This document shows, piece by piece, positions 1 through 64,000 of a stretch of DNA of 64,000 bases. The DNA is from Thiomicrorhabdus sediminis. Lineage in GTDB: Bacteria; Pseudomonadota; Gammaproteobacteria; Thiomicrospirales; Thiomicrospiraceae. The stretch lies in the NCBI RefSeq assembly GCF_005885815.1, contig NZ_CP040602.1, positions 635,630 through 699,629 on the forward strand. Direction: 5' to 3'. Within the stretch, counting starts at the first letter, position 1. Every line of letters starts with the position of its first letter. The position numbers were made by a program, and so were the translations under genes. Below the pieces are notes generated by a model. That model did not search any database. It had not been told where the DNA came from and worked only from the letters and a program-made list of their open reading frames with translations.

Positions 1-14
1 GTTAGGTTGAAAAT

Positions 15-2285
15 ATGACGACTTCTGTACAGGGTAAGCTGGATGAAGCCTTAAGTGGTGAAGCTTTTGAAAAGCGCATTCGCCGCCGTAACCTAAAAGA
101 TGCTTTGGCACGCTATGGAATATCCTTTGGTGGTGTCGGTGTTATCTTTGCCGTGTTACTTATCATGTTCTTTCTGTTCTATGTGGTATTGCCGCTATTT
201 ACACCGGCAAGTATAGAAAAATCCCACAGTTTTGCTCTGCCTGGCGGCGAGCAGGAAAAAACTTTGTACTATGGTGTCGATGAATACAAAAGCTCGGCTA
301 TCCGTTTTACCGAATCGGGTAAGCTGGTTGGTTTTGACCTAGTCAACGGAGCCGAGAATTTCAATGAAAGCTTGCCGTTAAACGGTAATGACATCACCAG
401 CTTCACTGTCGTCAACGAACTAACCCATCTGGTCGCCTTTGGTCTTTCTGACGGTAGTCTATTGTTTGCCAAATACGGCTATAACGTCACTTATCCTGAT
501 AACGTCAAAACCATTACGCCTAAGGTTGAGTATCCGTTTGGTGAAGAGTCGATCGAGTTGGCTGACGATGCCATCAGTAAGCTGTCCATCAAAGCCGGTG
601 AATCGGAAATGCGTATCGCCTACCAGGTAGCCGGGCAACAGCGTGTTTACATTAAAGAATTCAGCAAAGTCGAATCGATGTTATCGGACTCGGTAACATT
701 GGAAGAGAACAACTCTGGTGAATTTACACCGACATCAAAAGTTAAGTGGTTGAAGATGGATGTTAGTGGGCGCAATCTATATTTGATCGATGCAGATGGT
801 GCCACCGATTTCTATGATATCCGTTATATTGACGAGCCGGCTTTGGTTCAACACGTCAATCTGTTAAAAAATGATGAAAAGCCGACTTTGATCCGTTTCT
901 TGTTGGGTGACTACTCTTTGATGATCGGTACCAATAAAGGTAACGTCTATCAGTGGTTCCCGGTTCGTGATGACAACAATAACTTTGCTCTCCAGCAAAT
1001 CCGTTCGTTTAAGGTCAGTGATGCCGCAGTGACTTCGATCGGTATTGAATTGGCACGTAAAGGTTTTGCCGTCACTGATAACCAAGGTGGCTTCCACCTT
1101 TATCACTCAACGGCAGAACGTCATCTCGGCTCTGAAACCTTTGCCGATAAGGGTGGCGATGCTAACGTAACCATGGCTCCGCGTGCAAATGGCGCTGTGG
1201 TAGAAAGCGGTAATCAGATTGTCTTTTTTGATATTGAAAACGAACATCCGGATGTGTCTTTCTCAAGTCTTTGGGGGAAGGTCTGGTATGAAGGCTATGA
1301 AGAGCCAAGTTATACTTGGCAGTCATCGTCAGCCAGCTCCGATTTTGAGCCTAAATTCTCTTTAACCCCATTAACGTTCGGTACCATTAAGGCGGCGCTG
1401 TATTCGATGTTGTTTGCCGTGCCTATCGCCATTCTTGCAGCGATCTATACCGCTTTCTTTATGGATAAAGCGACCCGTCAATGGGTTAAGCCATCGGTCG
1501 AATTGATCGAAGCGCTGCCTACGGTAATCCTCGGTTTCCTAGCCGGTCTTTGGTTGGCGCCTTATATGGAGGCGAATTTACCCGGTTTCTTCGCCATATT
1601 GATATTGGTGCCAATCGGTATTGTTCTGTTCGGTTACGCTTGGTCACGCCTGCCCGAGTCGATTCGTCTGACGGTGCCGGTTGGTAGACGAGCAGTATTG
1701 ATGATTCCGGTAATCATTGTCTTGGGTTGGTTGGCATTGCAGTTAAGCAGCCCAATCGAAAATGCCTTCTTTGATGGCAATATGCGTCACTGGCTGACCG
1801 CCGAAGCCGGTATCGATTTTGATCAGCGTAATGCGATGGTTATCGGTTTTGCGATGGGCTTTGCGCTGATCCCGACGATCTTCTCGGTGACGGAGGATGC
1901 GATCTATAACGTACCGAGTTATCTGGTTAACGGTTCTTTGGCTCTTGGTGCGAGCGGTTGGCAGACCCTTGTCGGTGTTGTTTTGCCGACAGCAAGCCCG
2001 GGTATCTTCTCAGCGATTATGCTGGGCTTCGGTCGCGGTGTCGGTGAGACCATGATCGTCTTGATGGCTTCGGGTAATACACCGTTGATGGAAGTAAATA
2101 TCTTTGAAGGTATGCGTACGCTGTCGGCTAACCTTGCTGTGGAAATGGCAGAGGCTGAAGTTGCCAGTTCACACTATAGAGTGTTGTTCCTTGCCGGTTT
2201 GGTACTGTTTATTTTCACCTTTATCTTCAACACCTTGGCCGAAGTTGTCCGACAGCGCATGCGCCGTAAATATGGTTCACTATAG
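15..2285 (+). CDS. pstC: Phosphate ABC transporter permease PstC, long form
   Basis: Inner-membrane permease subunit of the high-affinity phosphate importer, pairing with PstA. One membrane segment lies at about residues 36-62. A long hydrophilic stretch (about 65-445) follows, with repeated short beta-strand-like motifs, then the usual multi-span permease domain (about 450-745) containing the EAA-type loop around ALGASGWQTLVGVVLPTASPGI. At 756 aa it is far longer than the roughly 320-aa E. coli protein; long PstC proteins of this kind are known in gammaproteobacteria. It is first of the cluster with pstA 11 bp downstream. Only 14 bp precede the ATG, so its promoter cannot be judged. The domain assignment is secure; the role of the extra domain is not. 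Confidence 0.95.
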   Translation: MTTSVQGKLDEALSGEAFEKRIRRRNLKDALARYGISFGGVGVIFAVLLIMFFLFYVVLPLFTPASIEKSHSFALPGGEQEKTLYYGVDEYKSSAIRFTESGKLVGFDLVNGAENFNESLPLNGNDITSFTVVNELTHLVAFGLSDGSLLFAKYGYNVTYPDNVKTITPKVEYPFGEESIELADDAISKLSIKAGESEMRIAYQVAGQQRVYIKEFSKVESMLSDSVTLEENNSGEFTPTSKVKWLKMDVSGRNLYLIDADGATDFYDIRYIDEPALVQHVNLLKNDEKPTLIRFLLGDYSLMIGTNKGNVYQWFPVRDDNNNFALQQIRSFKVSDAAVTSIGIELARKGFAVTDNQGGFHLYHSTAERHLGSETFADKGGDANVTMAPRANGAVVESGNQIVFFDIENEHPDVSFSSLWGKVWYEGYEEPSYTWQSSSASSDFEPKFSLTPLTFGTIKAALYSMLFAVPIAILAAIYTAFFMDKATRQWVKPSVELIEALPTVILGFLAGLWLAPYMEANLPGFFAILILVPIGIVLFGYAWSRLPESIRLTVPVGRRAVLMIPVIIVLGWLALQLSSPIENAFFDGNMRHWLTAEAGIDFDQRNAMVIGFAMGFALIPTIFSVTEDAIYNVPSYLVNGSLALGASGWQTLVGVVLPTASPGIFSAIMLGFGRGVGETMIVLMASGNTPLMEVNIFEGMRTLSANLAVEMAEAEVASSHYRVLFLAGLVLFIFTFIFNTLAEVVRQRMRRKYGSL

Positions 2286-2296
2286 GAGTCTGATTA

Positions 2297-3937
2297 ATGA
2301 AAGCATGGATGAATAAAGGTGAACACTGGATCTGGTTGAGTTCGGCCATGGTCAGTATCAGCGTGGTATTGGTTTTCGGTTTGATCGCCATGATTACCTA
2401 TAAGGGGGCGGTTCATTTCTGGCCGCATTCGGTATATGAATTTCAGGTTAATGAAAACGGTAAGGTAAACAAGGTCATCGGTGAGATTCGCGATTCCAAA
2501 ACGCGAGAATTGATGAACCCTGAGACCGGTGCTGAAGAAGAGGTCAAGCAGTACTTGATCAAGGTCGGTAACCGTGATGTTTACGGTATCGATTTCCGCT
2601 GGATTAACGCCGATCAATTCGTTTCGCCGATGGATAAGTTGGCTGATGATGTCATCGTTATCGAGCGTTATGAGTACGGTAATGTGTTTGGTCATCTGGT
2701 AGAAGGTCAATTTGACGGACAGACGATTACCGAAGAAACGGAAGTCTTAGCGGAGCTTAGTAAGCGTGTAGAAGAAAGTGCCAGAACGCATGATGAGATT
2801 CGTTATATCGAAAAAATCCTGATTGGTGAAATCAACTATGAGATTCAGGAACTGCGCTACGAAGAGAAAAAATTACGCGCTGAAAACCTGTTTACCGATG
2901 CGGAAGCCGCGCGTTTGGATGCAGAGCGTGCCGAGTTGCAAAAAGCGTTTGAAGCCCACCAAAAAGATACTGCGGTGCTTTATAAGAAGTTGGCGAACTT
3001 CGGTCAGGTGACCGTGGAAATCAGCAACGGTCAGCGTATGACGGTACCTTTAAAGAAGATTGTCCATATCTGGCGACCTAACAATATGTCGACAATGGAT
3101 AAGTTAGGCTTCTTTATGAACAGTTTGGGCAACTTCCTCGTCGATGACCCACGTGAGGCAAATACCGAAGGTGGGATTTTCCCGGCGATGATCGGTACCA
3201 TCACCATGGTATTGTTAATGACGATTCTGGTTACGCCGATGGGAGTGATTGCCGCGATCTATATGCGTGAGTACGCCAAAGACGGTCCGATTTTGCGTTT
3301 GGTGCGAATCTCGATCAATAACCTGGCGGGGGTGCCATCGATTGTATTTGGTATTTTCGGTTTAGGTTTCTTTGTCTATATTCTTGGGGGCAGTATTGAT
3401 GAACTGTTTTATGGTTATGCCTTGCCAAGCCCAACCTTCGGAACGCCGGGGCTATTGTGGGCATCATTGACTATGGCGCTATTGACGCTGCCGGTGGTGA
3501 TTGTTTCTACCGAAGAAGGTCTGGCACGTATTCCACGTTCTTTGCGTGAGGGTGGTTTGGCCCTAGGGGCAACCAAAGCCGAAACCATTATGAAGATAGT
3601 TTTACCGATGGCGACACCGGCGATTATGACCGGTTTGATTTTGGCGATTGCGCGTGCTGCCGGTGAGGTGGCGCCGCTGATGTTGGTTGGTGTTGTTAAG
3701 CTGGCTCCTGAATTGCCGGTTGATGCGATCGCACCGTTTGTCCATCTTGATCGTAAGTTCATGCACCTAGGTTTCCATATCTACGATGTCGGTTTCCAGA
3801 GCCCGAACGTCGAAGCGTCTCAGCCTTTAGTTTATGCAACATCTTTACTATTGGTCATTATCATTGTTAGTTTGAACTTGGGAGCGATTTCGATTCGTAA
3901 CCGACTTCGTGAAAAATATAAGTCGCTTGATAACTAA
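2297..3937 (+). CDS. pstA: Phosphate ABC transporter permease PstA, long form
   Basis: Second permease subunit of the phosphate importer. An N-terminal membrane span (about residues 14-36) is followed by a hydrophilic insertion that includes a charged, probably coiled-coil stretch at about residues 150-220. The six-span permease domain occupies about 295-540, with the EAA loop around LALGATKAETIMKIVLPMATPAI. The length of 546 aa exceeds the roughly 300 aa of classic PstA and matches the long PstC partner upstream. An AGGAG motif 8 bp before the ATG fixes the start. It is separated from pstB by 92 bp holding a small GGTAAC/GTTACC hairpin, which could set unequal expression of permease and ATPase genes. 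Confidence 0.95.
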   Translation: MKAWMNKGEHWIWLSSAMVSISVVLVFGLIAMITYKGAVHFWPHSVYEFQVNENGKVNKVIGEIRDSKTRELMNPETGAEEEVKQYLIKVGNRDVYGIDFRWINADQFVSPMDKLADDVIVIERYEYGNVFGHLVEGQFDGQTITEETEVLAELSKRVEESARTHDEIRYIEKILIGEINYEIQELRYEEKKLRAENLFTDAEAARLDAERAELQKAFEAHQKDTAVLYKKLANFGQVTVEISNGQRMTVPLKKIVHIWRPNNMSTMDKLGFFMNSLGNFLVDDPREANTEGGIFPAMIGTITMVLLMTILVTPMGVIAAIYMREYAKDGPILRLVRISINNLAGVPSIVFGIFGLGFFVYILGGSIDELFYGYALPSPTFGTPGLLWASLTMALLTLPVVIVSTEEGLARIPRSLREGGLALGATKAETIMKIVLPMATPAIMTGLILAIARAAGEVAPLMLVGVVKLAPELPVDAIAPFVHLDRKFMHLGFHIYDVGFQSPNVEASQPLVYATSLLLVIIIVSLNLGAISIRNRLREKYKSLDN

Positions 3938-4029
3938 TTTAAAATTTGCAAACACTTGCCTGACTTGTAAGCGGGCAGCAAAACTTTTTAGGTAACGGCA
4001 TCGGCGGTTACCGACCTGAGGAAAATTTT

Positions 4030-4848
4030 ATGAGTGAGCACAACCTGTCAATTTCTATGGATCGTGAAGATAGAGCTTTATCTTTGGATAATGAAAAGAT
4101 TGCCATTGAGGTGAAGGACTGGAACCTGTTTTATGGTGAAAAACAGGCGCTAAACAGCATCAATATGGTCGTGCCGGAAAACCGTGTCACCGCGTTTATC
4201 GGTCCATCAGGTTGCGGTAAATCAACCTTGTTACGCTGTTTCAATCGTATGAACGATTTGATTGATATTGTCCGCGTTGAAGGTGATATGACTCTGCACG
4301 GTGATGACATGTATGCGAAAAACATGGATGTCGCCGCTTTACGTCGCCGCGTCGGTATGGTGTTCCAGAAGCCAAACCCGTTTCCAAAGTCAATTTATGA
4401 AAATGTCTGTTATGGTTTGAGATTACAAGGTATCACGGATAAAACCATATTGGACGAAACGGTTGAGTGGGCGTTGAAAGGTGCCGGACTCTGGGATGAG
4501 GTAAAAGACCGTTTGGATGAGAATGCGTTAGGTATGTCGGGCGGTCAGCAGCAGCGTTTATGTATTGCCCGTGCGATTGCCATCAAGCCGGAAGTGTTAC
4601 TGCTTGATGAGCCGACTTCCGCACTTGACCCGATTTCGACTCTGGCGATTGAAGAGTTGATTTTCGAATTGAAAAAAGAATTCACGATTTTGATTGTTAC
4701 CCACAATATGCAACAGGCGGCTCGTGTATCCGATTACACCGCCTTTATGTATATGGGTGACTTGATCGAATATACGGATACAGACAGCTTGTTCACCAAT
4801 CCACAGGTCAAGCGAACTGAAGATTATATTACTGGGCGTTACGGTTAA
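4030..4848 (+). CDS. pstB: Phosphate ABC transporter ATP-binding protein PstB
   Basis: Cytoplasmic ATPase that powers phosphate import through PstC/PstA. The Walker A loop GPSGCGKST lies at about residues 58-66, the ABC signature [14 protein letters not shown] at 169-182 and Walker [12 protein letters not shown] at 190-200. The switch histidine is in the THNMQQAAR stretch. The length of 272 aa is normal for the family. The start follows a GAGG motif. phoU begins 38 bp after the stop, as in most pst operons. Confidence 0.97.
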
Positions 4849-4886
4849 TTTATTAAGTTGGTCAAGCACCAAAAAGAGATAAACAG

Positions 4887-5621
4887 ATGGAAAGAACAGA
4901 GTTTAAAACTCATATTTCAGCGCAATACAATCGCAACCTAGAGGACTTGTTCAACCATGTCCTGGCAATGGGTGGTCTGGTTGAGGGACAGCTTAATAAT
5001 GCCATTGAAGCGATTAAGGGATCAAACTCAACCCTAGCTTCGGAGATTAAGCATTCGGACAAGTTCGTTAATAAGCACGAAGTTGAAATCGATAGTCTTT
5101 GTGCCCGTGTATTGGCTCGTCAGCAGCCTACCGCTTCGGATCTGCGTTTAATCGTTAGCGCTATCCGCATTGCCGTCGATTTGGAACGTATCGGTGATGA
5201 GAGTGTCAATGCCTCGCGTTTGGCGGCGAAAATGGCCGATGTGGAAGAGATCGCCATCGAAACTCTTCCTGGCTATAAAGCATTGCTGGAGATGATCACC
5301 ATTGATCTGAATATTCTGAAAATGGTACTAACCTGTTTCTCTCAGCTGGACTTGGATCGTCTCGAAGAAGTGATTGCCGATGATGTTCGTATCACCGAAA
5401 TCAAACAGGACTCTTTGCAAGAGATTCAGGACTCTCTGAATAGTCATCATGGTTTGGCGGAATACACCATGCAGATGATTTCTTCAATCCGTGCTGCAGA
5501 ACGTATTTCCGCGCATATCGTTAATATTGCTGAGAGTGTTGTTTACCTGATTAACGGCAAAGACGTGCGCAGTATGAACAGTGATAAATTAACCGAGTTT
5601 TTATCTCGAATCGATAAGTAA
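4887..5621 (+). CDS. phoU: Phosphate signalling regulator PhoU
   Basis: All-helical adaptor that keeps the PhoR kinase inactive while phosphate is plentiful and tempers Pst transport. It has the two repeated three-helix PhoU domains (about residues 15-105 and 120-220), each with the characteristic E/DxxxD metal-binding clusters, for example DLERIGDESVN and RAAERISAHIVNIAE. The length of 244 aa is standard. It sits between pstB and phoB, so transporter and sensor genes are linked in one transcription direction with short gaps. Confidence 0.96.
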   Translation: MERTEFKTHISAQYNRNLEDLFNHVLAMGGLVEGQLNNAIEAIKGSNSTLASEIKHSDKFVNKHEVEIDSLCARVLARQQPTASDLRLIVSAIRIAVDLERIGDESVNASRLAAKMADVEEIAIETLPGYKALLEMITIDLNILKMVLTCFSQLDLDRLEEVIADDVRITEIKQDSLQEIQDSLNSHHGLAEYTMQMISSIRAAERISAHIVNIAESVVYLINGKDVRSMNSDKLTEFLSRIDK

Positions 5622-5642
5622 CTGTAACCAGACGGGTCTGAC

Positions 5643-6335
5643 ATGAGTAAGCAGAAGGTATTGGTAGTAGAAGACGAAGCGGCTATCCGTGATATGCTCA
5701 AATTCACCTTAAGCGCTTCGGATTATGAGGTGATTGAAGCATCCAATGCCGAAGACGGCTGGAAATTGGCTCTAGAGAGTGCTCCTGATCTGATTTTATT
5801 GGATTGGATGATGCCCGGCACCTCTGGGGTTCAATTGGCGAAACGATTGCGTCAGAACGATAAAACCCGTTCCATTGCAATGATTATGCTTACCGCTCGT
5901 GACGGGGAAGAGGATCAGGTTCAGGGGTTCGATGCCGGTGCCGATGATTATGTGATCAAGCCATTCTCACCCCGCGCTTTGGTTGCACGTATTCAAGCCT
6001 TGCTTAGACGTCAGTCCAATGACATTGTCGACAGTGATGTTCTCCATTCCGGTGCCATGGCGTTGGATATGGAATCTCATCGTTTTTTTGTCAATAATGA
6101 AGAGATTAAACTGGGGCCAACCGAGTTTAAGTTGATTCATTTCTTTATGACCCATCCTAATCGTGTTTATTCGCGTGCTCAACTGCTTGACCATGTCTGG
6201 GGTGTCAATGTGGTGGTTGAAGAGCGTACCGTTGATGTGCATATCCGCCGTCTGCGTAAATTGCTTGAACCGGTCGAGGTCGCCGACTACATTCAAACCA
6301 TCCGTGGTTCCGGTTACCGCTTTTCGGTGAACTGA
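5643..6335 (+). CDS. phoB: Phosphate regulon response regulator PhoB
   Basis: OmpR-family transcription activator of the Pho regulon. The receiver domain spans residues 1-120, with acidic pocket residues near 10-11, phospho-acceptor Asp54 in LLDWMMPG and a conserved Lys in VIKPFSP. The C-terminal winged helix (about 130-228) carries the recognition helix in ERTVDVHIRRLRKLLE. Its stop overlaps the phoR start (TGATG), which indicates translational coupling. Its likely target in this window is the triple TGTCA repeat upstream of pstS. Confidence 0.97.
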   Translation: MSKQKVLVVEDEAAIRDMLKFTLSASDYEVIEASNAEDGWKLALESAPDLILLDWMMPGTSGVQLAKRLRQNDKTRSIAMIMLTARDGEEDQVQGFDAGADDYVIKPFSPRALVARIQALLRRQSNDIVDSDVLHSGAMALDMESHRFFVNNEEIKLGPTEFKLIHFFMTHPNRVYSRAQLLDHVWGVNVVVEERTVDVHIRRLRKLLEPVEVADYIQTIRGSGYRFSVN

Positions 6336-7618
6336 TGCTGAGCAATGCTATCAAAAGTGAGTTAAGCTGGTTATTCAGCAGCTTTCTGGTAGTGTTCTTT
6401 TTTGCCTGGATTACCGGCCTTTGGCTTGCCAGTTTTAGCGCCTATTTCATCTATTACGTTTTCCGTCATCTGCTCAATATGTCGCGTTTCGAGCGTTGGA
6501 TGGATCGCCGTTCGTCTACTTATAGTCCTCCTGACTCCGGTTTTTGGGAGGAATTGAGTTATCTGGTCAATAAAAAACAGCGCGCGCTGGAAAAACACGC
6601 CGATATAAACCTTTATAAATCCGAGCAGTTCAAAGCGGCGTCGATGTTGATTCCCGATGCGATTGTTTCGTTGGATAAACGCGACAATATCGAATGGTTC
6701 AATCCGATTTCCAAAACCATGTTAGGGATGCGCCACCAGGATATCGGCTGTAAAATTGAGTCGGTTATCCGTCAGCCTGAATTCATCCAGTATCTACGTC
6801 GAGGGCAATTCGATAAAGCCTTGACTTTGACGGCCATTCAGCATCAATCACGTACCTTTGAGGTACGGATTTTCAGTTATTTTGAAGACCATAAACTTGT
6901 TGTTGTCAGGGATATCACTGAGCTGTATCAATTAGCGCAAATCCGTCGTGATTTTATCGCCAACGCTTCTCATGAATTACGCACGCCTCTGACCGTATTG
7001 CGCGGTTATCTGGAAGTTATGCTCGATACCCCGGGCAGCCATCAAAATGCCTGGCAGGTGCCGTTGCAGCATATGGAAACCCAGGCACATCGAATGCAGG
7101 CTATTATTGAAGACCTGTTGGCTTTATCGACGATCGAGTCCGGTTCCATCAACCGCTCAAAATCAGTCGTATCGGTTGCAAGCTTATTACATCAGATTGA
7201 AAAGGATGCGCAGCGCCTCGGCGGTGTAAATCATAAGTTCAGCTTTGAGATTGACGATCATCTGACGTTGGAAGGTTATGAAGAATCGCTGAAAAGCCTG
7301 TTTATGAACCTTGTGTCGAACGCGGTACGTTATTCACCGGAAGGGGGGGATATCAAGGTACGTTGGTTCAAACATAACCAACAGGCGGTTTTTGAGGTGA
7401 TTGATGAAGGTATCGGCATCGCCCAGGAGCATATTCCGCGTTTAACAGAACGTTTTTATCGGGTTGATGCCGACCGTTCGCGTGGCACGGGCGGAACCGG
7501 TCTCGGATTGGCAATCGTCAAGCATGTGCTGGAAAGGCATAACGGTCAATTGCAGATTGACAGTGTCGTGGGCAAGGGCAGTTGTTTTCGTTGTGTCTTT
7601 CCTTTGTCATCGAAATAA
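6335..7618 (+). CDS. phoR: Phosphate regulon sensor histidine kinase PhoR
   Basis: Membrane histidine kinase that phosphorylates PhoB under phosphate limitation. It has a short hydrophobic hairpin at about residues 10-45, a charged linker, a PAS domain (about 100-195) and a HisKA domain with phospho-acceptor His213 in ASHELRTPL. The HATPase domain has the N box NLVSNAVRYS and glycine boxes DEGIGIA and GTGLGLAI. It lacks a large periplasmic sensor, as is typical for PhoR, which senses through PhoU and Pst. It is the last gene of the pstCAB-phoUBR run. Confidence 0.96.
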   Translation: MLSNAIKSELSWLFSSFLVVFFFAWITGLWLASFSAYFIYYVFRHLLNMSRFERWMDRRSSTYSPPDSGFWEELSYLVNKKQRALEKHADINLYKSEQFKAASMLIPDAIVSLDKRDNIEWFNPISKTMLGMRHQDIGCKIESVIRQPEFIQYLRRGQFDKALTLTAIQHQSRTFEVRIFSYFEDHKLVVVRDITELYQLAQIRRDFIANASHELRTPLTVLRGYLEVMLDTPGSHQNAWQVPLQHMETQAHRMQAIIEDLLALSTIESGSINRSKSVVSVASLLHQIEKDAQRLGGVNHKFSFEIDDHLTLEGYEESLKSLFMNLVSNAVRYSPEGGDIKVRWFKHNQQAVFEVIDEGIGIAQEHIPRLTERFYRVDADRSRGTGGTGLGLAIVKHVLERHNGQLQIDSVVGKGSCFRCVFPLSSK

Positions 7619-7715
7619 CACGGTAAATTGTCCCGATTTCGATTAAAAACCTTTAATAAATCAATAGTCTTTTTCAGTTTTATCCATTCTTATAAAAACA
7701 TTTAATTTCGTTAAA

Positions 7716-7770
7716 TGTCATCAATTTGTCATATTAGTGTCAATTTAGTTTTATGAACCGTCTCTACAAT
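7716..7770 (+). promoter_or_regulatory. Triple Pho box and promoter of pstS
   Basis: Three TGTCA half-sites start at 7716, 7727 and 7738, exactly 11 bp apart, the spacing of PhoB-binding direct repeats. The third copy sits where a -35 element would be, and TACAAT at 7765-7770 is a fair -10. This is the known architecture of PhoB-activated promoters that lack a -35 hexamer. It predicts strong induction of pstS independently of the upstream operon. Confidence 0.85.
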
Positions 7771-7823
7771 AGGATCCCGTATTCAAGCTATTTACCTTTT
7801 TTAAAAATATTTGGAGTATAACC

Positions 7824-8783
7824 ATGAAAAAAGCCAACCTTCTTATGGCAATGGGTCTAAGCGCAGTAATGGCAACATCAACTGCTTACGCGGTAGATGA
7901 TCTACCTAACTACGAAAAAGTTTCGGGTGTTTCTGGAAGCGTTTCTTCTGTTGGTTCTGATACGCTAGCGAACCTAATGACGCTTTGGGCTGAAGAATTC
8001 AAGCGTGCCTACCCTAACGTAAACATCCAGATCCAGGCTGCGGGTTCATCTACTGCTCCTCCAGCGCTAACAGAAGGTACTTCTAACATCGGTCCTATGA
8101 GCCGTAAGATGAAGTCTAAAGAGATCGCGATGTTCGAATCAAAGCATGGTTATAAGCCAACAGCTATCGGTGTTGCTATCGATGCGCTAGCGGTTTATGT
8201 CAACAAAGACAACCCAATCAACGAATTGACGATCTCTCAGGTCGATGCAATCTTCTCTTCAACACGTAAGTGTGGTGCTAAAGAAGACGTTTCAACTTGG
8301 GGTCAGGTTGGTGCCGAAGGTACTCTTGCAAACAAGACTATCCAGATTTATGGTCGTAACTCGGTTTCTGGTACTTACGGTTACTTCAAGAAAAAAGCAC
8401 TTTGTAAAGGTGACTACAAGTCTTCTGTAAATGAGCAGCCAGGTTCAGCGTCTGTTGTTCAGTCTGTGACAGCATCGCTTAACGGTATCGGTTACTCAGG
8501 TATCGGTTATAAGACAGCGGGTGTTAAGGCAATCGCTATTTCAAAGAAAGACAATGGTAAATATGTGGCACCAAGCAACGCGACAGCACTTGACGGTACT
8601 TACCCTCTAGCACGTGTACTTTATGTATATGTCAACAAGGCCCCTAACAAGCCGGTTGAGCCAGTAATGGGTGAATTCTTGAAGCTTGTTCTTTCTAAGC
8701 AAGGTCAGGAAGCGGTTGTTAAGGACGGTTATATCCCGGTTCCAGCTAATTTTGCAGCCAAGCAGCTGGCTAAACTTAAGTAA
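7824..8783 (+). CDS. pstS: Periplasmic phosphate-binding protein PstS
   Basis: Captures phosphate in the periplasm and delivers it to PstCAB. An N-terminal Sec signal peptide (about residues 1-23, cleavage after TAYA) precedes a PBP-like fold. Ligand-contact segments are recognisable as VGSDT near the N-terminus, [11 protein letters not shown] and [17 protein letters not shown] motif 7 bp before the ATG supports the start. Codon choice differs from the upstream operon, with frequent CTA, TCT and GTT, consistent with very high expression. It lies downstream of phoR rather than in front of pstC, and it has its own Pho-box promoter and terminator. Confidence 0.95.
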
Positions 8784-8802
8784 TTTAAGTCAAGCTGAGA
8801 AC

Positions 8803-8830
8803 AAAAAACCCGCCATTGGCGGGTTTTTTT
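8803..8830 (+). terminator. Rho-independent terminator of pstS
   Basis: An AAAAAACCCGCC stem arm, an ATT loop and the complementary GGCGGGTTTTTT arm lie 20 bp after the pstS stop. The flanking A and T runs let it act in both directions, so it may also serve the convergent ferredoxin gene. Confidence 0.9.
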
Positions 8831-8848
8831 ATGTCTGCGATTTGTGAA

Positions 8849-9100
8849 TTAAATCAAATCAATTTCGACATCGGTCACAGGGATCACGCTACAGGTCAGG
8901 ATTTCGCCTTTACGTGGTTCATATACCGGTGATTGGATTTCTTCCACTTCGCCCGAAATCAATCTTACCGAGCAAGCGCCACAGTTACCGCCACGGCAAC
9001 TATAGGGCATATCAAAGCCGTTTTCATCCAGTGCATCAAGCATTGAAAACTGACCGTCAAACTCGCATTCACCTTGTCCGATTACAGTGATTTTTGCCAT
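8849..9100 (-). CDS. Small plant-type 2Fe-2S ferredoxin
   Basis: An 83-aa single-domain electron-transfer protein. Cys35, Cys40, Cys43 and Cys70 form the C-x4-C-x2-C-x26-C pattern of plant-type [2Fe-2S] ferredoxins, within CRGGNCGAC. The start was placed at the second ATG (9100, protein beginning MAKITVIG) because an AGGA motif lies upstream and nothing supports the longer reading from 9124. It resembles YfaE-type ferredoxins that reactivate ribonucleotide reductase, but no nrd gene is adjacent, so its partner is unknown. It stands alone, convergent with pstS. Confidence 0.85.
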   Translation of the reverse strand: MAKITVIGQGECEFDGQFSMLDALDENGFDMPYSCRGGNCGACSVRLISGEVEEIQSPVYEPRKGEILTCSVIPVTDVEIDLI

Positions 9101-9253
9101 GATAAATTTATTTCCTGTTCTCATTGAAAAATTCTATTGTAACAACTATAGCATAGGTACAATAAGCTGATTTTTCGATCAAGGTTCCATTCGGGAATCC
9201 TGTGAATAAATTTCCACTTAATTAATTAACTATTTGCTAAGAGGGCAGAATAG

Positions 9254-10102
9254 ATGAACGGTGCTGCAATGAATATGAGCGCATGGCAGAAATTTCAAAA
9301 TCGTTTTAAGGCGATTCGTGACAATAAGGTCTTTGAACTGTTTGTTATCGGTGTGATTATTTTTTCATCGTTGATGATTGGTGTTCGTACCTATCCTTTA
9401 CCGAGTATGGCGGAAACCATTTTGTGGGGGCTGGATTATGCCGTTACTTTGTTTTTCGTGATTGAAATCAGTATTCGTATGGCCGCTGAGGAGCGGTTGC
9501 GTGACTTCTTTAAAAAGGGTTGGAATATCTTTGACTTTGTCATAGTCGTGGTCAGCTTGATTCCGTTGGATGATTCCGAATATGCATTGATTGCGCGTAT
9601 GCTGCGTCTATTCAGGGTAATGCGTTTGATTTCATTTATTCCAGAACTGCGCGTTTTGGTGAGTGCTTTAATCACTTCCTTACCGCGTATGGGATATGTG
9701 GCCTTGTTGATGTTTATTATTTTCTATCTGTATGCGGTGATCGGCAATCTGATGTTCTCCACGATCAATCCAGTTCTATGGGGCGATTTGGGCATTTCTT
9801 TATTGACCCTGTTCCGTGTAGCGACGTTTGAGGACTGGACCGATGTGATGTATGAAACCATGACGGTCTATAAGTTAAGTTGGATGTATTTCATCTCGTT
9901 TATCTTTTTCTCGGCATTCGTTTTCTTGAATATGATGATCGGTATTGTGGTCGATGTGCTGGATGAAGAGCATAAAAAAATGGAGCTGGAAAAAACCGGC
10001 GAACAACAGCAGGAACAGCAAGCATTTGAAGCCGATTTAAAAGCTCAGGTCGATGAGCTTAACCGTAAACTCGATCTGCTTTTGGTGAATCAAAAACCGT
10101 AG
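9254..10102 (+). CDS. Voltage-gated cation channel, NaChBac-like
   Basis: A one-domain six-helix channel subunit expected to form tetramers in the inner membrane. S1-S4 span about residues 28-135, and S4 carries spaced arginines (RMLRLFRVMRLISF, about 115-128). S5 is about 146-168, the pore loop holds filter residues TFEDW at 191-195, and S6 is about 210-236. The C-terminal tail (about 238-278) is Glu/Gln-rich and heptad-like, as in NaChBac-type channels that assemble by a C-terminal coiled coil. The filter is more acidic than the TLESW type of sodium-selective members, so ion preference is uncertain. GAGGGCAG precedes the ATG. It is a monocistronic unit with its own terminator. Confidence 0.88.
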   Translation: MNGAAMNMSAWQKFQNRFKAIRDNKVFELFVIGVIIFSSLMIGVRTYPLPSMAETILWGLDYAVTLFFVIEISIRMAAEERLRDFFKKGWNIFDFVIVVVSLIPLDDSEYALIARMLRLFRVMRLISFIPELRVLVSALITSLPRMGYVALLMFIIFYLYAVIGNLMFSTINPVLWGDLGISLLTLFRVATFEDWTDVMYETMTVYKLSWMYFISFIFFSAFVFLNMMIGIVVDVLDEEHKKMELEKTGEQQQEQQAFEADLKAQVDELNRKLDLLLVNQKP

Positions 10103-10130
10103 TGTGAAAGCCTGTCAATCGACAAATAAA

Positions 10131-10161
10131 AAGCCCGTTATGAAAGTTTCATAACGGGCTT
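10131..10161. terminator. Bidirectional terminator between ion channel and VIT gene
   Basis: A near-perfect 15-bp stem (AAGCCCGTTATGAAA at 10131-10145 and its complement at 10147-10161) is followed by a T run on the plus strand and by TTTTT on the minus strand. It lies between two convergent genes and can end both transcripts. Confidence 0.9.
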
Positions 10162-10184
10162 TTTTATTAATCAATGGTTAAGAT

Positions 10185-10919
10185 TCAACCGGCAACGCCA
10201 AATATCATACCGACCCAAGTCGTGACTGCCATGGCAATACTTCCCCAGATCACCATGCGTATACCGCCTTTGAGTTTATTGGCGCCACCAATCCAGGCGG
10301 CAATCGCACCGAGTATTCCCAATAAAATCAGTGATGAAATAGCGGTTGTCCAACCGAGATTCTCATAAGGGAAAAACACCACCACCAATACAGGGACGAT
10401 ACCGCCGCCGATAAACGAGCACGCCGATGCGAATGCGGCTTGTAGCGGATTGGCGCTGTGAATTTCGGAAAGCCCCAATTCATCACGCATATGGGCATCC
10501 AAGGCATCATGTTCCATCAGTTCATGGGCTACTTGAAAGGCGGTTTGTTCACTAACGCCGCGCGCCATGTAGATTCCGGCCAGTTCGGCTTTTTCCTCTT
10601 CCCAGTTGTCTGCCAAAGCTTGGCGTTCAATCGCCAAGTCGGCTTTTTCGGTATCGGACTGGGAACTTACCGATACATATTCTCCGGCGGCCATTGATAA
10701 GGCGCCGGCGGCTAGGGCGGCGATGGCCACTAAGAGAATATAGTCACGTTCGGCACCGGCGGCATAGACACCGACAATCAAACTGACAACAGAAATAATC
10801 CCGTCATTCGCACCCAGTACCGCGGCTCTTAGCCAGCCCATACGGTGACTGAAATGCTGTTCTTCAATATGCTGATCAATTAAATCAATATCCCAACTTT
10901 CAGTTTGACTATCGTTCAT
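10185..10919 (-). CDS. VIT1/CCC1-family iron or manganese transporter
   Basis: A membrane protein of the vacuolar-iron-transporter family, which moves Fe2+ or Mn2+ out of the cytosol. The N-terminus carries the conserved RAAVLGANDGIISV signature of the first helix (about residues 31-44). A second helix region ends in AAGALSMAAGEYVSV. A cytoplasmic acidic helical segment (about 95-155, with EEEKAEL and MEHDALDAHM) corresponds to the family's metal-binding domain. Three hydrophobic helices follow to the C-terminus. The length of 244 aa is normal. Substrate is not decided by sequence. It is monocistronic and convergent with the ion-channel gene. Confidence 0.88.
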   Translation of the reverse strand: MNDSQTESWDIDLIDQHIEEQHFSHRMGWLRAAVLGANDGIISVVSLIVGVYAAGAERDYILLVAIAALAAGALSMAAGEYVSVSSQSDTEKADLAIERQALADNWEEEKAELAGIYMARGVSEQTAFQVAHELMEHDALDAHMRDELGLSEIHSANPLQAAFASACSFIGGGIVPVLVVVFFPYENLGWTTAISSLILLGILGAIAAWIGGANKLKGGIRMVIWGSIAMAVTTWVGMIFGVAG

Positions 10920-10959
10920 CTACAGCTCCTTCATTTGGCGTTATCGGTTTGCTACAGGA

Positions 10960-11472
10960 TTACCACACCAGTAACTTATAACCTTCTTCCTGCAACTCCA
11001 TCAATGCTGCCGCGCCGACCTCGGCGTACTCGGCAAAAGGTCTCATATCTGCATGGTTCCAATGGATGGTATTCATAGTATTACCACAGGCGATCCAACG
11101 AACCTTATAGTCTTTGGCAAAGCTGGCAACACGCTCATAAGTCAGCGGTTCGACTTCGCGTTTGGGTTCATTGGCAAGTACATGCAGTCCTGGGCCAATC
11201 GCTACTACGGCGATATCGACATTGTCGCCATAACGTTTAATCATGGCTTGAATCGAATTGAGGATGGCTGTTTGATATCCCGGATCGGACTTGTTGAACA
11301 TATAAACCGCCTTGTGTTCGGCCGGGTCGCCAGGAAAGCGATCCGATGGCGGGTCTTGCAACTCTGGTACCGGTTTTAATTGAAATCCGCTAGTGCTGTT
11401 TTCGGCGCTACAGGCGGTTTGCGAAAAGCCGATTAAGCTAAAACTCAATAGTATCGATAAAATTGCACGCAT
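10960..11472 (-). CDS. Exported DsrE-family protein
   Basis: A 170-aa protein with a Sec signal peptide (about residues 1-22, ending near ACSA) followed by a DsrE/DsrF-like fold. The conserved family segment IACGNTMNT (about 130-138) places a Cys where sulfur-transfer relatives carry their active cysteine. Cytoplasmic DsrE proteins take part in sulfur relay; exported members like this are common in sulfur oxidisers but uncharacterised. The QTAC motif near the signal end is a poor lipobox, so lipidation is unlikely. It is 40 bp upstream of the VIT gene's start on the same strand and could be cotranscribed with it. Confidence 0.78.
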   Translation of the reverse strand: MRAILSILLSFSLIGFSQTACSAENSTSGFQLKPVPELQDPPSDRFPGDPAEHKAVYMFNKSDPGYQTAILNSIQAMIKRYGDNVDIAVVAIGPGLHVLANEPKREVEPLTYERVASFAKDYKVRWIACGNTMNTIHWNHADMRPFAEYAEVGAAALMELQEEGYKLLVW

Positions 11473-11653
11473 GTGAGAGGTTCCTTTGTCTTAGTGTTTT
11501 TTGCGGAAAATTTAGAGTTAAGCGCTGTGAATCACACCGCGGTGACTATGTTTTCATTGTATGACGAGTCTATAATAATAGCGATGCTAATTCTTACAAA
11601 TTGGCTTATAGCAGTGGATTAGCCGATTTTATTAGAGTTTTAAGGGAAAGCAA

Positions 11654-11959
11654 ATGTTGCAAACACAGATAGAACAGATAATAACAGACCGGTTCCAAAT
11701 TGCGTTTATGCAGCTTGATAATGAAAGTCATATGCATTCCGGCCCGGCGAGCGAATCGCATTTTAAATTGACATTGGTCAGTGAGGATTTTATCGGTCAG
11801 AATAAGGTAAAGCGTCATCAGGCGGTTTATAAGGCTTTAGTGGAGTTGATGCCTCAGTTTCATGCCTTGGCTTTGCATACCTATACGCCGCAAGAGTGGC
11901 AGGAAAAGGGGGGGCATATTCCACTGTCACCAAAGTGCGCAGGTGGTTCCAAGCGCTGA
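11654..11959 (+). CDS. bolA: BolA-family protein
   Basis: A small stress- and iron-linked regulator that usually works with monothiol glutaredoxins sharing a [2Fe-2S] cluster. It has the compact BolA fold, with SHMHSGPASESHFKLTLVS near residues 25-43 (conserved histidines) and the signature helix KVKRHQAVYKAL. The length of 101 aa is typical. An AAGGGAAAG stretch precedes the ATG. Its stop directly abuts the stop of the convergent gene at 11960, so no terminator separates them. Confidence 0.92.
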   Translation: MLQTQIEQIITDRFQIAFMQLDNESHMHSGPASESHFKLTLVSEDFIGQNKVKRHQAVYKALVELMPQFHALALHTYTPQEWQEKGGHIPLSPKCAGGSKR

Positions 11960-12538
11960 TCAGGACTGCGCTTGTTCCAAATCCCCATCCTCTTCGTAGT
12001 CCGGATTCAGGTGAGGGTAGGTCAAGTGCCAGATATGAGTGAACTTCTCTTCATTAAGACGTTTTTGCAGCAATAGAATCGCTTGAATGTACTGTTCGAT
12101 ATAGAGATATTTGCGTTTACGCACCGACTGACATAAATGGCGGTATTTTTGCGGTAGAAAGTGGCGAAAATGGTAGAGAAGGCCAAATTCCCCTTCAATT
12201 TCACCGATACGCCGCATGACTTCTTCTCTGGCGGCGAGTCGATAATTATTTTCCTGACCGTCATACATGCGGCCAATCCAATAAAGGATAGCGGCGGTCG
12301 ATAAAAAAGCGATAATCGGACTATCAAACACAAAGCCGCCAATCAATGTCGCCGAAACCAATACAATCGCGCTGACCGGAACCGTCAACACCGAAATCCA
12401 AATATGATCCCCTTTAAGGTCATGAGCGATTTCGCGCATATTGAACTGATGCACATCGATCGAATGGAGGCGTCTCAGCATCTCTTCCGCAGTCGGTATA
12501 TTCGGATCAATTTGTTCTTCGTAAAGCTGATTATCCAT
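11960..12538 (-). CDS. Uncharacterised protein with two membrane spans
   Basis: I do not recognise this 192-aa protein. It has an acidic N-terminus, two adjacent hydrophobic segments at about residues 48-68 and 72-90, and a long basic, helical cytoplasmic tail (KYRHLCQSVRKRKYLYIEQY) ending in an acidic stretch. The ATG at 12538 was preferred to a TTG four codons upstream. No catalytic motif is visible. It is 24 bp downstream of apaH on the same strand and may be the last gene of the lptD-surA-pdxA-rsmA-apaH run. Its stop codon touches that of bolA. Confidence 0.65.
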   Translation of the reverse strand: MDNQLYEEQIDPNIPTAEEMLRRLHSIDVHQFNMREIAHDLKGDHIWISVLTVPVSAIVLVSATLIGGFVFDSPIIAFLSTAAILYWIGRMYDGQENNYRLAAREEVMRRIGEIEGEFGLLYHFRHFLPQKYRHLCQSVRKRKYLYIEQYIQAILLLQKRLNEEKFTHIWHLTYPHLNPDYEEDGDLEQAQS

Positions 12539-12562
12539 AGTCTTTATCAATTAGCTGTTGGT

Positions 12563-13417
12563 TTAAGCATTGGCTTTGGGTTTGCATTGCTGATTACAAT
12601 CAACAGTATATCGCCGTTTCTCTTCCAATGCATAGGCTGTCAATTTTCCGCCCCATAAGCAACCTGTATCGGTGGCATGAACCTGATAAGCATCAACTGC
12701 ACCAAGAGTCGACCAGTGGCCAAAAAATATCTCATAATCTTTATTGCGTCGATTATCGAAGACAAACCAAGGCTGATATTTCTCGTTACTGTCATTGGAG
12801 GCTTCAGGAGCCATTTTACGCTTGAATTCGAGTTTGCCGGAGGCATCACAATAACGCATACGAGCAAATGCATTAACGATATAGCGTAATCGATCCCAGC
12901 CTTGTAGACCATCGTGCCATTTTTTCGGTTCCGAGCCAAACATATGCTGACAAAGAAATTCCTGCCAATCATTGGCAGCAAGGTGCTGTTCGACTTCGGC
13001 GGCGTAGTTGAGCGCTTCTTCAATGCTCCATTGTGGCGGGATGCCGGCATGAACCATTACCGCGTGATAAAGCGGATGCTTTACCATTAGCGGTTGCAGG
13101 CGGAGCCAATCCATCAGCTCGTCGACATCATCGGCTTGCAGAATTTCGCTCAGGGTATCGGATTTGGAGACGAATTTATCCAAGCCGGCGTAGGCGGCAA
13201 GCAGATGGAAATCATGATTACCGAGCACCATGCTTGCCTGTTGGTTTTCACAGGCCTGTTTGACAAATCTCAAGCATTGCAAGGATTCCGGACCACGGTT
13301 GACAATGTCGCCGACAAACCATAGATAGTCTTGTCCGGGCTGATAGTCGACTTGTTTGAGCAGCTTTTTCAACGGTTGGTAACAGCCTTGCAAATCGCCA
13401 ATCACATAAGTCGTCAT
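12563..13417 (-). CDS. apaH: Symmetrical bis(5'-nucleosyl)-tetraphosphatase ApaH
   Basis: Hydrolyses Ap4A to two ADP, controlling this alarmone-like nucleotide. The metallophosphatase motifs are present in order: GDLQGCY (about residues 7-13), GDIVNRGPES (about 36-45) and GNHDFH (about 66-71), with C-terminal metal ligands in FGHWS. The length of 284 aa is typical. It is 14 bp downstream of rsmA; the rsmA-apaH pair with pdxA, surA and lptD upstream is a classic gammaproteobacterial operon. Confidence 0.95.
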   Translation of the reverse strand: MTTYVIGDLQGCYQPLKKLLKQVDYQPGQDYLWFVGDIVNRGPESLQCLRFVKQACENQQASMVLGNHDFHLLAAYAGLDKFVSKSDTLSEILQADDVDELMDWLRLQPLMVKHPLYHAVMVHAGIPPQWSIEEALNYAAEVEQHLAANDWQEFLCQHMFGSEPKKWHDGLQGWDRLRYIVNAFARMRYCDASGKLEFKRKMAPEASNDSNEKYQPWFVFDNRRNKDYEIFFGHWSTLGAVDAYQVHATDTGCLWGGKLTAYALEEKRRYTVDCNQQCKPKANA

Positions 13418-13431
13418 ATTCGAGCTGCTCC

Positions 13432-14256
13432 TTAGACTTGTGAGTTCAGTTGGTAATAAAGGTTGGCCAGTTTGACAAACTGCTCAACGCTAAGCGCTTC
13501 CGCTCGTGCACCGGGATCAACCTCACAGCGGACAATCTGCTCACTATCAAGCCATCCCTTGAGGTTATTGCGCAAAGTCTTACGTTTTTGGCTAAAGGCC
13601 TGCTTCACCAGCTCGGCAAATGCCTGTTCATTGTCGGCAATAAAAGGTTTTTGCTGATATGGCAGGAGACGGACAATCGCCGAATCCACTTTGGGTGGGG
13701 GAGTAAAGTTTTCCGGCCCAACGGTAAACAGGTACTCGCACTGGCAAGCGTATTGCATCATCACGCTTAAACGGCCATAGGTCTTGTTGCCAGGCGCGGC
13801 ACAAATACGGTCAACCACTTCTTTTTGTAGCATAAAGTGCATATCGGTAATGTGCTCACTGTAGTTCAATAGGTGAAACATCAGTGGGCTGGAAATATTG
13901 TAGGGCAGGTTGCCGACTACACGTAGCGGCTGTTGCGGCAAAAACTCCAACAGTTGACCGTAATCAAAGGTCAACGCATCGGTATGATGCAGATTGAAAG
14001 CCGGCTTGCTGGCAAAACGAATTTTCAATGGCGCAATCAGGTCATTATCGATCTCGATAATATCCATTCGTTTGACCACATTGATCAGCGGTTCGGTCAA
14101 AGCCGCTTCACCCGGACCGATTTCAACCATGTGGTCATCGGCTTTGGGGCGAATCGATGCGACTATCTGGTCGATAATACGACCGTTATTTAAGAAGTTT
14201 TGGCCGAACTGTTTCTTATGCTTGTGGCCGGATTTTTTGGGTTTGTTTTGAGCCAT
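13432..14256 (-). CDS. rsmA: 16S rRNA dimethyltransferase RsmA (KsgA)
   Basis: Dimethylates two adjacent adenosines near the 3' end of 16S rRNA during small-subunit maturation. The SAM-binding motif IGPGEAALTEPL lies at about residues 46-57. The NLPYNIS motif that holds the target adenine is at about 116-122, and the C-terminal helical domain is complete. The length of 274 aa is normal. A basic N-terminus (NKPKKSGHKHKKQFGQNFL) is usual for the family. pdxA ends 11 bp upstream. Confidence 0.96.
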   Translation of the reverse strand: MAQNKPKKSGHKHKKQFGQNFLNNGRIIDQIVASIRPKADDHMVEIGPGEAALTEPLINVVKRMDIIEIDNDLIAPLKIRFASKPAFNLHHTDALTFDYGQLLEFLPQQPLRVVGNLPYNISSPLMFHLLNYSEHITDMHFMLQKEVVDRICAAPGNKTYGRLSVMMQYACQCEYLFTVGPENFTPPPKVDSAIVRLLPYQQKPFIADNEQAFAELVKQAFSQKRKTLRNNLKGWLDSEQIVRCEVDPGARAEALSVEQFVKLANLYYQLNSQV

Positions 14257-14267
14257 GAGTTCGCCTG

Positions 14268-15290
14268 TTAGTCTGTGGTTGGGAGGTTTAGGCTGGGAAT
14301 CATTTCCAGTGCGACATCAATCGCATATAAAAAACTGCCGGTATCGGCTTGTCCGCTACCGGCCAGATCCAAGGCAGTACCATGATCCACCGAGGTGCGC
14401 ACAAAAGGCAGGCCTAGAGTGATATTGACCGCTTTACCAAAGCCCATGTGTTTTAAGACCGGTAAGCCCTGATCATGGTACATCGCCAAGACCGCATCGG
14501 CTTGCTGCATATATTTCGGGGTAAATAGCGTGTCTGCCGGTAAAGGGCCTTGTAAAGACATCTTACCGTTAAGTTTAGCCAATGTCGGTTCGATCACTTC
14601 GATTTCTTCACGCCCCATATGACCGTTTTCTCCAGCATGTGGGTTTAATCCGGTGACCAGAATGTTCGGGTTTTCAATGCCGAATTGCTGTTTCAACGAT
14701 TGATGGGTGATATTCAACACATCGGTTAACAGTTTTTCGGTAATCGTTTTAGGGACATCTACCAGAGGAAGATGGGTGGTCGCCAAAGCCACGCGCAAGC
14801 CTGGAGTGGCAAGCATCATTACCACTTGATCGGTATTACTGTCTTCCGCCAATAGTTCGGTATGTCCGGTGAACGGCAGTCCGGCCTGATTGATGACACC
14901 CTTGTGTACCGGGCCTGTGACCATGGCGGCGAATTCGTTGTGCATACAGCCTTGAATCGCACGTTTCAGCATTTTGATGACATAATCCGCATTGGCGGGG
15001 TTCAGCTGTCCGGCCACAACCGGCTCGGCGGTGGCGATATCAAGCAGGAGCATTTCGCCGGCAACGCTGGCTTTTGCCGTTTTATCGGCTTGATAAGCAT
15101 TGATGGTTAAGGGTAAACCAAGCATTTTGGCGCGCTGCTCAATCAGCTTTTTATCACCAATTACCACCAATTCCACCGGCCAATTCTGCTGCGCCAGTTG
15201 AATCACCAAGTCCGGGCCTATGCCGGCCGGCTCACCTGAGGTGATCACTAAGCGGGTGGTTGGATTGCTGTTTTGTTCTGTTGTGTTCAT
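14268..15290 (-). CDS. pdxA: 4-hydroxythreonine-4-phosphate dehydrogenase PdxA
   Basis: NAD-dependent enzyme of de novo pyridoxal 5'-phosphate synthesis. The N-terminal [12 protein letters not shown] motif is diagnostic. Metal-binding histidines are visible in [21 protein letters not shown] and [13 protein letters not shown]. The open frame extends upstream to 15368, but the start was placed at 15290 (protein beginning MNTTEQ), which gives a 340-aa protein of normal family length. It lies 112 bp downstream of surA. Confidence 0.94.
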
Positions 15291-15402
15291 TTTGCGGTCT
15301 AAATAATTGTTTGCGATAGCTCGCGATTGATAAATGCTGTCTATTTTAAAACAAAAAGCGGCACTCAAGGTGCCGCTTAGTGGTTAAGACTAAATTAGCT
15401 GG

Positions 15403-16725
15403 TTATTTGATTTGTACATAAGCTTCGTCACGCAAACGTCTTAGCCATAGATCAAACATCTCATTCGCTTTACGGCTACGAATCGCTTGGATCGCTTCTT
15501 TACGTTCCTGATCGGAAGCATCGGTGGTTTTACGCACATCATCCAGATAAAGAATCATCCAGCCTTGATCGGTCGCCAAAGGCGGCAGGGCGTTTTTCGC
15601 ACCCATCTTGGCAACATCGTTTTGGATGACCGGTGGAATTCTGTCCAAAGTACGCCAGCCCAAATCGCTTTCGGCATTCACTTCTTTGGGAATATCTGGG
15701 TAACGTTCAAACAGTTTTTGAAAATCTTGAATGCTGTCCATCGACTGAGTGATATCCAAAAGTTGCTGAGGTGTGTTCATGCGATCCACCTTGTCACTCA
15801 AGACAATAAAGCGATACAGATGATATTGGACCTGTTCGTTACCGGCACCAGAGCTTTGCTTATCCATCAGCTTGATTAGGTGAAAGCCACTCGGGCTTTC
15901 AATAATGGCACTGCTTTGACCTACCGATAGATCGACAATCGCATCGGCAAAGAAGGTCGGCACCTCTTGCTCGTTCATCCAGCCTAGATCACCACCTTGA
16001 AGCGCCCGGGCACCATCAGAATGGCGCACCGCCAATTGATTGAAGTCCTCGCCGTTTTCAATACGCTGTTTCAATTGCTTAGCTGTGTTTAGCGCTTGTT
16101 CGCGTTGCTGTGCCGTTGCCGACTCGGGCAGCGCGATTAGGATGTGACCCAAACGGATTTGCGTGTTGTTATTGGCCAATTTTTGGCGTTTAAGGTAGTT
16201 TTGAATCTCGTTTTCGGTGACTTGAGCTTGGCTTAAAATCTCACGTTCACGTAGCTTTTGAATCAGAATTTGTTTTTCGATACGCTCTCTGGCTTTTTCA
16301 AAACCGTTTGCCATCTCGATATTCAAGCGGTTTCTTAGCTCATACAGGCTTAACTTGTTCTCTTGCGCGATGGCTTGCAGCTGATTATTGATTTCATCGT
16401 CACTGACGTGAATACCGATCATTTTCGCGCGCTGTTCCTGCAAGATTTCGAAAATCAGGCTGTCCAGTACCTGACTTCGCAAAGCGGCGGTGTCTGAGAT
16501 GGGAATATTCTGCGCTTTTAAGCTTTGCGCCTGTTCAAACATTTTGCTGTCGAGCTGACTTTTTAAAATGATTTGGTCATTGACCACGGCCACCACCTTA
16601 TCGAGAAGCTGTTCGGCAGATGCTGTCGGGCTGGCGACAATGGTGGCAAAGGAGGCGCTCAGCGCCAACATTTGTAAAGTCTTTTTCAGTGAGTTTTGAA
16701 TCAGTTTTGTCATGCGCAAGGCCAT
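15403..16725 (-). CDS. surA: Periplasmic chaperone and peptidyl-prolyl isomerase SurA
   Basis: Escorts unfolded outer-membrane proteins across the periplasm. A signal peptide (about residues 1-37, ending ASA) is followed by the N-terminal chaperone domain and two parvulin domains. The first parvulin domain (about 185-290, IRLGHILIAL to SGFHLIKLMD) is well conserved; the second (about 295-400) is more divergent. The length of 440 aa is normal. The start codon overlaps the lptD stop (TAATG), supporting translational coupling with lptD, one of SurA's main clients. A second ATG four codons in is also possible. Confidence 0.95.
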   Translation of the reverse strand: MALRMTKLIQNSLKKTLQMLALSASFATIVASPTASAEQLLDKVVAVVNDQIILKSQLDSKMFEQAQSLKAQNIPISDTAALRSQVLDSLIFEILQEQRAKMIGIHVSDDEINNQLQAIAQENKLSLYELRNRLNIEMANGFEKARERIEKQILIQKLREREILSQAQVTENEIQNYLKRQKLANNNTQIRLGHILIALPESATAQQREQALNTAKQLKQRIENGEDFNQLAVRHSDGARALQGGDLGWMNEQEVPTFFADAIVDLSVGQSSAIIESPSGFHLIKLMDKQSSGAGNEQVQYHLYRFIVLSDKVDRMNTPQQLLDITQSMDSIQDFQKLFERYPDIPKEVNAESDLGWRTLDRIPPVIQNDVAKMGAKNALPPLATDQGWMILYLDDVRKTTDASDQERKEAIQAIRSRKANEMFDLWLRRLRDEAYVQIK

Positions 16726-19097
16726 TAAAAGTTAAGTTTATTGGTTAAGTCTTGTTTGAATTTAGATTGACTTGAGCTCAATCCTTTCAATTCAAATTGG
16801 AACTGGATGCCGTCATTATACAAACCATTTTCCAATTGTGTGCGTTCTGCAATCATTTCTAGCGCCCAGCAACAGGAATCGTAGCGAATTCCGAGTTGGC
16901 TCGCGCTGTGACGATTGTCTTTCATATCGTAGCTGGTGTAAATGCCCAAATCCCAGCGATTATTTATACGGGTATAACCGCCAAAGGATAAAAACTCGCT
17001 TTCGTCTGCCTGGGTCTTGTTATACAGGCTGTGGTTGATCAGTACAGTGTGTTTGTCATTTTGCCATTTAAGACGGCTGTTGCTGCTCAGCAACGATTGA
17101 GAATCCTTATCCAGCTGCATGGTTGATGAGGCGGATAGGTTCTGTTTCTGCACACCGATATGAGCAAAGTAATCCGATACCTTATCGGTTTGCAGGCTGT
17201 TGCCGTTTAATCCGACTTTACGGTCTTGCAGATAATAAATCTGACCGATACCGATTTGTGCGATCTGTTCTCCGCTGACCTCATACAGTTTGCTGTTGAT
17301 GGCCAGGCTTAGCTGGTTGCTATCGGCAATCCGGTCATAACCGCTGAAACGATTCAGGGCAAACAGGTTATTGAAGTCCAAGCTGCGTTCGGCGCTGTCA
17401 AACAAAGAGATATCGCTCTGATCGACGTAAGGGGTGTACAGGTACTGCAGTTCCGGTTCCAGCGTTTGGCTGTAGTTTTTGCCGAAAAGCTCTAGATCGC
17501 GATCGAAAATCAAATTACCGCGCAGGGCAAACTGCGGCACAAACCGGTTCAAGGTTTCTTTGCCAGTCGGGTTATTGCCGTTATCCTCCATCTGATATTG
17601 AGTCTGGTTGGCCACCAGTGTGGTGGTCAGCTTGCCGTAAGGCTTGCGAAGCTGATGCGTCAAACGGGGTGCCAAATGGATACGCAAAGCCTCGGGTTTA
17701 GTATGGTTACTGCTGCTGACAGCAAACTGGGTCGCGGTGGCATTGAAATCAAGACGGGTTTGTTGCCAGCTTTTGGAGTAGAGCAGACCGAATTCAGGCA
17801 GCTTCTCGTAGTTGTCCGAGCTGTTTTGCAGTTCAAGGTAGTTGAGTACCTGTAAATAGGTAGAGAGATTGCCTTGGCGGTAATTGATTTGAGCATGACG
17901 CTGTTTCAAGGTTGCGGTATTCAGAGTTTTATCGACCGGAATATCAGCATAGAAATTTTTATCGGAAACACTGTCCCAGGCAATGCTGCTGCTAAAGCCG
18001 TGACCCCATAATTGCTGCGAATCGAATCGCGCACGCCAGCGGTCTTCGTTGTCATAGCTGTCCTGAATCGCACTGAGTTGCAGGCTACCGGCAAATTGTT
18101 GGTTTTGTCGGCTATTTTGCGGATTACTCGATTGCTGTAAGAAACGGAATTCATTATCGACAACTAGGCCACGTTTACTCATCGGCATCACGCTAAGCGT
18201 ATCGTCCATATTAGCGGCGATATTAAAGTAATAGGGTTGCTTGAAGTATTGTTCCGATTGCGTGCTGTTAATCGATTTATAACTACCGGTTTCGGGAAAC
18301 AATAGACCGCTGGCGCGATCATCCAACGGGTAGTCGAAATAAGGTGTATAGAAAATCGGCACGCCTTTGAAATAGAGCACGGTATTGCGCCCGACTACGC
18401 GGCGGCTTTGATTATTGATCTCTAAACTGTCGAATTTGAAGTCCCAGTCTTTCGATTGATCTGTATTCAGCGGGCAGCTTGTCAAACTGGCTTGATCCAG
18501 AGAGGTGACTTCGTTTTTCTGATCGCTCTGGATGGATTTGGCCTCGCCATAGGCGCGGCTCGGTAATATTTGATATTCGGTGTTATCCAGTTGGGCCTGT
18601 TGTTTTTGGTTGTCGAGCAGGGCTTTTTCGGCTTTGATAATCAAATCATTCTGGTGTATTTCCACATGTCCCGACAACTTGGCCTGCTCGGTCGATTTAT
18701 TGTAGAGAGCCTGATCGGTTTTAATCACCATGCCGGGCTGTTTGATGACCGCTTGGCCTTGCATCAGGTATTGGTCTTGGCTCGGTTGCGATAGCTGATC
18801 CGCCTCAAGCTGCTGTTGGCCTTGAGCGTCAGCGTTGCTCGGAATAGCCGGTTGCGGGCTGATTAATTGCGGTTGGCAGTCAAGTGTGGATTGCGCCCAG
18901 GAACTGTTGGTAAAAGTCAAAGAACCGAGTGACGCAACCAATAACGCATGGATAAAAAAGGGCGGTTTTTTGAATAAGCTTTCGCTCAAAGCGAAACAGG
19001 GTTTATGGGCGTTATGGCTGGGCGTGACGTGCATTTTCAGCGCAGAGTATGAAGATACTCTAGTTGAGAAGGTATTTTTCGGTTCTGTGTTTGACAT
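16725..19097 (-). CDS. lptD: LPS-assembly outer-membrane protein LptD
   Basis: Inserts lipopolysaccharide into the outer leaflet together with the lipoprotein LptE. An unusually long n-region precedes a signal peptide that ends near NSSWAQ (about residue 69). Next come an OstA/LptA-like beta-jellyroll (about 95-215) and a large C-terminal beta-barrel. Cys74, Cys208 and adjacent Cys742-Cys743 correspond to the disulfide-forming cysteines known in E. coli LptD. The length of 790 aa is typical. It is first of the minus-strand operon lptD-surA-pdxA-rsmA-apaH and divergent from amgK, with 57 bp between the two starts. A start at residue 22 is possible. Confidence 0.95.
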   Translation of the reverse strand: MSNTEPKNTFSTRVSSYSALKMHVTPSHNAHKPCFALSESLFKKPPFFIHALLVASLGSLTFTNSSWAQSTLDCQPQLISPQPAIPSNADAQGQQQLEADQLSQPSQDQYLMQGQAVIKQPGMVIKTDQALYNKSTEQAKLSGHVEIHQNDLIIKAEKALLDNQKQQAQLDNTEYQILPSRAYGEAKSIQSDQKNEVTSLDQASLTSCPLNTDQSKDWDFKFDSLEINNQSRRVVGRNTVLYFKGVPIFYTPYFDYPLDDRASGLLFPETGSYKSINSTQSEQYFKQPYYFNIAANMDDTLSVMPMSKRGLVVDNEFRFLQQSSNPQNSRQNQQFAGSLQLSAIQDSYDNEDRWRARFDSQQLWGHGFSSSIAWDSVSDKNFYADIPVDKTLNTATLKQRHAQINYRQGNLSTYLQVLNYLELQNSSDNYEKLPEFGLLYSKSWQQTRLDFNATATQFAVSSSNHTKPEALRIHLAPRLTHQLRKPYGKLTTTLVANQTQYQMEDNGNNPTGKETLNRFVPQFALRGNLIFDRDLELFGKNYSQTLEPELQYLYTPYVDQSDISLFDSAERSLDFNNLFALNRFSGYDRIADSNQLSLAINSKLYEVSGEQIAQIGIGQIYYLQDRKVGLNGNSLQTDKVSDYFAHIGVQKQNLSASSTMQLDKDSQSLLSSNSRLKWQNDKHTVLINHSLYNKTQADESEFLSFGGYTRINNRWDLGIYTSYDMKDNRHSASQLGIRYDSCCWALEMIAERTQLENGLYNDGIQFQFELKGLSSSQSKFKQDLTNKLNF

Positions 19098-19154
19098 CTA
19101 CTAGATAATCATTAATTATTCGTAAAGTTCTTATTCTAACCGAGTATCACACGA

Positions 19155-20192
19155 ATGGATGAAAGATTTGAGTTGATGTTGCAGTGGTTGCAACAGTTAA
19201 GCTTTTTTGACGGATGTGAATTGTCCAAACCGGTGCCGGCTTCAAGTGATGCCAGCTTCAGACGTTATTTTAGGGTCGAGTCACAGGGCGCGGATAAATC
19301 CGCTTGCGGCAGCTTTATTATTATGGATGCGCCGCCTGAGCATGAAAATTGTGAACCTTTTATCAAGGTCTCCGAACAGCTCAATAAAATGGGCTTAAAT
19401 GTCCCTAAGGTTTTGGCAAAAGATCTGCATAAGGGGTTTCTGTTATTAGGTGACTTGGGTTCCATAACCTATTTAAACGCGCTGCATAATAGTGATGAAA
19501 GCCGTGCGGATGAGCTTTATCGTCAGGCTCTGCAGGCATTGGTGAAGTTACAGTCGCAGGCAAAAAATGTGGCTGCGCAGTTACCACCTTATGATGCGGT
19601 TTTATTGGATAATGAGATGAACCTGTTTAGCGATTGGCTATTGGCAGAGCATCTCCAAGCGCCTCTGGCTAAGAATCAGCAAGCCGACTGGCAGCAAACC
19701 AAAGCGCTATTGGCACAATCGGCATTACAGCAACCGAAAACCTATGTCCATCGTGATTATCACAGCCGTAACCTGATGGTTTGTCAGCAGGATAACCCGG
19801 GAATCCTCGATTTCCAGGATGCGGTCTATGGCCCTTTAACCTATGATGCGGTGTCTTTATTGCGTGACTGCTATATCGCCTGGCCTAAAGAACAGGTGAC
19901 AGAATGGCAACGCTATTATTTTCTTGAGTTGGTTCAGGCCGGAATGTTGCAGCAACATGATTGGCAGGATTTTGTTAAGTCGATGGATTTGATGGGCATT
20001 CAGCGTCATTTGAAGGCCGCCGGTATTTTCGCGCGCCTATATCACAGAGACGGCAAAGACGGTTATTTGAACGATATTCCGCAGACCTTGCAGTATATCG
20101 TTGAGGTCGGTTCGCAATATAAAGAGTTGAGCTGGTTGGTGAAACTGGTGGAAAACACCATGTTACCGCACCCATTACTGCAGCAGGCATAG
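19155..20192 (+). CDS. amgK: Anomeric amino-sugar kinase AmgK
   Basis: Aminoglycoside-phosphotransferase-fold kinase that phosphorylates MurNAc (and GlcNAc) at C1 in peptidoglycan recycling. The nucleotide loop region begins near PVPASSDASFRRYFRV. The catalytic loop HRDYHSRNLM (about residues 198-207) and metal-binding ILDFQDAVYG (about 216-225) are intact. The length of 345 aa fits the Pseudomonas enzyme. It is followed 6 bp later by murU, the next enzyme of the pathway, and sits divergent from lptD, an arrangement known in Pseudomonas. Confidence 0.9.
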   Translation: MDERFELMLQWLQQLSFFDGCELSKPVPASSDASFRRYFRVESQGADKSACGSFIIMDAPPEHENCEPFIKVSEQLNKMGLNVPKVLAKDLHKGFLLLGDLGSITYLNALHNSDESRADELYRQALQALVKLQSQAKNVAAQLPPYDAVLLDNEMNLFSDWLLAEHLQAPLAKNQQADWQQTKALLAQSALQQPKTYVHRDYHSRNLMVCQQDNPGILDFQDAVYGPLTYDAVSLLRDCYIAWPKEQVTEWQRYYFLELVQAGMLQQHDWQDFVKSMDLMGIQRHLKAAGIFARLYHRDGKDGYLNDIPQTLQYIVEVGSQYKELSWLVKLVENTMLPHPLLQQA

Positions 20193-20198
20193 CGATTT

Positions 20199-20930
20199 AT
20201 GAATTCAGCAACACCGATTAAAGCGATGATCCTTGCCGCAGGCCGCGGTAACCGTTTACGACCGATTACCGATACGCTGCCCAAACCGTTGGTACCTTTG
20301 TGTGGTAAACCCTTGATTGAATACCATATTGAAAAGCTGGCTCGAAGTGGCGTTGAGGAAATTATTATTAATCATGCCTGGTTGGGTGAACAGATCGAGC
20401 AAACCTTGGGCGATGGCTCGCGCTGGGGGGTGAAAATCCTTTATTCGGCCGAACCAGAAGGCGGTTTGGAAACGGCCGGTGGTATTATCAACGCCTTGCC
20501 TTTGTTAGGCGAAAATCCTTTTGTATTGATTAACGGTGATGTCTATTGTGATTTTGACTTCAGCGATTTAATTGCCAAGGCACAAACCTTGGCTGTTAAA
20601 GAGCAAGGCCAAAACACTGATTTACAGCTGGGTCACCTTTATCTGGTGCCTAGCCCTGAACATAATGCCAAGGGGGATTTCGGGCTGCCAGAAGGGCGGG
20701 CTCAAGGACCGGTTTCTGAGCAGGGTGATTATACTTTTTCCGGTTTAAGTGTCCTGCATCCGCAATTGTTTGCTGATATGCCTGTTAGTTTTATTGCGCT
20801 GGCACCGATTTTACGTCAGGCGATGCAACAGCAGTCCCTGACCGCTAGCTTGCAAACCGGTCTTTGGTCGGATATCGGTACTCTCGAACGTTTACAGGCG
20901 ACTGAAGCCCTGCTTTGTCCAAATCGTTAA
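20199..20930 (+). CDS. murU: N-acetylmuramate alpha-1-phosphate uridylyltransferase MurU
   Basis: Converts MurNAc-1-phosphate to UDP-MurNAc, feeding recycled cell-wall sugar back into peptidoglycan synthesis while bypassing the fosfomycin-sensitive MurA step. The nucleotidyltransferase signature MILAAGRGNRLRPITD (about residues 9-24), KPLVPLCGKPLI and the catalytic ...INGDVYCDF... aspartate are present. The length of 243 aa is normal. It is paired with amgK, which supports MurU rather than a general sugar-1-phosphate transferase. Confidence 0.9.
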   Translation: MNSATPIKAMILAAGRGNRLRPITDTLPKPLVPLCGKPLIEYHIEKLARSGVEEIIINHAWLGEQIEQTLGDGSRWGVKILYSAEPEGGLETAGGIINALPLLGENPFVLINGDVYCDFDFSDLIAKAQTLAVKEQGQNTDLQLGHLYLVPSPEHNAKGDFGLPEGRAQGPVSEQGDYTFSGLSVLHPQLFADMPVSFIALAPILRQAMQQQSLTASLQTGLWSDIGTLERLQATEALLCPNR

Positions 20931-20954
20931 AAGTCTTTGATTACCTCTACCTGG

Positions 20955-21665
20955 ATGACAACTTCTGACGGCACACGAATCAATAAATGGCTCAGTGAAA
21001 TGGGCGTATGCTCGCGCCGACAGGCCGATCGTCTCATTGTTCAACAGCAGGTTCAAGTTAATGGCCAATCGGCTACTCTGGGGATGTTGATTGCGCAAAA
21101 TGATGAGGTGAAAGTGGGGGGTGAATTGATTTCACAGCGCCCGGCAGCGCAATATATCCTTTATTACAAACCGGTCGGCGTGGTGTGTACTCATCAGCTT
21201 AGCGTCAAGGATAACTTAGAACAGGCGTTGAATTTCCCAGAGCGGGTTTTTGCCGTCGGTCGACTTGATAGAGCCTCCGAAGGTTTGTTGTTATTAAGCA
21301 ATCAAGGTGAGATTGTTAATAAAATCATGCGTGCCGAGCATAAACAGCCCAAGAAGTATTATGTTTGGGTGGATAAGCCGGTGACAGCAGGCTTTATCGA
21401 GCAGATGTCGCAGGGGGTGGAGATTCTTGGTCAGACGACATTGGCCTGCGAAGTCGAATATATTGGCGAACGGCAGTTTGCCATTACTCTGGTGCAGGGG
21501 TTAAACCGCCAGATCAGACGTATGTGTCAAACTCTCGGTTATAAAGTTGAACGACTCCAACGGGTACAAATTATGCATCTGACAAGCGATGCCTTGCCAC
21601 CGGGTAGTTATCGTCAGCTAACCGATATTGAAATTGCACAGTTATACGCAGCCATAGATTATTAG
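20955..21665 (+). CDS. rluF: 23S rRNA pseudouridine synthase, RluF/RsuA family
   Basis: Isomerises uridine in rRNA. An N-terminal S4 RNA-binding domain (INKWLSEMGVCSRRQADRLI) is followed by the RsuA/RluB/E/F-type catalytic domain, with the catalytic aspartate in VGRLDRASEGLLLLS and the later GLNRQIRRMCQTLGY motif. The GRLDRASEG wording and length favour RluF (position 2604 in E. coli numbering), but RluB/E cannot be excluded. The ATG at 20955 was preferred over an in-frame TTG at 20937; neither has a clear ribosome-binding site. It starts 24 bp after murU. Confidence 0.85.
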   Translation: MTTSDGTRINKWLSEMGVCSRRQADRLIVQQQVQVNGQSATLGMLIAQNDEVKVGGELISQRPAAQYILYYKPVGVVCTHQLSVKDNLEQALNFPERVFAVGRLDRASEGLLLLSNQGEIVNKIMRAEHKQPKKYYVWVDKPVTAGFIEQMSQGVEILGQTTLACEVEYIGERQFAITLVQGLNRQIRRMCQTLGYKVERLQRVQIMHLTSDALPPGSYRQLTDIEIAQLYAAIDY

Positions 21666-21704
21666 CTTGGCTGAACTGACGCTATTTCAAAAGAAGTTTT
21701 TCTG

Positions 21705-21729
21705 AAAAAGGCCTGAATGACAGGCCTTT
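21705..21729 (-). terminator. Terminator downstream of the cold-shock gene
   Basis: A 9-bp stem (AAAGGCCTG and CAGGCCTTT) around a 5-nt loop lies just after the csp stop codon on the minus strand and is followed there by a run of five T. On the plus strand it could also stop rluF transcription, though the T run is short. Confidence 0.8.
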
Positions 21730-21751
21730 AAGAATTTGTGCGTTATCGGGA

Positions 21752-21964
21752 TTAACCTTCAATAACGACGATATTCTCCGCTTGTGGCCCTTTCTGGCTT
21801 TCAGCAATCGAAAACTGAACTTTCTGACCTTCTGCAAGAGTTTTGAAGCCTGTTCCTTCAATTTGACTAAAGTGTGCAAACACATCTGGGCCAGACTCTT
21901 GAGAGATAAATCCAAAGCCTTTTGTTTCGTTGAACCATTTAACAGTGCCGGTAGTGGTAGACAT
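21752..21964 (-). CDS. csp: Cold-shock protein, CspA family
   Basis: A 70-aa single cold-shock domain, an RNA chaperone that melts structured mRNA. The RNP1 motif KGFGFIS and RNP2-like VFAHFS are both intact, within the five-strand OB fold; it begins with the usual GTVKWFNE. An AGGA motif 6 bp before the ATG fixes the start. A candidate promoter about 150 bp upstream leaves a long 5' leader, as in cold-inducible csp genes. Confidence 0.95.
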
Positions 21965-22270
21965 AACTAATCCTAAATTTCATAAGTAAAACATGTCTGA
22001 ATAATCAGACGATAAATCAAGAAGACTGGCACAAAATACTTATGAAAACAGGCGCGTTGCGATCAAACCACGAGTCGGAAAACAGAAATATTTGTACTAA
22101 CCTTGAAATTCATTATATACAGATTTGTTCGTAAGAAAAGCGAATTTCATAATCCCTTTTAAAATCGTTGTTTTTTTGCATATATTTGCACTTTAGACAG
22201 GTTTTTCTTAGCTAACTCATTGATACCGGAGCAGAAAAAGAATCGGTTTATGGATGGCTGTTCAGGCGAT
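21965..22270 (-). promoter_or_regulatory. Promoter region and long 5' leader of csp
   Basis: This stretch between csp and the symporter's terminator has no gene. On the minus strand a TATAAT hexamer lies at 22117-22112, with no good -35 at 17-18 bp. Transcription from it would give a leader of about 140 nt before the csp ATG, similar to the long, thermosensitive leaders of cspA-type mRNAs. Cold control is inference. The rest is AT-rich with no other clear signal. Confidence 0.45.
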
Positions 22271-22307
22271 AAAAAAGCCCTGCTGGATAAAATATCCGGC
22301 AGGGCTT
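22271..22307 (-). terminator. Terminator of the BASS symporter gene
   Basis: Inverted arms AAGCCCTGC and GCAGGGCTT, with an inner TGGATA/TATCC pairing, lie 26 bp after the symporter stop on the minus strand and are followed there by TTTTTT. Confidence 0.88.
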
Positions 22308-22332
22308 GGTTTGAGATGTTGTGGTAAGGATT

Positions 22333-23214
22333 TTAGGCTTGCTTTGTCAGCATCGAATTAACACGTTTATTGATCCAGTAGCCAAATAAAAGGCCCGTGA
22401 CAAACATAATCAACGAATAGGTCACTGCAGGAATCATCATCACTTCACTGCCAATCAAGGTGCCGGCAACAAACAAAGCCAGTGTACCGTTTTGTAGGCC
22501 GACTTCAAAACCTATCGCAATTGATTGCTCACCATTCAGGCGGCTTAATTTGGCCAGTTGATACCCCAGCATCAGTACCGAGATATTCAATACCAAGGTT
22601 GCCAGCCCTGCCTGAGCGAAGAAGTCGAGCATATTGTCGCGATTCTTGGCGACAATCAGCAATACGATTAACGCCAAGAAAAATACCGAGAACCATTTGA
22701 TTACGGTTTCAATTTTTTTCGCAACGGATTCCCAGCGGGATAAGACAAACATTCCCAAGGCGACCGGAATAATGGTAATGACCATTAATTGAACCATGGT
22801 CTTCAACACTGGCAAACTGAATTCCGTGGCATTGCCCATAAAGTAGTCCATGCTCAAGGCGGCAATCAACGGAATGGTAAACGGCGTGATAACACTGACA
22901 ACCGCAGTTAAACTGATGGACAGAGAGACATCGCCTTTACTCAGGTAGGTAAACATATTTGAGGTCGCGCCACCCGGTGCCAAAGCGATAATCATCAGAC
23001 CCACGGCGATTTCCGGCGGCAATTGGAATGCCAGAGCAATAATAAATGCCACAATCGGCAATAAAATCATCTGCCCGGTCAAACCTATGGCCATGGCTTT
23101 AGGGGCCTTGAATACATCCTTAAAATTTTGCAGACGCAGTGACAAACCCAAACCGAACATAATCAAAAACAGCGCGGCGGGTAGAATTACTTTAGTTAGC
23201 AGGTCTGGAGACAT
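22333..23214 (-). CDS. Bile acid:sodium symporter (BASS) family transporter
   Basis: A polytopic inner-membrane carrier of about nine to ten helices in 293 aa. Family features include GLGLSLRLQNF near the start, the conserved APGGATSN motif (about residues 78-85) and a second half with GFEVGLQNGTLAL. These match the sodium-binding crossover regions of BASS proteins. Bacterial members carry organic anions such as pyruvate, pantoate or sulfated compounds; the substrate is not predictable here. The start was placed at 23214, where GAGG precedes the ATG; the open frame reaches 23283. It is a single-gene unit with its own terminator. Confidence 0.88.
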   Translation of the reverse strand: MSPDLLTKVILPAALFLIMFGLGLSLRLQNFKDVFKAPKAMAIGLTGQMILLPIVAFIIALAFQLPPEIAVGLMIIALAPGGATSNMFTYLSKGDVSLSISLTAVVSVITPFTIPLIAALSMDYFMGNATEFSLPVLKTMVQLMVITIIPVALGMFVLSRWESVAKKIETVIKWFSVFFLALIVLLIVAKNRDNMLDFFAQAGLATLVLNISVLMLGYQLAKLSRLNGEQSIAIGFEVGLQNGTLALFVAGTLIGSEVMMIPAVTYSLIMFVTGLLFGYWINKRVNSMLTKQA

Positions 23215-23357
23215 CAAAAATCCTCGATTAGCATCAGTTAAAAAACTTTCTCGGATTTTACGGATAAACTCTGTAAATACCAATTAAAGATTTGTATTGG
23301 CTCATTGCTTGTCTGTTGTTAGGTGGATGCCAATCATTGGAAAATTAATCAAACTGA

Positions 23358-24584
23358 TCAATGGCACTCCTCAATGCGTTTATTGATTAGCTCTTGGTTA
23401 TTGTCAAGATACTCAATGAGTTTTGTGGCTGGCATCGGTTTGGCAAAATAGTAGCCTTGTGCGATATCGCATCCCATTTCAATCAGTTTTTTGGCAGTCT
23501 TTGCATCTTCAATGCCTTCGGCAACAACCTTCATGTTCAAATGTTGGGCCATATGAATGGTGTCGGCGGTCAACGAAGCACTGCGTTTATCGGAGGTGAT
23601 CTTTTCGATAAAAGTCTTATCGATTTTCAACTCGGTGAACGGCATGCGCTTGATATTCTCCAAAACTGCTGTGCCGGTACCGAAGTCATCAATCGATAAC
23701 TTAAATTGTTTCAAACGCAGGCGAGCCAAGATATCCAAGCCGGTATGCAGGTGTTTGATCGCGCTGCTTTCGGTGATCTCGATAACGATGTTGTCAGGGG
23801 AGATGTCCGCTTGCTGAAAGCGGTTGGCAAGGGTATCGGGCAGGTCGAGATTGTCCAGGTCTAGTGCCGAGACATTGATTGACCAGTATAGAAAGGGATC
23901 GGCTGTATTGAAGTGTGTGTGGATATCGTTGATCAGCTGCGTTATGACGCAATCGAGTAAGAGTTCATTCAAGCCGTTGGCTTCAATGACATCGATAAAA
24001 CCGTTGGGGTAAACCGGCTTTCGATCGCCATCAAGCAAACGACAAAGGACTTCCACGCCGGTGACTTTGTTGTTTGACAGGCATATTTGGGGTTGATAAT
24101 GTAGCTCGATATGACCATTGCTTAAGGCGAAAACTACTTCGTCCAGCGGCATTTCGGTCTGAATGCTATCGTCAAGAAAGGACTGTGTCAGGTCGTGGCT
24201 TTGCTGGCGGACATGGTTTTGCAAGATGTGCTTGATGTCGCGTAGTAAAAACGGTTTTTGCAGACTGGGTAAGAGGTTAAGGCCATGGCTGGCGGCCAAA
24301 TCGTAAGCGGTACTTAGCACGCCTTCATCGAAACCGCTCATAATGACAATTTTACCTTGAAAGCTTTGTGCCGCTAGAGTGCGGAGCAATTGAATGCCAT
24401 CCCGATTAGGCATATTCAAATCGAGAAACAGTAAATCGATATCCGGGTTTTGCTGCAATGCCTCTTCAAAATATTCGGCATTATCAATATAGGCGCAGCC
24501 GATATTGAGCAATTCGGCGATATCGCTAATCAGTTCACCATATTTCGGTTCATCGTCAATAACAAGTACACGTATTTGCATCAT
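23358..24584 (-). CDS. Response regulator with EAL-type cyclic-di-GMP phosphodiesterase domain
   Basis: A two-domain 408-aa protein. The receiver domain (about residues 4-125) has phospho-acceptor Asp55 in LFLDLNMPN and a Lys in LQKPF. The EAL domain (about 148-395) reads EVL at 178-180 instead of EAL. It otherwise keeps the metal- and base-binding set: Asn in INVSAL, Glu in EITES, DDFGTG, Lys in LKIDKTF, Glu in VVAEGIE and Gln in AQGYYFAKP, so activity is expected. The ATG follows the stop of the upstream histidine kinase immediately, so the two are translationally coupled. It probably lowers cyclic-di-GMP when phosphorylated. Confidence 0.9.
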   Translation of the reverse strand: MMQIRVLVIDDEPKYGELISDIAELLNIGCAYIDNAEYFEEALQQNPDIDLLFLDLNMPNRDGIQLLRTLAAQSFQGKIVIMSGFDEGVLSTAYDLAASHGLNLLPSLQKPFLLRDIKHILQNHVRQQSHDLTQSFLDDSIQTEMPLDEVVFALSNGHIELHYQPQICLSNNKVTGVEVLCRLLDGDRKPVYPNGFIDVIEANGLNELLLDCVITQLINDIHTHFNTADPFLYWSINVSALDLDNLDLPDTLANRFQQADISPDNIVIEITESSAIKHLHTGLDILARLRLKQFKLSIDDFGTGTAVLENIKRMPFTELKIDKTFIEKITSDKRSASLTADTIHMAQHLNMKVVAEGIEDAKTAKKLIEMGCDIAQGYYFAKPMPATKLIEYLDNNQELINKRIEECH

Positions 24585-27191
24585 CTAGTCCTCGTTAATG
24601 TCGTTAAGCGCTTGATGGACAGCTTCATAAAAGCTCTGAATCTGGTAAGGTTTGCGTAAAAACACCGCGTGATTAAAGAGTTGGTCACGTTCCTTGACCA
24701 TTTGTTCGGAGAAGCCGCTGGTCAAAACGTATTTGATTTCCGGCATTTCGGCTTTCACCTTATGGTACAAATCTAGACCATCGAATTCGCCCGGCATAAT
24801 AATGTCGGAAATGATGAGATCATAATGGTTGTCGAGAATCATCTCCCAAGCAGTTACCGCACTTTTGGTTGTATCACAGCTAAACCCTAAATTACTCAGC
24901 AGGGTTTCGGCAATTTCTCGTAGATCTTCCTCGTCATCAATAATCAAGACTTTCAAACCTTTACCATCAGGCAGATCAAATCTAGTCTGCTGGCGTTTTT
25001 GTGAAGTGGCTCGGGTATCACTTACCGGTAGATAGAGGTGAATGCTGGTGCCTTTATTGACTTCACTATAGATGCGCATATGGCCTTTGGACTGTTTGAT
25101 AAAGCCATAGATCATCGCTAACCCCAAACCGGTTCCCTTGCCCTTTTCTTTGGTGGTGAAAAACGGTTCGAGAACCTTTTCAATATATTGCTTTTCGATG
25201 CCGGTACCATTATCGGTGATATCGATCAGCACATAATCACCAGCCGCCAACTTTTCAGTTTGGCTTTTGACATAGGTTTCATCGAGGTATACAGGGGTCG
25301 ACGTAATCAATATATGACCGCCATCAGGCATTGCATCTCGGGCATTGACCACCAAATTAATCAAGGCATTAGTCAATTCATTGGGGTCTATATTGACCTG
25401 CGGCAATGACTCTGCAATTTGCAGTTCAATGCGAATTTTCTGCTTAATGCTGTGTTTGAGCATATCGATCGTGTCGGTCAATAAAGGAGCTAATTCAACG
25501 TTTTCACTGGCGAGTGCCTTTTTCCGGGAGATGGAAAGAAGCTTTTGGGTCAAGTCGGCGGCTGATAGAGAGGCTTTTTTGGCTTTGCCCAATTGCTTAT
25601 AAGCTTTGCTTTCCGGGTCTACACTCAATTCAATCAGTTCAAGGTTGACCAGAATGATGCCTAACAGGTTATTAAAGTCATGCGCGATACCGCCACTGAG
25701 TTGGCCAATGGCTTCCAGTTTTTGTGATTGTCTGAGTTGCGATTCAAATGCCGTGCGTTGGGTGACATCATGAACCAGTGTAATGGCTTTGATCTGATTA
25801 TCGAAATTAGCTGGATCGACAATGACTTCAAATAGTCGAGTGCTGCCATCAGGGTGCTGATAACTGAAAGGGGCATTTCGGGTGACATGAATGCGTTTTG
25901 GGTTTTGGTTGAATGTATGTCGATGATGGACGTGTTTTTCCTTGAAATCTTCCGGCATCAGTATTTCGACCGGGTGACCGAGCAACTGTTCACTGGTGAG
26001 ACCAAAAATCTGTTCGGTCATTTTGTTGACGGTTTCAATTATGCCTTGATTATCGACAACCAGTAAGCCTTCGGGAATGGCGTCAATCAGTTTTTCAAAA
26101 CGCGTATTGGAACTTTGCAGTTGTTTGCGTTGTTGTGAAAGATGGGTCAATGATTGTTGTAAACGTCGACCCGTGGCAAAGATATACAGGCCGATTATGC
26201 CAAGTAGGCTGGCTATCAGATGCGGCCAGTAGTTTTGCCACCAATTATTGGCGGAAAGTTCATTGATGTCGCGGTAACCGACAATGTACCAAGGTAAATC
26301 ATTTGCATTGCTGGCCAAAAATGCGGCGTGAGGGTCATTGCTGCATTGAGCGGCACCACAGATTTTGCTGGATACATAGAAAAGTTCATTTTTGAAAAAA
26401 CTGTGGTCTGTTTTCAGATTGATCAGTTTATTCCAGATATCGGGTTTTGTGACTTGCAGACTGGCTTCTGTTTGATTGAACATAAAGCCCCATAAATTCA
26501 CAGGATGATTGGCATAAAGATAGTAACCGGCGTTGTTAACGATGAAAAACTTGGTTTGGGTTTGTTTGACCAAATCATCAATGCGATTGAGCAGATATTG
26601 CGCATTGATATTTACAATCAGGTAAGCGTTGATTTGATTATGATCGCTTATCGGCGTGATTAAACGTAAAGTGGGTTGCCAAGGTTGTTGAATCTCACCG
26701 TTTTCAATATTTAAATCCAACGATGATTGGTAGATTTGGCCAGGTCTGAGTAAGCGTGCTTGTTTGAAATAATAGCGTTCAGATTTGTCTTGCAGGTCTT
26801 TGCTATCAATGATTTCAAGCCGATTGCTTTTGCGGTCAACCCGAACGATTTCCTTACCCTGCAAATCCAACACCCTAATCTGCATATATTCGGGGTGATA
26901 AGTCGAAAATACTTTGTACTCATTATTCAGGTTGTCGAAGTTTTTTTCAGATCGATCTGCAATAAAGGTTTTCAGTATCTGCTGTTGACTGAGGGAAAAA
27001 ATATCGGAAAAGGATTGCGCGATATCATTGATGATTGTCTGTTGAATATTGTCTATCAGGGTATGAACTTGTTGCATTTTTCGTTCGGCGCGCTGGTTCT
27101 TGTCGATATAAAATATCGACAGCATTAAGCCGATGAGTAGCAGCAACACGGCAAATAGCACCAAATTGGAATGCTTACTTTCTGAGGACAT
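24585..27191 (-). CDS. Hybrid sensor histidine kinase with double-Cache and PAS sensors
   Basis: An 868-aa membrane sensor. The order is: membrane span (about 10-28), periplasmic double-Cache-like domain (about 35-315), second span (about 323-341), PAS domain (about 365-480), HisKA with phospho-acceptor His504 in GGIAHDFNN, HATPase with [18 protein letters not shown] and GTGLGLAM, and a C-terminal receiver (about 747-865) with Asp796 in IISDIIMPG. Cache domains usually bind small molecules outside the cell. The coupled downstream EAL regulator is the obvious second partner, giving a phosphorelay-like path to cyclic-di-GMP turnover. Confidence 0.92.
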
Positions 27192-27373
27192 GGGCGTTCC
27201 CTAGTTTGTTCTGTATCAATCATCATATTCCTGTAAGGGAATAAGAAGAAATAAGTATTATTTAATGCCTTCTAACAGGTGTGTTTATAACCAATACATT
27301 TAGTAGGGTATTTATGCTGCGCTACTGAGTTTATAATGGGTCTCATGTTTATTTCAGTAGAAGGGTAATTGTC

Positions 27374-28150
27374 ATGTTAATGGTGGTATCGCCAGCCAAG
27401 GCGTTGGATGAAACATCCAAGGTTCAAACCGATTTACATACGCAGTGTGCATTTTTAGATCAGGCTCAACAGCTGATTGATGAATTGCAGGCGCTTGGTC
27501 CGGTTGAGATCGGCCAGTTAATGCACATTAGCGATAAATTGGCGGAATTGAACTATCAACGTTTTCAGGATTGGCAGCAGCCGTTTACCGATGACAAGGC
27601 CAAGCAAGCTGCTTGGTTATTCAAGGGCGACGTTTATCAAGGGCTTGATGCATACAGTTTAGATGAAGCCGCTGTTGTCTATCTGCAAAACCATCTGCGC
27701 ATTCTTTCGGGTTTGTATGGTCTGTTGAAACCTTGCGATGATATGTTGCCTTACCGTTTGGAAATGGGAACCAAGTTTGCCAACGCCAAAGGCAAAGACC
27801 TCTATGCGTTCTGGGGTAATCAAATCACCGACTTACTCAATCAACAACTGGCCGAATCCGGTTCGAATACTTTGGTAAATCTGGCTTCTAACGAGTATTT
27901 TAAAGCGGTTAAAGCCAAGCAAATCAACGGTCGTGTGATCACTCCGATCTTCAAAGACTGGAAAGGCGGTAAATATAAAATCATCAGTTTTTATGCTAAA
28001 AAAGCGCGCGGCCTAATGGCGCGTTATGCGGCCGACCATAAGTTGGAAAATGCCGAAGATCTGAAATATTTCGATTATGAAGGTTATGCCTTTGCTGCCG
28101 ACTTATCATCGGAAACCGATTGGGTGTTTACCCGCAAGCAGGAAGATTAA
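27374..28150 (+). CDS. yaaA: Peroxide stress protein YaaA (UPF0246)
   Basis: A 258-aa cytoplasmic protein that in E. coli lowers free iron and DNA damage during hydrogen peroxide stress. Diagnostic segments are [10 protein letters not shown] at the start, [20 protein letters not shown] in the middle (about residues 116-135) and [12 protein letters not shown] (about 175-186), with the basic [13 protein letters not shown] stretch. It has its own promoter region, and the methyltransferase gene follows 17 bp later. Confidence 0.93.
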
Positions 28151-28167
28151 GGTAGCCAAGGGACATT

Positions 28168-28776
28168 ATGAAAGAGTTTTGGGATCAACGTTACAGTCAT
28201 GAAGAATTCGCCTATGGTATGGAGCCGAATAGTTTCCTGGCGCAAAACTACTCACGCCTTCCAATGGGCAAGGTGCTTTGTTTGGCTGAAGGTGAGGGGC
28301 GTAACGGGGCATTTCTTGCCAGTAAAGGTTATCAGGTCACTGCAGTGGATCAATCTGAGGTGGGTTTGGCAAAAGCACAACGTTTATGTCAGCGTTTGTC
28401 GACCCAGATGAACACGATTGCAGCTGATCTAAACGAATATGATCTTGGCGAAAACAAGTGGGACGGGGTCGTCGCGATTTCGGCAATGGTGCCGCCCGCT
28501 ATTCGTGAGAAGATGCATAAAGCTGTGGTCAAGGCGTTAAAAGCGGGCGGTGTATTGATTTTGGAAGCCTACACCTTGCGCCATACCCAGCTACCCGGAA
28601 TCGGCGGACCGCCGGCAGAGCAGAAGCAGATGTTCATGTCGCTTGAGCAGTTGAAGCAAGAGTTTGCCGGTTTGCGAATACTGCATGGCTTGGAAACCGA
28701 ACGAGAAATGAGTGAGGGCCAATACCATCAAGGATTAAGCGGTGTGGTACAGGTGATTGCTCAAAAACCGCACTAA
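28168..28776 (+). CDS. Class I SAM-dependent methyltransferase
   Basis: A 202-aa Rossmann-type methyltransferase. Motif I reads LCLAEGEGRNGAFLA (about residues 37-51), with the acidic ribose-binding residue in VTAVDQSEVG. It begins with the FWDQRYS opening typical of TehB- and thiopurine-like small-molecule methyltransferases. The post-motif VVAISAMVPP and the EAYTLRHTQLPGIGGPP segment are characteristic of a widespread uncharacterised subgroup. Substrate is unknown. It is probably cotranscribed with yaaA. Confidence 0.82.
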   Translation: MKEFWDQRYSHEEFAYGMEPNSFLAQNYSRLPMGKVLCLAEGEGRNGAFLASKGYQVTAVDQSEVGLAKAQRLCQRLSTQMNTIAADLNEYDLGENKWDGVVAISAMVPPAIREKMHKAVVKALKAGGVLILEAYTLRHTQLPGIGGPPAEQKQMFMSLEQLKQEFAGLRILHGLETEREMSEGQYHQGLSGVVQVIAQKPH

Positions 28777-28782
28777 CGCCAA

Positions 28783-29250
28783 TCAATTCTCTAACGGTTT
28801 TCTAGCTTGGTGAATCTCTTCCAAACGCCAAACAGGTTGCCTGATTTTTTGCAAATCCTGAAGCGCCAGTTGGTGGTCTGTGTTTATCATTTTCGATCGG
28901 TAACGGTAAATAAAAGCCGAAGCGCGCATCTTGGCAGCACAATGCAGCCAAATTTTTGTTCGGAATTCTGCTCGAAAGCGCTGACAAATAAAGCAAAATA
29001 CTCTGCCGTGGAATGATCGAATTCCACCGGAATATGAATGTAAGCTAGGCCAGGCGTCGCCCATAAAACGGCTTTATTCTTAATGGCATTGACCGAATCC
29101 TCGAAGACGAGCTTGATGACGGTGACAACCGGCTTGTCGAGTCAGTGCGAACGGGTTGGTGGCCGGTTGCCCTGAAGAGTCGATGCGCACATTCAATTTG
29201 TGGTAATGGAGAATATCTGCCAAGCTGCGGTTTGCCGCGGTAATCCTCAA
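28783..29250 (-). pseudogene. Frameshifted protein-tyrosine-phosphatase-like gene
   Basis: Three reading frames on the minus strand join into one recognisable protein. The first frame gives LADILHYHKLNVRI and SGQPATNPFALTRQAG. It shifts near 29127, where the next frame continues VTVIKLVFEDSVNAIKN and AYIHIPVEFDHSTAEY. A second shift lies in a T5 run (minus-strand A5) at 28953-28957, after which IWLHCAAKMRASAFIYRY completes the protein. The HC-x4-R loop (HCAAKMR) is that of small bacterial phosphatase-like proteins of the dual-specificity type. Two frameshifts make it a pseudogene unless they are sequencing errors; the homopolymer at the second leaves that open. The 5' end is uncertain. Confidence 0.7.
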
Positions 29251-29345
29251 TTGGGTTCGCGACACACTGAAAAGACAGCGAACCCCGGATTTAAAGGTAT
29301 TGAGCCTGTGACAAGGCGCCACGGTTTGATCTGCTTAGAATGCGG

Positions 29346-30254
29346 TTAATTGCCAAGAGGCAAGATCACCAACTTGTTTTCCTTGAAGAGCGGAATCAAC
29401 AGACGATTGCGTTTACTGTCCATCCCCATGTCCGCCGGAGAGGTTAGGCCCTCGATAATCATGCTGTAACGACCTTTGCGGTAACGGTATACCGAAGAGG
29501 TTTGCCAACTGGAGATGGCAAAGCCGCCATCGTTTAATTCAACAAAGCCATCCAGTCTTGCCGCTGGGGGCGCTGGCAGGGTTTGCGTGGAACCGTCTGC
29601 ATTGATGCGCGACATTTTCGCTTCGGAAAAATAAACCGCGTGCAATACATTATGGGCGTAGAGCACGCCGTTTGGACGTCCCATTTTCGGGTCTTTGACT
29701 AAGGTTTCGATACTGCCATCAGCGTCAATTTTATAGATTGCATCCGTCAATGAACCGGTAAATCCGGGAGCTAAACCGGTATCGGAGACATAAACCGCAT
29801 CCCCTTGCGCGGCTGTTACCCCATTTAAAAAGCTCGCGCCTTCGACTTCAATCGATTTGAGCGCTTTGCCGGTGGTGACATCGAATATTCTGATTTGATC
29901 TATATCCGCAACATAAAGCTTATTGCCGATAATGCTCATGCCTTTAGGCGCATCGAGTGCAATGTCTGGCTGGGCGCCATCAATCCATTTCAGCTCAATG
30001 ATTTTGCCCTCTGGACTGACCTTGGAGATAAAGCCGTTATCGTCCTTAGCGAACGGGCTGCCGTTAATGTTATTGATTAGATAAACATCTTCGGCGGCAA
30101 AGTATTCGGCCGACTCGGGCGTGGCAAAACCGACATTTTCCATTGTGATTTTATCGGCTTTTGCTATTGAAGCGGCCAAAGGTAAGGTCGCCAACAGGGA
30201 GTAGCTGGCGAACTGTTTGGTTTTTTGCAATAGGTTGTCAAAGAAAATATTCAT
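29346..30254 (-). CDS. Exported beta-propeller protein, SMP-30/gluconolactonase-like (copy 2)
   Basis: A 302-aa protein with a signal peptide ending near SIAKA (about residue 33) and a six-bladed-propeller-like body. Repeated blade motifs include GNKLYVADIDQIRIFD, DAVYVSDTGLAPGF and MGRPNGVLYAHNV, resembling SMP-30/NHL propellers. By eye it is about two-thirds identical to the upstream neighbour at 30324-31214, so the pair arose by duplication. No enzymatic function can be assigned. The 69-bp gap to the upstream copy suggests cotranscription. It lies next to the broken phosphatase gene. Confidence 0.78.
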   Translation of the reverse strand: MNIFFDNLLQKTKQFASYSLLATLPLAASIAKADKITMENVGFATPESAEYFAAEDVYLINNINGSPFAKDDNGFISKVSPEGKIIELKWIDGAQPDIALDAPKGMSIIGNKLYVADIDQIRIFDVTTGKALKSIEVEGASFLNGVTAAQGDAVYVSDTGLAPGFTGSLTDAIYKIDADGSIETLVKDPKMGRPNGVLYAHNVLHAVYFSEAKMSRINADGSTQTLPAPPAARLDGFVELNDGGFAISSWQTSSVYRYRKGRYSMIIEGLTSPADMGMDSKRNRLLIPLFKENKLVILPLGN

Positions 30255-30323
30255 GGCAAATCTCCTTGATTGACACGGTGGATCGAATCTTAAAACACTT
30301 TTTATCGATCGGCCTTGATGGTT

Positions 30324-31214
30324 TTACAGGTCAAAAACCAATACCTTGTTTTCGTTAAATAGTGGAACCAGCAGGCGGTTACGTTTTGTATCGACACCCA
30401 TATCGGCGGGTGCATTTAGAAACTCGGCAAAGGTTTCATAATCATTGTCGCGGTAGATATCAATTGAGGAACCTTCCCAGCTCGACATGGCGATGCCGCC
30501 GTCCGGCAACTTGACCAAACCATCAAGACGCGCCGCCAAGGGTTCGGGTAGTAAGCTTTGTGTGCCGTCGGCGCTGATTTTCATCATTTTGGCACTGCTG
30601 AAAAACACCACGTAGAGATTGCCGTTGTCATACAAAATGCCATTAGGACGCCCCATTTTCGGGTCTTTTAGAATCGTTTCGACCTTGCCGTCGGCTGAGA
30701 CCTTATAGATGGCATCTGTGCCGGAGGACTTAAAACCGGGAGCCATGCCGGTATCGGTTACATAGAGCTCATTGCCAGCGCCTTCGGAGACGCCATTCAA
30801 AAAACTGCTGCCGCTCACCTTAATCGAGGGTAGCTGCTTGCCTTGCGGTAGCTGAAATACCCGGATCGTATCAATGTCGGCGACATAAAGCTTATTGTCG
30901 ATAATACTCATGCCTTTGGGTGCATCCAGGTCGATATCGGCATCGGCGCCATCAATCCATTTCAGGTCAATGATCTTGCCATCAGGAGCCATTTTGGAGA
31001 TAAAACCGTTATCGTCCTTAGCAAAAGGGCTGCCATTGATATTATTCACTAGATAGACATCTTCGGCGGCATAGTATTCAACCGATTCCGGCGTGGCAAA
31101 GCCGACGTTTTCAACGCTGATACGCGGGGCTGCCGAGGCATTATTTGCCAGACTGGTGACAAACAATAGAGCCAGTAAATATTTAAACGGTTTGATTGGA
31201 TAACGAAATTGCAT
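30324..31214 (-). CDS. Exported beta-propeller protein, SMP-30/gluconolactonase-like (copy 1)
   Basis: A 296-aa paralogue of the next gene with a signal peptide ending near NNASA (about residue 28). It shares long identical stretches such as NNINGSPFAKDDNGFIS and DPKMGRPNG. Blade-like repeats (KLYVADIDTIRVF, ELYVTDTGMAPGF, NLYVVFFSSAKMM) indicate a periplasmic beta-propeller. SMP-30-like proteins include lactonases and strictosidine-synthase-like proteins, but metal-ligand residues cannot be confirmed by eye. It is first of the two-gene unit. Confidence 0.78.
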   Translation of the reverse strand: MQFRYPIKPFKYLLALLFVTSLANNASAAPRISVENVGFATPESVEYYAAEDVYLVNNINGSPFAKDDNGFISKMAPDGKIIDLKWIDGADADIDLDAPKGMSIIDNKLYVADIDTIRVFQLPQGKQLPSIKVSGSSFLNGVSEGAGNELYVTDTGMAPGFKSSGTDAIYKVSADGKVETILKDPKMGRPNGILYDNGNLYVVFFSSAKMMKISADGTQSLLPEPLAARLDGLVKLPDGGIAMSSWEGSSIDIYRDNDYETFAEFLNAPADMGVDTKRNRLLVPLFNENKVLVFDL

Positions 31215-31396
31215 GACAAGGCTCCTGAGTTCAACCCGAAAATCAATGGGGTTTGAGTGTGGATAAGGCGATCACCGATGTTCGTAACAAGGTTTGTAAG
31301 AGACGATATTAAAATTAAATGTGTTATCCGACAAGTATTTTTTAGTATGAATTACAGCGCTGTTTTGAGTTCAGCTAATTTTTTGCCTTAGCCACA

Positions 31397-31428
31397 AAAA
31401 AGCCCGATTATCAGCTGATATCGGGCTT
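31397..31428 (-). terminator. Terminator after hslO
   Basis: The arms AAGCCCGA and TCGGGCTT enclose a palindromic TATCAGCTGATA. On the minus strand the hairpin is followed by TTTTTT. It lies 28 bp beyond the hslO stop and closes the dacC-dat-ybeD-lipB-lipA-hslO run. Confidence 0.88.
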
Positions 31429-31456
31429 GAATCAGTATCGGGACTAATTACGGGGG

Positions 31457-32317
31457 TTATTGCAGGGTTTCTCTCTGCTCTGCGAACAAGGCATCAATAT
31501 CTTCTTTTTTGAAGCGCATATGGAAATTACACATCTCATTGTGGATAACGATTTCACCTTGTTCTTCCAATACCTTGCGTACCTCGGCTTCGCCTAAACC
31601 GCGCAGCATGGTTTTAACGCGTTCTTCATCCTTCGGGCAGTCATAGCAGACTTCTTGTGCTTCAAACAGCTCCAGAGTCTCCTCGTGGAATAGACGGTGC
31701 AAGAGCTCATCAACCTGTAAACCGGTCAACTCCTCGGTGTTGACGGTCGTGGTCAAATGCACCACTCTGTCCCAGCCGTCGGCATCATGGCCGTCGGTTT
31801 CCGGCATTTTCTGAATCATCACGCCGCCAATGCCATTGCCATCGGCACCTAACCAGATCTTTGACGGCAGTTGCTCAGACTGGCTCAAGAAGGTTTCAAA
31901 CGCTTCGGCAACGCTGTCGCCCTCACGCGGAACATAAGACTGGAAATGATGATCGGTTTGCGTGTTTTCCAGGGTCATCAGAATTTGACCATCGCCAAGC
32001 AGTTCATCCATCGTGCTTTGATCGGTGATTTCCTGATTGGTTTTGGCAACCCCGCGGATTTTCAGATCATGAGTGACATCGACCACCAGTAGCGAAATAG
32101 GGCCTTTACCTTGTACTTGCAGGGTAATACGACCTTTGTGTTTCATGCCGCTGGCCATCAATACAGATACTGCCGTCAATTCACCCAGCAGCTTGATAAT
32201 GGCTGGTGGGTAATGGCGATCGGCAATCATCTCTTGCCAGGCATCTTTCAACAGGATGTGCTGACCACGGATATTGAGTTCTTTAAATAAAAAACGATGT
32301 ACGAGGTTATTTGACAT
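31457..32317 (-). CDS. hslO: Redox-regulated chaperone Hsp33 (HslO) with atypical zinc centre
   Basis: A 286-aa holding chaperone normally activated by oxidation of four zinc-bound cysteines (CxC plus CxxC). The N-terminal domain is well conserved, for example TLQVQGKGPISLLVVD. The C-terminal switch differs: Cys224 and Cys227 form CYDC, but the second pair is reduced to Cys263 alone in HNEMCNFH, with Asn260 where a Cys is expected and His259 and His266 nearby. The redox behaviour may therefore be altered. It lies 28 bp downstream of lipA and is probably in the same transcript. Confidence 0.92.
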   Translation of the reverse strand: MSNNLVHRFLFKELNIRGQHILLKDAWQEMIADRHYPPAIIKLLGELTAVSVLMASGMKHKGRITLQVQGKGPISLLVVDVTHDLKIRGVAKTNQEITDQSTMDELLGDGQILMTLENTQTDHHFQSYVPREGDSVAEAFETFLSQSEQLPSKIWLGADGNGIGGVMIQKMPETDGHDADGWDRVVHLTTTVNTEELTGLQVDELLHRLFHEETLELFEAQEVCYDCPKDEERVKTMLRGLGEAEVRKVLEEQGEIVIHNEMCNFHMRFKKEDIDALFAEQRETLQ

Positions 32318-32345
32318 AAGAATTACTCATTAAAAGCCTGTGGTA

Positions 32346-33383
32346 TCAGGCATCTATGGCAATGGCATTGGCAATCTCGTCGGAGACTTCCTTAGCCTGT
32401 AAATCGGCGTGATAGGATGAGCGCACCATCGGGCCTGCGGCGACATTGGTAAAGCCCATTTCATAACCGGCGGTTTCGACCTGCTTGAACTCATCCGGTG
32501 TCCAATATTTTTTCACGCCAAGGTGATAGCTGCTCGGTTGCAGGTATTGGCCGACGGTAAGCATCTCGACATTGTGGGCACGCAGGTCACGCATTACCTG
32601 AAGCAGTTCTTCCATGGTCTCGCCAAGGCCGACCATCAGGCCGGATTTAGTGACCACTTGTGGATTCATTTCCTTAAAGCGTTTCAGTAAGTCCAATGAG
32701 GCTTGATAATCCGCACCCGGGCGTGCTTCTTCATAGAGACGAGGTACCGTTTCCAGGTTGTGGTTCAGCACATCCGGGGCTTGTTGGCTCATGGTTTCCA
32801 AGGCAACACTTAAACGGCCACGAAAATCCGGTACCAGCGTTTCCACTTTCAGTTCCGGCATGGCTTTGCGCAGCTCACTGACCACATTGGTAAAGTGCTG
32901 AGCACCACCGTCACGGAGGTCGTCGCGGTCAACCGAAGTGATGACGACATATTTCAAACGCATCGCCTTGACGGTATCGGCCAGATGTTGCGGCTCGTTT
33001 TGATCGAGCGGTTTAGGGCGGCCATGAGTCACATCGCAAAACGGGCATTTACGGGTACAGATGTCACCCATAATCATAAAGGTCGCGGTACCGTGACCGA
33101 AGCATTCACCCAGGTTCGGGCAAGAGGCTTCCTCACAAACCGAGTGCAGGCCTTTTTCGCGCATAATGTTTTTCAATTCTTTAACGCGATGGATATCTTT
33201 GGCTTTTGGCAATTTGGCTTTGATCCAACGCGGCTTTTTCAGCTTTTCGGCATTGGGATCGGGACGATGCTTAAGGGATTTGGTTTTATATTGACCCTTT
33301 GGCATCGATTGGTTTTTTTCCTTCAAAGAAAGGTTACCAATCGAATCTAAGCCAATCTCTTGAATTTGTGGGGGATTAGACAT
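32346..33383 (-). CDS. lipA: Lipoyl synthase LipA
   Basis: Radical-SAM enzyme that inserts two sulfurs into octanoyl groups on lipoyl domains. The auxiliary-cluster motif [12 protein letters not shown] (about residues 82-93) and radical-SAM motif CTRKCPFC (about 108-115) are complete, and the C-terminal RSSYHA ligand motif is present. The basic N-terminal extension (about 1-70) is a little longer than in E. coli. It is 60 bp downstream of lipB, which supplies its octanoylated substrate. Confidence 0.97.
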
Positions 33384-33443
33384 AACTCACACACTCGGGT
33401 CGTTAAAAATGAATGGCCATATTATAAAGGATTTAGCCTGCGA

Positions 33444-34085
33444 TTAGGGAGTAGGCTGAATAATTCTCTTGGCAAGCAGGTTTGCCAGGGTCTCACCGGC
33501 CTGGTTGAGTGTCGGCATTTTTTCGGCAGCGGTGAAATCGCTCAGCTGGGTCATTTTCATGCCTTGCAGGCCGCATGGGTTGACCCATTCAAACGGGGTT
33601 AAATCCATATCCAAATTCAATGCCAAGCCGTGATAACTTTTGTGTTTGCGGATCTTCAGCCCTAAAGAGGCGATTTTATCACCATTGACATAAACACCAG
33701 GAGCATCGGTTCGTGCTTGGGCTTCAATGGCAAAGCCGGATAGATAATCGATGATGCTCTGTTCCATTGCGCTGACTAAAGCACGCACGCCCAATTTATG
33801 GCGTTTTAAATCAACCAAAACATAAAGCACCAATTGTCCAGGAGCGTGATAGGTCACTTGACCACCGCGATCGGTCTGTACCACGGCGATATTATGTTGT
33901 TGGAACCGTTGCGCCTGTAGCAGGTGTTCGGCTTTGCCATTCAGGCCTTGGGTCAAAACCGGCGGATGCTCGACTATCCAAATCTGGTCATCGCTCGAAT
34001 CATCGCGCTGATCGGTGTAATCGCGCATCGCTTGCCAAGTGGTTTGATAGTCTTGACGCCCGAGTTGTTTGATTTGCAGACTCAT
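33444..34085 (-). CDS. lipB: Lipoyl(octanoyl) transferase LipB
   Basis: Transfers octanoate from acyl carrier protein to lipoyl domains, the step before LipA. The signature RGGQVTYHAPGQLVLY (about residues 73-88) and the catalytic cysteine in NPCGLQGMKMTQL (about 168-180) are intact; a conserved Lys lies in SLGLKIRKHKSYHG. The length of 213 aa is normal. ybeD lies 75 bp upstream, a widespread arrangement. Confidence 0.96.
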   Translation of the reverse strand: MSLQIKQLGRQDYQTTWQAMRDYTDQRDDSSDDQIWIVEHPPVLTQGLNGKAEHLLQAQRFQQHNIAVVQTDRGGQVTYHAPGQLVLYVLVDLKRHKLGVRALVSAMEQSIIDYLSGFAIEAQARTDAPGVYVNGDKIASLGLKIRKHKSYHGLALNLDMDLTPFEWVNPCGLQGMKMTQLSDFTAAEKMPTLNQAGETLANLLAKRIIQPTP

Positions 34086-34160
34086 GGTGTATCTCGATGA
34101 TGGATAGCTGGCTGACGCCGGGCAAGTAGGACTGTCCGGCGAGGTAAATCAGAGTGACCT

Positions 34161-34445
34161 TTAAAGTGACATGAGTACTTCGGGGTGTTTTTTCAAATCG
34201 CCGTAGATGCCGTGAATCTGTTCGATACAGGTGGCATAGATGGTGATGTTGACGGAAATAAAACGTTCCCCTTTAGACGGCACTATCTCAATGTTTTCTT
34301 TTGGCGTATTGGGTGCGTATTTACAGGCGATATCAAATACCAGCTCGATAAAGTCATCGCTTTTGCGACCCATAGCCTTCAGTTTGAAATCACAAGGAAA
34401 CTCGATCAGAGTTTCATTATCGGGAGTATGTAAATCTTTAGTCAT
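34161..34445 (-). CDS. ybeD: YbeD family protein (DUF493)
   Basis: A 94-aa protein with a ferredoxin-like ACT-type fold, usually located between dacA and lipB in gammaproteobacteria. It begins with LIEFPCDFKLKAMGR and ends with the IEQIHGIYGDLKKHPEVLMSL helix typical of the family. Its biochemical role is not established; position suggests a regulatory link to lipoate or cell-wall genes. It lies 38 bp downstream of the aminotransferase gene. Confidence 0.9.
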   Translation of the reverse strand: MTKDLHTPDNETLIEFPCDFKLKAMGRKSDDFIELVFDIACKYAPNTPKENIEIVPSKGERFISVNITIYATCIEQIHGIYGDLKKHPEVLMSL

Positions 34446-34483
34446 AGCGCTGTCTTATACATTACTTCGGTGAATCGGCTCAA

Positions 34484-35374
34484 TTACGCCTGCTCGCCGA
34501 GTTGTTCAATTATATCCTGTTTATGCTGTTGATAGTGCTGACGCAATGTTTGCCATAAAGCTCCCGGTTTGCCGTCGCCAACAGGTTTGCCGTTGATAGA
34601 GGTAACCGGCAGAGCTTCTTTGGTCGAAGAGGTCAGCCAGATTTCATCGGCTTGTTCCAATTCATCTCGGGTCAACTCTTTTTCGATAAGCTCTATATGG
34701 TGTTGCTTGGCAATAGATTCAATGACCAGACGGGTAATTCCGGGCAAAATCTTTGCACTGGTCGGTGGCGTCAGCAGCTTGCCGTCCTTGACAATAAAAG
34801 CGTTGCTGGCGGTACCTTCGGCCACATAGCCGTCACGTGAAATCAAGATAGCATCATCCGCACCTTGCTGTTTAGCGGCGAGCTTAAGCATCACATTCGG
34901 CAATAGGGTTATCGCTTTAATATCACAACGTAACCAGCGGATATCCTCCAGAGTAACGACCTTGACGCCTTTTGCCAGCACGTCATCCGTTAAGCTTTTC
35001 AGCGGATTGGTGTAGGCATAGATTGTCGGTGATAAGCAGTCGGCAGGCATATGGTCGCGCTGCATCTGTACACCACGGGTCACCTGCAGGTAGATAAACT
35101 GATCTTGCCAGCTGTGTTTTTCAATTAAGGTGTTGAGAATGTCTGTCCATTGCGCATCGCTTAGAGGATTGGCAATGCCGGTGGCAGCCAGACTGTTTTT
35201 CAGACGTTGCAGGTGCTCGTCGAAATAAAACAGTGTTTTGTTGTAAACGGGTATGACTTCGTAAACCCCGTCACCAAATAAAAAACCACGATCTTGCGGT
35301 GAGATTTGCGCCTCGGCAAGCGGAATATAAAGCCCATTCAAATAGGCGATTTGCTGACTGATAATGTCCGACAT
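34484..35374 (-). CDS. dat: D-amino-acid aminotransferase, class IV PLP enzyme
   Basis: Converts D-alanine and 2-oxoglutarate to pyruvate and D-glutamate, or the reverse, supplying peptidoglycan precursors. Branched-chain-like fold type IV features are visible: GFLFGDGVYEVIPVYN at about residues 30-45, PLP-binding Lys in CDIKAITLLPNVMLKL (about 153) and EGTASNAF (about 186-193). The length of 296 aa fits. The position between dacC and ybeD-lipB is common in gammaproteobacteria and favours the D-alanine function over other class IV aminotransferases. Confidence 0.88.
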   Translation of the reverse strand: MSDIISQQIAYLNGLYIPLAEAQISPQDRGFLFGDGVYEVIPVYNKTLFYFDEHLQRLKNSLAATGIANPLSDAQWTDILNTLIEKHSWQDQFIYLQVTRGVQMQRDHMPADCLSPTIYAYTNPLKSLTDDVLAKGVKVVTLEDIRWLRCDIKAITLLPNVMLKLAAKQQGADDAILISRDGYVAEGTASNAFIVKDGKLLTPPTSAKILPGITRLVIESIAKQHHIELIEKELTRDELEQADEIWLTSSTKEALPVTSINGKPVGDGKPGALWQTLRQHYQQHKQDIIEQLGEQA

Positions 35375-35455
35375 AAATATCCTAAACGGCCCTAAGGCAA
35401 CCGCGAATGCCGCATCAATTAAACTGCAAGGCTAATCGCGGTTCATTTATTTTGG

Positions 35456-36640
35456 TTAAATAAATGAGTTAATAAATAGTTTGAACTGGTCGACCAGTTT
35501 CTTGAAGAATGAACCTTCTTCAATGGAATCCAACGCCACCAGTGTCTGCTGGCTGATAACCTTGTCACCAAGAGTCACTTCCAAGCTACCTAGTTCTTGT
35601 CCGGCGGCAAGCGGCGCTTTGATTTCTGGGTTGATAGTGCTTTCAATGGTAATGTTCTTGTATTGACCTCGAGGAATGGTGATGAACAGGTCTTGTGCCA
35701 GACCAACACCCACTAAATCACGGTTTCCTTCCCAAACCTTAACGTCATTCAAGCGCGCTTGAGCTTTGTACAGGTTGTGTGTTTCAAAGAAACGGAAACC
35801 GTAGTTCAAAAGCTTCTGACTCTCGCGGATGCGCATTTTAGCACTGTCGGTACCCAATACCACACTGATTAAACGCATATCTTCACGTTTAGCCGAAGAC
35901 ACCAGACAATATCCGGCACTTTCGGTGTGGCCGGTTTTCAAACCGTCAACGGTCGGGTCTTGCCATAATAGCTTGTTACGGTTGTATTGGGTGATATTGT
36001 TAAAGGTGAATTTCTTTTCCGAGTACCACTTGTATTCATCAGGAAATTTGGTGATCAGCGCTTTGGTCAAAATCGCCAAATCCTGTGCCGTAGTGTAATG
36101 GTCAGGGTGCGGCAAACCGGTCGCATTGACATAGTTGGTACCTGTCATGCCAAGGTTTTGCGCGTATTTGTTCATTAACTGGGCAAACACTTCTTCGCTA
36201 CCGGCGATATGTTCTGCGAGAGCGACACTGGCATCATTACCCGATTGGATCACCATGCCTTTCATCAAGTCGCGTACTGAAACCTGTTTGCCGACTTCGA
36301 TAAACATTTTCGACCCCGGTGTTTTCCAGGCCTTTTTGCTGATGGTCACCATGTCATCCAAACTCATATTGCCGTTGGTTAACTCGTTGATCACCACATA
36401 GCCGGTCATGATTTTAGTCAGGCTTGCCGGTTCAACGCGCTCATCGGAACGCTTTTCCGCAATGATATGTCCGCTATTGAAATCAATCACAAGGTAGGCG
36501 TTGGCCGCCACATTTGGAGCAGATGGAATAACGTGAGGAATGGCGGGTTTCGGTGTTGGCAAGTTTGCTGCCTGAACACCGGCAACGAAGCTGACTAAAG
36601 AGAAAGCGAGTACGGCAAAGGTATTTTTTAGAGTAAGCAT
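35456..36640 (-). CDS. dacC: D-alanyl-D-alanine carboxypeptidase (PBP5/6 type)
   Basis: Low-molecular-weight penicillin-binding protein that trims the terminal D-Ala from peptidoglycan stem peptides. A signal peptide (about residues 1-24) is followed by the serine peptidase domain with SLTK at about 67-70, SGN at about 134-136 and KTGHTESAG at about 235-243, then the beta-rich PBP5 C-terminal domain. An amphipathic C-terminal helix (SFFKKLVDQFKLFINSFI) anchors it to the membrane. The length of 394 aa is normal. dacA would be an equally valid name. The D-Ala it frees could feed the adjacent aminotransferase. Confidence 0.94.
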   Translation of the reverse strand: MLTLKNTFAVLAFSLVSFVAGVQAANLPTPKPAIPHVIPSAPNVAANAYLVIDFNSGHIIAEKRSDERVEPASLTKIMTGYVVINELTNGNMSLDDMVTISKKAWKTPGSKMFIEVGKQVSVRDLMKGMVIQSGNDASVALAEHIAGSEEVFAQLMNKYAQNLGMTGTNYVNATGLPHPDHYTTAQDLAILTKALITKFPDEYKWYSEKKFTFNNITQYNRNKLLWQDPTVDGLKTGHTESAGYCLVSSAKREDMRLISVVLGTDSAKMRIRESQKLLNYGFRFFETHNLYKAQARLNDVKVWEGNRDLVGVGLAQDLFITIPRGQYKNITIESTINPEIKAPLAAGQELGSLEVTLGDKVISQQTLVALDSIEEGSFFKKLVDQFKLFINSFI

Positions 36641-36780
36641 GACAGAGTCTGGAGTTCCTACTAATTTTTTGTGTGTGAATCATCTAAGCTGATGGTTATG
36701 ATGCGAAAAACGGCATCGCCCTTAGCACTATTGATTTTAGCGCTTAATTTACCATATTCCAGCTTAAATCGGAATGTTTA

Positions 36781-36822
36781 AAGCCTAGCAGGGATTGTCA
36801 AAAAATCCCAGCTTAGAGGCTT
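36781..36822 (-). terminator. Hairpin downstream of rodA
   Basis: Nested inverted arms (AAGCCTAGCAGGGATT and AATCCCAGCTTAGAGGCTT, with small interruptions) form a stem just after rodA. The loop holds an A/T run but no clear T tract follows on the minus strand, so it is only a possible terminator or processing signal. Confidence 0.4.
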
Positions 36823-36852
36823 AAGAAAGGCTTGCATTGCGTTGCCGGAAAA

Positions 36853-37980
36853 TCAGTCGGTGAGCAGGCGTTTATGGGTGTGGATCGACATTAAAATGCC
36901 GAAACTGATCATCAGTGTGACCAAGGAACTACCGCCATAGCTGACCAGTGGCAGTGGCAGGCCGACCACTGGCAATAAGCCGCTGACCATCCCGATATTG
37001 ACAAAAATATAGACAAACAGCGTCATGGTCAGGCTGGCGGCAATCAGACGGGTGAAATTATCCTGCGCTTGCGCCGCGATATACAAGCCGCGGGCAATGA
37101 CAAAAGCATAAAGCGCAAGCAGCAAGACCACGCCTAAAAGCCCGAACTCTTCGGACAATACCGAGAAGATAAAATCAGTGGTACTTTCTGGCAAGAATTC
37201 CAAATGCGCCTGGGTACTGCCGAGAAAGCCTTTACCTTCAATGCCGCCGGAGCCGATGGCGATTTTCGATTGGATAATATGGTAACCGCTGCCCAGCGGG
37301 TCGGATTCCGGGTTTAAAAAAGTCAAAACGCGCTGTTTTTGATAGGCATGCATAAAGTGCCAGGCAATCGGTGCACTGGCGACAGCGCCGACAATCGCCG
37401 CGACAATGATTTTCCACGGCAGGCCGGCAAAAAACAATACAAACAGGCCGCTCATGGCAATCAGCAAAGAGGTCCCCAGATCCGGCTGAACCACAATCAA
37501 ACTGGCGGTAAAACCGATCACCAAGGCGCCCATGCCCAAGCGCTGGTAACTTGGCGGGTATTGGCTGTGGGCGAAAAGCCAGGCAACGGTGATCGGTAAC
37601 ACCAATTTCATCAGCTCGGAAGGTTGAAACTTAACCGGTCCGAAATCGAGCCAGCGTTGTGCGCCTTTACCGATATCACCCACTAGTATTACCGCAACCA
37701 ACATCAAAATGCCGATAAAAAACAGCCAGGGAGTGAATAGGTAAATCAGGTTAGGAGGAATCTGCGCGAAGATCAGCATCAGTGTCAAGGCGATACCGAT
37801 ACGTATCATATGACGACTAGTGACCGCCTCATCGCCGCCTGAAGCGCTGTATACCACGGCAATACTGGTGGCTAATAGCAGCAGCAAACCGAGCAGCAGC
37901 CAGCCATCGATATGCAAGGACTCAAGTAGACCTTTATTGCGGCGATATACCTGTTCTGGACCTGTATCTTCTAACTTCAT
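36853..37980 (-). CDS. rodA: Peptidoglycan glycosyltransferase RodA
   Basis: SEDS-family polymerase that makes lateral-wall peptidoglycan with PBP2. It has about ten membrane helices in 375 aa. Family motifs include RWLDFGPVKFQPSELMKL (about residues 109-126), QPDLGTSLLI (about 160-169), and the C-terminal PLPLVSYGGSSLVTLM. The start codon overlaps the mrdA stop (ATGA), so synthesis is coupled to its partner. It ends the mreBCD-mrdA-rodA cluster. Confidence 0.96.
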   Translation of the reverse strand: MKLEDTGPEQVYRRNKGLLESLHIDGWLLLGLLLLLATSIAVVYSASGGDEAVTSRHMIRIGIALTLMLIFAQIPPNLIYLFTPWLFFIGILMLVAVILVGDIGKGAQRWLDFGPVKFQPSELMKLVLPITVAWLFAHSQYPPSYQRLGMGALVIGFTASLIVVQPDLGTSLLIAMSGLFVLFFAGLPWKIIVAAIVGAVASAPIAWHFMHAYQKQRVLTFLNPESDPLGSGYHIIQSKIAIGSGGIEGKGFLGSTQAHLEFLPESTTDFIFSVLSEEFGLLGVVLLLALYAFVIARGLYIAAQAQDNFTRLIAASLTMTLFVYIFVNIGMVSGLLPVVGLPLPLVSYGGSSLVTLMISFGILMSIHTHKRLLTD

Positions 37981-39815
37981 TTGTCATCCGTTTGCGGTTG
38001 TTCGCGGGTTAAATACTTTTTAATCAAATTGACCGCCATCGGTGCTGCGGTGGCGCTACCGCTACCTGCATTTTCGGCAATCACGGCGACCGCTATTCTT
38101 GGGTTGTCCACCGGCGCGAAGCCGATAAACAATGAGTGGTCATGCAGACGTTTATCGATGGCATCGGCATCGTAATCGGCCTCGTTCAAACTGAATACCT
38201 GCGCGGTACCGGTTTTACCGGCCATTTTAAAGGGCAGGCCTTTACCGTGACGACGAGCCGTGCCCCGGGCGCCATGCATGACGTCTTCCATCGCTTGAAT
38301 GACCTTATCCCAGTTGGCGATATTCTTGATTTCAACCTGTTCGGTCGGTTGGTTTTTCAGCTGGTCACGCAGCAAGTGCGGTTGGATGACCTTGCCGCGG
38401 TTGGCTAGCACGGCGGTCGCCTTCGCCAATTGCAGCGGTGTGGTCAAGTTAAAACCTTGTCCGATTGAAGAAATAATGGTTTCACCGCGGTACCAAGGTT
38501 TACCTTTGGTGGCCATTTTCCATTGCTGAGACGGCAGGATCCCCGTCGATTCACCGAAAATATCGATATCGGTTTTCTTGCCGAAACCGAATGGCGACAT
38601 GGTGTCATGGATGGCATCGACCCCCATATCCAAACTGAGCTGATAGAAGTAGGTGTCACAAGATTGGACAATCGCGGTATTCATATCGACATGGCCGTGG
38701 CCGGTGCGTTTCCAGTCACGGTAGCGGTGCTCGGCAAAATCGAAATAGCCCGGATCCCAGATTTTCTTTTGCGGTGAAATATAGTTGTTTTCGATCGCAC
38801 CCAACGCCACAAACGGCTTGATGGTCGAGCCGGGAGGGTATTGGCCATTGATGACACGGTTGATAAACGGTTTGTTCGGGTCATACAGCAAACGGCTGTA
38901 GTTTTCCTGATCGATACCATCGACAAACAGGTTCGGATCAAAGGTCGGCATACTGACAAATGCCAGTATCTCGCCGTTTTGCGGGTCGATCGCCACCAGG
39001 CCGCCACGTTTTTTGCCAAACAACTCTTCACCGAACTTTTGCAGTTCGATATCGATGGTCAGATGAATGTCTTCACCGGGCTGGGCAGGCAAGGTCTCTA
39101 ATTTTCTGAGAATGCGGCCGCGAGCATTGGTTTCGATCTGTTGAATTCCCGGCGAACCGTGCAGACGGTCTTCATAGAAACGTTCAATGCCGGATTTACC
39201 GATAATTTGCGTGCCGCGATAGCGTTGTTCATCAAGGTTTTTCAGCTCTTTGCTATTGATGCGTCCGACATAGCCCAATGCATGCACGGCAGTGCTCTTG
39301 TTCGGATAGATGCGTTTCAAGCGGGCATCAAGGGTGACGCCGGGGTGTTTGTAATTGATGACGGCAAGACGTGCGGCCTGTTCTTCAGTAATGGAAAACG
39401 GCAATGTATAGCTGCGTGAACGGCTCCAGCGCTTGAATTTATTAAAATAGTCTTCGATTTTCTGTGCCGGGATATTATCGAGCAACACCATCAATTCGCG
39501 TTTGAAGGCGTCGATGTCCTCCATTTTCTCGCGCACCATTTTAATCGCATAAACCGGTTGGTTGTCGGCGAGCAGAATATGATTGCGGTCATAGATCTTG
39601 CCACGGGTCGGCGGCAAGGTCTCGACCGAGACACGGTTACCTTCGGCAAGTCCATGATAGCGGTCATAGTTGAGCCATTGCAGCTGCACCATGCGCCCGG
39701 CGAGAAAGGCGAACAGCAATAACACAAAACCGTAGGCAAAGTAGAGCCTGAAACGAAAGCGGCGCTTCGTTACATAGGTCTCTTCATCGCTGTTGAAATT
39801 GAGTCTTTCTGCCAT
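37977..39815 (-). CDS. mrdA: Penicillin-binding protein 2 (MrdA)
   Basis: Class B transpeptidase of the elongasome, partner of RodA. A single N-terminal membrane anchor (about residues 22-44) precedes the pedestal domain. The transpeptidase domain has the nucleophile in PGSTIKPF (about residue 329), SCD at about 386-388 and KTGTAQ at about 543-548. The length of 612 aa is typical. Overlap with rodA and proximity to mreD (36 bp) show one operon. Confidence 0.96.
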   Translation of the reverse strand: MAERLNFNSDEETYVTKRRFRFRLYFAYGFVLLLFAFLAGRMVQLQWLNYDRYHGLAEGNRVSVETLPPTRGKIYDRNHILLADNQPVYAIKMVREKMEDIDAFKRELMVLLDNIPAQKIEDYFNKFKRWSRSRSYTLPFSITEEQAARLAVINYKHPGVTLDARLKRIYPNKSTAVHALGYVGRINSKELKNLDEQRYRGTQIIGKSGIERFYEDRLHGSPGIQQIETNARGRILRKLETLPAQPGEDIHLTIDIELQKFGEELFGKKRGGLVAIDPQNGEILAFVSMPTFDPNLFVDGIDQENYSRLLYDPNKPFINRVINGQYPPGSTIKPFVALGAIENNYISPQKKIWDPGYFDFAEHRYRDWKRTGHGHVDMNTAIVQSCDTYFYQLSLDMGVDAIHDTMSPFGFGKKTDIDIFGESTGILPSQQWKMATKGKPWYRGETIISSIGQGFNLTTPLQLAKATAVLANRGKVIQPHLLRDQLKNQPTEQVEIKNIANWDKVIQAMEDVMHGARGTARRHGKGLPFKMAGKTGTAQVFSLNEADYDADAIDKRLHDHSLFIGFAPVDNPRIAVAVIAENAGSGSATAAPMAVNLIKKYLTREQPQTDDK

Positions 39816-39851
39816 GCGCCTGTACCGGTCAATGCAACTGTGAATTAAGAG

Positions 39852-40352
39852 TTAACGTGATTGTCTGCTGGTCAGCAGATTGAGCGTCATGGTCAAAAAC
39901 GGCCAGATCAAAATACCGGCTGCGGGCATGGTCCAGTAAGCGATATAGCTACCACCGGATAATACCGGGCTGAAAAACAGGTAGTTGAGAATTTGGTAGA
40001 CCATTAAATAGACACCGATAATGAATGCTTGCTGCCATTCCGGATAGGTGCGGAATTGAAGGCGGTGGCGGAGCATGGCGAACAGCATAATAATATAAAG
40101 CAAGGCGTGCGCGCCCAAAGTGGTTTGATGCAAGGCATCTGCCAACAGTCCAAGAATAAACGCGGATACCATATAGGTGGTGTCACTGGCTCTGCAGCTC
40201 CAGTAAAAAACCGCCAATAGCGCCATCGGAGGAATGAATCCAAGGTCGCTATTGAGCAGTACCATACTGTCGAAAATCAATCCGATAATAAAGGTCAGGA
40301 TAATCAACCAGCGAACATGTGCCGATTTTAAACTTAAAAATCCTTCGGTCAC
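39852..40352 (-). CDS. mreD: Rod-shape-determining membrane protein MreD
   Basis: Small polytopic elongasome subunit, 166 aa with about five helices. The FIPPMALLAVFYWSCR and GLLADALHQTTLGAHALLY segments (about residues 38-53 and 68-86) are the conserved MreD core. Its start overlaps the mreC stop by four bases (ATGA). It bridges MreC and the PBP2-RodA pair at the membrane. Confidence 0.92.
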   Translation of the reverse strand: MTEGFLSLKSAHVRWLIILTFIIGLIFDSMVLLNSDLGFIPPMALLAVFYWSCRASDTTYMVSAFILGLLADALHQTTLGAHALLYIIMLFAMLRHRLQFRTYPEWQQAFIIGVYLMVYQILNYLFFSPVLSGGSYIAYWTMPAAGILIWPFLTMTLNLLTSRQSR

Positions 40353-41281
40353 GGTTTGGCTCCGGTGTCTGTTGCTGGGTTATTGATATTCAAGTCGAAA
40401 TCCAAATCGAAATCTAGCGTGTCGCGCCAGTCCTGCATCTCTTCCTGAGAAACAATCAGCACCTTGTCGGATTGGTTGATTTTCGCTACCGGTACCGCGC
40501 TGACTTGAAAATAAGGGTTGTCACCCAAGGTTTCGATACTGGTGATTTTAGCGACCGGATAGCCGGCAGGAAAGATGCCGCCCAGTCCGGAGCTTTCGAG
40601 CATATCGCCGACTTTGATTTCCGAATTGACCGGAATGAAGTTCAGTTGCGCCGTGTCATGGCCGGTTCCGGCTAGAATGCCGCGCTGCCCGGTACGCTGG
40701 ATCCTTACCGGAATCTGATGGTCCGGATCGGTCAAAAGCAACACTCTGGCGGTTACCGGTGTAATCTGTACGATTTGACCGATAATACCGTCGGCATCGA
40801 TCACCGTCTGCTGCTGTTTGACGCCGTCCAAACGGCCTTTGTTCAAAGTGATAAATTGAGACAGCGGGTTTTTACTGTAGAAAATAGCGCTGGCGATCTG
40901 CACGTTTTGATTGGTGATTTTGCCGGTGGTACCCAATAGGGCTTCGAGACGCTGGACCTGCAGTTCCAGATTGATCATTTGCAACTGTTTGGCCTTGATC
41001 AATAGCAGTTCAGTTTTCAGTTGTTGGTTTTCACGCTTAAGTGCGTCGATCGATGAGAAATCGGTGGTGACAAGCTTATAGATGTCTTGTGGCACTGTGG
41101 CCATTTTTTCGATAGGACTAAGAGTGGTCAAGAGTACATTTCGTACATTGCCCATAATCTGACCATAGTGGTCAGCAGCCATCAGCGCAATAGCGAGAAT
41201 GAATGCAAGGGTGAATTGCAGACCTTCCTGTTGTGCGGATGGGGTATTGAGGTTAATGACCAATCTCCTTTGATGAATCAT
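40349..41281 (-). CDS. mreC: Rod-shape-determining protein MreC
   Basis: Periplasmic scaffold of the elongasome, activating PBP2. A single membrane helix (about residues 22-40) leads into a coiled coil (about 70-110, heptad-like LKRENQQLKTELLLIKAKQL) and the two beta-barrel domains, with typical VDADGIIGQIVQITP and VLLLTDPDHQIPVRIQRTGQRG-type segments. The length of 310 aa is normal. mreB ends 34 bp upstream. Confidence 0.94.
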   Translation of the reverse strand: MIHQRRLVINLNTPSAQQEGLQFTLAFILAIALMAADHYGQIMGNVRNVLLTTLSPIEKMATVPQDIYKLVTTDFSSIDALKRENQQLKTELLLIKAKQLQMINLELQVQRLEALLGTTGKITNQNVQIASAIFYSKNPLSQFITLNKGRLDGVKQQQTVIDADGIIGQIVQITPVTARVLLLTDPDHQIPVRIQRTGQRGILAGTGHDTAQLNFIPVNSEIKVGDMLESSGLGGIFPAGYPVAKITSIETLGDNPYFQVSAVPVAKINQSDKVLIVSQEEMQDWRDTLDFDLDFDLNINNPATDTGAKP

Positions 41282-41315
41282 GCCGACCTATGCGGCCGGC
41301 TGCTAAAAGAGTTAA

Positions 41316-42362
41316 TTACTCAAATGAAAACAGGTCAACGCCTTTTTCGTCCATCAATTCCAGCGCACGTCCGCCGCCACGAGCCACACAAGTCAGTGGG
41401 TCGTCGGCGATAATTACCGGAATACCGGTCTCTTCGGAAAGTAGAGTGCTCAAGTTGCGCAATAGGGCACCACCACCTGTCAAAACAATACCGTGCTCGG
41501 CAATATCGGCACCCAACTCAGGTGGCGTGTTTTCCAAAGCGGTACGAACCGCACTGACAATTGCCGATAAAGGCTCTTGCAGGGCTTCCAATACTTCATT
41601 GCTGTTTAGTGTGAAACGACGAGGAACGGCTTCGGCAATATTCGAACCGTGGACTTCTAGGGTATCGGGGTTAACTTCGTGGTAAGCGGTACCGATAGTC
41701 TTTTTGATTTTCTCAGCAGTGGTTTCACCGATAATCATGCCGTAATTGCGGCGTACATATTTGATAATCGCATCATCAAAACGGTCACCACCGACCTTGA
41801 CTGAATCCGACCAGACAATCCCGTTAAGAGATAGGGTCGCCACTTCGGTGGTACCACCACCGATATCAACCACCATTGAACCGGTCGGTTCGCTTACCGG
41901 CATGCCGGCACCGATCGCTGCGGCCATCGGTTCTTCGATTAGATAAACTTCACGAGCACCGGCGCCGGCCGCCGATTCACGAATCGCACGACGCTCAACC
42001 TGCGTTGAACCACAAGGTACGCACACCAAAACACGAGGGCTTGGCTGAAAGAATTTCGCTTCATGGACTTTTTTGATAAAGGCTTGAAGCATTTTTTCGG
42101 TGACTTCAAAGTCTGCGATAACGCCGTCTTTTAGTGGGCGTACGGTTTGAATATCCTGGTTCTCTTTACCTAACATTAATTTAGCGTTTTCACCCACGGC
42201 GACAATTGAACGGCTGTTGCTGCCACGTTTGTTGTTACGAATAGAAACAACCGAAGGTTCATTTAGAACCATGCCTTTGCCTCGAACATAAATTAGAGTG
42301 TTTGCTGTGCCTAAATCGATAGATAAATCGTTAGAAAAGAGTCCCATGAATTTGCGAAACAT
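41316..42362 (-). CDS. mreB: Actin-like cell-shape protein MreB
   Basis: Filament-forming ATPase that directs lateral-wall synthesis. The actin-fold nucleotide motifs are present: [12 protein letters not shown] (about residues 14-25), the phosphate-2 loop [12 protein letters not shown] (about 167-178) and the adenosine loop VLTGGGALL. An N-terminal amphipathic helix ([10 protein letters not shown]) would bind the membrane. The length of 348 aa is standard. It is first of the shape operon, with AAGGA 9 bp before the ATG. The protein implies a rod-shaped or curved cell. Confidence 0.97.
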
Positions 42363-42720
42363 TAGTTGCAGTCCTTGATGTTAGACATTAAATATTCCAA
42401 GCATTTTAACTTATTATCCGGCCGAGTATAAGACTAATTTTCCCTGTTTTTACACAGTTTTTTTAATCGGTACATACGTTAAATTTCGAAGGCTTGGCGC
42501 TGCGATTTCAGAGCCTGAATGATTAACTTTGAAAGCGCTGCGAATTATCGATCATATAACTTGTTGTCAGTGTTAAAAAACAGTTGAGGCAACATTGAAT
42601 TTGTCTTTAGCCAAAGCCCTAAATATGGTATTTTATACGGCTATAATTTCGCCAGGGTCGGATGGCTATCAACCTTTACCATCTGGCAATGGCATAAACT
42701 GCCGATTTTAGGAGTAACGA
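42363..42720. promoter_or_regulatory. Divergent promoter region between mreB and gatC
   Basis: A 358-bp gene-free stretch between two divergent operons. TATAAT at 42642-42647 is a good -10 for gatC but lacks a convincing -35. On the minus strand TATACT (42430-42425) is a candidate -10 for mreB. GGAG 6 bp before the gatC GTG is its ribosome-binding site. A weak GATGG/CCATC hairpin sits in the gatC leader. No known operator was recognised. Confidence 0.4.
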
Positions 42721-43008
42721 GTGTCTTTAGGAAAAACTGAAGTCGAATACATTTCTCGTTTAGCAGCCATCGAAGTCAAAGCTGATGAAGTCGATGAAGT
42801 CGCCGCTAAGTTATCAAATATCCTCGACCTGTTTGCACAGATGCAAGCAGCCGATACCGATCAGGTTGCGCCGATGGCTCATCCTTTGGATCAGGTGCAG
42901 CGTCTGCGTGTAGATGAAATCACCGAGCAGAACCAGCGTGACAAATTACAGTCAGTCGCCCCGGCGGTCGAAGATCACCTCTATTTGGTCCCTCAGGTTA
43001 TCGAGTGA
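42721..43008 (+). CDS. gatC: Aspartyl/glutamyl-tRNA amidotransferase subunit C
   Basis: Small subunit that holds GatA and GatB together in the amidotransferase converting misacylated Glu-tRNA(Gln) or Asp-tRNA(Asn). The length of 95 aa is normal, with KTEVEYISRLAAIEV near the start and the C-terminal VAPAVEDHLYLVPQVIE motif. It begins with GTG, supported by GGAG six bases upstream. It leads the gatCAB operon. Confidence 0.95.
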   Translation: MSLGKTEVEYISRLAAIEVKADEVDEVAAKLSNILDLFAQMQAADTDQVAPMAHPLDQVQRLRVDEITEQNQRDKLQSVAPAVEDHLYLVPQVIE

Positions 43009-43062
43009 TCGGTAAGCCGTTCACCGTTTCACCGTCCAGATAACTAAAAAGAATTTAAAGCT

Positions 43063-44523
43063 ATGCATAATTTAACGATTAAACAAATGAGCGAAAAGCT
43101 GCATGCCGGAGAAATCACCAGCGTGCAACTGACTCAGCATTACTTGGACAGAATCGCCAAGTTTGATGCGGAACTGAATGCCTATGTCACGGTCACCCCG
43201 GAACTCGCCATGCAGATGGCACAAGAAGCCGATGAGCGTTTCAAAGCCGGTACGGCAGAGCTGCTGACCGGTATTCCGGTGGCACATAAAGATATTTTCT
43301 GTACCGACGGGATCAAAACATCCTGTTCTTCAAAGATGCTCGATAACTTTATCGCGCCTTACGATGCTCACGTGGTCAGCCAATTGAAAAAAGTCGGTAT
43401 GCCGATTTTAGGCAAAACCAATATGGACGAGTTCGCGATGGGCTCGACATCGGAAAGCAGTTACTATGGCCCAACCAAAAACCCTTGGGATCACAAAGCG
43501 GTGCCGGGTGGCTCATCCGGTGGTGCAGCTGCGGTTATCGCGGCAGGTTTGGCGCCTATGGCGACCGGTACCGATACCGGTGGTTCGATTCGTCAACCGG
43601 CAGCTTTCTGCGGGATTACCGGTATCAAGCCGACTTACGGCATGGTGTCGCGTTTCGGGATTGTCGCCTATGCGTCCAGTTTCGATCAGGCCGGGCCTAT
43701 GACCCGTTCTGCCGAAGATGCGGCATGGATGCTTAATGCGATGGCGGGCTTCGATGAGCGTGATTCGACCAGCCTGCAACAGGAAAAACCGGATTTTGCC
43801 GCCAGCCTAGGTGAATCATTGGTTGGCCTGAAAGTTGGTATTCCAGCAGAGTATTTCGGTGAAGGGCTTGATCCTGAAGTGGAAACCATCGTTAAAAACG
43901 CGATTGCCGAAATCGAAAAACTGGGTGCGAGCACCGTGCCGGTAAGCTTGCCTAACAAAGATTTAGCGGTACCGTCTTATTATGTATTGGCTCCGGCGGA
44001 GGCGTCGTCTAACCTGTCCCGTTTTGACGGGGTGCGTTTCGGTTACCGTTGTGAAAATCCAACAGATTTGCAAGACATGTATCAGCGTTCGCGTGGTGAA
44101 GGTTTCGGTGCCGAAGTCAAGCGCCGTATCATGGTCGGTGCCTATGCGTTGTCGGCCGGTTTCTATGATGCCTATTACCTGAAAGCGCAAAAGCTGCGTC
44201 GTATGGTGCGTGATGACTTCACCAAGGCGTTTGAGTCTTGTGATGTGATCATGGGGCCGGTTGCGCCAAGCACCGCTTTCAATATCGGTGAGAAATCCGA
44301 TGATCAGGTCAGCATGTATCTATCCGATCTTTATACCATTCCGGTCAACCTTGCGGGTTTACCGGGTATTTCTGTTCCTGCCGGGTTTGCCGATAACGGT
44401 CGTCCGGTAGGGCTTCATATTGTGGGTCCTTACTTTAGTGAGGCAAAATTGCTGAATATCGGTCACCAGTATCAGCAGGTCACTGATTGGCACAAGCAGA
44501 TGCCAGAACAGTATCAAGGGTAA
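43063..44523 (+). CDS. gatA: Aspartyl/glutamyl-tRNA amidotransferase subunit A
   Basis: Glutaminase subunit that supplies ammonia for tRNA-dependent amidation. It is an amidase-signature enzyme with the Ser-cisSer-Lys triad: Lys in PVAHKDIFC (about residue 76), [10 protein letters not shown] (about 148-157) and the nucleophile region [16 protein letters not shown] (about 170-185). The length of 486 aa is typical. It follows gatC by 54 bp and precedes gatB by 12 bp. Confidence 0.97.
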
Positions 44524-44535
44524 GGAGAACACAAT

Positions 44536-45975
44536 ATGTCAGAGAATACATGGGAAGTGGTGATCGGTCTTGAGATTCACGCTCAGCTAACCACTAATAC
44601 GAAAATCTTTTCCGGTTCTTCAATTGCTTATGGTGCCGAACCGAATACTCAGGCTTGCGCCATCGATCTGGCCATGCCGGGCATGTTGCCGGTATTGAAC
44701 CAAGGGGTCATCGGTCGTTCAATCCAATTAGGCTTGGCGTTGGATGCGGAAATCGGCAAGCGTTCTGTTTTTGAACGTAAAAACTATTTCTATCCGGATT
44801 TGCCGAAAGGTTACCAAACCTCACAGTTGGAATACCCGATTGTTGGTAAAGGAACGCTGGTGATTGACGTTGATGGTGAGAAAAAAGCCATCGGTGTGAC
44901 ACGTGCTCACCTGGAAGAAGATGCCGGTAAATCCAACCACGGTGTGGTACCGGGTATGTCCGGTATCGATTTGAACCGTGCCGGTACGCCGCTATTGGAA
45001 ATCGTTTCCGAGCCGGAGCTGTCTTCTGCCAAAGAAGCGGTCGCTTATGCCAAAAAAATGCACGAGTTGGTGCAGTATCTGGGAATCTGTGACGGTAATA
45101 TGCAGGAAGGTTCTTTCCGCGTCGACTCCAACGTTTCGATCCGTCGTCCGGGTGCGCCTTTAGGTACACGTACCGAACTGAAGAACATCAACTCATTCCG
45201 TTTTATCGAGCGTGCGATTGAATTTGAAATCAACCGTCAGATCGAGTTGATTGAAAGCGGCGGAAAGGTGGTTCAGGAAACCCGTCTGTATGATGCGGAG
45301 AATGATACCACGCGTTCAATGCGTTCCAAGGAAGAAGCCAACGATTACCGTTATTTCCCTTGCCCGGATCTTTTGCCGGTAGTGATTACCGATGAAGATA
45401 TCGAAGCGGTGCGCGCCGAAATGCCGGAACTTCCAGATGCTAAGCGTGAGCGTTTTGTTTCTCAGTTCGGCTTGACCGAATATGATGCCGAAGTACTGAC
45501 TTCATCTCGTGCCATGGCGGAATTCTTTGAAGCAGTGGTGGCTAAGATCGGTGATAAGGAAGCTAAGCTTGCCGCCAACTGGATGACCGGTGGTATGGCC
45601 GGTGCGCTAAATAAGGACGGTTTGGCGGTTGAAGAATCACCAATCACTGCCGATATGTTGGCTGGGTTATTAACTCGACTAATGGATGACACCATTTCCG
45701 GTAAGATCGCCAAACAAGTCTTCGAGGCGATGTGGAAAGGTGAAGGTTGTGCCGATGAAATCATTGAAGCCAAAGGCCTGAAACAGATCACCGATGTCGC
45801 GGCGATCGAAGCCTTGGTTGATGAGGTGCTGGCCAGTAACCCATCTCAGGTTGAAGCCTATAAGGGCGGTCAGGAGAAGATGATGGGTTATTTTGTCGGT
45901 CAGGTGATGAAAGCTTCAGGTGGTCAGGCGAACCCAGGTCAGGTGAATAAACTGTTGAAACAAAAGCTGAGTTAA
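44536..45975 (+). CDS. gatB: Aspartyl/glutamyl-tRNA amidotransferase subunit B
   Basis: Kinase and tRNA-binding subunit that activates the misacylated amino acid with ATP. It begins with the family signature [10 protein letters not shown], has the [13 protein letters not shown] catalytic segment and ends with the YqeY-like tail domain (about residues 330-479, including [18 protein letters not shown]). The length of 479 aa is normal. A complete gatCAB operon suggests indirect formation of Gln-tRNA and/or Asn-tRNA. Confidence 0.97.
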
Positions 45976-46044
45976 TTCGGTATTTAGATAAGGTTCAAAT
46001 AGGTTCGATTGAGGATTCAATAAAGCCGACTGAAAAGCCTTGAG

Positions 46045-46066
46045 ATTTTGTGAAGAATCACAAAAT
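46045..46066 (+). other. Short perfect hairpin after gatB
   Basis: ATTTTGTGA and TCACAAAAT form a 9-bp stem around AGAA, 70 bp after gatB and just upstream of the htpX heat-shock promoter. No T tract follows, so a terminator role is doubtful; an operator is an alternative. Confidence 0.4.
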
Positions 46067-46070
46067 AAAG

Positions 46071-46098
46071 CTTGAAAGGTTATAAAAAATCCTTATAT
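46071..46098 (+). promoter_or_regulatory. Probable sigma-32 heat-shock promoter of htpX
   Basis: CTTGAAA at 46071-46077 is an exact match to the sigma-32 -35 element. After a 13-bp spacer comes CCTTATAT at 46091-46098, a six-of-eight match to CCCCATnT. HtpX is a known sigma-32 regulon member in E. coli, so position and sequence agree. Confidence 0.65.
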
Positions 46099-46182
46099 TG
46101 AAATCATAATTGAAAGGGTTTGCCGGCAAATGACGGCTAAACCAGCTGCAATACTGATAAATCTTCTAAGGAGATCATATAA

Positions 46183-47079
46183 ATGAAGCGTATCGGGTTA
46201 TTTTTATTAACTAACATCGCGGTTATCGCGGTGGCGATGATTACCATGAACATCTTGGGTGTGGGTAGTTATATGCAAGGCACAAGCCTGAACCTAAACA
46301 ACTTGTTTATGTTTGCGCTGATTTTCGGTTTTGCCGGTTCTTTCGTTTCTTTGGCGATGTCGAAGTGGATGGCGAAGATGTCTACCGGTGCTCAGGTGAT
46401 TACCGTTGCACGTAATGCCGATGAGCAGTGGTTATTGGAAACAGTTCAGCGTCAAGCGGCTAAAGCCGGTATCAAAACACCGGAAGTGGCGGTTTACAAC
46501 TCGCCTGAGCCAAACGCGTTCGCAACCGGTATGACAAAAAACAGCTCATTGGTAGCGGTTTCAACCGGTTTGATGCGCAGCATGACTCAGAATGAAGTCG
46601 AAGCGGTTCTTGGTCATGAAGTGGCTCACGTTGCCAACGGTGATATGGTCACCATGGCGTTGCTACAGGGTGTATTGAATACCTTTGTTATCTTCTTCGC
46701 GAAAATCGTCGCTTACGTGGTTGACCGCGTTATCCTTAAAAACGAGGAAGAAGGTCACAGCCTGGCGTTTATCGTGGTTGATATCGTGGCGCAGATTCTA
46801 TTCGGTATCTTGGCAAGTATTGTTGCGATGTGGTTCTCACGTAAGCGTGAATTCCATGCCGACAACGGTGGTGCTTACCTAGCCGGTAAAGAAAACATGA
46901 TTGCCGCATTGCGTCGTCTACAGACAATGCAGCCGGGTGAACTACCTGACCAAATGGCGGCATTCGGTATCTCGGCTAAGAAGTCGTCTTTCGGTGATCT
47001 ATTCAAGTCTCACCCAGACCTACAAGATCGTATCGACGCGCTACAAGCGACACCTAATGAGCAGTTGAAAGTCGCTTAA
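46183..47079 (+). CDS. htpX: Membrane zinc metalloprotease HtpX
   Basis: Inner-membrane M48-type protease that degrades misfolded membrane proteins with FtsH. Two N-terminal helices (about residues 5-25 and 38-58) precede the protease domain with the HExxH zinc motif in LGHEVAHVANGD (about 144-155) and a glutamate ligand in KREFHADNGGAYLAG. Two further helices lie between. AAGGAG precedes the ATG. The length of 298 aa is standard. The upstream sigma-32-like promoter fits its envelope-stress role. Confidence 0.95.
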   Translation: MKRIGLFLLTNIAVIAVAMITMNILGVGSYMQGTSLNLNNLFMFALIFGFAGSFVSLAMSKWMAKMSTGAQVITVARNADEQWLLETVQRQAAKAGIKTPEVAVYNSPEPNAFATGMTKNSSLVAVSTGLMRSMTQNEVEAVLGHEVAHVANGDMVTMALLQGVLNTFVIFFAKIVAYVVDRVILKNEEEGHSLAFIVVDIVAQILFGILASIVAMWFSRKREFHADNGGAYLAGKENMIAALRRLQTMQPGELPDQMAAFGISAKKSSFGDLFKSHPDLQDRIDALQATPNEQLKVA

Positions 47080-47107
47080 TTTAGCATTTAAAAATTTGCT
47101 TAAAAGA

Positions 47108-47144
47108 AAAGCCCTGTCAGTTTTTAACTGGCGGGGCTTTTTTA
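47108..47144 (+). terminator. Terminator of htpX
   Basis: AAAAGCCCTGTCAG and CTGGCGGGGCTTTT pair with G-U wobbles around a TTTTTAA loop and are followed by a T run, 29 bp after the htpX stop. Confidence 0.87.
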
Positions 47145-47223
47145 TTACTCAAATAAATATAATTGAATAAGGTATTATTTAATTAAGTATTTTTAACCGA
47201 TAATTTAATTGGAGTGATGCTTT

Positions 47224-47622
47224 ATGCCAAGACGACTGACACAAACAAAGACTCAGACCCATCAGGCCATGAAAAACTCATCTTATGAAAGTGAGGTTAT
47301 TAGTTGGTTAATGCAAGATGGCTGGCAGGTTTTTATTCCAATGTTAGATCATGGACACCGCACGGATATATTGATTTCAGATGGTCCTAACTATTATCGG
47401 ATTCAAGTAAAAACCATTGAAGCAAGTGGAGAAGATCAAGTTTTGTTGAATCGCTGGAAAGAAAGTCACGTTGATGTAGTGGTTTGTTTTGCAAGAAATT
47501 CCAATTGGGGCTATGTAATGCCAGCATTCGCGGAGAATAAACGCCAGCTCAATCATGACGGGCATGAGCGTTTTCAAGAGAACAAAAATGATTTTCTGAA
47601 AGCTTTTCATAAACTGGCCTGA
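47224..47622 (+). CDS. PD-(D/E)XK nuclease-like protein
   Basis: A 132-aa protein resembling the small PD-(D/E)XK endonuclease domain found in group I intron-associated nucleases. The candidate catalytic series is a Glu in YESEVISWLMQDGW (about residue 23), Asp in HRTDILISDG (about 48) and Gln-x-Lys in YRIQVKTIE (about 61-63). GGAG lies 9 bp upstream of the ATG. Base composition is more AT-rich than the flanking housekeeping genes. No intron is visible nearby. It sits alone between htpX and a composite repeat, which suggests recent acquisition. Biological role is unknown. Confidence 0.7.
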   Translation: MPRRLTQTKTQTHQAMKNSSYESEVISWLMQDGWQVFIPMLDHGHRTDILISDGPNYYRIQVKTIEASGEDQVLLNRWKESHVDVVVCFARNSNWGYVMPAFAENKRQLNHDGHERFQENKNDFLKAFHKLA

Positions 47623-47673
47623 GAAGCCTTTTTGAATGACGGTAAATCCTAAATTTTAGCTATCAGGCTTCCC

Positions 47674-48128
47674 GTTACTTTATTTGCTTGCCCAAATAAA
47701 GTAACCAAACAAAAGTCACCCTGCTGACACAATCTATTTCCCTAAACTTGTTCGCTGAAAATCCTGAACTCGGCGAACAAGTTCGCCTCAAGCAGCAGGA
47801 TTTTTTCACCGCGCCCTGCGTTAAGTGAAATGACGATTGCTTACAAAAGGGGATCCGTTGTTCACACGCTGTTTTGGTTTAACCTCTTTCTTTTTATCGT
47901 AGGTTTTGAGCTGGGGGGTGATTTTTTCCGTTTAAGAAATATTACTTTGACACCCTTAGTCCCTTTGGAATAAATAGTGCAGAGTTCTTAACGAAGTGAA
48001 CGATTAAAAAATCCTGCTGTCCGAGCGTAGCGAGTTCAGGATTTTCAGTGAATGAGTTTTAGAACCTGCCTATTTATGGAGCAGGGTGTCTTTTTTTGCT
48101 TACTTTGTTGGACAAGCAACAAAGTAAG
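47674..48128. repeat. 455-bp composite inverted-repeat element
   Basis: The ends are mirror images with conserved order. Left end: a 13-bp stem hairpin (GTTACTTTATTTG, loop, complement; 47674-47705), CACCCTGCT at 47717-47725, CTGAAAATCCTGAACTCG at 47755-47772 and AGCAGGATTTTTT at 47794-47806. The right end has, inverted, AAAAAATCCTGCT (48006-48018), CGAGTTCAGGATTTTCAG (48031-48048), AGCAGGGTG (48080-48088) and a 12-bp stem hairpin (48099-48128). The left end also has ACTTGTTCGC/GCGAACAAGT arms. No open frame lies within. It resembles dispersed palindromic repeats with a TTACTTT...AAAGTAA hairpin that I recall from other proteobacteria. Mobility is not shown. Confidence 0.8.
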
Positions 48129-48213
48129 GTGAAGCCCATTAGAAAAGCTAAAAGGCTGTTAATAAGTTTTAAGGGGCTTCGCAATTACGTAGCTGTTTTT
48201 ATGACTCAAAATT

Positions 48214-48246
48214 AAAAAGCCCTCGCAACTAGAGTAGTTGAAGGGC
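48214..48246 (-). terminator. Terminator of lemA
   Basis: GCCCT...CAACTA pairs with TAGTTG...AGGGC around GAG, with one small internal loop. On the minus strand the stem is followed by TTTTT. It lies 30 bp after the lemA stop. Confidence 0.82.
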
Positions 48247-48276
48247 CATCTAATCAATGTTTAGTAAACGGATTTA

Positions 48277-48876
48277 CTACTTAAAATTAGGTTTATATTC
48301 AAAAGCAGATGCCGCAGTTGAGTCTTCAAAAATATTCAGCGCTTGTTCTTTATTCAAGAACCCATTCACCAGGTTCATCGGAAACATGCCAATAAACGCA
48401 TTGAATTCTTCGACATTCGAGTTAAAGATACGAATCGCGGCTCCGACATTCTCTTCCTGCTTGGTGACTTCATGCATCGCCTTTTTAAAGGTATCGTTGG
48501 CTTTTAGATCGGGGTAGGCTTCGGCGACAAAATTTAGACCGCCAAGAAAGGCTTTTACATTGTCATCGAACTGTTTGGCGCTATTGACATCAATGCTGTC
48601 GCCTCTTAGCTGTTGTGAATCGTTTTGCAGTTTGGAGGCTTGTCCTCGAAGTTCGGTCACAGCGGTTAGCACTTCTCCTTCATAGCCGGTGTATTGGTCA
48701 ACCAACTTCAGCAGTTCAGGCAGAATCTTACCTTTCTGGCGTTCTTGGGTAATGACATTCGCCCAGCCGCGTTTTACCGATTCTTTCAATGAAACAATCT
48801 GGTTATAGATGGTGATAACCGAAATAATCAGCAGAACGATGATAAAGACGGTAATCATTGTTGGGCTAATATCCAT
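48277..48876 (-). CDS. lemA: LemA family membrane protein
   Basis: A 199-aa protein with one N-terminal membrane helix (about residues 5-25) and a helical-bundle body typical of LemA. The segment YNQIVSLKESVKRGWANV (about 30-47) is the family signature, and ADAYPDLKANDTF-like text (EAYPDLKANDTFKKAM) is also typical. The start was set at 48876, where AAGGAG lies six bases upstream. The function of LemA is not established. It is 10 bp downstream of the DUF3137 gene. Confidence 0.9.
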   Translation of the reverse strand: MDISPTMITVFIIVLLIISVITIYNQIVSLKESVKRGWANVITQERQKGKILPELLKLVDQYTGYEGEVLTAVTELRGQASKLQNDSQQLRGDSIDVNSAKQFDDNVKAFLGGLNFVAEAYPDLKANDTFKKAMHEVTKQEENVGAAIRIFNSNVEEFNAFIGMFPMNLVNGFLNKEQALNIFEDSTAASAFEYKPNFK

Positions 48877-48886
48877 GATGGACTCC

Positions 48887-49831
48887 TTATGGTTGATGCT
48901 CACGGCGCAGAGTGTTAGCCAGCGCCAGTATTTGGTTAAGATTGTCGAACTGTTCGTGTATCAAAATGTCTTTGGCAAACTCATCGGGCGTGGTGTAGTC
49001 ATAGGGCGTGCTATTGTGTTGCATCAATTCCAGTTCACCATAAATACAGAGCTGGTTACCGGAAATCTGTACCAGCATATCGCTTAATATATCCTCATAT
49101 TCAGCGAGTTTTTCCACCACCACCGGGGTTAATAATCGAGCCAATTGCATCTGGTTTTTGCCATAGGCTTTGAGTTTGCGGTTGAATTTATTATAAGCGG
49201 GTTTGAAGCGTTCTTGAAAGCGGGCGTCTTCAGGTTTGCTGTGGCAGATAACCACGCCATTATAATCGTAACTGGTTTCATCCAGACTCATGACAATGCC
49301 ATAGCGGTGAAAATGTTCATCATGATAGTGTTTGTCATCATGGTCCTTTTCTCGTTCGACATAGTGGTAATGAAAAACAATAAAACCGTTATCCGATTGG
49401 TAGGCCTGCTTGATCTCATTTTTATGATTGCCCTGTTTAAACCCGCAGAATAGGCGTTTGAAATCGCCAATCGGCAGATTGATCAGGCTGAGTTGATTGT
49501 CAATCAGAATGCTTTTAAAAAAGGCGTCTTTGGCTAAGTTTTTTAAACGTCGATTGCGTTTGATGGCATAAAAAATCGCCAGTAGGGCAGCAGCGGCAGG
49601 GATGGCGGTTTTAATCCAGTTTGCACTTTGCAACCAGACAAGAACACTCGCTGTAGCAAAAATCGCGGCGACAATATAGAGCCAGAGATTATTGAATTTA
49701 AGTGGGCCGGGGTAGTCTTTGACCATTTGGATCGTATCCAACAGGTCTTGATTATGCCTTGCCAGAGAGATATCAGTTTTCAGCTGTTTGAGAAGATCGG
49801 CGAATTGTCGATTTTGACTGAATTGACCCAT
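48887..49831 (-). CDS. DUF3137-type membrane protein
   Basis: A 314-aa protein with two closely spaced membrane helices (about residues 49-67 and 73-90) and a large cytoplasmic C-terminal domain. It resembles DUF3137 proteins that are commonly encoded next to lemA, as here. A histidine- and aspartate-rich stretch around residues 155-177 (HYHYVEREKDHDDKHYHDEH) is conspicuous and could bind metal; this is inference. It is first of the two-gene unit with lemA. No enzymatic motif is recognised. Confidence 0.72.
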   Translation of the reverse strand: MGQFSQNRQFADLLKQLKTDISLARHNQDLLDTIQMVKDYPGPLKFNNLWLYIVAAIFATASVLVWLQSANWIKTAIPAAAALLAIFYAIKRNRRLKNLAKDAFFKSILIDNQLSLINLPIGDFKRLFCGFKQGNHKNEIKQAYQSDNGFIVFHYHYVEREKDHDDKHYHDEHFHRYGIVMSLDETSYDYNGVVICHSKPEDARFQERFKPAYNKFNRKLKAYGKNQMQLARLLTPVVVEKLAEYEDILSDMLVQISGNQLCIYGELELMQHNSTPYDYTTPDEFAKDILIHEQFDNLNQILALANTLRREHQP

Positions 49832-49911
49832 AAACTGCCTGCAGTGAATGCCTATTTGAAGTAAAGCTTAGTGATTATCCTAGCAGACAGTGTTGGGTTT
49901 GGAACGATTAA

Positions 49912-50346
49912 TTATGCGACGCGTTGCTGTCCTTCGGCCTGAATGCGTTTAATCATATGATAAAGGCCTGTTGAACGGTTGGGTGATAGCTGTTGCAGCA
50001 GACCTATCTGGCCGAGGAAGTCTAATGGTGCGGTGGCGACTTCTTCTGGTGTGCGGCCATTATAGAATTTCAATAGCAATGCAATCAGTCCGGAGACGAT
50101 CGCGGCATCGCTTTTCGCTTCCATAAACAGGCGACCGTCGTTTTCTTCGATATGAATCCACACTTGGGACTGGCAACCGTGAATTCGGTTTTCTTCGGTT
50201 TCAAAGCTGGCATCCATATTCTGCAAAGTCTTACCCATATCGATCAGATATTTATAGCGATCTTTCGGATTGGTGAAATGAGTGAAACGCTTGACCAGGT
50301 CTTCTTGAACCTGGGCGATGGTTTTTTGCGGTACTGTATAGTCCAC
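49912..50346 (-). CDS. sufE: SufE-family iron-sulfur assembly protein
   Basis: Accepts sulfur from a cysteine desulfurase for Fe-S cluster assembly. The sulfur-accepting cysteine is in NRIHGCQSQVW, and the fold-typical YLIDMGKTL and LIALLLKFYNGRTPEEV are present. The open frame runs upstream into tonB, but AAAGGA precedes a GTG at 50346, which gives a 144-aa protein of normal family length; that start was chosen. No sufBCDS genes are adjacent, so it may instead be a CsdE-type partner. It follows tonB by 79 bp. Confidence 0.87.
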   Translation of the reverse strand: MDYTVPQKTIAQVQEDLVKRFTHFTNPKDRYKYLIDMGKTLQNMDASFETEENRIHGCQSQVWIHIEENDGRLFMEAKSDAAIVSGLIALLLKFYNGRTPEEVATAPLDFLGQIGLLQQLSPNRSTGLYHMIKRIQAEGQQRVA

Positions 50347-50425
50347 GACAAAATCCTTTATAAATTCAATGCCCAATAGTTTACCAAATTCCTTGGTTAT
50401 TTGAGATGGATTGCAGCAAAGTTGG

Positions 50426-51289
50426 CTAATAAAGGCGGTAATTGACAGGGACCTTAATGGTCCAATTTGAACGTTGGATTTCTTCTGGAAACGGTTTGAA
50501 CTGGTTTTGCATGCGTAGCGTGAAAATCTCCAGCGCGGCTTGGTCAAGCAGGTGGTGTTTGGAGTCTTTGAGTATCTTCACAGAATCGATTGCGCCATTT
50601 GGCTGAATGACGATCTCAAGCAACACTTGTCCTTGCCAATGACGGCGTCGAGCCAGACGAGGGTAGGTGTCTTCGGCAAAACGCACAATCTGTTGACGAA
50701 GTTCTAATAGATAGCGTTGTTCGGCCTGCTCGATTTGATTGGTGGTCAGGCGTTTTACCGGTGTGGTATCGACCACGGTCGGTTTGATCTCTGTCAGGGG
50801 CGTGTCATCGGGCTGAAAGTGCTTTTCGGTAATGGTCGGCGGCTTTTCTTCTGGCTTTTGTTCGACGATTTTTTCTTCTTTTGGTTGAGTTTTATTTGCC
50901 TTTACCGCTTCGACAAGCGGTTTGCTCTCTTCTTTAATGGCTTGTGCTTTTTTTAGCGGTGTTTTTTCAGGTTTTTGTGCCGTCGGTTGTGGCTTGTTGG
51001 TTGTTTTTTCTTTTGTTTTCTCTATCCTTTTTTCAATGGGTTGCTTTTCAACCACAGGTTCAACCGGCTCCGGCTCAGAAACCGGCGGTTTGATTTCTGC
51101 TTGTTGCGGTTCTTGTTGCTCCGGTGTCTGTGGTGCGCTGATTTGAAACATTTTCAGGCTGATAGGCAAAGCCTTTCTGCTCTCTTGTGCGGCGGATTGT
51201 TGTGGGTCTTGCCAGCCGAAAAATAGCGCTCCCAGTAGGGCGCTATAAACAAGAGCGGCGATGACAAAAGATAGGCTGGTATGTTTCAT
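50426..51289 (-). CDS. tonB: Energy transducer TonB
   Basis: Links the ExbB-ExbD motor to outer-membrane receptors. It has an N-terminal membrane helix (about residues 8-25), a long Pro/Glu/Lys-rich periplasmic spacer (about 50-170) and the C-terminal TonB domain (about 200-287), with ARRRHWQGQVLLEIVIQPNG and DQAALEI. The length of 287 aa is normal. It starts 9 bp after exbD. The downstream FecA-like receptor is the likely client. Confidence 0.92.
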   Translation of the reverse strand: MKHTSLSFVIAALVYSALLGALFFGWQDPQQSAAQESRKALPISLKMFQISAPQTPEQQEPQQAEIKPPVSEPEPVEPVVEKQPIEKRIEKTKEKTTNKPQPTAQKPEKTPLKKAQAIKEESKPLVEAVKANKTQPKEEKIVEQKPEEKPPTITEKHFQPDDTPLTEIKPTVVDTTPVKRLTTNQIEQAEQRYLLELRQQIVRFAEDTYPRLARRRHWQGQVLLEIVIQPNGAIDSVKILKDSKHHLLDQAALEIFTLRMQNQFKPFPEEIQRSNWTIKVPVNYRLY

Positions 51290-51298
51290 TAAACGGTT

Positions 51299-51718
51299 TT
51301 ATTGGATTTGATTGGCGGTTTCCGCCTTGGTGAGAATGCTTAGATTGTTCAACTGCTCGCCTTTAAGTAGGTCAATCACCGCTACAAAACTGCCGAATTG
51401 CGCTTGTTTATCGACTTCGAGGCTGACCGGCTGGGTTTTATCGAGGGTTTGGATAAATTCTTGCAGTTGGGTTTCGTTATAGGCGGTTTTGCCGATATAG
51501 ACCTGGTTGTCCTTATCAACGACGATTTTCACCAATGGTGTATCGTTTGGTTGTTGATAGGGTTGGCTGTTGCTGGTTTCAGGTAAATCCACTTCCAAGC
51601 TGTCTTTGACAATAAAGCTTGCTGTCATCAGCACCACTGCCAGTAATACCAGCATCACATCAATAAGCGGAATCACATTGATGCCATCGAAACGTTTCAT
51701 TTTATTGCGAATCATCAC
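51299..51718 (-). CDS. exbD: Biopolymer transport protein ExbD
   Basis: Motor subunit that uses proton flow to energise TonB. The N-terminal membrane helix contains the conserved proton-binding Asp in VIPLIDVMLVLLAVVL (about residue 20), and a periplasmic alpha/beta domain follows. The length of 139 aa is standard. GAGG precedes the ATG. It lies between exbB (11 bp) and tonB (9 bp). Confidence 0.92.
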   Translation of the reverse strand: MMIRNKMKRFDGINVIPLIDVMLVLLAVVLMTASFIVKDSLEVDLPETSNSQPYQQPNDTPLVKIVVDKDNQVYIGKTAYNETQLQEFIQTLDKTQPVSLEVDKQAQFGSFVAVIDLLKGEQLNNLSILTKAETANQIQ

Positions 51719-51729
51719 GGCCTCCGGGC

Positions 51730-52161
51730 TTATTTGGCTCGGTTTTGGGCATCGATATAGAGGGTGTTCAATACATCGACTTTGCGCATTAGTCCGTTGT
51801 AGGCCATAACGGTTGGAATGGCGATGGCAATGCCAGCGGCGGTCGCTTTTAAAGCTAATGCCAAGCCCATCATAATGGCGCCGGTTTCGATGCTTTGGTT
51901 TTGTCCCATATCGTAAAAGGTAATCAAAATGCCGACGACAGTACCCAGTAACCCGACAAAAGGAGCGTTTGAGCCGATAATCGAAAGCGTGGTCAGGTGT
52001 TTGGTGGTGGCGATATTGAGCACCGCATCGCTATGATATTGCTTCAAATCGATCTGCCGATAAAACATCAAGCGTTCAATGGTGATCCATAAGGCCAAGA
52101 ACCCCATCAAGCCAAGCAGTCCGAAAATGGCGAGATCGAGATAGGTTTTTACAAATTCCAT
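51730..52161 (-). CDS. exbB: ExbB/TolQ/MotA-type proton channel protein, short form
   Basis: Partner of ExbD in the TonB motor. Three membrane helices are visible (about residues 12-28, 62-84 and 100-123), with the conserved motif SNAPFVGLLGTVVGIL and the polar third helix ALALKATAAGIAIAIP. At 143 aa it is shorter than the E. coli protein of about 245 aa and is like compact ExbB forms of other proteobacteria. It leads the exbB-exbD-tonB unit. TATAAT on the minus strand at 52268-52263 is a weak candidate promoter. Confidence 0.9.
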   Translation of the reverse strand: MEFVKTYLDLAIFGLLGLMGFLALWITIERLMFYRQIDLKQYHSDAVLNIATTKHLTTLSIIGSNAPFVGLLGTVVGILITFYDMGQNQSIETGAIMMGLALALKATAAGIAIAIPTVMAYNGLMRKVDVLNTLYIDAQNRAK

Positions 52162-52423
52162 AGAGCGGGGTTCCTTCGTTTTATTGGTATAAGCCGTTTG
52201 CTGATGCTGAATATTTTGTTAGTTTTTAAGAAAAATACTGTTCAATAATAAAAAGCCAAATAATTATAAGCAATTTAAGCTAATTAATCGCCAGTACCCT
52301 TTTTATAAACTACTGATCTAACTGTGGGTAACAGTCAGCTAAATACCGCCACTTATTATAAGGGGAGGCATTTAGCTTGAGTGTTAATCTATTCTTAAGG
52401 TGTTGTATGTTTAACCACAAACC

Positions 52424-54556
52424 TTAAAACTTATGATTAAGCCCGACCGTTAAGGTCAGCGGTTTGTTTGGACGTGCCCCGTCTGGAGTGCGCGCAACAA
52501 TTCGCTGCTCGTTAAAAATATTCTCAGCCTTGGCAAAAATCTCTGTTGATCTGGCAACAGGGTAGTGAGAAATCCAGTCAACTGTCAAGAGTGCATCGGT
52601 TTCATCAAATGCATTGCTGTTGCTGTTACAGCCCGTAACCGAACACATCTTATCGGTGTATTTGACCACCGCGTAGTTATCCCAGCCACTATTATGCTCG
52701 ATACCTGCGCGTAAGCTAAGCGTATTTGCCGGAATGCTTTTCAGTTTGTCGCCGGCGTTCAAACCGCTGACCGCATTATTATCTTTAATGGTCGCTTCAG
52801 TAAAGGTGTAAGCCAGTTGCACAGGAACCTGATAGTTTTCTTGGTTATAGGTTTTGCCAGCTTGTACTTCCAGTCCGGCTACTTCGGCGTTGCCAGTAAC
52901 AAAAGTGCCTGAAGTTGCTCCGTTGCTGCATGGAGAAGCGAGCGAACAGTTCTCTGTTTTATTAGAGAAATCACTGTAGAAGGCGATGGCCTCAACAAAT
53001 AAATCATCACCTTTATAGCGAATTCCGGCTTCCCAGTTATGGCTGGTTTCTGGTTTTTCATTGGCTGATGCGCCACCGCCTAGTGGTGAAAAGCCATGGT
53101 GATAGCCAGCCAGAACCTGTAGGCTCTGTGTCATCTCATAGGTTAGGGATGCGCCCGGTAAAAAGATGCTGGTGTTATTGCTTTTGCGGGAGTCTACCGT
53201 GGTGCGGTTGGCATCGGCATATTGCACGCGTTGACTGTTAATGTCTTCGTAACGTAATGCCAAGTTCAGGTTCAATCGGTCATTCATTTGCCAATCATCG
53301 GCAATCCATAGGCTGGCCGCTTTTGCGGTTTCGATTCTGTTATTGCTACCTGTTGGCTGAGTGGTCGATTGATAGACTAGAGAGCCGTTTACCTGGTTAT
53401 AGATGTCCGTGGGTTGGAATCGATCCATTTCATCTTCATGCAGTCTCGCGCCGATATTTAACAGATGGTCTTCAGCGATGATGTCCAGCGCTACTTGCAT
53501 ACCTTGGGACAGGTATGAGCGATTGTTGTGTTTGTAGTTCAAGTTGGTGGTATCGATGCTGCCGTCTAGAATTCCTTGGGCATTGGCATCGCCGCCATTG
53601 GCTGAGTCTATCAAGCTTGCTCCACCGCTGAGCTTGAACCAGTCGCGGTTGAAGGTGTTTTTGTAGATTGTGGCTGTAGAAAAAACATTAGGGCTCCAGG
53701 TCTTGCTATGTGTCAGCGATAAGCCCTGATGATCATTTTTCATTTGATCAATGCTGGAAAGTCCATAACGGCGATTGGCATCTTTGGCAAAATCCGCATC
53801 GGTTAAGCCCAGATAAGTTTCATTGGATGTTTCTGTCGAAGCTTGTGCTTTGAATAGCAGCTTTTGATTGTCGTCCTGCCAGCCAAGTTTGGCAACATAA
53901 TCCGAGATGCTGAAGCCCGTATCATTATTGCTTCGGTCGATATCCTTAAAGCCGTTGTTGTTTCTTTGTACAGTTTCTAATTGCCATAACCAAGATTGAT
54001 TGGTGCCACCATAATGGATATGAGTGTCGGTCGAGCCGTTCTGGTCAACGGTGGTGGTTAGCTCCCCACTTGTCTTTTCCGGAATGGGAGTGGAGATCAA
54101 GTTTACGATGCCTCCTGTTGTTTGCGGCCCATAGCGAAGCAGTGGGGCGCCCTTTAAAACTTCGATGGCAGACATTCTCATAGCGGTAGGAAAATAATAA
54201 GCAGCCGGGTTTGAGTATGGTGCTGGCGCGATAAGAATGCCATCTTCCATTAGGGTGATTTTTTCGCTGCGCTCGGAGCTAGCGCTGCGAATACCGATAT
54301 TAGGTCTTAAGCCGGAACCGTCTTCTTCTTGAATATATACCCCCGGTACCGTTTTTAATGCTTGGTTAATATCTGTGACCACTTCTTCTTCAAGCTGATG
54401 TTGACTTACCACCGAGCCGGATCCCGGTAGCTGTTGTGCTTTTTCCTGGTCACCGATAATTTCGATAGCGCCGATGGTTTGTTTTTCCTCGCTTGAGGCA
54501 TAGCAGGGGAGTGCCGCACTCAAGATTGCACTAGCAATTAATGAACGTCTGAACAT
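52424..54556 (-). CDS. TonB-dependent outer-membrane receptor, FecA-like
   Basis: A 710-aa ligand-gated porin for iron chelates or similar ligands. It has a signal peptide (about residues 1-20), a short TonB-box region, a plug domain (about 35-160, with ALKTVPGVYIQEEDG and VLKGAPLLRYGPQTTGG) and a 22-strand barrel ending in the aromatic C-terminus GLNHKF. The plug resembles the FecA group. Two cysteine-containing extracellular-type loops (CSLASPCSNG, CSVTGCNSNS) are present. A Fur-type box precedes it and the TonB motor genes lie just downstream. The substrate is unknown. Confidence 0.88.
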   Translation of the reverse strand: MFRRSLIASAILSAALPCYASSEEKQTIGAIEIIGDQEKAQQLPGSGSVVSQHQLEEEVVTDINQALKTVPGVYIQEEDGSGLRPNIGIRSASSERSEKITLMEDGILIAPAPYSNPAAYYFPTAMRMSAIEVLKGAPLLRYGPQTTGGIVNLISTPIPEKTSGELTTTVDQNGSTDTHIHYGGTNQSWLWQLETVQRNNNGFKDIDRSNNDTGFSISDYVAKLGWQDDNQKLLFKAQASTETSNETYLGLTDADFAKDANRRYGLSSIDQMKNDHQGLSLTHSKTWSPNVFSTATIYKNTFNRDWFKLSGGASLIDSANGGDANAQGILDGSIDTTNLNYKHNNRSYLSQGMQVALDIIAEDHLLNIGARLHEDEMDRFQPTDIYNQVNGSLVYQSTTQPTGSNNRIETAKAASLWIADDWQMNDRLNLNLALRYEDINSQRVQYADANRTTVDSRKSNNTSIFLPGASLTYEMTQSLQVLAGYHHGFSPLGGGASANEKPETSHNWEAGIRYKGDDLFVEAIAFYSDFSNKTENCSLASPCSNGATSGTFVTGNAEVAGLEVQAGKTYNQENYQVPVQLAYTFTEATIKDNNAVSGLNAGDKLKSIPANTLSLRAGIEHNSGWDNYAVVKYTDKMCSVTGCNSNSNAFDETDALLTVDWISHYPVARSTEIFAKAENIFNEQRIVARTPDGARPNKPLTLTVGLNHKF

Positions 54557-54614
54557 GTTGATTCCTTATTTTCTGGGTTGCTAATAGTAATGAGGTTGCA
54601 AATGTTAATAGTAA

Positions 54615-54629
54615 TGATAATGATTGTCA
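54615..54629 (-). promoter_or_regulatory. Fur box upstream of the TonB-dependent receptor
   Basis: TGATAAT, a central G and ATTGTCA form the 7-1-7 inverted repeat of Fur operators with one mismatch. It lies 59 bp upstream of the receptor ATG, within an AT-rich run of AATGATAATGATT-type repeats. It implies repression of the receptor under iron sufficiency. Confidence 0.75.
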
Positions 54630-54796
54630 ATAAGATTAAAAGCGAGAATGTGGGGAGGGTAGGGTCGGAGTTCAGTTTATGGAATCTGATAAATTAGTTT
54701 TGTGGATAACTCTGGTTTATCAAGGTGATTTGATGCTAGAATTGTCGCCCTAAATATTTAAAGCACATACGATATTAACAGCAATGAGGTATTAAT

Positions 54797-55792
54797 ATGA
54801 ATCGTCGTGATCTTTTGAAATCTGCATTTGGTTTATCTGCAGGTTTGGTAGGAATGTCTGCATTAAAGCCTTTGTATGCATCAGACGGTCTAGCGTTTAA
54901 AGCGGACCCAATGTATGACGTGCCGGCGACAAAGGTCACAGACCGTTGTTATTACATTTTGGCTCAGGACCCTGAACCAAGCCCGGAAAATCATGCGTTC
55001 TTCAATAACCCAGGTTTTATCGTGACTAGCGAAGGTGTCGTGGTTGTCGATACCGGTAGCTCGGTACAAATCGGTGAAATGGTTCTGCGTCAGATCAAGA
55101 AAGTGACTGACAAGCCTGTTGTTGCTGTTATCAATACTCACTACCACGGTGACCATTTCTTGGGTAACCATGCGTTCATCGAAGCCAACCCGAAAGTTGA
55201 GATTCTTTCTCACCAGGCGACAATCGATAATATCAAAAACGGTGGCGGTGAATTCTGGCACGGTTTTATGCAGCGTAATTCAAACAACGGTATTTCCGGT
55301 ACGGTTGTAACGCTACCTAATAAAGTCCTAAATGGCGGCGAAACACTGAAGTTCGGTGATACTACCGTGAAGATTCACCAGTTTGGCAAAGCGCATACAG
55401 AGTGTGACTTGATTGTAGAAGTGGTTGAGGACAAAACGATTTTCTTGGGAGATACAGCGATGCGTCGTGTTGCCAATATGGCAGACGGGTCTTTTGTCGG
55501 TACCATCGATACGATGAAAAAAGCGCGTGATCTTGGTGGTAAGAACTATATCCTTGGTCATGGTCCGCATGACGGCGTCTCGATTTGTGATGATATGCAG
55601 GCTTTCTGTGAAAATATCTATAACAGTGCAGCTAAGTACTATGATGAAGGGCTTTCTGATTTTGAAATGAAGCCTAAAATTATGGCGCAGCCATTTATGA
55701 AAGATGTGGCAAGCAGCTGGCCTGGTTATGAATCTACAGTCGGTAAGTTTATCGCGGTTGCGGTTCAGGAAGTAGAGCAGAACATGTTCTAA
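54797..55792 (+). CDS. Exported metallo-beta-lactamase-fold hydrolase
   Basis: A 331-aa metallohydrolase. The N-terminus reads NRRDLLKSAFGLSAG, a twin-arginine-like signal, ending near LYASD (about residue 29), so export in a folded, metal-loaded state is likely. Zinc ligands are HYHGDH (115-120), His in GKAHTECDL, Asp in FLGDTAM and His in LGHGPHDG. The overall look resembles SoxH-like or quinoprotein-associated periplasmic hydrolases rather than true beta-lactamases. GAGG precedes the ATG. It is divergent from the Fur-type receptor, with 240 bp between. The substrate is unknown. Confidence 0.82.
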   Translation: MNRRDLLKSAFGLSAGLVGMSALKPLYASDGLAFKADPMYDVPATKVTDRCYYILAQDPEPSPENHAFFNNPGFIVTSEGVVVVDTGSSVQIGEMVLRQIKKVTDKPVVAVINTHYHGDHFLGNHAFIEANPKVEILSHQATIDNIKNGGGEFWHGFMQRNSNNGISGTVVTLPNKVLNGGETLKFGDTTVKIHQFGKAHTECDLIVEVVEDKTIFLGDTAMRRVANMADGSFVGTIDTMKKARDLGGKNYILGHGPHDGVSICDDMQAFCENIYNSAAKYYDEGLSDFEMKPKIMAQPFMKDVASSWPGYESTVGKFIAVAVQEVEQNMF

Positions 55793-55811
55793 TCAGATTT
55801 GTTCTGGACAT

Positions 55812-55851
55812 AAAAAAGCCGAACTCAGAAATTTCTGGTTCGGCTTTTTTT
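55812..55851. terminator. Bidirectional terminator between the metallo-hydrolase and serB
   Basis: AAAAAAGCCGAAC and GTTCGGCTTTTTT pair, with an inner CAGAAATTTCTG palindrome. T runs occur on both strands, so it can end both convergent genes. Confidence 0.9.
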
Positions 55852-55892
55852 ATGGCTGCGATTTTTTAGCTAAGCAATCATCGCCAATGGCA

Positions 55893-56732
55893 TTAAACGA
55901 TAAAGTCCAGAATCGCATCCAGACCGCTAAAGTTAAGTGCTGTGGCAGCTTTTTCCTGTACCGCAGGCTTGGCTTTATAGGCAATCGATAGACCGGCTTC
56001 ATTCATCATCAATAAATCGTTGGCGCCGTCTCCCACCGCAATGACTTGGTTGGGCTGGATATTCAATTGCTGACAAAGTTCGTTTAAGAAATCCGCTTTG
56101 GCTTGAGCGCCGACAATATCGCCAACCACGCTGCCGCTTAGTTGATGATTTTCTTTGGCCAATACATTGGCACGGGTAAAATCGATACCAAGTTGTTCTT
56201 TCAAACGGTCGGTAAAGAATGTAAAGCCACCGGAAACCAAGGCGAATTTAATTGATTGCTCTTTGAGTCCGCTAATCCAGGTTTCCGCACCAGGGTTTAA
56301 AAACAGGCGGTCATCAAATACTTTTTGTAAAGCGCTGGTATCCAGGCCTTTCAATAAAGCGACGCGCTGGGTTAGGGATTCTTCAAAATTCAGTTCGCCG
56401 CGCATGGCCGCTTCGGTAATGGCCGCTACTTGCGGTTTGACATTGATATAGTCAGCGATTTCATCAATACACTCAATGCCGATCAGGGTCGAGTCCATGT
56501 CACTAATCACCAACTTAACGTTACTTGTATCAAAGCCGTCAGGCAGTAAATTGATGTCTACCTTTATCTCGTTAGCCAGTTGGTTAAGCTCTTCACGCGT
56601 TGGCGCTTCATTGAGTTGAATGCGAAAGTGATTATTCACTTTGACAGGCTTGCCGGCATAGCCGTATACACGTTCAATGATTTTGGCCTGTTCAAAATTT
56701 AAGGTATTGCTATGAATAATGATTGTCGCCAT
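55893..56732 (-). CDS. serB: Phosphoserine phosphatase SerB
   Basis: HAD-family phosphatase, final step of serine synthesis. An N-terminal ACT-like regulatory segment (about residues 1-65) precedes the catalytic domain with motif I DMDSTLIGIECIDE (about 78-91), motif II in LVSGGFTFFT and motif IV GDGANDLLMM. The length of 279 aa is typical. It shares direction with the RDD protein gene 30 bp upstream. Confidence 0.95.
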   Translation of the reverse strand: MATIIIHSNTLNFEQAKIIERVYGYAGKPVKVNNHFRIQLNEAPTREELNQLANEIKVDINLLPDGFDTSNVKLVISDMDSTLIGIECIDEIADYINVKPQVAAITEAAMRGELNFEESLTQRVALLKGLDTSALQKVFDDRLFLNPGAETWISGLKEQSIKFALVSGGFTFFTDRLKEQLGIDFTRANVLAKENHQLSGSVVGDIVGAQAKADFLNELCQQLNIQPNQVIAVGDGANDLLMMNEAGLSIAYKAKPAVQEKAATALNFSGLDAILDFIV

Positions 56733-56762
56733 GTCGGCTCCTATTAACTGTTTCGCCCGATG

Positions 56763-57167
56763 TTATTCGGCAGATTTTTTTAAATCGATAATTTGGGTTT
56801 TGGCCAAACGATCCTGCAATAGCTGTTGGCGAGGCATTAATAAGCCTATCCAGCCAATCAGACAGAACATCACCGCAAACAAAAAACGCAGGTTAGCTTG
56901 GTTGCGGCCGATAATACGGCCATCGGCACTGATTAATTGCAGTTTCCAGGTGCGCAAGCCGGGTGTTTGACCATTGTTTACCCAAAAATAGGTTAGGTAG
57001 ACATAGGTGATGGCGATCAGGTAGATTTGATAGGCCAGTACCAGAAACGGTTTGTCATTGAAGTTTCCGCCTTGCCAAAGGACAAAAGGCACGCTTGCGG
57101 CGATCCAGATCGCGACCAGTAATAAAAGATCGTAAAGATTGGCAAAAAATATTTTCAATCCACTCAT
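56763..57167 (-). CDS. RDD-family membrane protein
   Basis: A 134-aa membrane protein with about three helices. The conserved GQTPGLRTWKLQLIS segment (about residues 66-80) is the second RDD signature, while the first keeps only the Asp (NLYDLLLL). RDD proteins are of largely unknown function, some linked to ion or sodium tolerance. It is probably cotranscribed with serB, an association also seen elsewhere. No clear terminator separates them. Confidence 0.85.
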   Translation of the reverse strand: MSGLKIFFANLYDLLLLVAIWIAASVPFVLWQGGNFNDKPFLVLAYQIYLIAITYVYLTYFWVNNGQTPGLRTWKLQLISADGRIIGRNQANLRFLFAVMFCLIGWIGLLMPRQQLLQDRLAKTQIIDLKKSAE

Positions 57168-57300
57168 AAAGATTAACTTTTATAATTGAAACTGCTAAAA
57201 GCGCATATTGTACACGTTAAGTGTTTGATTGGGTTAGGCGCTTTTAAAAAATCCTAATTTCCGCAAACTTCCGAATTAAGGCCTTAGCAAGGAGACTGTT

Positions 57301-57969
57301 TTGAATTTAATGGCACAAACTTTAGGTTTGCCGACACTGATTGCCGGTTGGATCGGCCTGGCTTTTATGCTCGCCTGGTCGATTAAAACGGCACCTTGGT
57401 ATAAGTTGCAGAATAAAACGGCTCAGCATGTATGGCTGGCGATGAGTGTAGTGATTTTCTCTTTGTGGCAACTCGAAGCCAGTATTCACCAAGGCGTTTC
57501 CCTGCATTTATTGTTAGTGACCTTGCTGACTATGATGTTTGGTGTTCAGTTTGCGTTTTTTGCCGTGTTGTTGGCGTTGCTTGGTGTGGTTTGGCAACAG
57601 CAGTTAGGTTGGCAGGCTTATGCGATCAATGCGCTATTGATGGGGATTATACCGATACTGGTTAGCTGGGGGTTGTATCGGTTGGGGGCGAAATTCTTGG
57701 CGGCGAACTTTTTTGTTTATTTACTCTATAACGGCTTTTTTACCGCGACTCTGTCGATGGTGGCGGTGATGGCGTTATCGGCACTGGTGTTATCGGTCAA
57801 TGATATATTGAACGGAGCGCAATTGATCAAGGATTTCGTCATTTATATTCCGCTAATGGCGACACCGGAAGGAGTGTTGAGCACCTTTTTATTAATGATG
57901 TTGATATTTTTGAAGCCGGAATGGGTGATGACGTTTTATGAAGATAAGTATTTCAACAATAAGTCTTAG
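57301..57969 (+). CDS. CbiM-like membrane protein (ECF transporter permease-like)
   Basis: A 222-aa polytopic membrane protein with about six to seven helices. Segments such as MALSALVLS and IPLMATPEGVLSTFLLMM resemble the CbiM/NikM-type substrate-binding permeases of energy-coupling-factor transporters, where a closing EG motif is typical. The CbiM fingerprint at the N-terminus is not evident, so this is a divergent relative. It begins with TTG at 57301, where AAGGAG lies exactly six bases upstream; an ATG at 57310 is less well placed. No cognate ATPase or CbiN-like gene is nearby. Substrate is unknown. Confidence 0.68.
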   Translation: MNLMAQTLGLPTLIAGWIGLAFMLAWSIKTAPWYKLQNKTAQHVWLAMSVVIFSLWQLEASIHQGVSLHLLLVTLLTMMFGVQFAFFAVLLALLGVVWQQQLGWQAYAINALLMGIIPILVSWGLYRLGAKFLAANFFVYLLYNGFFTATLSMVAVMALSALVLSVNDILNGAQLIKDFVIYIPLMATPEGVLSTFLLMMLIFLKPEWVMTFYEDKYFNNKS

Positions 57970-58030
57970 CAGGCTGTTTGAACCCTTGACTGGGATTGTT
58001 GAGAGTGAAATGAGTAAATGGTGGATATAA

Positions 58031-58064
58031 AAAACCGGCGCAGTCGAAACTGAACCGGTTTTTA
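58031..58064. terminator. Bidirectional terminator between CbiM-like and lipoprotein genes
   Basis: AAAACCGG and CCGGTTTT with an inner AGT/ACT pairing. T runs are present on both strands. Confidence 0.85.
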
Positions 58065-58081
58065 TTTAAAGCGTTATGAGA

Positions 58082-58405
58082 TTATTTTTCCCAAGCTGCT
58101 TTTTGTACTGTTTCCGCTTGAGCTACTTCAGCGTTAGCTGTTTTGTAAGCTTCTTTAGCTAGCTTAAGTGCTTTTGCATCATCACCAGCTTTTTTCGCTT
58201 TGTCAGCTTCAGCAAGGTAGTGCTCAACATAAGGAAGTTTCATTTTCTTTTGCTTCCAAACGTCACCCATTGCTTTTGCTTTAGCGTGTGTTGCTACAGC
58301 AGCTTCAACGTAGTCGTCATAAGTAGTAGGGTTAGCAGTGTTTGATGTACATGCTCCCATGCTTAGGGCGGCTACTAGTGCTGTACCGATAAATAACTTT
58401 TTCAT
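58082..58405 (-). CDS. Small lipoprotein, SoxXA-binding-protein-like
   Basis: A 107-aa protein with a lipobox-type signal (LSMGAC, modified Cys19). The rest is a helical, Lys/Ala-rich body with repeated KAKAMGDVWKQ and AKKAGDDAKALKLAKEA motifs. This pattern resembles the small SoxXA-binding proteins (SoxK) of sulfur oxidisers, but such Ala/Lys-rich helices are low in information. No sox genes are in the window. GGAGG seven bases before the ATG is a strong ribosome-binding site, suggesting abundant synthesis. Confidence 0.6.
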   Translation of the reverse strand: MKKLFIGTALVAALSMGACTSNTANPTTYDDYVEAAVATHAKAKAMGDVWKQKKMKLPYVEHYLAEADKAKKAGDDAKALKLAKEAYKTANAEVAQAETVQKAAWEK

Positions 58406-58748
58406 TCTATATCCTCCAGTTAAACGAGCTTTAGCTTTTAATAAGCTTTATTATAATTTTAGCGTCGCAAGTGATTGTATACGCTTTTAGTTCGATGTGT
58501 AAAGCCTAAACGCATCACTTTTTTTGCAGTTTTCGCATAGATGCATACGTTATTAAGTTTACCCCGCCCGTGTCAATCTTTATAATAGCGCCTAATAGAG
58601 AAAAAAATCGTTATTTCTCGACAGTTTTCGCTAGTTTGTTTTTTGTAACCTGTTGATAAGTAAGGGATTTAAATTTTTAGTGCGGTTTTAGTATTCAGTT
58701 TAGAAAAATAACTGATTAGCCTATAAGTTTTATATAAGGTAGAAATTT
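58406..58748. promoter_or_regulatory. Divergent intergenic region between the lipoprotein and guaB
   Basis: 343 bp with no gene. On the minus strand TATAAT at 58455-58450 is a candidate -10 for the lipoprotein, with no good -35. AT-rich sequence before guaB includes TTGATA near 58653 but no confident promoter. No PurR-like palindrome was recognised. Confidence 0.3.
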
Positions 58749-60209
58749 ATGAGAATTTTGCAAGATGCATTAACTTTTGACGACGTTTTATTGGTGCCTG
58801 CGCATTCGACTGTGTTGCCAAAAGATGTATCGTTACAAACTAAATTGACAAAAGATATCACCTTGAATATTCCTTTTGTTTCTGCCGCGATGGATACCGT
58901 TACTGAAGCACGTCTTGCCATTTCAATGGCGCAAGAAGGTGGTATCGGGATTATCCATAAAAACATGACAATCACTGAGCAGGCTCATACGGTAAGTAAA
59001 GTTAAAAAGTATGAACATGGTGTGATTCTTGAGCCAGTAACCGTTCAGTTAAATGATTCTGTGGCAGATGTTGTAGAAAAGACGCGTGCTAACCGTGTAT
59101 CCAGTGCTCCCGTTATGGATGGCGATGACCTGGTTGGTATTGTCACCAGTCGAGATATCCGTTTTGTTACCGATATGTCTCAGCCGATTTCTAAGATCAT
59201 GACACCAAAAGACAAGTTGGTTACGGTTAAAGAGAAAGAAGATCCTGAAGTGGTTTTGGATCTATTGCACCATAACCGTATCGAGCGTGTCTTGGTGGTT
59301 AATGATGATTTTAAACTGCGCGGTATGATTACCGTTTCTGACATGATGAAATCATCTGATCACCCGAATGCGTGTAAAGATACTGAAGGTCGTCTGCGTG
59401 TTGGTGCCGCAGTAGGTACGGGTGCGGAAACTGAAGAGCGTGTCGAAGCGCTGGTTAAAGCTGGTGTAGATGTCATTATCGTTGATACGGCGCACGGTCA
59501 TTCACAGGGTGTATTGGATCGTGTTGCTTGGGTTAAGCAGAACTATCCACAGCTTCAGGTTATCGGTGGTAATATCGCAACCGGTGAAGCGGCATTGGAT
59601 TTGGTTAAAGCTGGCGCGGATGGCGTTAAGGTCGGTATCGGTCCTGGCTCTATTTGTACAACACGTATCGTTGCCGGTGTCGGTGTACCTCAGATTACCG
59701 CAATTTCTAACGTGGCTAAGGCTCTGGAAGGTACTGGTGTACCATTGATTGCTGACGGTGGTCTGCGCTTCTCAGGTGATGTGGCTAAGGCGCTGGTTGC
59801 CGGTGCTTCTGCTTGTATGATTGGGGGAATGTTTGCCGGTACTGAAGAATCTCCAGGTGAGATCGAGTACTACCAAGGACGTGCTTATAAATCTTACCGT
59901 GGTATGGGGTCTTTGGGTGCGATGGCGCAGCCAAGTGGTTCTTCTGACCGTTATTTCCAATCTTCAAATGCTGAAGACAAGTTGGTTCCGGAAGGGATTG
60001 AAGGACGCGTTGCCTATAAAGGCCCGTTAGCTCCGATCATTCACCAGCTATGTGGTGGTATCCGTTCAAGTATGGGTTACACAGGTTGTAAAGATATTCC
60101 TACAATGAATTCTAAGCCTTCATTTGTGCGTGTAACGGCTGCCGGTATGTCAGAAAGTCATGTTCACGATGTGACCATTACTAAAGAAGCGCCTAATTAC
60201 CGCGTTTAA
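58749..60209 (+). CDS. guaB: IMP dehydrogenase GuaB
   Basis: Catalyses NAD-dependent oxidation of IMP to XMP, the committed step of GMP synthesis. The TIM barrel is interrupted by two CBS domains (about residues 90-205). The active-site loop [15 protein letters not shown] (about 295-309) contains the catalytic Cys, and the flap and EGRVAYKG region are intact. The length of 486 aa is normal. It is followed 131 bp later by guaA, with a terminator-like hairpin between. Confidence 0.97.
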
Positions 60210-60225
60210 TCATTTTTTATGCTCT

Positions 60226-60249
60226 TGATCAAAACCCGTGTTTTGATCA
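60226..60249 (+). other. Hairpin 1 between guaB and guaA
   Basis: TGATCAAAAC and GTTTTGATCA form a perfect 10-bp stem around CCGT, 16 bp after the guaB stop. No T tract follows directly. It may stabilise the guaB transcript end or pause polymerase before the terminator that follows. Confidence 0.6.
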
Positions 60250-60254
60250 GTAAG

Positions 60255-60285
60255 GCTTTTGCGGTTCGAACCGCAAAAGCTTTTT
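60255..60285 (+). terminator. Terminator between guaB and guaA
   Basis: GCTTTTGCGG, loop TTCGAA and CCGCAAAAGC form a perfect 10-bp stem followed by TTTTT. A terminator here implies that guaA has its own promoter or is reached only by read-through. Confidence 0.82.
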
Positions 60286-60340
60286 GCATTTATAAGCACT
60301 CTTACATTTTTATATAACCGTTTTTATTTTTGGACTAGCT

Positions 60341-61921
60341 ATGACACAAGCAAATATTCATGAACACCGCATACTGATTCTCGATTTCGGTTCTCAATAC
60401 ACACAGCTAATCGCGCGTCGTATCCGTGAAATTGGCGTTTATTGTGAAGTTGAGCCTTGGGATGTTGATGAACAGTTTGTTAAAGACTTCGGCGCGCGCG
60501 GCATTATCCTTTCCGGTGGGCCGGAAACGGTAACCGGTGACGAGGCGCCGAAAGCACCTCAAGCGGTATTTGAATTAGGTGTGCCGGTATTGGGTATTTG
60601 CTACGGCATGCAGACCATGGCTCAGCAGCTGGGCGGACAGGTAATCAATGCGCTGGAACACGAATACGGCTATGCACAGGTTCGTGCTCATGGTCATACC
60701 AAGTTCCTGATCGATATCGAAGATGAAGTAACGCCTGAAGGTTACGGTATGCTTGATGTTTGGATGTCTCATGGTGACCGTGTTGATGCGATGCCGGAAG
60801 GCTTTAAGCTGATGGCCAGTACTCCGAGTTGTCCAATCGCCGGTATGGCGAATGAAGAGAAAAATTTCTACGGTATTCAGTTCCACCCTGAAGTGACACA
60901 CACTAAGCAAGGAAAGCGCATGCTTGAGCGTTTTGCCATTGATATGTGTGGTTGTGAAAAGCTGTGGACAACTGAAAATATTATCGAAGACAGCATTAAA
61001 CGCGTGCGTGAGCAGGTGGGTACCGATCAGGTCATGCTTGGTTTGTCCGGTGGTGTCGATTCATCTGTGGTGGCGGCCTTGTTGCATAAGGCGATTGGTG
61101 ATCAGCTGACTTGTGTGTTTGTTGACCATGGTCTGTTACGTTATAAGGAAGGCGATCAGGTTATGGCGATGTTTGCCGAAAACATGGGTATCCGTGTGAT
61201 TCGTGCTGATGTTGAAGATCGTTTTATGAACGCTCTAGCCGGTCAAACCGATCCTGAAGCGAAGCGTAAAATCATCGGTCGTGAGTTCATCGAGGTGTTT
61301 GATGCCGAGTCTGCCAAGCTTCAGGGTGTTAAATGGTTAGCGCAGGGAACGATTTACCCAGATGTGATCGAATCGGCCGGTTCGAAAACAGGTAAGGCTA
61401 AAGTCATCAAGTCGCACCATAATGTGGGTGGTTTGCCGGAAGATATGGAGATGTCTTTGATCGAGCCGTTACGTGAACTGTTCAAGGATGAGGTTCGTAA
61501 GCTGGGTGTCGCTTTAGGATTGCCTTATAATATGGTGTATCGTCACCCGTTCCCGGGACCTGGTCTAGGTGTGCGTATCTTGGGTGAAGTGAAAAAAGAG
61601 TACGCCGATATTCTGCGTCTGGCGGATAATATCTTCATTGAAGAGCTGCATAAGTGGGACCTGTATGACAAAACTTCTCAGGCATTTGCGGTATTCTTGC
61701 CGGTGAAATCGGTCGGTGTGGTCGGTGATGCGCGTCGTTATGATTATGTTGTGGCGCTGCGTGCCGTTGAAACTATCGACTTTATGACGGCTCGCTGGGC
61801 GCATTTGCCTTATGAGTTCCTTGAGCATGTTTCTGGACGTATTATCAATGAGATTCCGCGTATTTCTCGTGTGACATACGATATCTCCTCGAAACCACCA
61901 GCAACCATCGAGTGGGAATAA
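60341..61921 (+). CDS. guaA: GMP synthase (glutamine-hydrolysing) GuaA
   Basis: Converts XMP to GMP with ATP and glutamine. The N-terminal class I glutamine amidotransferase domain has the catalytic Cys in LGICYGMQ (about residue 87) and His-Glu in FHPEV. The ATP-pyrophosphatase domain has the PP-loop [15 protein letters not shown] (about 233-247), and the dimerisation domain ends with KPPATIEWE. The length of 526 aa is normal. Confidence 0.97.
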
Positions 61922-62170
61922 TTACTTCCTGAAATTTTCAATCTCGTTGTTGCTCTTTGCTCGTTTATTAGTCATAAACTTCACCAAGAGCGCCTAGACC
62001 TTGAAGAATTTCAGTTTGTAATTGGGATTTCGTCCTAAAATTGTTTATTTCTTTGTTGTGTACTCGTTTATAAATAAAAAATTTCGTGCACTACGCTGTG
62101 AATTAGAGCAATTTTAGTTAGAAATCACTGGTTATTTCTTGAAACCGGCATTAATGGCTTATTATTAATA

Positions 62171-62195
62171 AGGCTCTCCTTTGAGAGCCTTTTTT
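62171..62195 (+). terminator. Strong terminator upstream of tadA
   Basis: AGGCTCTC, loop CTTT and GAGAGCCT, followed by TTTTT. It lies 249 bp beyond the guaA stop and 15 bp before tadA, so either guaA has a long 3' end or an unlisted small transcript ends here. Confidence 0.85.
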
Positions 62196-62210
62196 GTATC
62201 TGGAATTTAT

Positions 62211-62729
62211 ATGCAAGTACCTGAAGGTTTGACTGCGCAACAAATTGATGAGTTTTGGATGAATCATGCTCGTAAGCTGGCCGAAAAGGCTGAGCAGAGC
62301 GGTGAGGTGCCGGTAGGCGCGGTGGTGGTTTTAAATGGCGAGTTGATTAGCGAGGCCTATAATCAACCTATCCAAAACAACGATCCGACAGCCCATGCCG
62401 AAGTCTTGGCTTTACGTGCCGCAGGTAAGAAGTTGGGTAATTATCGTTTAATCGATACCACGCTTTATGTGACCTTAGAGCCTTGTCCGATGTGTGCTGG
62501 GGCAATGGTTCATGCAAGGGTCAAGCGAGTGGTGTTTGGAGCCTATGATGCAAAGACCGGTGCCGCCGGTTCGGTTTTTGATCTGTTGCAAGCGCCGCAG
62601 CTCAATCATGTTTTACAGGTCGATGGAGGCATTATGCAATTCGAATGTGCCGATCAATTGAGCGCCTTTTTCAAGAGACGGCGCAAAGAGATCAAGGCGC
62701 AAAAACGGCTTGGTCAAACTACCGGCTAG
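62211..62729 (+). CDS. tadA: tRNA-specific adenosine deaminase TadA
   Basis: Makes inosine at the wobble position of tRNA(Arg). The zinc-deaminase motifs HAEVLALRAA and PCPMCAGAMVHARVKRVVFG carry the zinc ligands and catalytic Glu. The length of 172 aa is normal. The start was placed at the ATG at 62211 (protein beginning MQVPEG); an in-frame TTG at 62181 lies inside the terminator stem and is rejected. Confidence 0.95.
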   Translation: MQVPEGLTAQQIDEFWMNHARKLAEKAEQSGEVPVGAVVVLNGELISEAYNQPIQNNDPTAHAEVLALRAAGKKLGNYRLIDTTLYVTLEPCPMCAGAMVHARVKRVVFGAYDAKTGAAGSVFDLLQAPQLNHVLQVDGGIMQFECADQLSAFFKRRRKEIKAQKRLGQTTG

Positions 62730-62809
62730 TTAAGTGCTTAAAAAGGATAGAAAACTCACTTGCCGAAGCGTTAAAACAATGCGAATATAGAAACAACCTT
62801 ATTTCTAAT

Positions 62810-62839
62810 AGCGGGAAAGAGCTTGTGTTTTCCGCTTTT
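62810..62839 (+). terminator. Terminator after tadA
   Basis: AGCGGGAAA and TTTTCCGCT pair (one G-U) around a 9-nt loop and are followed by TTT. It lies 81 bp after the tadA stop and separates it from the chemotaxis genes. Confidence 0.75.
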
Positions 62840-62908
62840 GTACAGTTTTTTATATAGACTTTAATTAAAAAGACGTAGATAGCCTGGGCTACGAGGTATT
62901 TGCCTGAT

Positions 62909-63484
62909 ATGCAGAAAAATATTGACCCGGCCGAAGGGATTGTTACTTATAAAATCCTGCCTGGCGAATATTATGTGACCAAAGAGAATGAACGCATCGA
63001 AACGGTGCTGGGGTCATGTATCTCTGCATGTGTAAGAGATCCGATTGCCGGAGTCGGTGGCATGAATCACTTTATGTTACCGGTAGATAAAAACGCCAAA
63101 GGCTCAGCCGAGCTATCCGATGCGAACCGTTATGGTAACTACGCCATGGAAAACCTGGTCAATGCGCTGTTAAGAATGGGGGCTCGTCGCGAGCGTCTCG
63201 AATTTAAGCTATTTGGTGGCGGGCGTATCATGAGTTCAATGACAAATATCGGTTGGTACAATATTGGCTTTGCTTTCGATTACGTATACACTGAAGGTTT
63301 TAAGGTGGTCTCACAAGACATTGGTGATGTCTATCCCCGTAAGGTGATTTACTATCCACTGACTGGCCGCGTCAGGGTCAGAAGACTTAATGCTATGCAT
63401 AATCAGACTCTGGCTGATCAAGAAAATCGCTATATTGATAATATTGGATCTAAACCTGTTGAAGGTGATGTAGAACTGTTCTGA
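62909..63484 (+). CDS. cheD: Chemoreceptor glutamine deamidase CheD
   Basis: Deamidates or demethylates glutamine and glutamate side chains of chemoreceptors, tuning adaptation. The catalytic Cys is in LGSCISACVRDP (about residues 37-48 of the chosen start), with the catalytic His in GGMNHFMLP, and GGGRIMS is present. The length of 191 aa is typical. The ATG at 62909 was preferred to an in-frame TTG at 62900, because GAGG upstream would be only three bases from the TTG; it is 12 bases from the ATG, so this is not certain. cheA begins 10 bp after its stop. Confidence 0.9.
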   Translation: MQKNIDPAEGIVTYKILPGEYYVTKENERIETVLGSCISACVRDPIAGVGGMNHFMLPVDKNAKGSAELSDANRYGNYAMENLVNALLRMGARRERLEFKLFGGGRIMSSMTNIGWYNIGFAFDYVYTEGFKVVSQDIGDVYPRKVIYYPLTGRVRVRRLNAMHNQTLADQENRYIDNIGSKPVEGDVELF

Positions 63485-63494
63485 GGATACTACT

Positions 63495-64000
63495 ATGGAT
63501 ATGATGGAAACATTTCGCCAAACTTATTTGGAAGAGAGCTTTGAAGGCCTCGACGTTATGGAACAAGGTCTGCTAGATCTGCCTCCAGGTACGCCAGATA
63601 ATGAAAAAATTAATGAAATTTTCCGTGCTGCACACTCTATTAAGGGTGGTAGTGGTACCTTCGGTTTTACCGAAATCGCCGGGTTTACTCATGTTTTAGA
63701 AACCCTGTTGGATGAAATGCGTGACGGTCGCCGTGATGTGACTCAGGAATCGATTGATGCGATGTTATCGGCGGTCGATGTTTTGCGCGATATGTTGACC
63801 AAGTTACAAGACCATGAACCGATTGATGAAGAGCGTGCCAGTGAAGTGCAACAGGTCATGGAAGCGATTTTGGGTGGTGGCGAAGCCCCTGTAGACACCC
63901 AAGTTGAAGATTCAGCAGAAGCCTCTGAAGTCGAGACCGATGGTGTTTGGCATATCTCTCTGTTACCTGAAGCGGAATTGCTTAAAACAGGAAATGAGCC
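63495..64000 (+). CDS. cheA: Chemotaxis histidine kinase CheA, 5' part (cut by window edge)
   Basis: The N-terminal 168 codons of a CheA-type kinase run off the window. The Hpt domain (about residues 1-110) carries phospho-acceptor His47 in AAHSIKGGSGTFGF. An acidic linker and the start of the next domain (WHISLLPEAELL) follow. The kinase core lies beyond the edge. The ATG at 63495 follows GAGGATACTACT. With cheD it begins a chemotaxis operon. Confidence 0.93.
   Translation, partial: MDMMETFRQTYLEESFEGLDVMEQGLLDLPPGTPDNEKINEIFRAAHSIKGGSGTFGFTEIAGFTHVLETLLDEMRDGRRDVTQESIDAMLSAVDVLRDMLTKLQDHEPIDEERASEVQQVMEAILGGGEAPVDTQVEDSAEASEVETDGVWHISLLPEAELLKTGNE

Follow-up and report, generated by a model that had tools for sequence, protein, structure and literature searches.

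A dispersed palindromic non-coding repeat with predicted pseudoknotted tips in Thiomicrorhabdus sediminis and its congeners

Integron attC sites are folded sites that lie just behind the stop codons of small acquired genes, and the units of REP sequences and REPINs measure 20–40 bases. The copy number of REP sequences is usually above 100, as stated in the accessible part of PMC2817692. The TwoAYGGAY motif (Rfam RF01731) is tabulated as a probable RNA that is not cis-regulatory, according to the accessible part of PMC2864571. The repeat described here lies in a 64,000-nucleotide stretch of Thiomicrorhabdus sediminis (NZ_CP040602.1, positions 635,630 to 699,629), hereafter the window. Like a MITE, it is short, non-coding and multicopy and has terminal inverted repeats, and in the congener G015 its half-unit is carried in a MITE; unlike a MITE, its copies in its own genome lack target duplications, which are found only with the G015 half-unit MITE. 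With REP sequences and REPINs it shares an extragenic position, a palindromic structure, an arrangement in opposed pairs and proximity to gene 3′ ends (the REP side of this comparison being in part general knowledge), but its unit of about 235 bases, its nine copies and the lack of a Y1_Tnp (RAYT) match in the genome set it apart. It resembles attC in being a folded site right after the stop codon of small acquired genes, but is much larger and mirrored, in many cases has no cassette gene, and belongs to a genome in which no IntI scores above the cut-off. Matches to the TwoAYGGAY model occur beside the same kind of hairpin in Pseudoalteromonas sp. NC201, but the window unit has none, and the account of this RNA in the accessible part of PMC2864571 gives no pseudoknotted tips. 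The sequence-only reading had called the element MITE- or REP-like; the likeness to REP fails on size, copy number and helper, and MITE-like 7-bp duplications occur with the G015 half-unit and not with the copies of this genome. None of the fetched copies was recognised as an autonomous parent element.

That reading had described four sequence blocks that occur in the same order, inverted, at both ends of 47674–48128, and all four are present there in the window sequence. The hairpin stems pair in 13/13 positions on the left (47674–47686 with 47693–47705) and in 12/12 on the right (48099–48110 with 48117–48128), CACCCTGCT at 47717–47725 is mirrored by AGCAGGGTG at 48080–48088, the 18-base block is perfect, and AGCAGGATTTTTT at 47794–47806 has its mirror at 48006–48018. 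The unit does not end at these blocks, however. When nine copies are aligned, their outer ends prove conserved (left mostly TTGMGAAGCC, right mostly GGCTTCKCAA), and we place the limits of the unit at 47620 and 48184, which gives a palindromic, non-coding repeat of 565 bases between two genes, with the following features.

47224–47622, plus strand: low-GC PDDEXK_5 gene, GC 0.401, the lowest of the 62 window ORFs; its stop codon lies in the repeat end
47620–48184, plus strand: entire repeat, with two arms in opposed orientation around a variable middle (nine-copy alignment and profile)
47620–47628, plus strand: left outer end TGAGAAGCC, with the TGA that terminates the PDDEXK_5 gene
47674–47705, plus strand: left hairpin, 13-bp stem, loop CTTGCC (47687–47692), with genus-wide stem covariation
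47706–47718, plus strand: linker CAAACAAAA and predicted pseudoknot partner of the left arm, here GTCA
47755–47772, plus strand: left 18-base perfect block, mirrored at 48031–48048
47794–47806, plus strand: AGCAGGATTTTTT, left, mirrored at 48006–48018
47826–47986, plus strand: variable stretch that separates the long arms and includes the start of the conserved right-arm core
47960–47993, plus strand: most conserved core, right arm, TCCCTTTGGAATAAATAGTGCAGAGTTCTTAACG (nine-copy alignment)
48006–48018, plus strand: AAAAAATCCTGCT, mirror of 47794–47806
48031–48048, plus strand: right 18-base perfect block, mirror of 47755–47772
48087–48128, minus strand: tip of the right arm, hairpin 48099–48128 with loop GACA (48111–48114) facing TGTC (48087–48090)
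48175–48184, plus strand: right outer end GGCTTCGCAA (sequence and nine-copy alignment)

The list of open reading frames contains none of 60 aa or more between 47623 and 48256, in agreement with the earlier statement that the stretch between the mirrored ends has no coding frame. In the nine-copy profile, the left half matches the opposite strand of the right half, and the unit is composed of two opposed structured units of about 235 bases around a middle that varies, while the right-hand core TCCCTTTGGAATAAATAGTGCAGAGTTCTTAACG is almost invariant. The two arms match each other with an E-value of 3.8e-9 in a self-search of the window, and the strand 47620–48187, folded as DNA, reaches −111 kcal/mol versus −61 ± 5 kcal/mol for shuffled sequences (z −9.5; 0/100 shuffles as low); the mirrored structure is therefore far beyond chance. 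The suggestion that the element might be two opposed copies is supported by the single half-units that occur in congeners, above all in G015.

Read onward from the TTACTTT hairpin along the hairpin's own strand, either arm has an A-rich linker and, after it, bases that face the hairpin loop. Since the loop would pair with these bases past the linker, each tip is predicted to form an H-type pseudoknot. Loop–partner pairings over copies and taxa include TGCC/GGCA, TGTC/GACA, GTTCG/CGAAC and TGAG/CTCA; the left partner GTCA of the window copy makes a poorer pairing, and most sister copies have GGCA. At hairpin loci from named genomes, the loop–partner helix has a mean of 4.11 pairs versus 2.74 ± 0.10 after re-dealing (0/1000 as high; 84 hairpins in 73 distinct combinations, those with fewer than 18 downstream bases dropped). 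The corresponding values are 4.11 versus 3.15 ± 0.10 within the genus (0/2000; 71 distinct rows with at most three seed mismatches and C after the stem) and 4.21 versus 2.77 ± 0.10 when each loop is counted once across all taxa (0/2000; 75 loops), all under re-dealing controls that ignore phylogeny. In the stem, pairs 1, 4, 7, 9, 11 and 12, among others, vary on both sides in the genus rows. Covariation of the loop was thus followed in the genus and across phyla, and that of the stem in the genus only, because the pattern used for the named hairpins fixes nearly the whole stem. The aligned copies show the predicted tip structure to be kept through paired changes. As to the folded strand, and with it RNA or DNA, a count by eye in the genus alignment gives stem departures of the T·G and C·A kinds in roughly equal numbers; a few internal T·G pairs in loops of Selenomonas and Chitinophaga lean to the hairpin-first strand and are too few to decide.

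A search of the genome (one contig of 2,373,486 bases) with 47660–48150 as the query returned nine full-length copies, 69–100% identical to the window copy, as well as partial ones. The element is thus not a single copy, and its proposed membership of a dispersed family is borne out. Among 24 other congeners, at least 12 have a match at E ≤ 1e-3, a patchy distribution in which copy numbers are lower bounds. Full units with the same ends are present among the fetched copies of G008, G014, G021, G007, G006 and G009, together with single half-units; in G015, 16 of the 17 profiled copies are right halves embedded in a MITE of about 420 bases. G021 carries arrays of copies in the same orientation with genes between them. 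Tandem copies or remnants in the same orientation are frequent and mostly about 45–110 bp apart (L156, L158, L159, L102, L110, L141, L149).

The nine copies of this genome fall into a single clade with a support of 100/100 in a tree built from 24 full-length copies, although the sites htpX, metH, eamA and yraN are occupied in other species too. In the resolved parts of the tree, orthologous sites do not bring copies together, the 15 rows from other species lying largely in an unresolved fork. Plain vertical inheritance fits this topology less well than does recombination among copies or a recent spread into favoured sites. Several congeners nevertheless have the repeat at the same sites and mostly in the same orientation (htpX, gltD, where G007 differs, metH, purK and eamA), and such shared sites could be old vertical insertions. 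The repeat would then be an old, vertically inherited, structured intergenic element that serves in 3′-end processing, termination or mRNA protection, is kept alike within a genome by gene conversion and is no longer mobile, a reading with which the bias toward gene 3′ ends described below, the structure kept by covariation and a T-run at 48091–48097, directly after the stem base, would also agree. The patchy distribution, the ungrouped copies at orthologous sites and a dnaE site that is empty in seven congeners speak against it, and we consider it unlikely. A terminator scan of 46900–48400 likewise gave no terminator and leaves a classical terminator reading unsupported; this negative is weak, because the same scan overlooked the obvious htpX terminator.

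Comparison of individual loci shows how the repeat differs in its presence between congeners. Downstream of htpX, we compared our genome with 24 congener stretches of up to 1.5 kb (that of G009 has only 69 bases). A repeat match was found in seven congeners, G014, G042, G021, G008, G007, G006 and G040 (the last over 33 bases only), so that this locus, which the sequence-only reading had proposed for comparison, does not carry the repeat in all relatives; in G004 and G041, htpX is directly followed by another gene, which we take to be TrpB-like, without the repeat. Judged by eye, the terminator of htpX is common to the repeat-bearing species, whose sequences part immediately behind its T-run. 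The genes that precede the repeat here are unrelated: PDDEXK_5 in our genome, type I restriction N-terminal in G014, Schlafen AlbA_2 in G007, and genes of 169 aa (without a Pfam match) in G008 and 283 aa in G006; in G021, the intervening gene runs in the opposite direction. On the other flank of the window copy, the lemA-like gene (48277–48903) has a match at E ≤ 1e-30 in only one of 31 other congeners (G012, 46% identical), and this flank may therefore be accessory too. At dnaE, where nine extended congener stretches were judged from ORF lists and the repeat profile, a low-GC gene of 218 aa and the repeat lie downstream in our genome. Seven congeners (G008, G014, G042, G021, G009, G040 and G006) keep the order of dnaE and a gene that is presumably nitroreductase-like but have neither of these two in between; G015 has its half-unit there, and G002 has another gene order without the repeat.

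The ORF nearest to a copy turns its 3′ end toward it in a ratio of 12:4 in our genome and 91:31 in congeners, where ORFs are mechanical calls of which some are probably shadows, such as a 129-aa ORF beside the yraN copy that is antisense to a likely gene. Outward of the hairpins at the named loci, 3′ ends face the hairpin more often than 5′ ends (43:17 within 400 bp); the inner side has no such excess (3′ 28, 5′ 38). These data establish a non-coding repeat with nine copies and precise ends that favours the 3′ ends of genes, keeps its structure through paired changes and, between congeners, differs in presence at given sites.

The earlier reading had placed the element in an accessory stretch, and the low GC of the adjoining PDDEXK_5 gene supports this. 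In our genome, the nearest genes have a mean GC content of 0.408 and the second, third and fourth 0.468, 0.473 and 0.477 (with a tandem pair counted twice, 0.406 versus 0.461–0.479 further out). In 11 congeners, the nearest minus the second-nearest gene amounts to about −0.04 to +0.01, and the named loci show no GC drop in the nearest gene (mean difference −0.002; 37/74 negative). Low-GC neighbours are thus marked in our genome only, which argues against a general cassette rule. The stop codons of the seven low-GC neighbour genes lie −2, 6, 10, 11, 18, 36 and 44 bp from the repeat, the genes adjoin either of its ends, and six of the seven lack a Pfam match at E ≤ 0.01; they look acquired. PADLOC gave one clear match among ten neighbour genes, an AlbA/Schlafen-like PDC-S50, and we therefore claim no defence role for them.

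The short distances between these stop codons and the repeat, the differing genes at htpX, the joint lack of gene and repeat at dnaE and the arrays of G021 with genes between copies would all suit a gene-cassette tail, that is, a repeat fused to the 3′ ends of small acquired genes, attC-like but with a different recombinase. The PDDEXK_5 gene of the window has homologues in 7 of 62 genomes of the family, its own included, and five of the six congener homologues have no repeat within the approximately 1.5 kb viewed, so this gene moves without the repeat; the sixth, in G042, is about 200 bp from a copy at a different site, next to a gene that we take to be lspA-like. Since, in addition, the GC effect is not general, low-GC genes occur at either repeat end, the intervening gene at htpX in G021 runs the other way and our genome has no integron integrase above the cut-off, we give the cassette tail little credence. 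By eye, attC-like repeats flank the G042 PDDEXK gene on both sides (L331, 2491–2889); it is possibly a stranded cassette, though G042 has no integron integrase above the cut-off.

None of the nine copies in our genome shows target-site duplications (in 4002 of 5000 shuffles, the sum is at least as high); for the window copy, whose right end the script had mis-set, inspection by eye gives no duplication either. The Y1/RAYT family has no match in this genome, and 21 of the 32 genus genomes have one; an integron integrase above the cut-off is likewise absent here and present in 12 of the 32. Both were accordingly rejected as helpers, and the earlier proposal of spread by a transposase in trans is not supported in this genome. 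In G015, the half-units do have 7-bp duplications, exact in 4/15 and with 6/7 matching in 3/15, which 1 of 10000 shuffles equalled, with the 7-base length picked post hoc, 1 of the 16 half-copies dropped since its left end was not found, and the full-length G015 copy excluded. The MITE of about 420 bases that carries the right half of the repeat in G015 (e.g., L129, L130, L133, L134) has the ends TGTAAAA...TTTTACA. These G015 half-units speak for reading the repeat as a MITE of a DDE transposase whose target duplications have decayed with age; the ends of the G015 MITE, however, lie outside the unit and, by eye, are absent around the copies of our genome, which have no duplications themselves, and we find this origin quite improbable.

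As a whole, the data are in our view probably, though by no means certainly, best explained by a non-coding, non-autonomous dispersed repeat that is mobilised in trans and whose copies recombine. Each repeat would consist of two opposed units of about 235 bases, each with a pseudoknotted hairpin tip; a protein recognising the strand in its folded, single-stranded state would mobilise copies in trans, and copies so seeded would exchange sequence through homologous recombination. Such recombination would keep the copies within a genome alike and allow adjoining genes to be swapped, whereby repeat-bearing sites would become exchange points for acquired genes. The missing target duplications and Y1 match in our genome and the restriction of the low-GC bias to it are points against this explanation, as are the five PDDEXK_5 homologues without a repeat, the lack of a 3′-end excess inward of the named hairpins and the shared sites, which could be old vertical insertions.

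Scans of other genomes tested whether hairpins of this type are common in beta- and gammaproteobacteria. The hairpin pattern occurs in at least 120 stretches of named genomes, and the 80 loci analysed include beta- and gammaproteobacteria, Bacteroidota, relatives of Selenomonas, Ignavibacteriae and Desulfuromonadales. The 48-base tip block has a 92–98% match in Ilyobacter polytropus (Fusobacteriota) and partial matches in megaplasmids of Caballeronia and Pseudoalteromonas. The motif is patchily distributed: the exact pattern is present in 4 of 369 genomes of the class, our own included, and its reversed control in none. An inward-facing partner hairpin lies 376–698 bases away at 12 of the 80 named loci, judged by hairpin positions; when an aligned partner is required, it faces inward for 9 and outward for 2 of 82 hairpins. 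Presence in E. coli is not supported, the 48-base hairpin query having no match in a collection of 5,426 genomes. A phage origin is not supported either, as the element has no phage match and the hairpin gives only partial, mostly weak ones. Literature searches, with poor coverage of subscription journals, found no paper on this repeat among those listed.

In Pseudoalteromonas sp. NC201 (L164), TwoAYGGAY matches right beside the hairpin with 56.7 bits (cut-off 43), the only one of 18 sources scanned in which the model was matched. Within the window unit, it has no match even at E ≤ 5, and Rfam membership of the window copy was rejected. Three TwoAYGGAY matches, one of them under the cut-off, lie in and around one Pseudoalteromonas element (L164, 1583–2527) and adjoin its pseudoknot hairpins.

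A wider reading, possible but doubtful, is that these are mobile repeats that cross phyla, with a conserved pseudoknot that a mobilising protein would read in folded single-stranded form and with copies that would act as landing pads at which bacteria exchange acquired genes. As part of this reading, and put forward just as tentatively, the recognition element would be the hairpin GTTACTTTNTTTG-loop-CAAANAAAGTAAC with its A-rich linker and loop partner. If true, one folded motif would unite scattered intergenic repeats of Pseudomonadota, Bacteroidota, Negativicutes and Fusobacteriota, and the TwoAYGGAY RNA, listed without a function in the accessible part of its description, would gain a physical setting. 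It would also point to a missing mobilising protein and offer a testable account of the turnover of small orphan genes at fixed chromosomal sites. In three loci from relatives of Selenomonas (L167, L192 and L217), the hairpin begins 5–21 bp after the stop codons of ORFs of 378–976 aa.
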